Shown piece by piece: positions 1 through 36,447 of a DNA stretch of 36,447 nt. The stretch is from Sunxiuqinia sp. (GTDB taxonomy: Bacteria > Bacteroidota > Bacteroidia > Bacteroidales > Prolixibacteraceae). The position numbers were made by a program, and so were the translations under genes. The stretch spans positions 1-36,447 of the forward strand of contig QKCF01000262.1 in NCBI GenBank assembly GCA_003246935.1, written 5' to 3'. A model generated the notes under the pieces. It was not told where the DNA came from, did not search any database, and saw nothing but the letters and a program-made list of their open reading frames with translations. Position 1 is the first letter of the stretch. Each line of letters begins with the position of its first letter.

Positions 1-1593
1 ACAATGGGATCTACGCCTCAGGTCCCCGGTGCAGTAGCTATTTTTAACTCCAGTGGCATTGCTTTCGGAACACTTGGCGGCGGAATTCTGGAAGCTAAAG
101 CTGAACGGCTCGCGATCGAAGCTATCAATTCAAAACAAACGATTCTCCACGAAATCAACTTTAAATCCAAAATTGACGATCAATCCGGTGCTATATGCGG
201 CGGTTCTGCCCTCTTTCTACTCGATGCCAATCCAAAGGCCAGCTATTCGGTTTTCAAACAAATAAACGATTCCCTGCAGCAAAACACTCCCGGAGTTCTT
301 CTCACCGAAATTATCCAAATATCGGAATCAGCAATTACACTAAACCGATACTGGGTCAAAGCGGATGACAAAATTCCCGAAATACTGGTATCTCAATATA
401 AGCTATCGAAAAACACACTCGCTGAAATCCGAAACACGAAAAAAAACGGAATTCTGAATCATCCGGATAACCCACATTACAAGAAAATAGAATCCATCCT
501 GTTTGCACAGGCCACTGTCCCTCCCCCTCAACTGATCATCGCAGGAGCTGGCCACATTGGCCAGGCACTTTGCCATTTGGGACACTTTCTGGGTTTTGAA
601 GTCACCGTGCTGGATAACCGGCCGGATTTGGCCACAACCAAACGTTTCCCTGAAGCAAGCCGATTGATTGTCAAAAATATGAAAGAAGCTTTTGAGGATG
701 TACCGATTTCGAAGAACTCTTTCGTTGTTATTGTCACACAAGGGCATCGAACCGATATGGAAGCTTTGGCTGCATGCATTCATTCGGATGCCAACTATAT
801 CGGGATGATTGGCAGCAAACGCAAAATTGCACTTGTACATGATCATTTCATCAGCCAGGGCATCTGCAGTGATGATGATTTTAAACGGGTTCATGCCCCC
901 ATTGGTTTGGATATTCATTCAGTCACTGTTCCCGAAATTGCAACCAGCATTGCCGCTCAGCTAATCGAAGTCAAAAACCGGGAAACAAAGTCATCCACTC
1001 CTCCCCCCGTTTGGTGCATGGTACTCGCCGCCGGAAAGTCAACAAGAATGAAACAACAAAAACTATTGATGTGGTGGAACGGGCAGACAATCATCGAAAC
1101 CGTCGTCCAAAAAGCATTGGACTCGTTTACCGAAAAAGTGTTAATTGTTACCGGCAGCCACAACGAAGAAATCAAAAATCAAATCCGCCAAATGCCGGTT
1201 TTAACTATTAAAAATAAAGATTTCGCGAATGGCATGTTATCCTCCGTCCAATGCGGAATTCAAGCCGTCCCCGGCGAAGTCGGTGCCGTTATAATCATGC
1301 TTGGCGACCAGCCTATGATTGAAACCAAATTAATTAACCAACTCATCCGGGCATGGCAAGAAACCCATAAAGGACTAATTGTGCCTGTTTGGAAAGGGAA
1401 ACGAGGCCATCCGCTTTTAATCGACCTGAAATTCAGAAACGATATTAACCTGCTCGATCAAAATATCGGTTTGCGCGAACTGCTATTAAATCATCCCGAA
1501 GAGATCCTAGAACTTGACGTCGCTTCTGATACTATTCTGAAAGATATTGACACCCCTGAAGATTACCAAAAAGAACTAAACCTAAAAGTCTGA
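1..1593 (+). CDS. XdhC/CoxI accessory protein fused to MocA-type NTP transferase (5' partial)
   Basis: The reading frame is open to the window edge, and the N-terminal XdhC motif GSTPQVPGA begins at the third codon, so the true start lies upstream; the ATG at 4 is probably internal. Domains in order: XdhC_CoxI N-terminal part (about residues 1-75, with CGG in GAICGGSALF); a Rossmann XdhC C-terminal domain (about 172-320) with GAGHIGQAL, YIGMIGSKRKI and VHAPIGLDIHSVTVPEIA; then a MobA/MocA-like nucleotidyltransferase (about 338-525) with LAAGKSTRM, GDQPMIE and RGHPLL. XdhC proteins bind and deliver sulfurated Mo cofactor to xanthine dehydrogenase-family apoenzymes, and MocA converts it to the cytosine dinucleotide form. 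The fusion would join cofactor maturation and loading in one cytoplasmic polypeptide. One base separates it from the 2Fe-2S subunit gene, so it is co-transcribed with its presumed client enzyme. CTP specificity is inferred from context. Confidence 0.9.
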   Translation, partial: TMGSTPQVPGAVAIFNSSGIAFGTLGGGILEAKAERLAIEAINSKQTILHEINFKSKIDDQSGAICGGSALFLLDANPKASYSVFKQINDSLQQNTPGVLLTEIIQISESAITLNRYWVKADDKIPEILVSQYKLSKNTLAEIRNTKKNGILNHPDNPHYKKIESILFAQATVPPPQLIIAGAGHIGQALCHLGHFLGFEVTVLDNRPDLATTKRFPEASRLIVKNMKEAFEDVPISKNSFVVIVTQGHRTDMEALAACIHSDANYIGMIGSKRKIALVHDHFISQGICSDDDFKRVHAPIGLDIHSVTVPEIATSIAAQLIEVKNRETKSSTPPPVWCMVLAAGKSTRMKQQKLLMWWNGQTIIETVVQKALDSFTEKVLIVTGSHNEEIKNQIRQMPVLTIKNKDFANGMLSSVQCGIQAVPGEVGAVIIMLGDQPMIETKLINQLIRAWQETHKGLIVPVWKGKRGHPLLIDLKFRNDINLLDQNIGLRELLLNHPEEILELDVASDTILKDIDTPEDYQKELNLKV

Positions 1594-1594
1594 T

Positions 1595-2077
<483 letters not shown>

Positions 2078-2096
2078 TTGAAAAATCGATCCGATC

Positions 2097-4250
2097 ATGA
2101 AAGAAACTAAAGAATACAACGAATATACCGCCGGTGAAACTTCCGTTCCCGGCTTGCGAAGAAGAGACTTTTTCAAATTATTGGGCGGAGGTTTGTATGT
2201 CTTTTTTAATGTCACCGATGCCCTCAACGTTCTGGCAACCGAGTCAGAACAGCGCAGATCGTTGCCAACCGATTACAATGCATTTTTGCTGATCCATGAA
2301 GACGGTACTGTCTCTTGCTATACCGGAAAAATCGAAATGGGTCAGGGCGTAATTACTTCGCTGGCCCAGATGCTGGCCGACGAGCTGGATGTGGCCTACG
2401 AAAAAGTAAAAATGGTTATGGGAGATACAATGCTTTGTCCTTGGGACATGGGTACTTTTGGTTCCATGTCGACCCGCTTCTTTGGTCCGCCGTTGCGTGC
2501 CGCTGCAGCCGAAGCCCTGGCTGTTCTTTTGGATATGGCTGCAGAAAAACTTGGCATTTCTGCGGAGCAGCTAACAGTTGAAGACGGAGTGATCATCAGC
2601 AAACAAGATAAAGGGAAAAAAATTGCTTACCGGGAACTAACTTCAGGAAAAAAAATAGAACGTTACCTTGACCAGAAGCCCGAAGTGAAAGATTACTCGG
2701 AATTCCGGATCATGGGAAAATCATTCAACCATCAGGATGGTCGTCTAAAAGTAACCGGTGAAGCCAAATACACAGCCGACATTCGTGTGCCTGGCATGTT
2801 GTATGCCCGAATCTTACGCCCGCCTTCACACGGAGCCAAATTGGTTTCGGTCGATACATCAGAGGCAGAAAAACAGGATGGTGTTTTGGTGGTAAAAGAC
2901 CGTGACCTCATAGCTGTCCTGCACGAAAACCCGGAGAAAGCAGAAGAATCCCGCGATAAAATTAAGGCTGAATACGAATTCGATGAGAAAGACGTGAACG
3001 ATCAAAACCTGTTCGACTACCTTTTGAAAAATGCCCCGGAAGGACAAATCATTAACAGTCAAGGGGATTTAGACATAGGAAAAAGGATGGTTGACACGCT
3101 TGTTGAATCGGAATATTACAACAGCTATGTTGCGCATGCAACCATGGAAACGCACGCAGCATTGGCGCATATTGAAGATGAAAAGATCACTGTCTGGGCA
3201 TCAACCCAGACACCATTTCCTGCGCAAGAGACCATTTCCCGAGTAACCGGGTTTCCGCTTGAAAATGTCCGCATCATTCCTCCGTTTCTCGGAGGAGGAT
3301 TCGGAGGAAAAACCGCCCATAGCCAGGCCGTTGAAGCTGCCCGACTGGCCAAAATAACCGGCAAACCCGTTATGGTAGACTGGAGCCGTGAGGAAGAATT
3401 TTTTTACGACACATTCCGCCCGGCTGCTGTTGTACAAATTTCAACAGGAACTGACGCCAGTGGTAAAATCAACCTTTGGGATTACAAAGAGTATTATGCC
3501 GGAGAACGGGGATCTGATACCATTTATGACGTTCCTCACCAACGCACAATGGCTTTTGGCAGAGGATGGCGGGCACCCGAAGTTCATCCGTTTGCAACAG
3601 GAGCATGGCGGGCGCCTGGCAACAATACCAACACCTTTGCCCGCGAATCGCAAATTGATATAATGGCTGCCAAAGCTCAAACGGACCCCATCGAATTTCG
3701 GCTGAAAAACCTGACCGACCAACGGATGATCGGGGTACTGAAAGAGGTTGCTGAAAAAGCAGGATGGAAACCGGCGGCATCACCTAGTGGAAGAGGCTTC
3801 GGCGTAGCCTGCGGGTTCGATGCCGGAGCACACGTTGCCCATATTGCTGAAGTTGAAGTAGACCAAGCCACAGGACGAGTACAGGTAAAACGTGTTGTTT
3901 GTGCCCAGGACATGGGCTTCTGCATCAACCCTGAGGGAGCTACCATTCAAATGGAAGGCTGTATCAACATGGGGCTGGGCTATTCACTGACAGAAGAAGT
4001 TAAGTTTACCGGAGGAAAAATTGAAACGAAAGATTTTAGCAGCTATCAGCTTCCGCGGTTTTCATGGATCCCCAAGATTGAAACGCATATCCTCGAATTA
4101 AACGAGCCGCCTCAAGGTGGTGGCGAACCGGCAATCATCTGCATGGGAGCAGTGATTGCCAATGCCATTTTTGATGCTACAGGCGCCCGCCTTTACCATT
4201 TACCAATGACACCGGATAGAGTGCTGGATGCCCTGAAAAATAAATTATAA
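2097..4250 (+). CDS. Molybdopterin-binding large subunit, IorB-like aldehyde/xanthine oxidoreductase, Tat-exported
   Basis: The 717-aa catalytic subunit belongs to the xanthine oxidase superfamily. A twin-arginine signal, LRRRDFFKLLGGG at residues 20-32, sits ahead of a hydrophobic stretch, which suggests periplasmic location. Family motifs seen include EMGQGVITSLAQMLADEL near 80 (typical of IorB), the aldehyde oxidase hammerhead region KVTGEAKYTADIRVPGMLYARI near 220, PPFLGGGFGGK near 400, TGAWRAPG near 500, and the C-terminal GGGEPA motif near 680 that carries the catalytic glutamate. It forms a heterodimer with the 2Fe-2S subunit and needs the Mo cofactor handled by the fused accessory protein upstream. 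It ends an operon at a terminator 18 bases downstream. Hydroxylation of an N-heterocycle or an aldehyde is likely by family; the exact substrate is unknown. Confidence 0.93.
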   Translation: MKETKEYNEYTAGETSVPGLRRRDFFKLLGGGLYVFFNVTDALNVLATESEQRRSLPTDYNAFLLIHEDGTVSCYTGKIEMGQGVITSLAQMLADELDVAYEKVKMVMGDTMLCPWDMGTFGSMSTRFFGPPLRAAAAEALAVLLDMAAEKLGISAEQLTVEDGVIISKQDKGKKIAYRELTSGKKIERYLDQKPEVKDYSEFRIMGKSFNHQDGRLKVTGEAKYTADIRVPGMLYARILRPPSHGAKLVSVDTSEAEKQDGVLVVKDRDLIAVLHENPEKAEESRDKIKAEYEFDEKDVNDQNLFDYLLKNAPEGQIINSQGDLDIGKRMVDTLVESEYYNSYVAHATMETHAALAHIEDEKITVWASTQTPFPAQETISRVTGFPLENVRIIPPFLGGGFGGKTAHSQAVEAARLAKITGKPVMVDWSREEEFFYDTFRPAAVVQISTGTDASGKINLWDYKEYYAGERGSDTIYDVPHQRTMAFGRGWRAPEVHPFATGAWRAPGNNTNTFARESQIDIMAAKAQTDPIEFRLKNLTDQRMIGVLKEVAEKAGWKPAASPSGRGFGVACGFDAGAHVAHIAEVEVDQATGRVQVKRVVCAQDMGFCINPEGATIQMEGCINMGLGYSLTEEVKFTGGKIETKDFSSYQLPRFSWIPKIETHILELNEPPQGGGEPAIICMGAVIANAIFDATGARLYHLPMTPDRVLDALKNKL

Positions 4251-4267
4251 CACAAATTAGATCATCA

Positions 4268-4300
4268 AAGGACTCTTTCGATTCGAGGGAGTCCTTATTT
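4268..4300 (+). terminator. Rho-independent terminator of the Mo-hydroxylase operon
   Basis: An 8-bp perfect stem (AAGGACTC at 4268-4275 with GAGTCCTT at 4289-4296) is followed by a T-rich tail, 18 bases after the stop of the large-subunit gene. Confidence 0.85.
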
Positions 4301-4447
4301 ATTGCTCAACTTTTTCGATTTAATAGACCAAGTTGGCTACCGTTATTTCAATTATCATCATTCGGATTATTGCTGTTCGTTACTATGTGGCTTTGCCCAA
4401 GGTCGAATTCTAAGAATAGACTATTGTTTTTTTCAATTGCAGATGAT

Positions 4448-4704
4448 TCACCAATAGCTGCAAGCAATTCACCAAATCATGCAAATGGTTCACCACCCCC
4501 TGTAGACGATTCACTAACTCCGGCACACGATTCACCAATTCCTGCAGTTAAGGAATCCATAAAAGCAGTCTTTTCACCAAGTTTTCCGGGCAAGTCACCA
4601 AGATCATCAAACCATTCACCAAATTCAGCAGCTATTTTATCAATCCAATCGGATGTGTCACCAATTGGAACCGACGGTTCACCCACTGATGTATCCGCTT
4701 CACC
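4448..4704. repeat. Strictly phased 21-bp degenerate repeat array
   Basis: The word TCACC (or one-base variants) begins at 4448, 4469, 4490, 4511, 4532, 4574, 4595, 4616, 4658, 4679 and 4700. That is an exact 21-base step with two degenerate positions (4553 and 4637) and no insertion or deletion over 252 bases. The 13-16 bases between words are variable. Read on the minus strand it gives heptads of the form xx-[VILFM]-G-[ED]-x-x; read on the plus strand it gives heptads starting Ser-Pro. The minus-strand reading keeps a hydrophobic residue even at the two degenerate positions (I and M) but has an in-frame TGA at 4477-4479. The array touches the 3' end of the 162-aa minus-strand gene. It may be a decayed C-terminal heptad-repeat tail or an intergenic binding-site array. 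Confidence 0.8.
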
Positions 4705-5188
4705 GGGAGATCCCTGCAACAGCAATGTTTTTAAAATCGAGGTGATGCATAATCTCGCGAATTATCAACAGGTAGGCAGCAAAACCCAAATCATCGGGAA
4801 TGATATCCTGGCTTGCAGGTAAACCTTTCACGATCGCCGCAAACCGGTCGAACACATTCTCTAACTCAATTTGAGGAACAAGAGTTTCTCCTGTTTCCGT
4901 TTTGCTGGTATTAAAAGCCAAATCGGCGATTGCCTTTACCTGCGGATCATTTGATCGCAATATCAATTCTTCCTTAAACGCATCCTCTACTTCGGCTAAA
5001 ACTTCTTCCGTAAAGTTTATGGCCCGGTCTACTTCATTGTAAGTCGGTGGGAACGCGGAGTAAAATTGATCGGCCAGTTGTTTCCAACCGATATTTAGGC
5101 TTGTTTCGTCAACTCGGCCCCCTTGCTTGCGAACCAAACTAGTTGTGGTTTCGCCAATATTGAAATATATGTTGTGATTGCTTTTCAT
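4700..5188 (-). CDS. Hypothetical protein, 162 aa, next to the phased repeat array
   Basis: No family was recognised. The protein is soluble-looking, acidic and mostly helical in character, with no signal peptide or membrane segment. It opens MKSNHNIYFNIGETTTSLV and ends NIAVAGISR. It lies 101 bases downstream of the last permease of the exporter operon on the same strand, so it could be read through, but a GATCTTTG box resembling the Bacteroidota -7 element lies about 14 bases before the ATG and may give it its own promoter. Its stop codon (4700-4702) falls inside the last unit of the 21-bp array. A +1 frame change near 4726 would continue the protein into about ten Gly-Glu heptads, so a frameshifted longer ancestor is possible. 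Codon usage looks like that of its neighbours, which supports a real gene. Confidence 0.7.
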   Translation of the reverse strand: MKSNHNIYFNIGETTTSLVRKQGGRVDETSLNIGWKQLADQFYSAFPPTYNEVDRAINFTEEVLAEVEDAFKEELILRSNDPQVKAIADLAFNTSKTETGETLVPQIELENVFDRFAAIVKGLPASQDIIPDDLGFAAYLLIIREIMHHLDFKNIAVAGISR

Positions 5189-5289
5189 CGCTCAAATCTT
5201 TTTCTACAAAGATCCGAACTATCAGTGCGCATGTGGTAACACTTTCAGGAAAACGAGTTGTAGTTTTTGGAAATGGGAATCAACCCTCA

Positions 5290-6408
5290 TCAGCTTGTTT
5301 TCCGATAGCGCCAAATGGCCAACGTAAGAAAGGACAACCCGATAACAGTCAATGAAACGAATTCTTCAAAAAGATCTTTGAAGCCCGATCCTTTTAAACA
5401 AACCATACGCATAATGCGGATGAAATAATAGATCGGGTTTAAGCGGTCGAGTTGCTGTGCCCAATGTGGCATACTTTCGACCGGGGTGAATATTCCACCC
5501 ATTAACACAAAGATCATCATGAAAAAGAAAGTGATGAACATGACCTGCTGCTGCGTTTCGGTAACTGTTGAAATAAACAGACCGAGTCCAAGTACTCCAA
5601 CCAGGTAAAGGGCACCGAAACCAAAAAGAAGTACCAAACTTCCCTCAACGGGTAAATTGAAAACAACTCGGGCAATGATGAGTCCGAAGCCCAGATCAAG
5701 CAAAGCAATAACCAGGAAAGGCAACAATTTACCAAGAATGAACTGCCATTTTTTGATCGGAGTCACATTCAATTGCTCAATGGTCCCCATTTCTTTCTCG
5801 CGCACCAAGTTCATCCCCGACAGGAACATGCCGATAATGGTTACAAGTATTGATAGAATACCGGGGGCCATATACCATTTGTAATCCAACTCCGGGTTGA
5901 ACCAATAATTATCGTGCGCCTCAACACGCATCGGCGGATTGAAATCAGGCAGGCCCTTCCAGTGCATAATAACCTGCTTATTGTAGCCCGATATGATATT
6001 TCGAGTGTATTGATAGATCAATGATGCTTTGTTGCCATCGATGGCATTGATCAGCAATTGCACATCTGCCTCATCCTCCCGAACCAGCGAACGTTCAAAA
6101 TCCGGTGGAATCACTAGGATAAAATCTGATTCTTCTTTTTTCAGTTGATTCATGCCGTCCTCCAGGTCGAATGACGCATCGTGAATATTGAAAAACGGCG
6201 ATGCCTCAAAGTGATTAATCAAACCTCGGCTGGTATCCGACAAATCCTGATCGACCACGTAGATATCGACATTCTTCAGATCGTAAGTGGCTGCAAACAC
6301 CAAGATCAGCATCTGCACCATCGGCAGCATGATAATCATTCGCAACATCGTTTTGTTCCGTCTGATTTGCGCAAATTCTTTTTGTAGGATGTATTTGATT
6401 GTTCTCAT
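5290..6408 (-). CDS. ABC-2 type permease (YbhR/YhhJ-like), second of pair
   Basis: This 372-aa integral membrane protein has the ABC-2 layout: one N-terminal transmembrane helix (LRMIIMLPMVQMLILVFA), a large periplasmic domain of about 150 residues, then five further hydrophobic helices from about residue 180. The EKEMGTIEQLNVTPI coupling segment between helices is characteristic of YhhJ/YbhR/YbhS permeases. It pairs with the preceding permease, to which it is clearly homologous in layout, to form the inner-membrane channel of an exporter driven by the two ATPases upstream. It is the last clear gene of the TetR-led operon and lies 80 bases after the other permease, in a spacer holding the ACTG repeat element. 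The substrate is unknown; E. coli YbhFSR relatives have been linked to drug and cation efflux. Confidence 0.92.
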   Translation of the reverse strand: MRTIKYILQKEFAQIRRNKTMLRMIIMLPMVQMLILVFAATYDLKNVDIYVVDQDLSDTSRGLINHFEASPFFNIHDASFDLEDGMNQLKKEESDFILVIPPDFERSLVREDEADVQLLINAIDGNKASLIYQYTRNIISGYNKQVIMHWKGLPDFNPPMRVEAHDNYWFNPELDYKWYMAPGILSILVTIIGMFLSGMNLVREKEMGTIEQLNVTPIKKWQFILGKLLPFLVIALLDLGFGLIIARVVFNLPVEGSLVLLFGFGALYLVGVLGLGLFISTVTETQQQVMFITFFFMMIFVLMGGIFTPVESMPHWAQQLDRLNPIYYFIRIMRMVCLKGSGFKDLFEEFVSLTVIGLSFLTLAIWRYRKTS

Positions 6409-6410
6409 TT

Positions 6411-6472
6411 AAGTCTCAGTTTTCAGTCTCAGTTTTCAGTTGACTTCAACGCATTTTTCTCCGCCAACTGTG
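6411..6472. repeat. Short ACTGAGACTG-type inverted repeat element between permease genes
   Basis: A 13-base unit GTCTCAGTTTTCA occurs twice in tandem at 6413-6438, followed by AGTTG. After about 20 bases an opposing arm AACTGTGACTGCGACTG runs to about 6472. The same words recur at other gene junctions in the window (8849-8872, 9293-9317, 10225-10235 and 28507-28534), so this looks like a dispersed intergenic repeat family rather than a terminator; no T-tract follows. Confidence 0.7.
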
Positions 6473-6488
6473 ACTGCGACTGTATACT

Positions 6489-7595
6489 CTATTCAAGTCT
6501 CGTTTTAAACTTCTTCACGGCAACTGTGACAAACACAGCTGACATGAATACCAATATCAATGTTTCTTTCCAGACGTAGGCTAAGCCAACTCCTTTTAGC
6601 ATGATGTTGCGGAGGATTACGATAAACCAACGTGGCGGAATGATATGAGATACCACCTGAAGCGGTAGGGGCATGTTCTCAATCGAGAAAATAAAACCCG
6701 ACAACAAGATCGTTGGCAACATCAGGGCAATAAGCGAGATAAACATGGCCACCATCTGCGTTTTGGCCAGCGACGAAATCATGATTCCCAAACTAAGCGC
6801 CATCATAATAAACAGGATACTCTCTCCCATTAACAGCACCCAACTACCCTTAATTGGCACACCGAAAATAAAATGCCCGATTCCTAATATGACAAGTGCG
6901 TTTATGATCGAAAGTACCAGGTACGGCATTACTTTCCCCAGGATAATCTGTGCAGGACGCAATGGAGAAACCAACAGAATTTCCATCGTACCCAATTCTT
7001 TCTCTCGGGTAATGGAAATGGAAGTCATCATGGCCGAAATCAGCATCAGGATCATGGCCATAATACCCGGGACAAACATGTAGACAGACTTCAATCCTTC
7101 GTTATACACCATACGCACCTCCGGTTCAATCTGCATCGGCAAATGCAGATCGCCCATTTGTTTGAAAATATAATCGTTGATAATTCCGGTGGTATATGAG
7201 GCCAACATTTTCCCAAGGTTTGGGTCGGAAGCATCGGCAATAATGTGCACATTGGCTTTTCCTTCACGCTTCAACTTTCTGCTAAAATCGCGTCCGAATA
7301 CCAACACTTCTTTCACCCTTCCCTGTTTGAAAATGCCTTCAATATCTTTCGCGCTCTCCAAATTCCGATCAAGCAAAAAATAGCCCGATGACAAAAGTTT
7401 GGCTGTGATTTCCTGCGTCACCTCATCTTTCGACTGGTCGTAGATAGCGATGCGCGCATCTTTAATCTCATTTGTAATCACCGTACCAAACAGCATGAGT
7501 TGCATGATTGGTATCCCAAAGAGGATGATCATTGTCCGCCTGTCGCGAAAAATGTGAAAGAATTCTTTTTTGACAAAACCGAGAAAGCGATCCAT
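6489..7595 (-). CDS. ABC-2 type permease (YbhS-like), first of pair
   Basis: The protein is 368 aa from the start chosen here (MDRFLGFVKKEFFHIFRD). A GTG-started frame extends to 7646, but its extra 17 residues are encoded by the repeat sequence flanking the GxxExxY gene, and the partner permease begins with the matching RTIKYILQKEFAQIRR. Layout: helix near residues 22-42 (MIILFGIPIMQLMLFGTVI), a periplasmic domain to about 175, then five helices with the coupling segment TREKELGTMEILLVSPL between them. It heterodimerises with the following permease and is energised by the two upstream ATPases to export a substrate via the HlyD and TolC-family partners. The GxxExxY gene separates it from its ATPase gene, an interruption of the usual ybhFSR order. 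Confidence 0.92.
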   Translation of the reverse strand: MDRFLGFVKKEFFHIFRDRRTMIILFGIPIMQLMLFGTVITNEIKDARIAIYDQSKDEVTQEITAKLLSSGYFLLDRNLESAKDIEGIFKQGRVKEVLVFGRDFSRKLKREGKANVHIIADASDPNLGKMLASYTTGIINDYIFKQMGDLHLPMQIEPEVRMVYNEGLKSVYMFVPGIMAMILMLISAMMTSISITREKELGTMEILLVSPLRPAQIILGKVMPYLVLSIINALVILGIGHFIFGVPIKGSWVLLMGESILFIMMALSLGIMISSLAKTQMVAMFISLIALMLPTILLSGFIFSIENMPLPLQVVSHIIPPRWFIVILRNIMLKGVGLAYVWKETLILVFMSAVFVTVAVKKFKTRLE

Positions 7596-7643
7596 ATTAT
7601 GAGTTTGTTTATTACGTAACCACTGAGTTACACTGAGCTTTTT

Positions 7644-8087
7644 CACAGAGTTTCACCGAGGGTTAGTTCGCTAATCTTTTTATTCCGTGTTTTAGAGATG
7701 CCACATTAAAATTCAGCAGCAATCCAATTTTGCATCCAGACAATTTCAAATAAGTCAATACTTGAGCAACATGAACTTCGGTAAGTACCTCTACTGATTT
7801 GATCTCAACAACAACACGATTTTCTACCAACAAATCAATTCTATATCCGGCATCCAACTTCACTTCTTTATAAACCAAAGGCAGCGCCTTTTGCTTTTGA
7901 ACCAACAATCCGGATTGAATTAATTCATAAAACAAACATTCTTCATAAGCGCTTTCCAGCAAACCCGGCCCCAATGCAGAGTGAACTTGAAACGCACATT
8001 TCAAAATCTGTTCTGTAAGTTTATTTATTTCCATAGTTCATCAGTAAAACTCATTAAACTCTGTGTCAGACTCGGAGAAACTCTGTG
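7644..8087. mobile_element. Candidate small mobile unit: GxxExxY gene bounded by 17-bp inverted repeats
   Basis: CACAGAGTTTCACCGAG at 7644-7660 and CTCGGAGAAACTCTGTG at 8071-8087 are inverted copies matching at 16 of 17 bases, and they enclose just one gene. Further weaker copies (CACTGAGTTACACTGAG at 7621-7637 and CTCATTAAACTCTGTG at 8050-8065) extend the symmetry. The unit sits between an ABC ATPase stop (8094) and a permease start (7595) that are normally adjacent. No transposase is encoded and no target duplication was identified, so mobility is inferred. Confidence 0.55.
7663..8034 (-). CDS. GxxExxY protein
   Basis: This 123-aa protein has the family signature GLLESAYEECL (G-x2-E-x2-Y) at about residues 24-34, after an N-terminal LTEQILKCAFQVHSALGPG, and a C-terminal nuclease-like core with DLLVENRVVVEIKSVE and a helix before IGLLLNFN. 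The D...ExK arrangement recalls the PD-(D/E)XK endonuclease fold; a biochemical role for the family is not established to my knowledge. Length and motifs are complete, so it looks intact. It is bracketed by inverted repeats inside an ABC exporter operon, with no functional link to export, and is best seen as a hitchhiker. The start at 8034 is an ATG matching the family N-terminus. Confidence 0.93.
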   Translation of the reverse strand: MEINKLTEQILKCAFQVHSALGPGLLESAYEECLFYELIQSGLLVQKQKALPLVYKEVKLDAGYRIDLLVENRVVVEIKSVEVLTEVHVAQVLTYLKLSGCKIGLLLNFNVASLKHGIKRLAN

Positions 8088-8093
8088 TTAAAA

Positions 8094-8903
8094 TCAGTCA
8101 GTCCTGGTTGCTCCACGAGCCAACTGCAAAAACACGCCATTCATATCTTCCGAGTTGAATTGCTTTTTCAAATTATCCGGCTTATCGAGAGCTGCAATCC
8201 GGCCGTCCACCATAATGGAAACCCGGTCGCAATACTCTGCTTCGTCCATATAGTGAGTCGTCACAAAAATTGTTTTCCCTTCGGCGGCAGCTTCGTAAAT
8301 AAAATCCCAAAACTGACGTCGGGTGATTGGGTCTACCCCGCCGGTTGGCTCATCGAGAAACACAATCTGAGGATCGTGCAAAAGAGCAACCGAGAAAGCC
8401 AGTTTTTGTTTCCACCCCAATGGTAGTGATGCAATCAGTTTATCCCGTTCCGGTTCCAGCCCCAGCTTTTTCAGCAAGAGATCTTCCTTCTCTTTTCGCT
8501 GTTGACGCGACAGTCCGTAAATGCCAGCGTAAAAGCGAATATTTTCAGCAATGGTCATATCCTCATACAAAGAGAACTTCTGGCTCATATAGCCAATATT
8601 GCGTTTGATTAATTCAGCCTGTTTGTAAACGTCGTAACCACCAACCGTCAGTTCACCGGATGTTGGACTACTCAAACCGCATAGAATCCGCATGGCGGTC
8701 GTTTTTCCGGCGCCGTTAGCTCCCAGAAAGCCAAAGATCTCCCCCTTGTACACTTCAAAAGTCAGGTGATCGTTAGCTACAAAGTGCCCGAATTTCTTGA
8801 CCAAATTCTTGACTGATATTACCGGAATACGCTTCGTTGAAAAGTCATCAGTCACAGTCTCAGTTTGCAGTCCACTTTTATCATCATTCTCTTTCATCAT
8901 CAT
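8094..8903 (-). CDS. ABC transporter ATP-binding protein (second YbhF half)
   Basis: This 269-aa nucleotide-binding subunit has Walker A GANGAGKTT, a variant signature LPLGWKQK in place of LSGGxxQ, Walker B IVFLDEP and the H-loop in VTTHYMDEAEYCDRV. The degenerate LPLGW signature is the one I associate with the C-terminal half of E. coli YbhF, so with the gene upstream it makes a split YbhF. The ABC fold begins at about residue 28 (PVISVKNLVKKFG). The first 27 residues are an extension partly encoded by a copy of the ACTGAGACTG repeat (residues LQTETVTDD). The start codon overlaps the stop of the four-helix-bundle gene as ATGA, implying translational coupling to that foreign gene. A later start would remove the repeat-encoded stretch, but no in-frame Met exists before the ABC fold. 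Confidence 0.92.
   Translation of the reverse strand: MMMKENDDKSGLQTETVTDDFSTKRIPVISVKNLVKKFGHFVANDHLTFEVYKGEIFGFLGANGAGKTTAMRILCGLSSPTSGELTVGGYDVYKQAELIKRNIGYMSQKFSLYEDMTIAENIRFYAGIYGLSRQQRKEKEDLLLKKLGLEPERDKLIASLPLGWKQKLAFSVALLHDPQIVFLDEPTGGVDPITRRQFWDFIYEAAAEGKTIFVTTHYMDEAEYCDRVSIMVDGRIAALDKPDNLKKQFNSEDMNGVFLQLARGATRTD
8849..8878. repeat. ACTGAGACTG-type repeat inside ATPase N-terminal codons
   Basis: CAGTCACAGTCTCAGT and the following TTGCAGTCC form a copy of the dispersed repeat in the orientation opposite to the copy at 9293-9317. The two copies flank the four-helix-bundle gene, with CAGTCTCAGT at 8855-8864 against ACTGAGACTG at 9297-9306. Confidence 0.6.
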
Positions 8904-9274
8904 TCATTTTCTTTACATCCAAACTTTCCAGGGTGCTGAATCATGTAATTGATGAGCCTTCCAATTTCCAGTGTTTCATTGTACATCTTCTCGTACTCCT
9001 CTTTTGAAACATAGCCACATGACAATGCTAAATCTAACCAAACAGCCGTTTCACTATTCTCAGCATCAGAATCTGTCAGTTTACTGATAAAGTTTTTAAC
9101 ATACATCCGCTTTCGATAAGCCTCCGCCATATTCGCGCAAACAGACCGAGAGGCTCTCCTAATCTGATCCGTCAAAGAATAAGTTTCTTCTTTCGGGAAT
9201 TGCGTTGAAACTTGAAAAATCGTCATTGACAACTTAAAGGCTTTCTGATATGCCATTAATTCTTTAAAATCCAT
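8900..9274 (-). CDS. Four-helix-bundle protein (23S rRNA intervening-sequence type)
   Basis: This 124-aa all-helical protein has the typical start FKELMAYQKAFKLSMTIF, the mid-protein segment SLTDQIRRASRSVCANMAEAYRK (usually QLRRAAxSIxxNIAEG in the family) and a C-terminal LIxYMI segment. The family is best known from proteins encoded in intervening sequences of 23S rRNA genes and as isolated genes scattered in Bacteroidota genomes; its molecular role is unknown. Here it sits between two ABC ATPase genes of one operon, 20 bases after one and overlapping the next by 4. Copies of a short repeat in opposite orientation lie at both sides, which suggests insertion as a unit. Confidence 0.92.
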   Translation of the reverse strand: MDFKELMAYQKAFKLSMTIFQVSTQFPKEETYSLTDQIRRASRSVCANMAEAYRKRMYVKNFISKLTDSDAENSETAVWLDLALSCGYVSKEEYEKMYNETLEIGRLINYMIQHPGKFGCKENE

Positions 9275-9292
9275 AACTGAATATTCTTAACT

Positions 9293-9317
9293 GGTTACTG
9301 AGACTGAACACTGCGAC
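9293..9317. repeat. ACTGAGACTG-type repeat at 3' end of the first ATPase gene
   Basis: GGTTACTGAGACTG and the following AACACTGCGACT cover the stop codon and the last codons of the ATPase gene, so its C-terminal SVQSQ is repeat-encoded. It is the inverted counterpart of the copy at 8849-8878. Confidence 0.6.
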
Positions 9318-10221
9318 TTTCTCTTGTCATCAGTGCCATAAACACATCCTCAATACCAGCCCTAATAAACGAGCTTTGTATATTCTGATGGTTTAATTGT
9401 TCAAGATACGCTGTAACTGTTTCGGGCTTTACCTGCTTGTCGACAGGCGTTACGTGCACGAATTGACCAAAAGCGTAAGCAGTTTCTACCTGATCCCATT
9501 GTCGCAAATCATGGATCAACCGGTGCATTTCGTCGGAGCGAACAGCCAAAAGCGGACGATCGTAATTACTGACAATCTGCTCGGGAGAATCAATGCTGAG
9601 AATTTCACCTTTCTGCATCAATGCAACCCGGTCGCACAATCCCGCTTCATCCATATAGGGGGTTGATACCAAAATGGTGATTCCTTGCTGCTGCAACTTC
9701 TTCAGCATCTCCCAAAATTCTTTCCGTGAAACCGCGTCAACACCCGTTGTTGGCTCATCCAAAACCAAAATCTCAGGTTTATGGATCAGCGCACACGAAA
9801 GGGCCAGTTTTTGCTTCATTCCTCCGGATAGTCTTCCTGCCAAGCGATTTTTGAATGGCTCAATCTGCACGTAAATGTCCTTGATCAGATCGTAATTCTC
9901 TTCAATCGTAGTTCCGAACACCGTTGCAAAAAACGACAGGTTTTCCTCAACTGTCAAATCCTGATAGAGCGAAAATCGACCGGGCATATAACCAACGAGA
10001 CGGCGAATCTTACGGTAGTCCTTAACCACATCAAGGCCGGCCATCTTTGCTTCCCCTCCGCCAGGTAAGAGCAGAGTCATCAGAATACGCATCAGGCTGG
10101 TCTTACCGGCACCATCGGGCCCAATCAGTCCAAACAACTCTCCTTTCTCCACTGAAAAAGAAATGTCTTTTAGTGCTTGAACGTCATTGTAAGATTTTGA
10201 TATTTGGCGTACTTCAATCAT
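9295..10221 (-). CDS. ABC transporter ATP-binding protein (first YbhF half)
   Basis: This 308-aa nucleotide-binding subunit has Walker A GPDGAGKTS, Q-loop region GYMPGRFSLYQDLTVEENL, canonical signature LSGGMKQK, Walker B ILVLDEPTTGVD and H-loop VSTPYMDEAGLCDRV. The C-terminal 90 residues form an extra regulatory domain common in drug-export ATPases. GPDGAGK (Asp instead of Asn) and PGRFSLY are features of the YbhF N-terminal half, so this gene and the next encode what is one fused protein in E. coli. Two active sites form between this subunit and its LPLGW partner to power the ABC-2 permeases. It follows the HlyD gene by 25 bases. The last few residues are encoded by a dispersed repeat and are not expected to matter. 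Confidence 0.94.
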   Translation of the reverse strand: MIEVRQISKSYNDVQALKDISFSVEKGELFGLIGPDGAGKTSLMRILMTLLLPGGGEAKMAGLDVVKDYRKIRRLVGYMPGRFSLYQDLTVEENLSFFATVFGTTIEENYDLIKDIYVQIEPFKNRLAGRLSGGMKQKLALSCALIHKPEILVLDEPTTGVDAVSRKEFWEMLKKLQQQGITILVSTPYMDEAGLCDRVALMQKGEILSIDSPEQIVSNYDRPLLAVRSDEMHRLIHDLRQWDQVETAYAFGQFVHVTPVDKQVKPETVTAYLEQLNHQNIQSSFIRAGIEDVFMALMTRESRSVQSQ

Positions 10222-10246
10222 TTTAAGTAGTGCTCAGTCTATGTAA

Positions 10247-11128
10247 TCACTTAAAGTTCGCTTCTCCGGGCATTCCGATTTTCAACCGCCCGTCATTCTT
10301 CACTTTTACTTTAACTGCATAAACCAGCTTCACCCGTTCTTCTTTGGTTTGAATAATTTTAGGCGTAAACTCAGCTTCCGAAGAAATCCAGCTAACTACG
10401 CCGTTCAGGCTTTGGTTAGTCTTCTTGTCCTCGTCAATCAACACTTCCACTGATTGTCCAATTTTGACATGCGGCAGTTGATCACCACTAACATACACCC
10501 GAAGATCGAGTTCTGACAGATCGGCTAATTTGACCAACGCTTTAGCCGGAGCAGCCAGTTCGCCGAGTTCTGTATATTTTTCAAGAATAGTTCCATTTAC
10601 GGGGCTTTTTATCACCGACTTATCCAGCTGATTTTGTGCCGATGCGATTTGGGCTTGCAACACCTCCATTTCACTGTCGATAGCCACAAACTGTGTTTGC
10701 TGACTCTGGATTTGTTGTTCGAGTACCCGCACCTGACCATCAATGTCGTCCACTTGTTGTTGAGTCGCAGCCTTGTCGGAAAACAGCTTATGTACCCGCT
10801 CCTGGGTAATTTTTGCATTTTTCAGTTGCTGTTTTAAGACGTCAATTTGAGACCGGAGATTAACTTTCTTTACTGCAATAGCATTCATTTGCGCTTGCAA
10901 TTGTAGGATCTGAAGGCTGACGGTACTGCTGTCGATCACCGCCAACACATCACCTTGTTTCACCTGACGCCCTTCTTCCCCTTCAAACCGTACCAATTTG
11001 CCGGCAATCTCTGAAGAAATAATGGTTTCGTCAGCCTCGAAGTTTCCGTAAGCATCCGATGTCTCATCGCCGTTTTTACAGGCCGCTGCCATCACAACAA
11101 GCAATAGTAAAAGATAAATTCGATTCAT
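10247..11128 (-). CDS. HlyD-family periplasmic adaptor, lipoprotein
   Basis: The protein is 293 aa from the chosen start MNRIYLLLLLVVMAAAC, which begins a lipoprotein signal with the lipobox AAAC; an upstream non-ATG extension to 11236 overlaps the TolC gene and has no signal character. Order of parts: lipidated N-terminus, a first biotinyl-lipoyl half with IISSEIAGKLVRF and GDVLAVIDSS, a long alpha-hairpin coiled coil (about residues 75-170, rich in Gln, with LQLQAQM and VRVLEQQIQSQQTQF), a second lipoyl half with IKSPVNGTILEKYTELGE, and a beta-barrel segment ending in the membrane-proximal region. It bridges the inner-membrane ABC exporter and the TolC-family outer-membrane channel encoded just upstream (16-base gap). 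It corresponds to E. coli YbhG. Confidence 0.93.
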   Translation of the reverse strand: MNRIYLLLLLVVMAAACKNGDETSDAYGNFEADETIISSEIAGKLVRFEGEEGRQVKQGDVLAVIDSSTVSLQILQLQAQMNAIAVKKVNLRSQIDVLKQQLKNAKITQERVHKLFSDKAATQQQVDDIDGQVRVLEQQIQSQQTQFVAIDSEMEVLQAQIASAQNQLDKSVIKSPVNGTILEKYTELGELAAPAKALVKLADLSELDLRVYVSGDQLPHVKIGQSVEVLIDEDKKTNQSLNGVVSWISSEAEFTPKIIQTKEERVKLVYAVKVKVKNDGRLKIGMPGEANFK

Positions 11129-11144
11129 AGTTATGTCCGTGTTT

Positions 11145-12407
11145 TTATTGTCCAAGTAAATTCTGATAGGCTGTTTTTGCCAACTCCAACTGCACTTTAT
11201 GCGTTTCGAAAGTGATTTGCGCAGCCATTTCTGCATTCAAGTCCTGCAAATAATCGGCAGTAGTAATTGTTCCGTTTTCAAGCTTTGAGGCTGAACTTTT
11301 CGAAATACGCTCTTGTAGCCCGATTAGCTCCTGATCGCTTTCAAGCAGCTGTTGCAATTGTTTCATTTTCCGACTTTCTCCATCCAGTGCAATGTTGATA
11401 TTTCGCTCAAATTGATCCTGCTGTGTTTGCACCATCTCTTGCTGAAGCTGAATCACCTCTTTGCTACGTTTTGTTTGTTTCCAGTCGAAAGGAGTCCAAC
11501 TCATTCCGATACCAATCAGGTAATATGTATCGAAATCATTATTCAGCATATTTAAGGCCGGGCGCCCGTAGCCTGCTTGTCCAAAACCGAAGACTTTCGG
11601 ATTCCGGGCTTTTTGCGTCAGCCCTGCCGAAGCTTCCAACAGATCGGTTTGCTGGCTGAACAACTCCATTTCAGGACGTTGTATTTCAATTGCCGGTGAA
11701 ACTTCGGTGAGCTCAATCCCCAGCTCTTTCAGATCTTCCGTTTCTTTTCCTGTCAGGATAGCCAAGGCAGCCAGCGTAGTTTCCCGATTCGACTGCAATT
11801 CCAGCTGCTGCTGTTTCACTTTGACTAACTCTGCCAAAACCTGATCCAGATCCGACTGCAGGATGGCTCCATTTGACAAGGCTCCTTCCATCTGCATTTT
11901 CCTGGCTTCCAGTGTTTCCTGTTTTTTAGCCAAAAGTTCCAGATTTTGTTGGAGCAAGAAGGAAGCAAAAAACAAATTATTCACCTGCTCTTTAACCTTG
12001 TACAAATCGACCTCTACACCTTGCTGATTCGCAGACTCCTGTGCTCTTTCCACCTGGCTTCGAGCTTTCGACACACCACCATCCCAAATATTTTGTTTCA
12101 CATCGAGATATGCTTTGTACTGGTCTTTTGATACCGTTGGAATATTGACTCCAGATAAAGAGATGCCTACGTGTGTTACATCCGATTGATAGCTGGCCTG
12201 GGCGTTCACCCCTACCTGAGGTAACCAAGCAGTCCGGATATTCTCCGTTTTTAACTCGGCCATCTGCTTGTACAAATCCTTTTGGTTCAGCAACGGATGC
12301 ACTTCTCGAGCCCACTGCTGACAATCGCTTAATGTTACTGCTTGCTGGGCAAAAAGCCACTGTGCAGACAGCAAAAACATGACAAGTAAACGAATTCTGA
12401 TCTTCAT
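11145..12407 (-). CDS. TolC-family outer membrane efflux protein
   Basis: This 420-aa protein opens with signal peptide RIRLLVMFLLSAQWLFA, cleaved before QQAVTLSDCQQWA. The rest shows the two-fold repeated long helices and beta strands of OEP/TolC proteins (for example KTENIRTAWLPQVGVNAQASY and the second-half TQKARNPKVFGFGQAGYGRP). It forms a trimeric outer-membrane channel that receives substrate from the HlyD adaptor. It is the second gene of the operon, 9 bases after the TetR regulator and 16 bases before HlyD. Substrate specificity cannot be judged from the channel. Confidence 0.93.
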   Translation of the reverse strand: MKIRIRLLVMFLLSAQWLFAQQAVTLSDCQQWAREVHPLLNQKDLYKQMAELKTENIRTAWLPQVGVNAQASYQSDVTHVGISLSGVNIPTVSKDQYKAYLDVKQNIWDGGVSKARSQVERAQESANQQGVEVDLYKVKEQVNNLFFASFLLQQNLELLAKKQETLEARKMQMEGALSNGAILQSDLDQVLAELVKVKQQQLELQSNRETTLAALAILTGKETEDLKELGIELTEVSPAIEIQRPEMELFSQQTDLLEASAGLTQKARNPKVFGFGQAGYGRPALNMLNNDFDTYYLIGIGMSWTPFDWKQTKRSKEVIQLQQEMVQTQQDQFERNINIALDGESRKMKQLQQLLESDQELIGLQERISKSSASKLENGTITTADYLQDLNAEMAAQITFETHKVQLELAKTAYQNLLGQ

Positions 12408-12416
12408 AAAATTTTC

Positions 12417-13028
12417 TTATTCTGGTTGAATACCTTTCAGTACAAAAGATTTGACTTCCTGTTTTCGCTCAGCCAAAAATTGACTCAGAGCTTTATCATC
12501 TCCGGGAAAAGCAACATGACTAATCATCGGACGTGCAGCAAAAGGGAAAACGCACAAACCAATCACATTTACCACTAAATGTTCCGGTCTCATTTTCCGA
12601 ATCAGATCTTGATCCATTGCCTCCTGCAAGATTTTCAGAATCGGCTGAATTGAAAACTCCTTTTTCTCGATGAAACTGAAAAACGGTGTTGCATTGCGGT
12701 TCATCTCTTTAATGATAAAAGCAGGTAGAAACGGGTACTTCAGAAGCAAATCAATATAGGTATCAATCACTGTTTCGACTTTCTCCAATATCGGAAGGTC
12801 CGATTGCAAAATTTGACCAATACGGGGAAATGCAATACCAACCAACTTGGAAAAAATGGCATCGAAAAGCTTCTCTTTGCTTCTGAAATAATAGTGGAGT
12901 AAAGCTTTATTGATTCCTGCCAGATCGGCAATCTCCTGCATCCGGGCACCATCCATGCCTTTTTGCACAAAGACATCGGTTGCCGCATCAATAATCTTTT
13001 CTTCCGTATTATCTTTTTTTATTTCCAT
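12417..13028 (-). CDS. TetR/AcrR-family transcriptional regulator, operon leader
   Basis: This 203-aa repressor has its helix-turn-helix at about residues 10-55: ATDVFVQKGMDGARMQEIADLAGINKALLHYYFRSKEKLF, with the family YYFxSKExLF motif. The C-terminal ligand-binding domain (about 60-203) is helical and carries no recognisable specificity. It is the first gene of the exporter operon, 9 bases before the TolC gene, analogous to E. coli cecR ahead of ybhGFSR. Two TTAAC-N6-GTTAA palindromes lie directly upstream, one at the predicted transcription start, so autorepression with induction by a transported compound is the likely circuit. Confidence 0.94.
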   Translation of the reverse strand: MEIKKDNTEEKIIDAATDVFVQKGMDGARMQEIADLAGINKALLHYYFRSKEKLFDAIFSKLVGIAFPRIGQILQSDLPILEKVETVIDTYIDLLLKYPFLPAFIIKEMNRNATPFFSFIEKKEFSIQPILKILQEAMDQDLIRKMRPEHLVVNVIGLCVFPFAARPMISHVAFPGDDKALSQFLAERKQEVKSFVLKGIQPE

Positions 13029-13042
13029 CTTATCTTTCTGGT

Positions 13043-13058
13043 TTAACCAAACAGTTAA
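13043..13058. promoter_or_regulatory. Candidate TetR operator, proximal
   Basis: TTAAC at 13043-13047 and GTTAA at 13054-13058 form a perfect palindrome with a 6-base centre (CAAACA), 15 bases upstream of the TetR start codon and covering the expected transcription start of the -7 box at 13067-13074. Confidence 0.6.
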
Positions 13059-13066
13059 TTACTCGA

Positions 13067-13074
13067 CAAACATA
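13067..13074 (-). promoter_or_regulatory. Promoter -7 box of the TetR-exporter operon
   Basis: On the minus strand this is TATGTTTG, a perfect match to the Bacteroidota TAnnTTTG element, with a TTG 20 bases upstream as a -33 candidate. Initiation is expected near 13060, overlapping the proximal operator. Confidence 0.6.
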
Positions 13075-13114
13075 GACTATTTTGAAATACGCGCCAATAA
13101 TTTTGACCAATTAC

Positions 13115-13132
13115 TTTAACTATTTGGTTAAA
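13115..13132. promoter_or_regulatory. Candidate TetR operator, distal
   Basis: TTTAAC at 13115-13120 and GTTAAA at 13127-13132 form a perfect 6-bp inverted repeat with a 6-base centre. Its sequence is the inverse of the proximal site with one mismatch over 17 bases. Centres are 73 bp apart, close to seven helical turns. Confidence 0.6.
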
Positions 13133-13179
13133 AATAAAGAAAAAGAGATCTACTCCATGTGTAAAAGGAAATCTACTAT

Positions 13180-14103
13180 CTAAAATGTCCTTTTTTTTTG
13201 TGACTTTCGATTGGAGTAATTCATAATCAACAAAGATGAAGCGATAATCATCATGCCAACAATCGAATAAAACTCGGGGTGCTCATCGGGCATAATTGCC
13301 CAACTAAGAATCGCGCCGGAAACAGGGATCAAAAATTTCCATGTATTTAACTCAGATACTTTTACTCCGGGACGGCTGAGCAACGTGAACCAGATTGCAA
13401 ATGCGGCTGCAGACAGGAAACTTAGCCAGCCCAAAGACACAAAATATTCGGTAGATACAGCTCGTAAACCATATCCTTCAATAGGAACAGAGATCAATAT
13501 CAAAGCAATGCCACCAAAAAATAACGATGCTGAACTTAACACTACTGGCGACAAATCTTTGGGTTTCTTGGTAACTAACACATTCGCAAAGCCGGAAACC
13601 AGGTTATTACACAGTAGCAATGCAACTCCCAATAAACTAATCTGCTGCCCCACTGGCAGCGCAGACCGGCTGAAAGTTATCAATGCAACTCCGATTACAC
13701 CGAAAACAATGCTGACACTTTTCAGCCAGTCCATCTTATCGTTATACAAGGTAAAGTGTGACACGACAGAAATAAACAAAGGGGACGAACCAATTATCAT
13801 CGCAGAAACGGCTGCCGGCAACAGATTTATACCGGAGTAAAACAACATGTAAATGAGAACAGTCTGCAAAAGCGATACTTTAGCAATAAACTTCCAGCCC
13901 GTCTTTACTTCCTTCCAATAAGTTTTGAGGTTGTTAAAATAAAGCATGATCATCAATCCGGAGATCGTAAAACGCACTCCTGCAAACTGAAAGGGTGTAT
14001 GATACTTTAATCCAATCTTTACGCCAACGAAAGCTGAAGACCATAATAAGCAGGCAATTATTGCTAAAAAAATTGTGTTTGAAAAAATAGACTTTTTAAT
14101 CAT
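13180..14103 (-). CDS. EamA/DMT-family transporter
   Basis: This 307-aa protein has about ten hydrophobic helices arranged as two EamA repeats (about residues 10-140 and 155-295). The start IIACLLWSSAFVGVKIGLKYHTPFQFAG matches the family, with WSSAFVGxK in helix 1 and a typical positively charged tail SNRKSQKKRTF. Members export amino acids, metabolites or nucleotide sugars; the substrate here is unknown. It is monocistronic in appearance: the exporter operon's promoter lies downstream of it on the same strand, and the ECF sigma gene is divergent. The stop lies next to a run of nine T residues at 13190-13199 that encodes the Lys-rich end. Confidence 0.93.
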   Translation of the reverse strand: MIKKSIFSNTIFLAIIACLLWSSAFVGVKIGLKYHTPFQFAGVRFTISGLMIMLYFNNLKTYWKEVKTGWKFIAKVSLLQTVLIYMLFYSGINLLPAAVSAMIIGSSPLFISVVSHFTLYNDKMDWLKSVSIVFGVIGVALITFSRSALPVGQQISLLGVALLLCNNLVSGFANVLVTKKPKDLSPVVLSSASLFFGGIALILISVPIEGYGLRAVSTEYFVSLGWLSFLSAAAFAIWFTLLSRPGVKVSELNTWKFLIPVSGAILSWAIMPDEHPEFYSIVGMMIIASSLLIMNYSNRKSQKKRTF

Positions 14104-14252
14104 GCTGCAAAGTTGTACTTATTTTCAAGTTCGCCCAACAAAATAGAAATCCTAACCGCAAAGTTTTCAAAGTCTTCAACTAATGAACTTCGCTTTCTAA
14201 ATATTACACCAGACAGTGACGCAGATCAAAATAAACGCCTCACCCCTTCGTT

Positions 14253-14287
14253 TTGTAAAATGTAACTTTTTACAATTACTATATTTG
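14253..14287 (+). promoter_or_regulatory. Promoter region of the ECF sigma/FecR/TonB operon
   Basis: TATATTTG at 14280-14287 matches the Bacteroidota -7 element. Immediately upstream, TTGTAAAA (14253-14260) and TTTTACAA (14268-14275) form a perfect 8-bp inverted repeat with a 7-base centre. It could be an operator; the first arm also supplies a TTG that would serve as a rather distant -33 box. Confidence 0.5.
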
Positions 14288-14317
14288 TGCAAATGCACAC
14301 AACGCAACAATTGAAGA

Positions 14318-14824
14318 ATGCAGGAAGATATTGAAGATAAAGAGTGGTTTGCGTCCATATTTGATGAACACTACGAGTATATCAGGAATTACGTTTATTA
14401 TCTGTCTGGAGACATCACTCTATCTGAAGATTTAAGTCAGGATGCCTTTCTTCAGGCTTGGGAAGAGCGACGTTCAGTCAATCGAAAGACCTTACGATCA
14501 TACTTATTTACAATTGTCCGCAACAACTATTTTAAACACTATCGGAAAAAAAATATCAAACTCAACTTTATCAATTCAATCGTCGAAGAAAATGAACAGG
14601 AATCACCAGAATTCCTGATGGAAGTCAAAGAATTCGACATGCTGGTTCAGAGCGTAATCGCTAATATACCGGATAAAACCAGGGCGATTTTTTTGATGAG
14701 TCGCATCGACTCAATGAGCTACACAGAGATTGCAGACAATTTAAAAATCAGCAATAAAGCCGTTGAGAAACACATAAGCAAAGCTCTCAAAATTGTGAAA
14801 ACGAAGCTTGACCGAAAACTTTAA
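14318..14824 (+). CDS. ECF RNA polymerase sigma factor (FecI-like, Bacteroidota type)
   Basis: This 168-aa sigma-70 family factor has region 2 at about residues 10-75 (FDEHYEYIRNYVYYLSGDITLSEDLSQDAFLQAWE) and region 4 at about 110-165 (IPDKTRAIFLMSRIDSMSYTEIADNLKISNKAVEKHISKAL). No extra domains are present. It is the first gene of a sigma, anti-sigma, TonB-receptor cassette and ends 4 bases before the FecR start. In this arrangement substrate binding by the receptor signals through its STN domain to FecR, which releases the sigma factor to transcribe the receptor genes. The target promoter is presumably its own or the internal one near 18302. Confidence 0.95.
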   Translation: MQEDIEDKEWFASIFDEHYEYIRNYVYYLSGDITLSEDLSQDAFLQAWEERRSVNRKTLRSYLFTIVRNNYFKHYRKKNIKLNFINSIVEENEQESPEFLMEVKEFDMLVQSVIANIPDKTRAIFLMSRIDSMSYTEIADNLKISNKAVEKHISKALKIVKTKLDRKL

Positions 14825-14828
14825 GCAT

Positions 14829-15677
14829 ATGAAACAAGACAAGCCAAATATTAATAAGCTGCTTTCTGGGTATAAAGTTCCGGGCACGAAAAGCAACCAT
14901 GAAGCCTACCTTCAATCTTTATCAGAAATTGAAGCGAAACAAAAACCAAAAACCCGCTACATGAATACTAGAAAAATTATTTACTGGGCAGGAAGTGTGT
15001 CTGCAGCAGCGATCATTGTCATTGCTTTTCTTTTAAATGGACTACAAACCAATCACGAATATTTAAATAACGAGCTTACAGCACAGGCAACTCAGCTTCC
15101 GGACAACAGTACCGTTTCATTAAAAACAAATTCATCGCTCCAATACAACGAAAGCATCCTGAATGGAACCCGTGCAGTTGAGATGATAGGGGAAGCTTTT
15201 TTTGAAGTCACAAAAGGGAAAACATTTAAAGTTCATTTTCCGGGCGGAAAGCTGCAGGTATTGGGAACAAAATTCAACATCCGATCATACAACAACAAAT
15301 ACGGACGTGTTGATTGCTATGAAGGATCTGTAAGGCTTGAAGTTCACGACAAGAGTATGGTACTAACCAAAGGTCAGGCAATCCGTTATTCCCCAACAAC
15401 GGTTGAAGGTCCTTTCGATTTCGACGTACAGGAAGCAATGAAAATACCGGATGGAAACTACCAGTGGATAAACCGGCCCCTGGAGGAAGTACTGACTTTT
15501 ATTTCTTCGAGAGCAGGATATGAATTGATTGCTTCTCCAAAGGTTTTAGATCTTCGATTTACAGGTACGCTCAACCTCACAAACAACAAAATTGCATTAA
15601 CCATTCTCAGCAAAGCAATGCATTTTAAATACGAGATAAAAGGCAAAAAATTAATCATCCTTGAAGAAACAAACTAG
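14829..15677 (+). CDS. FecR-family anti-sigma factor
   Basis: The protein is 282 aa from the ATG at 14829 (MKQDKPNINKLL), 4 bases after the sigma stop; an in-frame TTG at 14808 lies inside the sigma gene and was rejected. Layout: a cytoplasmic sigma-binding N-terminus of about 60 residues, one membrane helix (IIYWAGSVSAAAIIVIAFLL), then the periplasmic FecR domain with TQLPDNSTVSLKTNSSLQY, GEAFFEV and LGTKFNIRSY, and a C-terminal STN-like DUF4974 segment (RPLEEVLTFISSRAGYEL, ALTILSKAMHF). It senses the signalling domain of the TonB receptor whose gene overlaps its last 17 bases. Several domain features are shared with the second FecR at 18378, including an N-terminal block GYKVPGTKSNHEAY versus SFRVPENKDKHTAY. 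Confidence 0.93.
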   Translation: MKQDKPNINKLLSGYKVPGTKSNHEAYLQSLSEIEAKQKPKTRYMNTRKIIYWAGSVSAAAIIVIAFLLNGLQTNHEYLNNELTAQATQLPDNSTVSLKTNSSLQYNESILNGTRAVEMIGEAFFEVTKGKTFKVHFPGGKLQVLGTKFNIRSYNNKYGRVDCYEGSVRLEVHDKSMVLTKGQAIRYSPTTVEGPFDFDVQEAMKIPDGNYQWINRPLEEVLTFISSRAGYELIASPKVLDLRFTGTLNLTNNKIALTILSKAMHFKYEIKGKKLIILEETN

Positions 15678-18225
15678 GTATATTATCCTACTGTTACTTT
15701 TATTACTAGCTGTCGGAAACGGCTTCGCTCAGGAGACAAAGATTTCAGTAAAAGGAAATGGACAAACTCTCAGCGACATGCTTGAAACTGTTAGCAAACA
15801 ACACCATATTCGATTTGCTTTCGACGCCAGCTATTTTTCTCAATTAAAAGTAAACGACGATTTCAACAATAAAGACCTATCTGATTTTTTGGACGCTGTG
15901 TGTAACAAGTTTCATTTAATTGCGGAAGATATAGATGGAACTATCGTACTTTACAGTAAGCCCCAAACTATCATGAAGTCAATTCACGATCGAATCGAAT
16001 TTGGAGGAATTGTCCTTGATAAAACAACCGGCGAGCCACTCTTATATTGTAATATCGCTTTTAATGATTCTGAAAATAGCGGAACAACAACCAATGAGCT
16101 CGGTATTTTCACAACCAAAATTAAAAAGAAAGACCAAATAGAAGTATCATTAAGTCATTTGGGATACCAACGATTGGACACACTCATCCATATCAATCAG
16201 CAATCGCTGCACACCATCCGTCTCTCACCTTTCACGATACAGATGGAAGCGATTAAAGTGACTCAACAGGAAAAAGATGTTATTGAAATGGGGAATCAAA
16301 CAGAGCGCATTGCCTTCAACCCAAAACAATCGACCAACTTTCCTCGTGTTGACGACAGTGATTTAATCAGCTCGTTACATCTCATTCCCGGTATCGATTT
16401 CATCGGGGGGCAAACCTCAGGAATTTTAATTCGCGGTAGTGCCCCCTCTGAAAATCTAGTCACATTAGACGGAATACCAATTCTGGAAACAAGTCACCTG
16501 TTTGGTAATCTTAGTGTACTAAATTCGAAATTTGTGTCGCAGGCCTTCGTTTCACGAGGTGCTTTCGACGCTCGCTATGGTGAAAAAATTTCCGGTATTA
16601 TTGAACTGAAGGGGAAGAGTGATTTTTATAAGCCCAGCCTTGATTTATCAGCAAACCTAATGAATGTAAGTGCCACGGCCAATGTACCAGTAAATAAAAA
16701 AGTGTCTGTTGTTGCCGCATTCCGCCGCTCGTACATCGATCGTTGGGAAAATTATCTGTATCGGACGATTTTAGATCAGGCAAGTTCAGACAACGAGGCT
16801 TCGGTTTCACCGATAGTCAAATTTGACGACCTCAATCTAAAAGTTGATTTGAGACCATCAGACAAACACGAGTTTTCGTTCAACTTCATCAACAGTACCG
16901 ATTTTCAGGAACGCAATTACGAGTTTAAAGAAAACTCGAGGCTGTATCACGACGAATATGCAGATAGCAACAACAATGGTTTAAGTGCAAACTGGTTCTT
17001 CCAGGTATCGAAGAATTTCCAACAACGATTGACAGCCGGATATAATGAGCTTACCAGAACCTCATATAATAATGCAGGAATGACAGAAAACAGCCAGGGC
17101 AATGGAGGCAAAGACGAACTGGACACTGACAATAACTTTCTAAAAGAATTTTCCGCATCGTGGAGCGCTGAGCTTACTTCCGGCAGAATGACACACCAAG
17201 CTGGATTTGGTGCAAACTTCGATGAGGTCCAATACAACTACCTGACAAACAAATCGACGGAAACGAAAGTTATGGATTCAGTTTCATTCTACAGTAAGAC
17301 AAACATTCTTCACGCTTACTTACAAGAAAAGATACATCTGAATGAAAAGCTTGAAGTTAGGGTAGGGGTACGTTCCAATTACCTCGATCTTACTCAAAAA
17401 TTCTATTTACAACCGCGCGTTGGTCTCACCTACTCGCTCAACAACAAAATTAAATTGATTTACGCAAGTGGATTATATAATCAGTTTTTAAGCCGCATTC
17501 GAAAAATAGATATCGACAATAATTCGGATTTGGTGTGGTATCTGCCAACCGACGATGGTGAAGGAGTTTTAAAAGCGTGGCAAAATTTGATAGGATTTCA
17601 ATACAGCTATAACGGTCTGACAATAAATGCTGAAGCCTATATGAAAAATACGACCGGCAGGGTGAATTTTTATGCTGAACAAACTTCATCAAAAGGAAAA
17701 CTAATTGAATACTACCTTCGCAATGGACAATCCAACAATAAAGGTATTGATGTGATGTTCCAATATCGTCATGCCCGATTTACACATATTTTAGGCAGCT
17801 CCATTTCCAGATCCGAAGAACAATTTGATGGCTTTAATGAGAATAAATACTATCCTTCTTTTTATGACCAAAGGCTCAAAATTAGGTGGACCGAACTTTT
17901 CAAGTTGAAAAATTGGGTGTTTTCAAGTAGTTTTTTCTACCATAGCGGTACACCATATCTCACTAATAATGATCTATCAACACCTATCAACATCGAAAAG
18001 CTCCCTTATTTTTTACAAGCTGACCTATATGTAACACGTAGACTTCGATATAAATTTTGTAGCTTTAACCTAGGTTTTTCACTAATGAATATTTTGGATA
18101 GGAAAAACATTTTGGAGGTTGATTATTTCAACATCTCTGATGCAACAGGAACATATGCGGTCCGTACGGACATTACATCCATACAATTTACCCCTGTGTT
18201 CTTCTTAAATGTTCTTTTGAAATAA
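15661..18225 (+). CDS. TonB-dependent transducer with STN and carboxypeptidase-like domains
   Basis: This 854-aa outer-membrane receptor starts at TTG within the end of the FecR gene (17-base overlap). The TTG is accepted because the following residues form a signal peptide (RYIILLLLLLLAVGNGFAQ) and no in-frame ATG precedes the mature part. Domains: STN (about 28-100, ISVKGNGQTLSDMLETVSKQ), CarboxypepD_reg-like (about 115-195, FGGIVLDKTTGEPLLYCNI), plug (about 225-330, FPRVDDSDLISSLHLIPGI and GILIRGSAPSENLVTLDGIP), and a 22-strand barrel to the C-terminus, which ends in the expected aromatic-hydrophobic FTPVFFLNVLLK. The STN domain marks it as a transducer that signals to FecR. There is no SusD-type partner, so it is a FecA-like importer rather than a Sus pair. 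The ligand is unknown. Confidence 0.93.
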   Translation: MKKQTRYIILLLLLLLAVGNGFAQETKISVKGNGQTLSDMLETVSKQHHIRFAFDASYFSQLKVNDDFNNKDLSDFLDAVCNKFHLIAEDIDGTIVLYSKPQTIMKSIHDRIEFGGIVLDKTTGEPLLYCNIAFNDSENSGTTTNELGIFTTKIKKKDQIEVSLSHLGYQRLDTLIHINQQSLHTIRLSPFTIQMEAIKVTQQEKDVIEMGNQTERIAFNPKQSTNFPRVDDSDLISSLHLIPGIDFIGGQTSGILIRGSAPSENLVTLDGIPILETSHLFGNLSVLNSKFVSQAFVSRGAFDARYGEKISGIIELKGKSDFYKPSLDLSANLMNVSATANVPVNKKVSVVAAFRRSYIDRWENYLYRTILDQASSDNEASVSPIVKFDDLNLKVDLRPSDKHEFSFNFINSTDFQERNYEFKENSRLYHDEYADSNNNGLSANWFFQVSKNFQQRLTAGYNELTRTSYNNAGMTENSQGNGGKDELDTDNNFLKEFSASWSAELTSGRMTHQAGFGANFDEVQYNYLTNKSTETKVMDSVSFYSKTNILHAYLQEKIHLNEKLEVRVGVRSNYLDLTQKFYLQPRVGLTYSLNNKIKLIYASGLYNQFLSRIRKIDIDNNSDLVWYLPTDDGEGVLKAWQNLIGFQYSYNGLTINAEAYMKNTTGRVNFYAEQTSSKGKLIEYYLRNGQSNNKGIDVMFQYRHARFTHILGSSISRSEEQFDGFNENKYYPSFYDQRLKIRWTELFKLKNWVFSSSFFYHSGTPYLTNNDLSTPINIEKLPYFLQADLYVTRRLRYKFCSFNLGFSLMNILDRKNILEVDYFNISDATGTYAVRTDITSIQFTPVFFLNVLLK

Positions 18226-18301
18226 AAATTGAAAAAAATCGATTTTTGCGGTAGGGTTTTTCCTTATGAAAGGATATTAAGTTTCGAACAATGATATGAA
18301 C

Positions 18302-18309
18302 TATGTTTG
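18302..18309 (+). promoter_or_regulatory. Promoter -7 box for the second FecR/DUF4382 unit
   Basis: TATGTTTG matches TAnnTTTG exactly. It contains the first possible ATG (18303) of the downstream frame, which would place transcription start near 18316 and so argues for translation from the later ATG at 18378. Confidence 0.5.
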
Positions 18310-18377
18310 AAACACGCGAAATAATATTACTCTCTACCTCGTCTGTTCTCTCAAAAAGAGAGAGAAAGACCGAGAGC

Positions 18378-19187
18378 ATGATTAAATCCTTTCGTGTTCC
18401 TGAAAATAAGGACAAACATACGGCATATCATGATACTCTGAAAAAGATTGAAGAAGGTAAAAGACGACGGACTGGGCACGAAGCTCTATTACTAAGTCCT
18501 GTTTATCGAATCGCAATTTCAACCGCTGCTTCTCTCATCCTGATTTTCCTTCTTCATCTTTTTCTTTTTAGTTCAACCACCTTACAAACAGGGAACCAAG
18601 CTACGTCATTTCGCTTACCCGATCATTCTCGGGTAATTTTAACTTCCAATAGTGCTATTAATTATTCGACATATTTCTGGAATAGAAAATTACGATTAGA
18701 GGGCGAAGCATACTTCGAGGTAAACAAGGGGAAAAAGTTTATTGTAAAAACAGACGAAGGTAGTGTTAGCGTTCTGGGAACACGTTTTCTGGTGACAGAA
18801 AAGGAAAATCAATTGACAGTGAATTGTTTTGAAGGTAAAGTTTCATTTGAAAACAAAAATGTGCACGAAATTATTCCGGCTGGAACGAGTGCATATTTTG
18901 AAAACAATGCTCTGGCTAGTAAAACGGAAACAACGTTGCTGTATCCAAGTGCAGCAATATTCAACCAGCAGTACTCTGCTGAAGAAGTTCAAAACGTTTT
19001 AGTAGCTCTCGAGAATTTCTTTCAGGTAACTATTCATTTTCAAACCATTAATCAACATTTTTTTAGTGGGCATTTGGAAACTGCCAATTTAGAAACGGCC
19101 TTAAAAATAATCAGTCGTTCTCTGAATCTCGATTACTCCTTCCAATCTGACGAAGTAATTTATTTAACTGAAAAAAGAGAAGTATGA
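18378..19187 (+). CDS. Second FecR-family protein without its own sigma factor
   Basis: The protein is 269 aa from MIKSFRVPENK. An ATG at 18303 is in frame but lies within a promoter-like box, and the block after the chosen start aligns with residues about 12 onward of the first FecR. Layout: a short cytoplasmic arm of about 45 residues, one membrane helix (AISTAASLILIFLLHLFLF), a FecR domain with TSFRLPDHSRVILTSNSAI, LRLEGEAYFEV and VLGTRFLV, and a DUF4974-like end (VQNVLVALENFFQVTIHFQ, ALKIISRSLNLDY). Its N-terminal arm is shorter than in a normal anti-sigma factor, so it may share or compete for the sigma factor encoded upstream, or it may be a non-signalling surface accessory. It overlaps the DUF4382 lipoprotein gene by 4 bases (ATGA), so they are translated together. 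Confidence 0.85.
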   Translation: MIKSFRVPENKDKHTAYHDTLKKIEEGKRRRTGHEALLLSPVYRIAISTAASLILIFLLHLFLFSSTTLQTGNQATSFRLPDHSRVILTSNSAINYSTYFWNRKLRLEGEAYFEVNKGKKFIVKTDEGSVSVLGTRFLVTEKENQLTVNCFEGKVSFENKNVHEIIPAGTSAYFENNALASKTETTLLYPSAAIFNQQYSAEEVQNVLVALENFFQVTIHFQTINQHFFSGHLETANLETALKIISRSLNLDYSFQSDEVIYLTEKREV

Positions 19188-20368
19188 AAAGAAAGATGAA
19201 AACAGCCTTTTTTATTTTATCGGCGTTGGTAGTCACCCTTTTTTCATCGTGTTCCCAATTGGATAACGATGGAGTGGTAAACAATGAAACCCAAAGCGGT
19301 CTCAAAATTCTGTTAACGGATGCACCGTTCCCTTATGGATCAGTAGCTGAAGCTAACATCGTAATTGATGGTGTATCAATCAGAAAGGAGGATGATGCGT
19401 CAACTGACGATGATGAATCCGGATGGATCGAATTAACACCTGCGATCACTGATCCAATTAATTTACTTGACCTTCAAAACGGGAACGTAGCAACATTAGT
19501 CGAAGATACAGTAATTGAAAACGGAACATACAGTGAGATTCGACTTCACATTGCGAGCGCAGAGATCGTGTATACCAGCGAAGCTGGTGGTGGAACTGAA
19601 CCTATGAAAATCCCGAGCGGTACAAGTAGTGGATTGAAGATAAAAATTGATGGCAACCTCGATGTTCATGGAATGAACCCTACTGCTTTAATCCTGGATT
19701 TTGATGTTAGTAGATCATTCCTTGTACAAGGAAATCCGGATAATACTGGAAGATACGAAGGGTTCAAATTTAAACCTGTTATTCGCGCTACGGCCGAAGA
19801 CATTAGCGGATGGGTATTTGGTAATGTAACATTCGATGATTATGACAATGCAAACATTCCAGATGTCGAAAGCCTTGTTGTGGCAGTTTTGGATGAAAAT
19901 GGCGATACAATATCGTCCGCAAAACCGGATATGACTGGCTACTATGCTGTAATAGGTCTGCTTCCTGGCAATTATGTAGTTGCATGTTCAGCTGAAGGAT
20001 ACGACGACGTTCAATTAGATGCTATTGTGAATGCTCAAGAGGGGACACAAGTCGACATCGAATTAACAGAGACTTTAGCAACAGTTACAGGAAAGGTTGT
20101 TATTTCAGATGGTACAACACCGTTAGACGGTGTCAGCGTAAATATATCAGGCGCAACAACAGCGTTTACAGCAACAACCGGAGAAGATGGAACGTTTGAA
20201 ATTGGTAGCATCCCTCCGGACAGTTATACCGTAACACTTGCAAAGGATGGCTACGATGGCCAGACTCTTCCGTCCTTTGATTTGATACTTGGAGAAGTTA
20301 AGGATTTGGGAGTTATTACCATGTCTGCGACTGCTGCATCTACAACTACTGCGACAGGTGCAAATTAA
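19184..20368 (+). CDS. DUF4382 lipoprotein with carboxypeptidase-like repeats
   Basis: This 394-aa protein has a lipoprotein signal MKRKMKTAFFILSALVVTLF followed by SSC. Part 1 (about residues 40-210) is a DUF4382 domain starting SGLKILLTDAPFPYG, with an acidic loop EDDASTDDDESG and INLLDLQNG. Two carboxypeptidase-regulatory-like beta-sandwiches follow, at about 212-298 (SGWVFGNVTFDDYD) and 303-378 (ATVTGKVVISDG, GEDGTFEIGSIPPDSYTVTL). The end is a Thr/Ala-rich tail. The acidic loops could bind Ca2+; no enzyme motif is present. By position it is the surface partner of the TonB receptor cassette and the probable cargo of the second FecR promoter. Its function is unknown. It ends ahead of a strong terminator. 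Confidence 0.88.
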   Translation: MKRKMKTAFFILSALVVTLFSSCSQLDNDGVVNNETQSGLKILLTDAPFPYGSVAEANIVIDGVSIRKEDDASTDDDESGWIELTPAITDPINLLDLQNGNVATLVEDTVIENGTYSEIRLHIASAEIVYTSEAGGGTEPMKIPSGTSSGLKIKIDGNLDVHGMNPTALILDFDVSRSFLVQGNPDNTGRYEGFKFKPVIRATAEDISGWVFGNVTFDDYDNANIPDVESLVVAVLDENGDTISSAKPDMTGYYAVIGLLPGNYVVACSAEGYDDVQLDAIVNAQEGTQVDIELTETLATVTGKVVISDGTTPLDGVSVNISGATTAFTATTGEDGTFEIGSIPPDSYTVTLAKDGYDGQTLPSFDLILGEVKDLGVITMSATAASTTTATGAN

Positions 20369-20419
20369 ATAGAATTACCGTATTTACATACGTGTAAATA
20401 TATCTCTAAAAGCAAAATG

Positions 20420-20445
20420 AAAGGCATCCCTTCGGGGATGCCTTT
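20420..20445 (+). terminator. Bidirectional-looking terminator between convergent genes
   Basis: AAAGGCATCCC (20420-20430), loop TTCG, GGGATGCCTTT (20435-20445): an 11-bp perfect stem with a UUCG loop. A and T ends on both sides allow it to serve the DUF4382 gene (+) and the barrel gene (-) that stops at 20470. Confidence 0.92.
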
Positions 20446-20469
20446 CTCATATCTGCTAAATAATCTTTT

Positions 20470-21102
20470 CTAGAAAGTATATTCAATCCCAAGACGGGTT
20501 GAGAAACGAGCCATATTGTTGTCGTTCTTGTCATACAATTTTTTGAAATACAACGTGTATTCAGGAGACAACGTTACGCCCCACTTGCTATTGATATTGT
20601 ATTTCAGAATTGCACTTCCAACGAAGCCTGTCATATTCTCAGCATATTTGGAAGACACGTAACCTGCGTCCGAAACAGAACCGTCAGTCAACTCTGTTTC
20701 CTGATTTGAGTCAGAGATATACTCAAGCTTCAAACCCGGAGATACAAACAGTTCTAACTTATTTTTATTCCAAACCCGAAAATCCAAATGAGGATTAATA
20801 TTAAAATAGTTCAGATCCATTGTCGTTTTCAACAATTCTGCACCCGTGTACTCCTGACCATAACTGTACTTACCGAATCTAGACTCAACCCGGAACCGTA
20901 CAGCATCAGAAAATTTATAGCCTAAATCAGCTCCCCAGCTGAACTCAGCCCCATCCTGATCAAAAAAGTTGTAATTGTTATAGCTGTAATACTTATTGGT
21001 TGTGTGGTCCCAGCCAGCATTCAAGTTGATAAAAAAACGAGATTTAGCGAATCCACAAAACGGTATTGCAAAAATTGCAACCAGAATAAATAACTTCTTC
21101 AT
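20470..21102 (-). CDS. Outer membrane beta-barrel protein, about 8 strands
   Basis: This 210-aa protein opens with signal peptide KKLFILVAIFAIPFCGFA. The remainder alternates polar and aromatic residues in amphipathic strands (FFINLNAGWDHTTNKYYSY, AEFSWGADLGYKFSDAVRFR, KLELFVSPGLKLEY, WGVTLSPEYTLYFK) and ends in RLGIEYTF, with the terminal Phe required for barrel insertion. It belongs to the small porin-like outer-membrane barrel group; the function is not predictable from sequence. It is monocistronic, convergent with the DUF4382 lipoprotein and divergent from mnmA. GAGCTTTG about 35-45 bases before the start is a weak -7 candidate. Confidence 0.88.
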   Translation of the reverse strand: MKKLFILVAIFAIPFCGFAKSRFFINLNAGWDHTTNKYYSYNNYNFFDQDGAEFSWGADLGYKFSDAVRFRVESRFGKYSYGQEYTGAELLKTTMDLNYFNINPHLDFRVWNKNKLELFVSPGLKLEYISDSNQETELTDGSVSDAGYVSSKYAENMTGFVGSAILKYNINSKWGVTLSPEYTLYFKKLYDKNDNNMARFSTRLGIEYTF

Positions 21103-21422
21103 GCGTACTTTTAGTTTATTTGTTTCTTAGTTAGTTCCCCAAAGCTCATCACAACAGTATATGAGCAATAGGCATTATCACTTTTTATTAGAGAGGAACC
21201 GTCCTTCCAATACATAAAGCCTGGAAGAGAACGATTTGAGCAAACAATAATTATTCCATTAATCCCTCCGAAAAAGGCCTTACCCTACTTTCAGAATTGG
21301 CAATTTCCGAATTTCATTCTAATTTTGTCGCTCAATTTACTGAGAAGCAAAGATAAAGCCGGACAACGTTATTTCGGCATTTTTATTCTCAAAATTGCAC
21401 ACTGATATTTGAAAGATAAAAG
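21103..21422. other. Divergent intergenic region between barrel protein and mnmA
   Basis: No gene is seen in these 320 bases. There is a weak hairpin (CTTCCA at 21204-21209 with TGGAAG at 21222-21227) and, near the right end, GATATTTG at 21404-21411, a one-mismatch -7 box that would start the mnmA transcript only a few bases before its ATG. Confidence 0.5.
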
Positions 21423-22601
21423 ATGAAAAGGGTAGTTATTGGGTTATCGGGTGGAGTTGATTCCAGTGTTGCAGCTTATCTGCTGAAACAACAAGGGTAT
21501 GAAGTGATTGCATTGTTCATGATTAACTGGCACGACCGTACCGGAACATTAACAGGCCAATGTACTTGGGAAGATGATGCATTAATCGCAGAAATGGTTG
21601 CCAAGAAACTGGATATGCCATTCCACATTGTTGACCTAAGCGAGCACTACAAAAAGCGCGTGGTCGACTACATGTTTGATGAGTACAGCAAAGGTCGAAC
21701 GCCAAATCCCGATGTACTTTGTAACCGCGAAATCAAATTCGACATCTTCATGGACGAGTGCCTGAAGCATGGGGCAGATTACGTTGCGACCGGCCATTAC
21801 TGCCAGAAAACTGAATTTGAGAAAGACGGACAAATGATCTACCAGCTTCGTGCCGGAGCCGACAACAACAAAGATCAAAGTTATTTTCTTTGTCAGCTAA
21901 ATCAGGAACAACTGAGCAAGGCCTTATTCCCGATCGGCCATTTGGACAAACCCGAAGTAAGAAAAATAGCTGCCGAGCAACAATTGCCGACTGCTACCCG
22001 CAAAGATTCTCAGGGTATTTGCTTCGTGGGGAAAGTTGACCTGCCAACCTTTCTTCAGCAACAATTGGAAGCTAAAACAGGTAACGTAATTGAAATTCCT
22101 ACTGAATTCATGGCCAAGAAAAAGCAGGTTGAAAAAACGCAGGAAAACTTTAAAAAACTATGCTTTGCCTATCCTTACAAACCATGGAACGGGAAAGTTA
22201 TTGGCGAACACAGAGGAGCCCATTACTACACTGTTGGTCAACGCAAAGGACTCAACATTGGGGGGCACGAGGAGCCACTGTTTGTTACCGGAACCGATGT
22301 AAAACGAAACATCATTTATGTAGGTGAAGGAACCGAGCACCCGGGGCTTTACCGCGCAGGGCTGTTTATTAGCAAAGAAGAAATCCATTGGATCAGAACC
22401 GATATTGCAATGGAAGTTGGAGAAATTCGGGACTATGATGTTCGGATCCGCTATCGCCAGCCGCTTGAAAAAGCAACGCTTTACCGCAAAGAAGAAGGGA
22501 TCTACATACTGTTCGATCAAGAGCAAAGAGGTATTACTTCCGGGCAATTTGCAGCCTGGTACGAAGGAAACGAATTGATCGGCTCCGGCGTAATCGTTTA
22601 A
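21423..22601 (+). CDS. mnmA: tRNA-specific 2-thiouridylase MnmA
   Basis: This 392-aa enzyme makes the 2-thio group of U34 in tRNAs for Lys, Glu and Gln, using ATP to adenylate the base and a persulfide relay as sulfur source. The PP-loop GLSGGVDSSVAAYLL is at residues 7-21. Catalytic Cys100 lies in NPDVLCNREIKF and the partner Cys200 in DSQGICFVGK; both are needed for persulfide transfer and both are present. The tRNA-binding segment ATGHYC and the C-terminal beta-barrel (VGQRKGLNIGG, RYRQPLEKATLY, GITSGQFAAWYEGNELIGSGVI) are complete. It is somewhat longer than the E. coli enzyme owing to an insertion near residues 222-255. It appears to be a single-gene unit followed by 228 bases with no gene. 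Confidence 0.97.
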   Translation: MKRVVIGLSGGVDSSVAAYLLKQQGYEVIALFMINWHDRTGTLTGQCTWEDDALIAEMVAKKLDMPFHIVDLSEHYKKRVVDYMFDEYSKGRTPNPDVLCNREIKFDIFMDECLKHGADYVATGHYCQKTEFEKDGQMIYQLRAGADNNKDQSYFLCQLNQEQLSKALFPIGHLDKPEVRKIAAEQQLPTATRKDSQGICFVGKVDLPTFLQQQLEAKTGNVIEIPTEFMAKKKQVEKTQENFKKLCFAYPYKPWNGKVIGEHRGAHYYTVGQRKGLNIGGHEEPLFVTGTDVKRNIIYVGEGTEHPGLYRAGLFISKEEIHWIRTDIAMEVGEIRDYDVRIRYRQPLEKATLYRKEEGIYILFDQEQRGITSGQFAAWYEGNELIGSGVIV

Positions 22602-22800
22602 AATCACTTGGCTTATCGTTAAAAAATAGACTCTACAAAAGCTAAATTGCTCTTCACTAAAGTAACAAGGTGATCTAAAAATTCATTTCGGCAACAGGAC
22701 GTTTTCCGAGGAATGCTAATTTCACTTAAAAACATATCGGTTACGTTTAGTATAGAGCAAGTACATAACGCCTGAAACTATTCCTTTCAAGGAAAAATTA

Positions 22801-22808
22801 TAACTTTG
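22801..22808 (+). promoter_or_regulatory. Promoter -7 box of the yicC-gmk-nadD run
   Basis: TAACTTTG fits TAnnTTTG and lies 22 bases before the yicC ATG. A perfect palindrome TTCCTT-TC-AAGGAA at 22781-22794 abuts it upstream. The remainder of 22602-22780 shows no gene. Confidence 0.5.
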
Positions 22809-22829
22809 GCGACAACTAAAAAGAAGCAC

Positions 22830-23705
22830 ATGATCAAATCGATGACCGGCTATGGAAAAGCCGAATTTGAAACAGGTAACAAAAAGATTACCATTGAGCT
22901 TAAATCGCTAAACAGCAAACAGCTGGACATGAATTCTCGTCTCCCAATGCTTTACCGTGAAAAAGATTTGGTCATTCGTAAAGCAATTTCGGAGAAGTTA
23001 ATCCGAGGTAAAGTCGATTTTTCGTTATACATCGAAAACTTGGGAACTGAAAGCAACTCTGCAATCAACGGAAATATCGTTACAGCCTATTTCAAGCAAC
23101 TGAGCGAAATTCAACAAAAGCTGGGATTGCCTGTAACCGAGCAAATTATGCAAAACGTGATGCGCCTGCCGGATACGGTGAAGACAGTTTATGAAGAACT
23201 GGATGAAAACGAGTGGGTGGAAATCATGAAAAAAATCCAGTCGGTTATTGAGATGCTGGATGGTTTCCGTGTACAGGAAGGTCAAGCACTGGAACGTGAC
23301 ATTCGCTCAAACATTACCGACATCCAGAATTTGCTAAGCCAAATTGAACCATTCGAGAAACAGCGCATCGAAAATGTCAAATCGAGAATTCAGGATAGCC
23401 TGAACGAAATTGCATTGAATGGCAATATGGATAAAAACCGTTTCGAGCAGGAAATGATTTACTACCTCGAAAAATTGGATATCAACGAAGAAAAAGTACG
23501 GTTAACGAATCATTGCAACTATTTCCTCGAAACGCTGGAAGCAACCGCCGATGTTGGTAAAAAGCTGGGGTTCATTGCGCAGGAAATCGGACGCGAAATA
23601 AATACGATCGGTAGCAAAGCCAACGAAAGTAACATTCAACGCATTGTTGTTCAAATGAAAGATGCTTTGGAACGCATCAAAGAGCAGCTATTAAACGTAC
23701 TCTAA
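22830..23705 (+). CDS. YicC-family endoribonuclease
   Basis: The protein is 291 aa from MIKSMTGYGKAEFE, the strictly conserved start of the family; a TTG 24 bases upstream was rejected because it lies in the -7 region. The N-terminal YicC domain spans about 1-155, and the C-terminal DUF1732 domain spans about 205-291 with MDKNRFEQEMIYYLEKLDINEE and KKLGFIAQEIGREINTIGSKAN, the most conserved block. E. coli YicC has been described as an endoribonuclease acting in RNA turnover; that activity is transferred here by family. It is followed after 75 bases by gmk, a linkage common in bacteria. Confidence 0.94.
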   Translation: MIKSMTGYGKAEFETGNKKITIELKSLNSKQLDMNSRLPMLYREKDLVIRKAISEKLIRGKVDFSLYIENLGTESNSAINGNIVTAYFKQLSEIQQKLGLPVTEQIMQNVMRLPDTVKTVYEELDENEWVEIMKKIQSVIEMLDGFRVQEGQALERDIRSNITDIQNLLSQIEPFEKQRIENVKSRIQDSLNEIALNGNMDKNRFEQEMIYYLEKLDINEEKVRLTNHCNYFLETLEATADVGKKLGFIAQEIGREINTIGSKANESNIQRIVVQMKDALERIKEQLLNVL

Positions 23706-23780
23706 CGAAGCAAAAAGTAAGTCCGTCCGGGAGCCTCTTGGAATCTTTGGATTTCTTATTTTAAATTTTTGACTTTAACC

Positions 23781-24353
23781 ATGGAAAAAGGTAAACTCAT
23801 TATATTTTCTGCCCCTTCAGGAGCCGGTAAAACAACGATTGTCAAGCATTTGTTAAAACAAGACTTCGGCCTGGAATTCTCTATTTCGGCAACCAGCCGG
23901 GCTCCACGGCATACCGAAACCAATGGGGTTGACTATTATTTTCTTTCTCCGGATGAGTTTCAACAAAAAGTTGCCGCAGACGAATTTCTGGAATGGGAAG
24001 AAGTATACAAAGGCACTTGCTATGGCACATTAAAGTCGGAGGTAGAAAGAATTCGGAACAAAGGCAACCACGTGATTTTTGACGTGGATGTTGTCGGAGG
24101 GCTCAATATCAAAAAATATTATGGAGATGAAGCCTTGGCTATATTTGTTAAACCGCCTTCAATTGAAGAATTGAGAAACAGGCTGGTTGGTCGTTCAACG
24201 GATTCGGATGAGGTTATTGAAAAACGAGTTGCCAAAGCTGAATATGAACTGACATTCGCTCCAAAATTTGACGTAATTTTAGTTAGTCAAGAGCTTCATG
24301 TAACCCTTTCCAATGCAGAAAAACTGGTAACCGACTTTACCAATCATAAATAA
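23781..24353 (+). CDS. gmk: Guanylate kinase
   Basis: This 190-aa enzyme phosphorylates GMP to GDP. The start is the ATG at 23781 (MEKGKLIIFSAPSGAGKTT); an in-frame TTG 12 bases earlier is unlikely. The P-loop SAPSGAGKTT is at about residues 10-19. GMP-binding residues are in SATSRAPRHTETNGVDYYF and EWEEVYKGTCYGT, and the lid is in GRSTDSDEVIEKRVAKAEYE. Length and motifs are complete. It is the middle gene of yicC-gmk-nadD; nadD begins 5 bases after its stop. Confidence 0.97.
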   Translation: MEKGKLIIFSAPSGAGKTTIVKHLLKQDFGLEFSISATSRAPRHTETNGVDYYFLSPDEFQQKVAADEFLEWEEVYKGTCYGTLKSEVERIRNKGNHVIFDVDVVGGLNIKKYYGDEALAIFVKPPSIEELRNRLVGRSTDSDEVIEKRVAKAEYELTFAPKFDVILVSQELHVTLSNAEKLVTDFTNHK

Positions 24354-24358
24354 GACGG

Positions 24359-24931
24359 ATGAAGGTAGGTCTCTATTTCGGAACGTTCAATCCTATTCAT
24401 ATCGGGCATATGGCTATTGCAAACTATATGCTCGAATATGCCGGATTAGAGAAACTATGGTTTGTGGTTAGTCCGCAAAACCCCTTCAAAAACAAAAAAC
24501 ATTTACTTCAGGACTACCATCGTCTCCAGCTCGTAAGACAAGCCATAGAGGATGACTTTCGGTTTTCGGCCAGCTCCATTGAGTTTGACTTACCCAAACC
24601 TTCATATACGATTGATACTTTAACCTACCTGCACGAGAAATATCCACAGCATGAGTTTTGGTTAATCGTAGGTTCAGACAATCTCGATTCGTTTCATAAA
24701 TGGAAGAATTACGAGGATTTGGTGGCCAATTATAATATTTTGGTTTATCCTAGGCCGGGTTTTAAAGGCAGCGAGTGGCTGGAGCATCCGCACGTGAATT
24801 TAGTTGAAGCTCCTCTAATGGAAATTTCAGCCTCATTTATCCGGGAGGCCATCAAGGAAGGGAGAGATATTCGGCATTTTCTCCCCTGTAAAACATGGCA
24901 ATACCTGAGCGAAATGAATTTTTATAAATAA
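24359..24931 (+). CDS. nadD: Nicotinate-nucleotide adenylyltransferase
   Basis: This 190-aa enzyme of NAD biosynthesis transfers AMP from ATP to nicotinate mononucleotide. The nucleotidyltransferase signature GTFNPIHIGHMAIA is at residues 8-21, followed by WFVVSPQNPFK near 33-43, GSDNLDSFHKW in the middle and the C-terminal ISASFIREAIKEGRDIRHFLP (usual SSTxIR...G.xIRYLLP). It is complete in length for the short bacterial form. It follows gmk by 5 bases and ends the run; no convincing terminator was seen before the convergent SOD gene 38 bases on. Confidence 0.97.
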   Translation: MKVGLYFGTFNPIHIGHMAIANYMLEYAGLEKLWFVVSPQNPFKNKKHLLQDYHRLQLVRQAIEDDFRFSASSIEFDLPKPSYTIDTLTYLHEKYPQHEFWLIVGSDNLDSFHKWKNYEDLVANYNILVYPRPGFKGSEWLEHPHVNLVEAPLMEISASFIREAIKEGRDIRHFLPCKTWQYLSEMNFYK

Positions 24932-24969
24932 CATCCCGGTCAGGTATCGTTTCAAATTTCAACTGAAAA

Positions 24970-25575
24970 CTATTCGCTTTTAGCAACTCCAATCACACCG
25001 ATTGCAACGCGTTTTCCGGCTGCTCCGGTTGGCTGCGAAACCAAATCATCCTCATCTGCATGCACAATAATTCCACGCCCCAAAATTGATTCAACGCCAC
25101 TGAAAGTCATTCCGGGGTACGTAACCTCATAAATTGCTACGCCTGCTTCGTTGGCTTCCAAGTTACCTAGATCGCCCACATGACGCATTTCCCCATGTGG
25201 AGCACCGTGATCGTGACCGGTTGGGTTAAAGTGCCCTCCTGCCGATGTACCATCGGGAGCAGTTACATCGCCATACTGGTGGATATGAAATCCGTGTTTG
25301 CCCGGTGTTAATCCGCTCACCTCTGCTTTCACAACCATTCCTGCATCCGTTTTCGTAAAAGTAATTGTGCCAGTAACTTCATTCCCTGCAGTGGGTTGAA
25401 GCACACAAATAGCCTTAGTAACACCATTATCAGGTGCAGACTGCACATTGTCGGTGATTACCATACCGTGATCGTGTTCGGCTTCTGTTTTTGTCCCCGA
25501 ATTACAGGCTTGTACTGCAAAAACAACGACCGCAGATAAAAAAGTCAATCTCAAAAATTTTCTGGTTTTCATCAT
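24970..25575 (-). CDS. sodC: Cu/Zn superoxide dismutase, lipoprotein, lacking the usual disulfide
   Basis: This 201-aa enzyme dismutates superoxide outside the cytoplasm. The signal RFLRLTFLSAVVVFAVQAC ends in a lipobox, so it is lipid-anchored. A His/Asp segment (EAEHDHG) follows. All metal ligands are in place: HGFHIHQYGD (two Cu His), SAGGHFNPTGHDHGAPHG (bridging and Zn His), RHVGDLGN (Zn His and Asp) and GRGIIVHADEDD (Cu His). The active-site Arg is in GKRVAIGVIG. Both Cys of the conserved intrasubunit disulfide are missing: Gly replaces it in PDGTSAGG and Ile in VAIGVIG. Only one other Cys remains (AICVLQ). The gene stands alone, convergent with nadD. Confidence 0.95.
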   Translation of the reverse strand: MMKTRKFLRLTFLSAVVVFAVQACNSGTKTEAEHDHGMVITDNVQSAPDNGVTKAICVLQPTAGNEVTGTITFTKTDAGMVVKAEVSGLTPGKHGFHIHQYGDVTAPDGTSAGGHFNPTGHDHGAPHGEMRHVGDLGNLEANEAGVAIYEVTYPGMTFSGVESILGRGIIVHADEDDLVSQPTGAAGKRVAIGVIGVAKSE

Positions 25576-25789
25576 CGTACATATTTTGTTTTACTTTTCT
25601 TATAAACTCATAACTACGCAGATTGTTTTTAGATATGCAAGTCTTTTAATAAGCAAATAATTTCAACGCAGCAGCAAGTTCACACTGACGAGCAAAACCC
25701 AAGAACCAAAGTCGATACAACTTGTTTTATAGCATGTGATAAAAGCATTACAAATATTCGAGTCCTGACTCAATAAATATAGATATTTG
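25576..25789. other. Intergenic region between sodC and the molybdenum-cofactor leader
   Basis: This region is AT-rich and no gene was found. It should hold the sodC promoter (minus strand, not resolved) and the upstream part of the Moco operon promoter. Confidence 0.5.
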
Positions 25790-25797
25790 TATATTTG
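25790..25797 (+). promoter_or_regulatory. Promoter -7 box of the Moco operon leader
   Basis: TATATTTG is a perfect TAnnTTTG match. It predicts initiation near 25804 and a leader of about 200 bases before the mobB ATG. No good -33 box was recognised. Confidence 0.6.
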
Positions 25798-25808
25798 AAT
25801 TCAGAATA

Positions 25809-25920
25809 CTCCGAGTTTAATCAGCTAAGTGCAACGCATAAGCTTTTTAAACCGATGGGTTAAAGCGGAAACGATTTAGCCTCCCGATTTCGTCAGAGGG
25901 CGAATGACTTTGGAAAGGAG
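25809..25920 (+). ncRNA. Riboswitch-like aptamer, probably molybdenum-cofactor (Moco) type
   Basis: Hand folding gives a four-way junction. The closing helix P1 is CUCC (25809-25812) with GGAG (25917-25920). P2 is a long hairpin, 25815-25852, with GUUUAA/UUAAAC at its base. P3 is 25857-25882: eight pairs (GGGUUAAA with UUUAGCCU, two G-U), then CG-GAAA-CG with a GNRA tetraloop at 25868-25871. P4 runs from CCC (25883-25885) to GGG (25898-25900) with GA/UC inside. The single strand CGAAUGACUUU leads back to P1. The gene order downstream (mobB, moeA, moaA, moaC) and the CUCC...GCCUCCC...GGGCGAA...GGAG pattern agree with what I remember of the Moco RNA motif that controls E. coli moaA, but I could not run a covariance search. 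It could also be a new class. Confidence 0.6.
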
Positions 25921-26000
25921 AAGAAAATGGCTCATATTTGATTAGTATAAATTGCCAGAAATTCCCCTTTTCATAAACAGAGAAGGGGTTTTTCATTTTT
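25912..26000 (+). promoter_or_regulatory. Antiterminator/terminator switch ahead of mobB
   Basis: Antiterminator: 25912-25922 (GGAAAGGAGAA) pairs with 25962-25972 (UUCCCCUUUUC), ten of eleven positions with one G-U, enclosing an inner UGGC/GCCA helix (25927-25930 with 25953-25956, allowing a one-base offset in my count). Terminator: CCCCUUUUC (25964-25972) pairs with GAGAAGGGG (25980-25988), nine pairs with a 7-base loop, then TTTTTCATTTTT. The two share 25964-25972 and so exclude each other. The antiterminator also consumes GGAG of aptamer P1, so P1 formation would release the terminator and switch the operon off. Confidence 0.7.
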
Positions 26001-26005
26001 AGATT

Positions 26006-26539
26006 ATGAAACAAAAATGGGCAAACATACTATTAATTGCAGGTTCTGGGCAAAACTCCGGGAAAACAACATTCATCTGCCAGTTGCTTGAGCAGCTGAG
26101 GCGTTTTGCGCCAATTGCCGTTAAAGTATCACATCACTTCTACGATCCAACTCCCGGTTTAAAATTGATAGCGGAAGAAGACGGCTTTCAACTTTTCGAG
26201 GAGACCAACAGAACAACGAACAAAGACAGTTCGCTTTATCTCCAACATGGAGCACTGCGGTCTTTTTACATTCAATGCAAGGATGAGAAATTACAAAGGG
26301 CATTTATATCGCTTCTTCCCTACCTGGAAGCCGATCAACCAGTTTTGATCGAATCAGCAGCTTTGCACCACATCATCGACGCCGGTCTTTTTGTACTCGT
26401 CGTCAACGAAAGTTTGAAGCCCAAACCGGCGACTGAAATTAACCGAAAAATTGCCGATGTAATTGTCGTCTCTGACGGACGGCAATTTACGCCAGCGCCG
26501 GATCAATTAATTTTTGATACAACATGGAGAAAAGAATAG
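26006..26539 (+). CDS. mobB: MobB-like GTP-binding protein of molybdopterin guanine dinucleotide synthesis
   Basis: This 177-aa P-loop protein has GSGQNSGKTTFICQLLEQL at residues 13-31 as the Walker A region. The next strand, FAPIAVKVSHHFYD, matches the MobB pattern in which a Lys-x-x-x-His motif follows. The C-terminal half is more divergent (PVLIESAALHHIIDAGLFVLVVNESLKP). MobB is thought to assist MobA in attaching GMP to molybdopterin, though it is not essential in E. coli. It is the first gene after the attenuator leader and overlaps moeA by 16 bases. No separate mobA lies in this cluster; a MobA-like domain is found in the XdhC fusion at the left edge of the window. The start is the ATG directly after the terminator T-tract. 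Confidence 0.82.
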   Translation: MKQKWANILLIAGSGQNSGKTTFICQLLEQLRRFAPIAVKVSHHFYDPTPGLKLIAEEDGFQLFEETNRTTNKDSSLYLQHGALRSFYIQCKDEKLQRAFISLLPYLEADQPVLIESAALHHIIDAGLFVLVVNESLKPKPATEINRKIADVIVVSDGRQFTPAPDQLIFDTTWRKE

Positions 26540-27714
26540 GTATAAACTTACAAGAAGCACTGACACTCGCATTTGAATGTGCACATTCCCTGCCAACTGA
26601 AAAAGTTGATTACATCAGCTCTGCCGGGCGAATATTGGCAACCGATGTTTATTCTGATGTCAACATGCCGCCCTTCAATAAATCGGCTATGGATGGTTAT
26701 GCTTGCAGAAAAGAAGATTTAGGCAACTGGCTTGATATGCTGGAAGTAATTCCGGCGGGGCGCTCTCCCCAATATGAAATAGCAGTTGGCAAATGCTCGA
26801 AAATAATGACAGGGGCCGAAGTTCCGGCCGGAGCCGATACGGTATTCATGATTGAACAGAGCGAAACGGATAACTTGGGACGTGTGCGTTTTACAGGCAC
26901 AAAAACGAACAGTAATATTTGTCTTTTAGGTGAAGACGTAAAAACCGGCGATCGGGTTTTAAAAACTGGCACTATGCTTAAAGCACAACACATTGCGATG
27001 TTGGCTTCGGTTGGATGCACACAGCCCGAAGTTTACCACAAACCAAAGGTTGGAATTATCTCAACTGGCTCCGAATTGATTGAACCTGAAGCATTTCCAC
27101 AAGCATCACAGATCCGCAACTCAAACGGTCACCAAATACGCGTGCAGGCGGCACAATGTAGTTGTAATGTGAATTATTACGGCACTGTAATGGATGATCA
27201 AGAAAGTACGCGAAAAATAATTTCCCAATCGGTCGATGAAAACGACGTTACCCTAATCTCCGGCGGTGTTTCGGTAGGCGATTTCGACTACGTTCAGCAA
27301 ATCATTGAACAATTAGGCTTTGCAATCCAGTTCAATCAAATAATTGTAAAACCCGGGAAACACACCACGTTTGCAAGCAACAATAACAAATATATTATCG
27401 GGCTGCCGGGAAACCCGGTTTCGTCGTTTATTCAGTTTGATATTTTTGCAAAACCGTTCTTATACAGACTGATGAACTACACCACGCCAGATTTAAAACT
27501 ACCTTTACCTTTGGCTGCCGACTACCAACGGAAAAAAGCCGACCGCGAAGAGTTTATCCCGGTCAAAATAAACGATCAAAACGAGGTTGAAACGATTCGT
27601 TATCACGGATCAGCACATATACACGCCTACCACGAAGCTTCAGGTTATATGAGTATTCCGGAAGGTATTTCTACAATTAAGAAAGGAGATACGGTATATG
27701 TTAGACCGTTATAA
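26524..27714 (+). CDS. moeA: Molybdopterin molybdenumtransferase MoeA
   Basis: This 396-aa enzyme inserts molybdate into adenylylated molybdopterin. Conserved blocks: PPFNKSAMDGYA at about 49-60 (usual PPFDNSAMDGYA), IMTGAEVPAGADTVFMIEQ near 97-115, GEDVKTGDRVLKTGT, STGSELI and QIRNSNGHQI around 180-205, TLISGGVSVGDFDYV near 250, and GLPGNPVSSFIQFDIFAKP near 305. All MoeA domains are present, including the C-terminal small beta domain. It overlaps mobB by 16 bases and moaA by 17, which implies translational coupling through the operon. Confidence 0.97.
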   Translation: MEKRIGINLQEALTLAFECAHSLPTEKVDYISSAGRILATDVYSDVNMPPFNKSAMDGYACRKEDLGNWLDMLEVIPAGRSPQYEIAVGKCSKIMTGAEVPAGADTVFMIEQSETDNLGRVRFTGTKTNSNICLLGEDVKTGDRVLKTGTMLKAQHIAMLASVGCTQPEVYHKPKVGIISTGSELIEPEAFPQASQIRNSNGHQIRVQAAQCSCNVNYYGTVMDDQESTRKIISQSVDENDVTLISGGVSVGDFDYVQQIIEQLGFAIQFNQIIVKPGKHTTFASNNNKYIIGLPGNPVSSFIQFDIFAKPFLYRLMNYTTPDLKLPLPLAADYQRKKADREEFIPVKINDQNEVETIRYHGSAHIHAYHEASGYMSIPEGISTIKKGDTVYVRPL

Positions 27715-28497
27715 ACGCCATATCAATTACCTGCGAATTTCTGTTACCGACCGTTGTAACCTCCGATGCACCTATTGCATGCCTGCCGACGGCGTCAAAC
27801 TAATGAAGCACGACGATTTACTTTCATTTGAAGAAATTGAAAGTTTCACCCAGTTAGCAGTCGCCAAAGGCATCTCAAAAGTGCGGTTGACAGGAGGTGA
27901 GCCGTTGGTGCGAAAAAACATCGTCGAACTGGTGCAGAGACTAGCATCAATCGAAGGATTGGAAGACCTGGCATTAACAACGAACGGGATTTTACTTCCC
28001 CAATTTGCTGAAGATCTAAAAAAAGCAGGTTTGAAACGGGTCAACATTAGCTTGGATACCCTCAATGCTGATCGTTATTGCGAGATTACAAGAACCGGAA
28101 ATATCAAGGACGTTTTCAAAGGAATAGAAGCTGCGCAAAAAGCAGGATTTCATCCGATCAAAATCAATATTGTGTTTTATTAGGTGAGCCCAATGATGAG
28201 GTTAACCAACTAAAACAATATTGCTCGGATCATCATTTAGATTTGCGCTTTATCCACCAGATGAACTTACAAAATGGTGAGTTCTCAAAAGTTGAAGGCG
28301 GAGAAGGCGGAAACTGCAGTCGTTGCAATCGAGTTCGATTGCTGGCTAACGGCGATGTAAAACCATGCCTTTTCAGTGATTTGGCTTACAATATCCGAGA
28401 ACTGGGGCACGAACAAGCTCTGAATTTGGCCATTGGCAACAAGCCTCGATCGGGAACATTCAATAAATCAGGTGAGTTTTACAACATCGGAGGATAA
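27698..28497 (+). pseudogene. moaA: GTP 3',8-cyclase MoaA, interrupted by a one-base frameshift
   Basis: MoaA is the radical SAM enzyme of the first step of molybdopterin synthesis. The first frame (27698-28183) has the CxxxCxxC site in DRCNLRCTYC, the SAM motif LTGGEPLVRK and ISLDTL, and stops just after HPIKINIV. The second frame resumes at 28174 (V-L-L-G-E-P-N-D-E-V) and continues to a normal end, with the second cluster C-x2-C-x13-C in NCSRCNRVRLLANGDVKPC and the obligatory C-terminal Gly-Gly in YNIGG. A single missing base in GTGTTTTATTAG (28172-28183) accounts for the break. The joined product would be about 265 aa, shorter than E. coli MoaA because the segment between RFIH and the second cluster is only about 20 residues. 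Everything else looks conserved, so sequencing error, very recent mutation and ribosomal frameshifting are all open. Confidence 0.85.
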
Positions 28498-28506
28498 TAC
28501 AAGTAT

Positions 28507-28534
28507 TCAGGTTTCAGTCACAGTTAACAGTCAT
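28507..28534. repeat. ACTG-type repeat copy between moaA and moaC
   Basis: CAGGTTTCAGTCACAGTTAACAGTCATC in outline: the words TTTCAGTCACAGT and AACAGTCATC match the repeat copies at 6413-6438 and 8849-8864. It fills the 46-base gap between the two genes. Confidence 0.45.
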
Positions 28535-28543
28535 CAAATTTTT

Positions 28544-28996
28544 ATGAAAAAACTAACACACATCGACGACGCGGGAAGAGCCAATATGGTTGATGTCGGG
28601 CACAAAAGCCAACAAAGCAGATCAGCCACAGCCGAAGGTTTCATCTCGTTGAATGCTGAAACGCTAAAATTAATTAGCGAAAACCAACTAAAAAAAGGGG
28701 ATGTGATTACAGTGGCCGAAATTGCCGGCATTCAAGGCGCCAAGCGAACCAGTGACCTCATCCCCCTTTGCCATACGCTTCTATTGACGAAAGTAGAAGT
28801 TCATTGCGAAATTAGTGACAGCGGAATAAAAGCCACGTGTACAGCAAAATGTATCGGACAAACAGGCGTTGAGATGGAAGCTTTAACAGGCGTACAAGTT
28901 GCACTGCTTACCATTTACGACATGTGCAAAGCTGTTGATAAGGCAATGGTAATTTCAGATGTTCGCTTACTCAAAAAAACAAAAACAGACCTATAA
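28544..28996 (+). CDS. moaC: Cyclic pyranopterin monophosphate synthase MoaC
   Basis: This 150-aa enzyme converts the MoaA product to cyclic pyranopterin monophosphate. The start is ATG at 28544 ([19 protein letters not shown]), matching the family; an upstream in-frame extension would consist of repeat-encoded residues and overlap moaA. Motifs: [38 protein letters not shown] with the active-site Lys/His region, and [24 protein letters not shown] with the conserved M-E-A-L-T. Length is normal. It lies 46 bases after moaA and 12 bases before the MOSC-MogA fusion. Confidence 0.97.
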
Positions 28997-29008
28997 TCAA
29001 ATTCAATC

Positions 29009-29944
29009 ATGACAACCAATATTGCCATCCTTTCAGTCAATGTTTCCGAAAAAAAAGGCACAATTAAGAAGCCTGTTCCTCAAATAAAATTAACCGGAAT
29101 AGGTGTTGTCGGTGATGCGCATTCGGGCAATTGGCATCGACAGGTAAGTCTGCTTGCAAAGGAAAGTATCGATAAATTTGCAATCGAAGCAGGACGACAA
29201 ATCAAATTTGGAGAATTTGCCGAAAACATCACCACTGAAGGTTTACTCCTTCACACAACAAAACCGATGGATCGCTTTATTGGGGAGAACATTGAACTGG
29301 AAGTAACGCAAATCGGGAAAAAATGTCACGGCGATAACTGCAACATATTTCGGGAAGTTGGCAACTGTGTGATGCCAAAGGAAGGCATCTTTGCACGTGT
29401 AATCCGTCACGGGGAACTTAAAGCAGGAGAACAGCTTGCTTACCAACCACGAATTTTGAAAATCAAGATTATAACCATGAGCGATCGGGCAAGCCGCGGC
29501 GAGTATGATGACAAAAGCGGGCCACAAATCAAAAACCTCAGTCAAAAATATTTTGAAACGATCAATCGCAAGTTCCATTTCGAACAAACACTAATTCCCG
29601 ACCAAGCTGATTTATTAAAAGCGGAAATTGAAGCTGCAGTTGATGATCAGTTTGATGTAATTTTCACAACCGGAGGAACAGGAATAGGTCCGCGTGATAT
29701 CACTCCGGAAACAATACGCCCAATGCTGCACAAAGAAATCCCCGGAATTATGGAGCTCATCCGTGTAAAATACGGCATGGAAAAACCAGCAGCCTTGCTC
29801 AGCCGCGGAATCGCTGGACTAATTAAGCAAACACTCATTTATGCCATGCCGGGTAGCGTAAAAGCTGTCACTGAGTATTGCAACGAGATCTTGCCAACCA
29901 TTGAACACTCTTTATACATGATCCACGGGATCGACAGTCATTAA
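29009..29944 (+). CDS. MOSC domain fused to MogA/MoaB molybdopterin adenylyltransferase
   Basis: This 311-aa two-domain protein has a MOSC domain at residues about 1-145 (GVVGDAHSGNWHRQVSLLAKES, FAENITTEGL and a Cys-rich GKKCHGDNCNIF that fits the sulfur-carrying Cys of MOSC proteins). Residues about 150-311 are a MogA/MoaB domain (IITMSDRASRGEYDDKSGP, FTTGGTGIGPRDITPETI, YAMPGSVKAV). MogA adenylylates molybdopterin ahead of MoeA; MOSC proteins bind sulfurated cofactor in MOSC-family enzymes. The fusion may couple adenylylation with cofactor sulfur chemistry; that part is inference. It is the last gene of the cluster, 12 bases after moaC. No moaD, moaE or moeB follows. Confidence 0.93.
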   Translation: MTTNIAILSVNVSEKKGTIKKPVPQIKLTGIGVVGDAHSGNWHRQVSLLAKESIDKFAIEAGRQIKFGEFAENITTEGLLLHTTKPMDRFIGENIELEVTQIGKKCHGDNCNIFREVGNCVMPKEGIFARVIRHGELKAGEQLAYQPRILKIKIITMSDRASRGEYDDKSGPQIKNLSQKYFETINRKFHFEQTLIPDQADLLKAEIEAAVDDQFDVIFTTGGTGIGPRDITPETIRPMLHKEIPGIMELIRVKYGMEKPAALLSRGIAGLIKQTLIYAMPGSVKAVTEYCNEILPTIEHSLYMIHGIDSH

Positions 29945-29947
29945 AAA

Positions 29948-29971
29948 ATCCCGACGAAAAATCGCCGGGAT
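29948..29971 (-). terminator. Terminator between the Moco operon and the S8 protease
   Basis: ATCCCG-A-CGA (29948-29957), loop AAAA, TCG-C-CGGGAT (29962-29971): nine pairs with one mismatch. The T-run lies on the minus-strand side (TTTTTT), so it mainly serves the convergent protease gene, although it also closes the Moco operon 3 bases after its last stop. Confidence 0.75.
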
Positions 29972-30001
29972 CCATGATATCATTAACTCATATTTACTGA
30001 G

Positions 30002-31194
30002 TTAGTGTACACCGATCGGATCTGCATTTCCATCCGGATCTCCGATTACATAGCCATCTGTTTTTACAGCACCCAACACATATGCGGAGAAGCCATTGAT
30101 GTCCCGCTTAAAGTAGCATAACCACCATCTTTGTATGTGGAGTAAATACTAACCCCCGGTTCACAATAGTCAATCGGAGGATTTCCGTAATTTGAGAAAT
30201 ATGCAAATTCATCGCTGCTATCCATTGCCGAAACAGTGTAAATATTAGCACCGTTAGCACGTGCAGGAGAATGATTATTCGCATCATCCGACTCGTTACC
30301 GGCAGCTAAAGCGAATTTCACAGTAGCCGAAGCAGCAACAACAGCATCATCCAACGAGGTTGACACACCACCGCCTAAACTCATATTGGCAACATCTCCA
30401 TTAGCCGCATTTGCATCAACATAGTCGATGCCGGCAATTACTCCAGAAGTAGTACCACTGCCACGACGGTTCAAAACTTTTACAGGAACCACAGTGGCAC
30501 CTGCTGCAACTCCGACAACACCGATTTCGTTATCCAAAGCAGCAATAGTTCCGGCAACATGAGTACCGTGTCCATTCAGATCATCACCATCACGGTCTGA
30601 AGTAAAGTTAGCTGCACGTGTTTCATCGACATTCAAATCAGGATGATCAAAGTCTACACCAGTATCAATAATCCATACAGTTTTACCTGCTGCTGCGACA
30701 CCTCCGTTCACGCGAGTAATCCCCCAAGGAATCGTTTGTGCCGGATCACCGGACGAATCAGTACCGGGTTTTACTTTTACCACAATTGGACTTAAAGCGA
30801 TAACCTGATCTTCTTCAATGCGTGCAATAGAAGGATCACCTTCCAATTTTTTCACTTGCCCGGGAGGAAGCTTAACAGCAAACCCTTTAAGTGCTGAAGC
30901 GTAAACATATTCAATCTCTCCGTCAGTAACATCCAATTTTTTCAAAAGCTTCTCCACTGCTTCAGAAACTTTATCTTTCTTTTTTCCATAACCCAGTGTC
31001 GATGCTAATTGAGCATTCAACTCCAGATCATTTAAAGTAACAATGTAAGATGTTTTTCCGGGTGCGGCCGATTTCAAACTTGCCTCTGTTTCAACAGAAT
31101 TCACATCATCAGCTGATTTTTCACAAGAATACATGACCGCTGCGCAAGCCAATACCCCGCAGACTAGTCCGAGACGTTTTAAGTTTTTCATCAT
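30002..31194 (-). pseudogene. S8 (subtilisin-like) peptidase lipoprotein, frameshifted after the catalytic serine
   Basis: The open frame 30064-31194 gives 376 aa. It has a lipoprotein signal (LGLVCGVLACAAVMYSC), an I9-type inhibitor propeptide (about 45-130, SYIVTLND and GFAVKLPPGQVKKLEGDPSIARIEEDQ), then the S8 catalytic domain with Asp in WIIDTGVDFDHPDL, His in LNGHGTHVAGTIAA, the oxyanion Asn in ALAAGNESDD and Ser in LSGTSMASPH. Right after SPH the frame reads MCWVL and stops, where relatives continue VAGVL. Shifting frame recovers VLGAVKTDGYVIG and a plausible C-terminus ending PIGVH at 30002, so about 7 bases appear to be deleted near 30078-30084. The triad is complete, but the truncated product lacks the last helix. 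Likely a secreted, self-processing protease now inactive or recently altered. Confidence 0.85.
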
Positions 31195-31265
31195 TTCTAG
31201 GAATTTTGGATTAATAAAAAGTTAGTCCTCCCAAACAACTTTTTCTCTTAGTAAAAATGTAACGC

Positions 31266-31282
31266 ACATTTGTGCCAAATGT
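31266..31282. promoter_or_regulatory. Perfect palindrome upstream of the S8 protease
   Basis: ACATTTG-TGC-CAAATGT: 7-bp arms with a 3-base centre, 72 bases before the protease start and 43 bases after the HTCS stop. A likely regulator site; no binding protein can be named. Confidence 0.45.
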
Positions 31283-31324
31283 TTTACATTCTGTTAATTT
31301 AAATTCCTACTGTACATCATTATT

Positions 31325-34300
31325 CTATTTTCCGTACTGACTAGGCGGAACATTGTAACGTTCTTTAAACTTTTTACTGAAGTATTTTAAGTCATTGAAT
31401 CCGCATGCATAAGCTGCCTCAGAAACATTATATCCTCCGGAAACCAAGTACTGCGCTGCAATCTGTAGTTTCGTATTTCTCAAAAATTCAACGGGGCTCA
31501 TACCTGTCAAACTTTTGATCTTATTGTAAAAAACAGTACGTCCTAAAGCGGTCTCTTTGACCAATGCATCAACATTGAATTCCGAATTTTGACAATTTTC
31601 CGTGATCAAATCCACTAACGATTTCAAAAACTCTTCGTCCTTATTTGTAATTTTCAGGTCGCCCGGGAACGGATTGCTCTTACTAAAGTAAGCCAACACA
31701 TTCTGCCGTTGTCGAATCAAGTTCTGAACAACGCTCAGCAAATACTCCGAGTTGAAAGGCTTGATCACATATGCCTCAGCACCGGACTCAATTCCCTCAA
31801 TTTGTGAATCGACGGCAGACTTGGCTGTCAACATCACCACCGGAATATGACTCAATTCAAAATCCTTCTTGATTTCACGAGTCATTTGAATTCCGTCCAT
31901 CACCGGCATCATCAAATCGGTCACTATTAAATCAGGATGTTTTTCGCGCGTTAACTGCAAGCCCTGCTCACCGTTTTCAGCGTGTAAAATTTCGAAATTA
32001 CCTCCTAATATTGAAGCTAGATACTGACGGATCTCAGTCTGATCCTCAACCAGCAATATCGAATACTTCTTTTTATCGGCGTTCATGTCTGTGCCATTCG
32101 CTAACTCCAAATCAGGAGTTAACTCCAGCTCGTCTGCATGCGAAATTGGTCTGATCTGATCGGCGGGTTTGTAGCTCAACTCGTCGCTCGTGAAATGCTT
32201 TTGCCCATGCTTTAAGGTTACGGTGAAGGTACTTCCCTGCCCTTCCTCACTTTGAACTTCAATGTCTCCCTTGTGCAATTTCATCAACTCGTAGGAATAT
32301 GCCAGGCCAATTCCACTGCCGCTGTGCTCAGGGTTATCATCCGACAAAGCCGTAAAGCGTTGGAAAAGCATCGGCATTTTGTTTTTTGCTATTCCCTTGC
32401 CTTCGTCCGCCACGAAAATCTGCACCCGATTATTTTTCCGATCTTCTTCAATGCGAACAGAGATCCGTTTGCCACTTGGTGTAAACTTGAAAGCATTCGA
32501 CAATAAATTGAATAAAACAGAGTCCATCTTTTCGGCATCAATCCAAACAGGAATTGCCTCATGCTTCTCCGGCAAGACAAAATCAATCTGTTTTTGCTCT
32601 GCCATTTGCTCGAAATTCTGACAGATGTCGCATACAAAAGACACTAAATCAACCTCTCCCAGTTTTAGTCGCATCTTCTGGTTCTGCACCTTCCGGAAAT
32701 CCAGCAACTGGTTAATCAATCGCAGCATTCGCTTTCCGTTGCTACTCATTATCTCAATCGGCTGTTTGACTGATGCTGGCAACTCGCTCATTCGTTTTAA
32801 GTCTTCGAGCGGACCAAGCACTAAGGTTAACGGGGTTCTGATTTCATGCGAGATATTCGTAAAGAACTTCAATTTGATCTCATTTACTTTTCGCTCTACA
32901 CGCAAATCGGTACTTAGACGATTGTATTTAATGAAGATCCGCCGCGACGTCTCACCAATAAATAACGCTAACAATACATAAGCGGCATAAGCCCAATTAG
33001 TACGCCACCAAGGAGGCAAAATTGTAATATGTAATTCACGTGGATTATCAGCCCAGGTACCATTCCAGTTTGCAGCTTTCACTTTGAATGTGTAATCGCC
33101 GGGCGCCAGGTTTGTATAAGCAGCCTTTCGCTCATTGCGAACATCGTACCATTGCTGATCAAAGCCATCCAAAGTGTAGGAATAGCGATTTTTTTGCGGA
33201 TCAAAGAAACTCAATGCCGCATATTCGATACTAAAGCTTGACTGATTGTATTTCAACACCAGGTGATCTGTAAAGTTGATATGTGTTTTTAGAGGGGAGT
33301 CTTCACTTCTGTAATCCACTTCCTCGTTGAACAATGAAAAAGAGGTAAATATCACCGGAGGTTGAAACGACTGGACCTTCACTTCACTTTCCCGAACAAT
33401 CAGCAATCCATCCAGTGTTCCGAACAACAGACGCCCGTCCTTCAACTTGTAACAGGTTCCCTCGGAAAAGTTACTGCACATCAAACCGTTATTCGTATCG
33501 TAGTTTTCAAAATCCTTGGTTTGAATATTATAGCGTGAAATACCATTCTCGGTACTTAACCACAGGTTTCCGTTTTTCCCTTCCAGCATTCCGAAGACAG
33601 CATCATTTATTAAGCCTTCCTGCTCACTTACATGACTGAAAATTACTTCGTCGTCGGAGTTCTGCATAATCCGGTTCAAACCTCCGCCAAACGTCCCGAG
33701 CCACATTCGGTGCGCCTCATCTTCGTACAGGTAAATCAAGTCGTTGTAGCTCATGCTTCGATCGTAATTCACATCGTAGAAGTAAGATTTGAAGCGCGGA
33801 TTCGGGTCGGTTATCGGGCTTATCAACTCATTTAGACCGAAGGTTGTTGCCACCCAAACAGTTCCCCCTAAATCAACCAAAACATAACGAACCTCGTTAC
33901 TCGAGAGGTTGCTGTTTGCTGTTGACACATTACGGAAACGCAAATGATCGGAAGTTGGATTGTCAATTACATCGATACCGGAACCATAAGTTCCTGCCAG
34001 GATTCGCCCCTCATGATCTTCAGTAATACAATACACATTGTCGTTTGCCAATGATTGAGGATTGCCTTCCTGGTGGCGATAGATTTGAAACGAAAGATCG
34101 GCATAATTCCGGTAGCTCTGCAACGGGCGATTACTTCGTGCTAAACCGCCACCCTTCGATCCCAGCCAAATATAGCCGAGCTTGTCCTGCAAAATCGTGT
34201 ACACATTAAAGCGTCCCATTCGCCCTTGAGCCGTAGGAATACCATCATATTTATGAATAAGCTTGAACTGCGGATCGTAAACGTACAAACGCCCCGACTT

Positions 34301-35710
34301 TGTAGCCAACCAAATATTTTGACGGTTATCCTGAGTGATCGCCCTGATAACATTATCGCTCAGGCTCTCCACTTTCTTCTCAACTTTCAGCTGACGAAAC
34401 ATCGGATTGGCAGGCATCAGTTTATTGATACCACCATTAAACTGACCGGCGCCAATCCACAGCAAGCCCGATTTATCTTCTGCAACACAGTATGCAATAT
34501 CCGAGCTTAGTGAATTAGGATCGTTGGGATCGTTACGATAAAAGCGAAATTCCTCCTTGTTTTCATCAAAAAGACCTAAACCGCCACCATGAGTAGCAAC
34601 CCACAGATTTCCTTCGCGATCTTCAAAAAGAAACTGCCTTTGTAAATCCACCAATGATTGAATTTCCTTCGGCACTAACTGGTAAAAAACAGCCTTTGCC
34701 AAATCATATTTAATACGTGTGATTCCAAAATCATCTGTTGTTACCCACAATGCATTGTGCGAGTCTTCGTAAACATCAACTATAGTTTGTCCATCCATAA
34801 ACTGCTTCACCACTTGGCCATCGGCTTTACAAATAAACAAACCGCCGGATTTTGTGCCAATTAACAGCTTACCATCGCTCCTGAGTTTTACCAGATTCAC
34901 AACGTCGTTCAAGCCCGTTATTGAAAGCTTTTCCAACTTTTTCTGCTCCAAATCCATCCGCAACAAGCCATTCATTCGGGTACCGAAGTAAAGGTATTTG
35001 CCATCGGCAACGCCGCAAGTGAAACTTAGTTCTTTTGAAAAAACCTGTGTAGCTTCAGTATGGCTATCTGATTTAGTCTCCAAACTAAAATATTTCAATC
35101 CGACAGCTGTGCCAACCCAAATCCCCGAATCCTTATCGGCAATGATAAAATTAATGGCGGGGTTGGCTAAATCTCCTCCATCTTTCAAGCTTATCTCACC
35201 AACCTGATAAATATCGTTTCCCCTTTCCGGAGCCTGCAACCGATAAATACCTGCATTGTTTGTGCCCAACCAAATCTGATCGTTCAACTCCAAAAAGGAG
35301 GTCACTTGCGTATTGCGGGGATTCCCGGGCTCGGTTGTTGGCGGAAATGAATAAAACCGCTCCGTTCTTAAATCCAGGTAATGATAATGCCCGTCATGAG
35401 AAGCCAGCCAAATAAAACCCCGTTTATCCTCCCAAATTGAAACAATGCGGTTGTTTGTTAACGAATACGGATTGTTGTATTGTGTTTTGTACACTTTGAA
35501 TTCATAACCATCATAACGATTCAATCCGTCCATCGTGCCAAACCACATATAGCCGCGACTGTCGCAAAAAATACTTTGAACTGAATTCTGAGAAAGTCCG
35601 TCGTTGGTATTCAATACCTCAAAACGTTCCACCTCGACAGCCCAAAGGGTGCAATGAATAAACAGGAAAAGAAGGCCAAAGAAAAGCTTTTGAAAATGCT
35701 TCACACTCAT
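31325..35710 (-). CDS. Hybrid two-component system regulator (HTCS)
   Basis: The protein is 1461 aa from the ATG at 35710 (MSVKHFQKLFFGLLFLFIH), which begins a signal-anchor; an upstream non-ATG extension of 25 codons was rejected. Parts in order: a periplasmic two-propeller sensor of Reg_prop repeats (about 25-800, e.g. NDGLSQNSVQSIFCDSRGYM and several W(L/F)GT units), a Y_Y_Y domain (about 810-885), a membrane helix (about 895-920), HisKA with phospho-acceptor His955 in NISHEIRTPLT, HATPase with NLLSNAFKFTPSG and GSGIGLAYSYELMKLHKG, a receiver with Asp1265 in VTDLMMPVMDG, and an AraC-type HTH to the C-terminus (AAYACGFNDLKYFSKKFKERYNVPPSQ). Such proteins bind an oligosaccharide in the periplasm and activate a polysaccharide-utilisation locus. 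The divergent GH28 gene points to a pectic glycan. Confidence 0.95.
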   Translation of the reverse strand: MSVKHFQKLFFGLLFLFIHCTLWAVEVERFEVLNTNDGLSQNSVQSIFCDSRGYMWFGTMDGLNRYDGYEFKVYKTQYNNPYSLTNNRIVSIWEDKRGFIWLASHDGHYHYLDLRTERFYSFPPTTEPGNPRNTQVTSFLELNDQIWLGTNNAGIYRLQAPERGNDIYQVGEISLKDGGDLANPAINFIIADKDSGIWVGTAVGLKYFSLETKSDSHTEATQVFSKELSFTCGVADGKYLYFGTRMNGLLRMDLEQKKLEKLSITGLNDVVNLVKLRSDGKLLIGTKSGGLFICKADGQVVKQFMDGQTIVDVYEDSHNALWVTTDDFGITRIKYDLAKAVFYQLVPKEIQSLVDLQRQFLFEDREGNLWVATHGGGLGLFDENKEEFRFYRNDPNDPNSLSSDIAYCVAEDKSGLLWIGAGQFNGGINKLMPANPMFRQLKVEKKVESLSDNVIRAITQDNRQNIWLATKSGRLYVYDPQFKLIHKYDGIPTAQGRMGRFNVYTILQDKLGYIWLGSKGGGLARSNRPLQSYRNYADLSFQIYRHQEGNPQSLANDNVYCITEDHEGRILAGTYGSGIDVIDNPTSDHLRFRNVSTANSNLSSNEVRYVLVDLGGTVWVATTFGLNELISPITDPNPRFKSYFYDVNYDRSMSYNDLIYLYEDEAHRMWLGTFGGGLNRIMQNSDDEVIFSHVSEQEGLINDAVFGMLEGKNGNLWLSTENGISRYNIQTKDFENYDTNNGLMCSNFSEGTCYKLKDGRLLFGTLDGLLIVRESEVKVQSFQPPVIFTSFSLFNEEVDYRSEDSPLKTHINFTDHLVLKYNQSSFSIEYAALSFFDPQKNRYSYTLDGFDQQWYDVRNERKAAYTNLAPGDYTFKVKAANWNGTWADNPRELHITILPPWWRTNWAYAAYVLLALFIGETSRRIFIKYNRLSTDLRVERKVNEIKLKFFTNISHEIRTPLTLVLGPLEDLKRMSELPASVKQPIEIMSSNGKRMLRLINQLLDFRKVQNQKMRLKLGEVDLVSFVCDICQNFEQMAEQKQIDFVLPEKHEAIPVWIDAEKMDSVLFNLLSNAFKFTPSGKRISVRIEEDRKNNRVQIFVADEGKGIAKNKMPMLFQRFTALSDDNPEHSGSGIGLAYSYELMKLHKGDIEVQSEEGQGSTFTVTLKHGQKHFTSDELSYKPADQIRPISHADELELTPDLELANGTDMNADKKKYSILLVEDQTEIRQYLASILGGNFEILHAENGEQGLQLTREKHPDLIVTDLMMPVMDGIQMTREIKKDFELSHIPVVMLTAKSAVDSQIEGIESGAEAYVIKPFNSEYLLSVVQNLIRQRQNVLAYFSKSNPFPGDLKITNKDEEFLKSLVDLITENCQNSEFNVDALVKETALGRTVFYNKIKSLTGMSPVEFLRNTKLQIAAQYLVSGGYNVSEAAYACGFNDLKYFSKKFKERYNVPPSQYGK

Positions 35711-35975
35711 TCGTTTTAGATTTCCCAAATTTGGCAAAAAACAAGTCGTCTGCAAAAATTTGCTATGGCAAAATACAATATTCAAACCTTGTAAAGTCCT
35801 TTTCAGTAAGCGCTATCACAATGTTTTTGAATAGTGCGATAAACAATTCACCCCCCTATAACAGTCAATTTATCGCCAATAAAAGAGAGCGGGATCAATT
35901 AAGTTTGCAATCGATTGAATTCATAAAAGCAATTCAGTGACGAAAACAATTCATGTAGAACATCTTTTTACACCT
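35711..35975. promoter_or_regulatory. Divergent control region between HTCS and GH28 gene
   Basis: A TAAGTTTG box (35900-35907) fits the Bacteroidota -7 element and would start the GH28 transcript near 35914. The word CAATTCA recurs in direct orientation at 35844, 35930 and 35947, each preceded by an A-rich stretch, and could be an HTCS site. No gene was credited here. Confidence 0.45.
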
Positions 35976-36447
35976 ATGAAATCCATTAAATTAATCATCG
36001 CAGTTGCATTCATTGCCATCTTCAGTTGGTCGGCAAAGGCCATTCAGGACGAATCGAAGTGGGCCGAGATTTACGAAATCGTAAATAATATCCAAGAACC
36101 GGTTTTTCCCGACAAAACCTTCAGCATTGTTGATTTTGGAGCTAAAGCCGATGGAACCACTTTAAACACCAAGGCTATCAATAATGCGATCATAGCATGT
36201 ACCGAAGCTGGAGGTGGTACGGTATTGGTGCCGAAAGGAACATTCCTGACTGGCGCAGTTCACTTGCAGAACAACGTGAACCTGCACATTGCAGAAGGTG
36301 CATCATTGAAGTTCTCAACAAACCCCAAAGATTATTTGCCATTGGTACAAACCCGCTGGGAAGGTAACGACGTATTCAACTACTCTCCGCTGATCTATGC
36401 CAACGGTCAAAATAACATTGCCATCACTGGAAAAGGAACCGTTGACG
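35976..36447 (+). CDS. GH28 polygalacturonase-like glycoside hydrolase (3' truncated by window end)
   Basis: The first 157 residues are present. Signal peptide KSIKLIIAVAFIAIFSWSAKA is followed by IQDESKW. The right-handed beta-helix N-terminus typical of GH28/pectate-lyase-3 proteins is clear: FSIVDFGAKADGTTLNTKAINNAI, GGGTVLVPKGTFLTGAVHL, NLHIAEGASLKFS and NNIAITGKGTVD. Catalytic Asp residues of GH28 lie further downstream, outside the window. Such enzymes cut galacturonic acid linkages in homogalacturonan or rhamnogalacturonan. It is divergent from the HTCS gene and probably the first enzyme of a pectin locus regulated by it. Family assignment is firm; the exact linkage is not. Confidence 0.9.
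   Translation, partial: MKSIKLIIAVAFIAIFSWSAKAIQDESKWAEIYEIVNNIQEPVFPDKTFSIVDFGAKADGTTLNTKAINNAIIACTEAGGGTVLVPKGTFLTGAVHLQNNVNLHIAEGASLKFSTNPKDYLPLVQTRWEGNDVFNYSPLIYANGQNNIAITGKGTVD

Follow-up and report, generated by a model that had tools for sequence, protein, structure and literature searches.

A probable dispersed intergenic minisatellite with a 21-bp unit in the genus Sunxiuqinia

The DNA analysed here (the window) is a stretch of 36,447 nucleotides from contig QKCF01000262.1 of the Sunxiuqinia sp. assembly GCA_003246935.1, and it contains a 21-bp repeat array between two convergent genes. To the left of the array lies the gene for the molybdopterin-binding subunit of a molybdenum hydroxylase (positions 2097 to 4250, plus strand; Pfam MoCoBD_1/MoCoBD_2), which is without a close orthologue in the congeners, the best matches there reaching 31 to 36%. 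The molybdenum hydroxylase operon is followed, ahead of the array, by a terminator-like hairpin with a T tail (4268 to 4296, plus strand). To the right lies the gene for a 162-aa protein (4700 to 5188, minus strand), the stop codon of which falls inside the last TCACC word (4700), that is, within the last array unit. This gene had been called an orphan in an earlier, sequence-only reading of the DNA, and the label was wrong: orthologues that are 71% identical occur in the congeners G002 and G003, and the gene is kept beside ABC-2 permease genes in G002 and near them in G003. The best family match of the 162-aa protein, to the Ppx/GppA phosphatases, stayed below threshold (E = 2e-4).

The array itself (4438 to 4710, plus strand) consists of 13 units of 21 bp with the core TTCACC on the plus strand, as defined by the phase test, the unit table, and the profile matches. 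Between 4448 and 4704, TCACC occupies 10 of the 13 slots at an exact spacing of 21 bp (starts at 4448, 4469, 4490, 4532, 4574, 4595, 4616, 4658, 4679, and 4700), an 11th slot holds TCACT (4511), and the others hold GAATC (4553) and TTATC (4637). There was no indel across the 13 units (273 bp). Units 1 to 5 (4438 to 4542, plus strand; TGCARAYGATTCACCAA...) are the best-preserved part and gave the top profile match (53.5 bits). Comparison of the units revealed that the core is replaced in unit 6 (4543 to 4563, plus strand; TGCAGTTAAGGAATCCATAAA), while units 7 to 13 (4564 to 4710, plus strand) are more diverged in the unit table and include unit 10 (4627 to 4647, plus strand), where the core is lost (TTTATC). 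Because the units are so diverged, TRF picked up mere fragments of the array. All 10 exact TCACC words within 4399 to 4750 share a single phase modulo 21; when the words were placed at random in 20,000 trials, the maximum in one phase was 5, and no trial gave at least 9. Similarly, for all 5-mers and periods of 10 to 60, the best run covered 4 slots in eight dinucleotide-shuffled whole windows versus 10 in the real sequence. The indel-free recurrence of TCACC-type words every 21 bases, as first noticed, is thus real and far beyond what shuffling and random placement produce.

The 21-bp unit was then sought elsewhere with a three-core pattern and with a 63-bp sequence profile built from the units. 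A second array was found in the same genome by both searches (G000:C134:16256-16448). The congener G002 carries two more, one at C10:297085-297333 (pattern match at C10:297156, and recovered by the profile too) and a second long array at C10:428577-428819 that was recovered by the profile. The best profile E-values for the four arrays ranged from 5e-14 to 2e-10, and the pooled units give the consensus TGCAGACGATTCACCAATTCT. No convincing array was found by the profile search in the congeners G001 and G003 and 57 other relatives, and our literature search found no description of the TGCAGACGATTCACCAATTCT repeat. Of the outcomes that the sequence-only reading had named as refuting it, a lack of recurrence does not hold: the unit recurs at three further loci beside unrelated genes, so that four non-orthologous intergenic loci in two species carry it. 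Two of the four lie between convergent and two between divergent gene pairs, with unrelated functions; the other refuting outcome, a lack of association with the 162-aa gene, does hold, as the other three arrays adjoin unrelated genes.

No unit order common to different arrays was clearly seen, and descent of the arrays from one fixed-order parental array was not significant, apart from a weak signal when the two found in this genome were compared (p = 0.03). One unit resembling unit 6 of the window array is discernible in every other array. Such units, in which a GGR-type word (for example, TGCAGTCAGGGGCCGAATAAG) takes the place of the core, lie at L016 1430-1740, L195 8050-8440, and L002 1560-1580, and may go back to a shared ancestral unit.

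The C134 array sits between convergent rhomboid-like and YihY-like genes, and each of the four species has kept both. The stop-to-stop gap between these genes is about 295 bp here and about 35 to 50 bp in G001, G002, and G003. We therefore interpret the C134 array, about 245 bp in length, as an insertion in this genome; it is absent from the three congeners even though the G001 protein is 91% identical, and loss in three species would be a less economical explanation. Direct evidence for growth by whole units comes from the second G002 array (428 kb), which contains a recent, exact five-unit (105-bp) tandem duplication in which 101 of 105 bases are identical.

Several readings of the arrays as a known kind of element were examined and set aside. 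Folding of the array RNA on both strands was no better than that of shuffled sequences (z = 0.45 and -0.90) and there was no match in Rfam, so a structured RNA was rejected. An origin from phages or plasmids was rejected too: the annotated phage and plasmid collections had no meaningful DNA match to the array, and nine IMG/VR contigs with a two-unit pattern proved to be coincidences, mostly in open frames, with no array. The four arrays share no flanking leader or tail, no terminal inverted repeats were found (the arrays contain just short internal inverted repeats), and neither a target duplication nor terminal inverted repeats were seen at the C134 insertion. In these respects the arrays differ from a MITE of the BrickBuilt type, and such features would have indicated how the copies move.

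To the sequence-only reading, the array might have been a row of binding sites on one face of the DNA. In this explanation, a protein would read a GC...TTCACC-type word on one helix face two turns apart, and both the core and the spacing would be under selection. Core positions 11 to 15 diverge by 9 to 18% per array, versus 26 to 46% for the other positions; divergence from the consensus is about 10% at C3, T11, C12, and A13 and reaches 59% elsewhere. Slow change at the GC..TTCAC positions is common to three arrays from two species (the window array on C405, the C134 array, and the first G002 array), whose site rates are correlated (rho = 0.56-0.64, p = 0.002-0.008). The observed core contrast was rarely reached in simulations of neutral growth and substitution, and heterogeneity of this kind is not easily obtained from neutral models of duplication. 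Moreover, the core tends to be preserved or lost as a whole: of 43 units, 34 have 0 to 1 core mismatches and 6 have at least 3, and the rest of the units that lost the core is hardly more diverged. Across about 57 units we counted about 350 substitutions and a single 1-bp indel (in C134), compared with 5 indels per 81 substitutions in partly noncoding sequence of a related genus, a contrast that may be inflated because the arrays were detected by their phase. Shared founder units could likewise account for part of the site-rate pattern, so the slow core and the scarcity of indels do not amount to proof of selection.

Iterons and other phased direct repeats bind proteins and have units of about two helical turns. 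The arrays resemble iterons in having units of about two turns with an apparently conserved core and a variable remainder, but differ in that no replication or partition gene was recognised beside any of the four, and binding here is putative. Against a functional site array are also the lack of a common gene context, its presence in only two of four species, the lineage-specific insertion at C134, and the lack of a candidate protein. In addition, the youngest array (G002, 428 kb) does not keep the core constant: TTCATT and TTCACT occur among its repeated units, and its site rates are not clearly correlated with those of the other three. What stands of the one-face idea is that the core and the 21-bp phase are kept beyond simple decay. 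We consider selected protein sites a possible explanation, although an unlikely one. A bolder version, which we regard as slightly more doubtful still, is that the arrays are spreading docking strips for a DNA-binding protein that reads GC...TTCACC every two turns, with the GRTGAACG unit of another genus (g7) using the same 21-bp spacing.

The heptads of the minus-strand reading and the stop in their frame (FA*FGE) are present as described earlier, and the heptads had been taken to suggest past selection on protein. This was not borne out. Comparison of the units with the consensus gave pN/pS values of 0.72 to 0.98 across the six frames, and no frame showed clear purifying selection; for the proposed minus-strand frame the pooled value was 0.98, and in the window array pN (0.36) exceeded pS (0.26). 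No three-base period in conservation was found along the unit. With pN/pS near 1 and no such periodicity, coding in any of the six frames was rejected. Heptads appear in every frame because any 21-bp repeat automatically yields a seven-residue periodicity. It could still be argued that the arrays are remnants of a heptad-repeat protein gene (LVNRLQE or GESSAGI), fragments of which were copied into intergenic DNA, the diversification and the keeping of frame dating from the coding state. Twenty-one base pairs are seven codons, indels are rare, and the second G002 array reads through as a long LVNxLQx run. In addition to the pN/pS values and the automatic heptads, however, second codon positions of the candidate frames are among the sites that vary most, stops occur in every frame in at least some arrays, and the profile search found no intact source gene in the four genomes. 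We therefore judge this origin improbable.

Even less probable is that the 162-aa protein once ended in the array as a C-terminal heptad tail in its own frame, which a stop has since split off. The array does abut the gene and overlap its stop codon, but the orthologues in G002 and G003 end at the equivalent place with no heptad tail and no TTCACC array downstream, the heptad frame differs from the frame of the gene, and the other three arrays stand beside genes unrelated to it; for the available relatives, the array-less orthologues refute the tail. Finally, a coincidence of chance or codon bias, for which only the shortness of the word speaks, can be practically dismissed in view of the randomisations and of profile matches at three other loci with E-values down to 1e-13.

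Because the unit recurs, was inserted at C134, was duplicated as whole units, and has no coding signature, we conclude that the array is probably a non-coding dispersed intergenic minisatellite, found in one genus as far as we searched and tied to no particular gene. A 21-bp seed unit would have entered intergenic DNA by insertion or copying and then grown into a head-to-tail array through whole-unit duplication, for which one G002 array provides the direct case. The units would afterwards accumulate substitutions until they differed from the consensus by about one third, and arrays would appear and vanish at non-orthologous sites regardless of the neighbouring genes. Slippage or unequal exchange presumably drives the duplication, and most copies are likely neutral or selfish. 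The minisatellite explanation by itself leaves the slow core and the near absence of indels unaccounted for, and the slow core counts against a simple neutral minisatellite since even decay would be expected there.

Arrays with a similar step were observed outside the genus. In line with a dispersed minisatellite, two genomes (G009 and G029) of g7, a genus of the same family, have arrays of 2 to 4 units with a 21-bp step and the unit GRTGAACG... at 16 intergenic places (L159-L174). Two of these (L168 and L170) share about 130 bp that carry direct repeats resembling AAAGTTATCAAC close to either end, and the sequences farther out are unrelated, which suggests a mobile element. A third genus (G167) has a 22-bp two-unit direct repeat, GGTGAACGATCGTCCGCTTGGC, at six loci; in the one copy that was read (L283, near 1500), the repeat lies between the inverted arms AGTTGTCCGC and GCGGACAACT, resembling a MITE- or REP-type element. 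Short 21-bp arrays with a TACGTTCACC core were seen, among the matches listed, in Prevotella sp. P5-92 and two rumen Bacteroidales MAGs (L058 2274, L056 6324, and L055 160, the last within long open frames), and a genome from another family of the class (G124, L279) has a 21-bp array of GARGCTTGGTGAACGAGTCAC in a style similar to that of the window array. The matches listed from the whole-collection pattern search were coding coincidences mixed with 7-bp repeats. The core word at 21-bp spacing was rejected as a trait of the order or class: pairs occurred over many spacings with no excess, by eye, above the coding background, and many of the spacings were divisible by three, as coding sequence would produce.

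Among described repeats, the nearest is BrickBuilt, which in Porphyromonas gingivalis forms a 23-nt minisatellite within a MITE and is present in 19 copies in one genome (PMC4596501). Like the arrays studied here, BrickBuilt is exclusively intergenic, has imperfect head-to-tail units of similar length in numbers from 1 to about 20, gains and loses whole units, and differs between relatives in its presence at a site. It differs in its period (23 versus 21) and unit sequence (consensus AGAYCATARTATCCTCTCRTRTG), in having a leader, a tail, and terminal inverted repeats, in its unit mismatch of 0 to 11% versus a divergence of about 33% here, and in copy number, as there are no more than two arrays per genome here. 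Prokaryotic satellites in general are likewise tandem repeats in short arrays. The abstract of a survey of them (PMC6749651) reports transposed non-coding families from just two species, Leptospira interrogans and Methanocella conradii; the difference here is a genus-limited family at four sites.

The arrays are thus probably a new, genus-limited dispersed family of an already known kind, the intergenic minisatellite, and add another family to the dispersed intergenic minisatellites of bacteria. The C134 locus offers a clean test case, with an array in one species and none at the corresponding site of a sister species in which the flanking protein is 91% identical. If they are due to selection, the high divergence of the units together with the locked 21-bp phase and the slow core would point to an undescribed DNA-binding protein.
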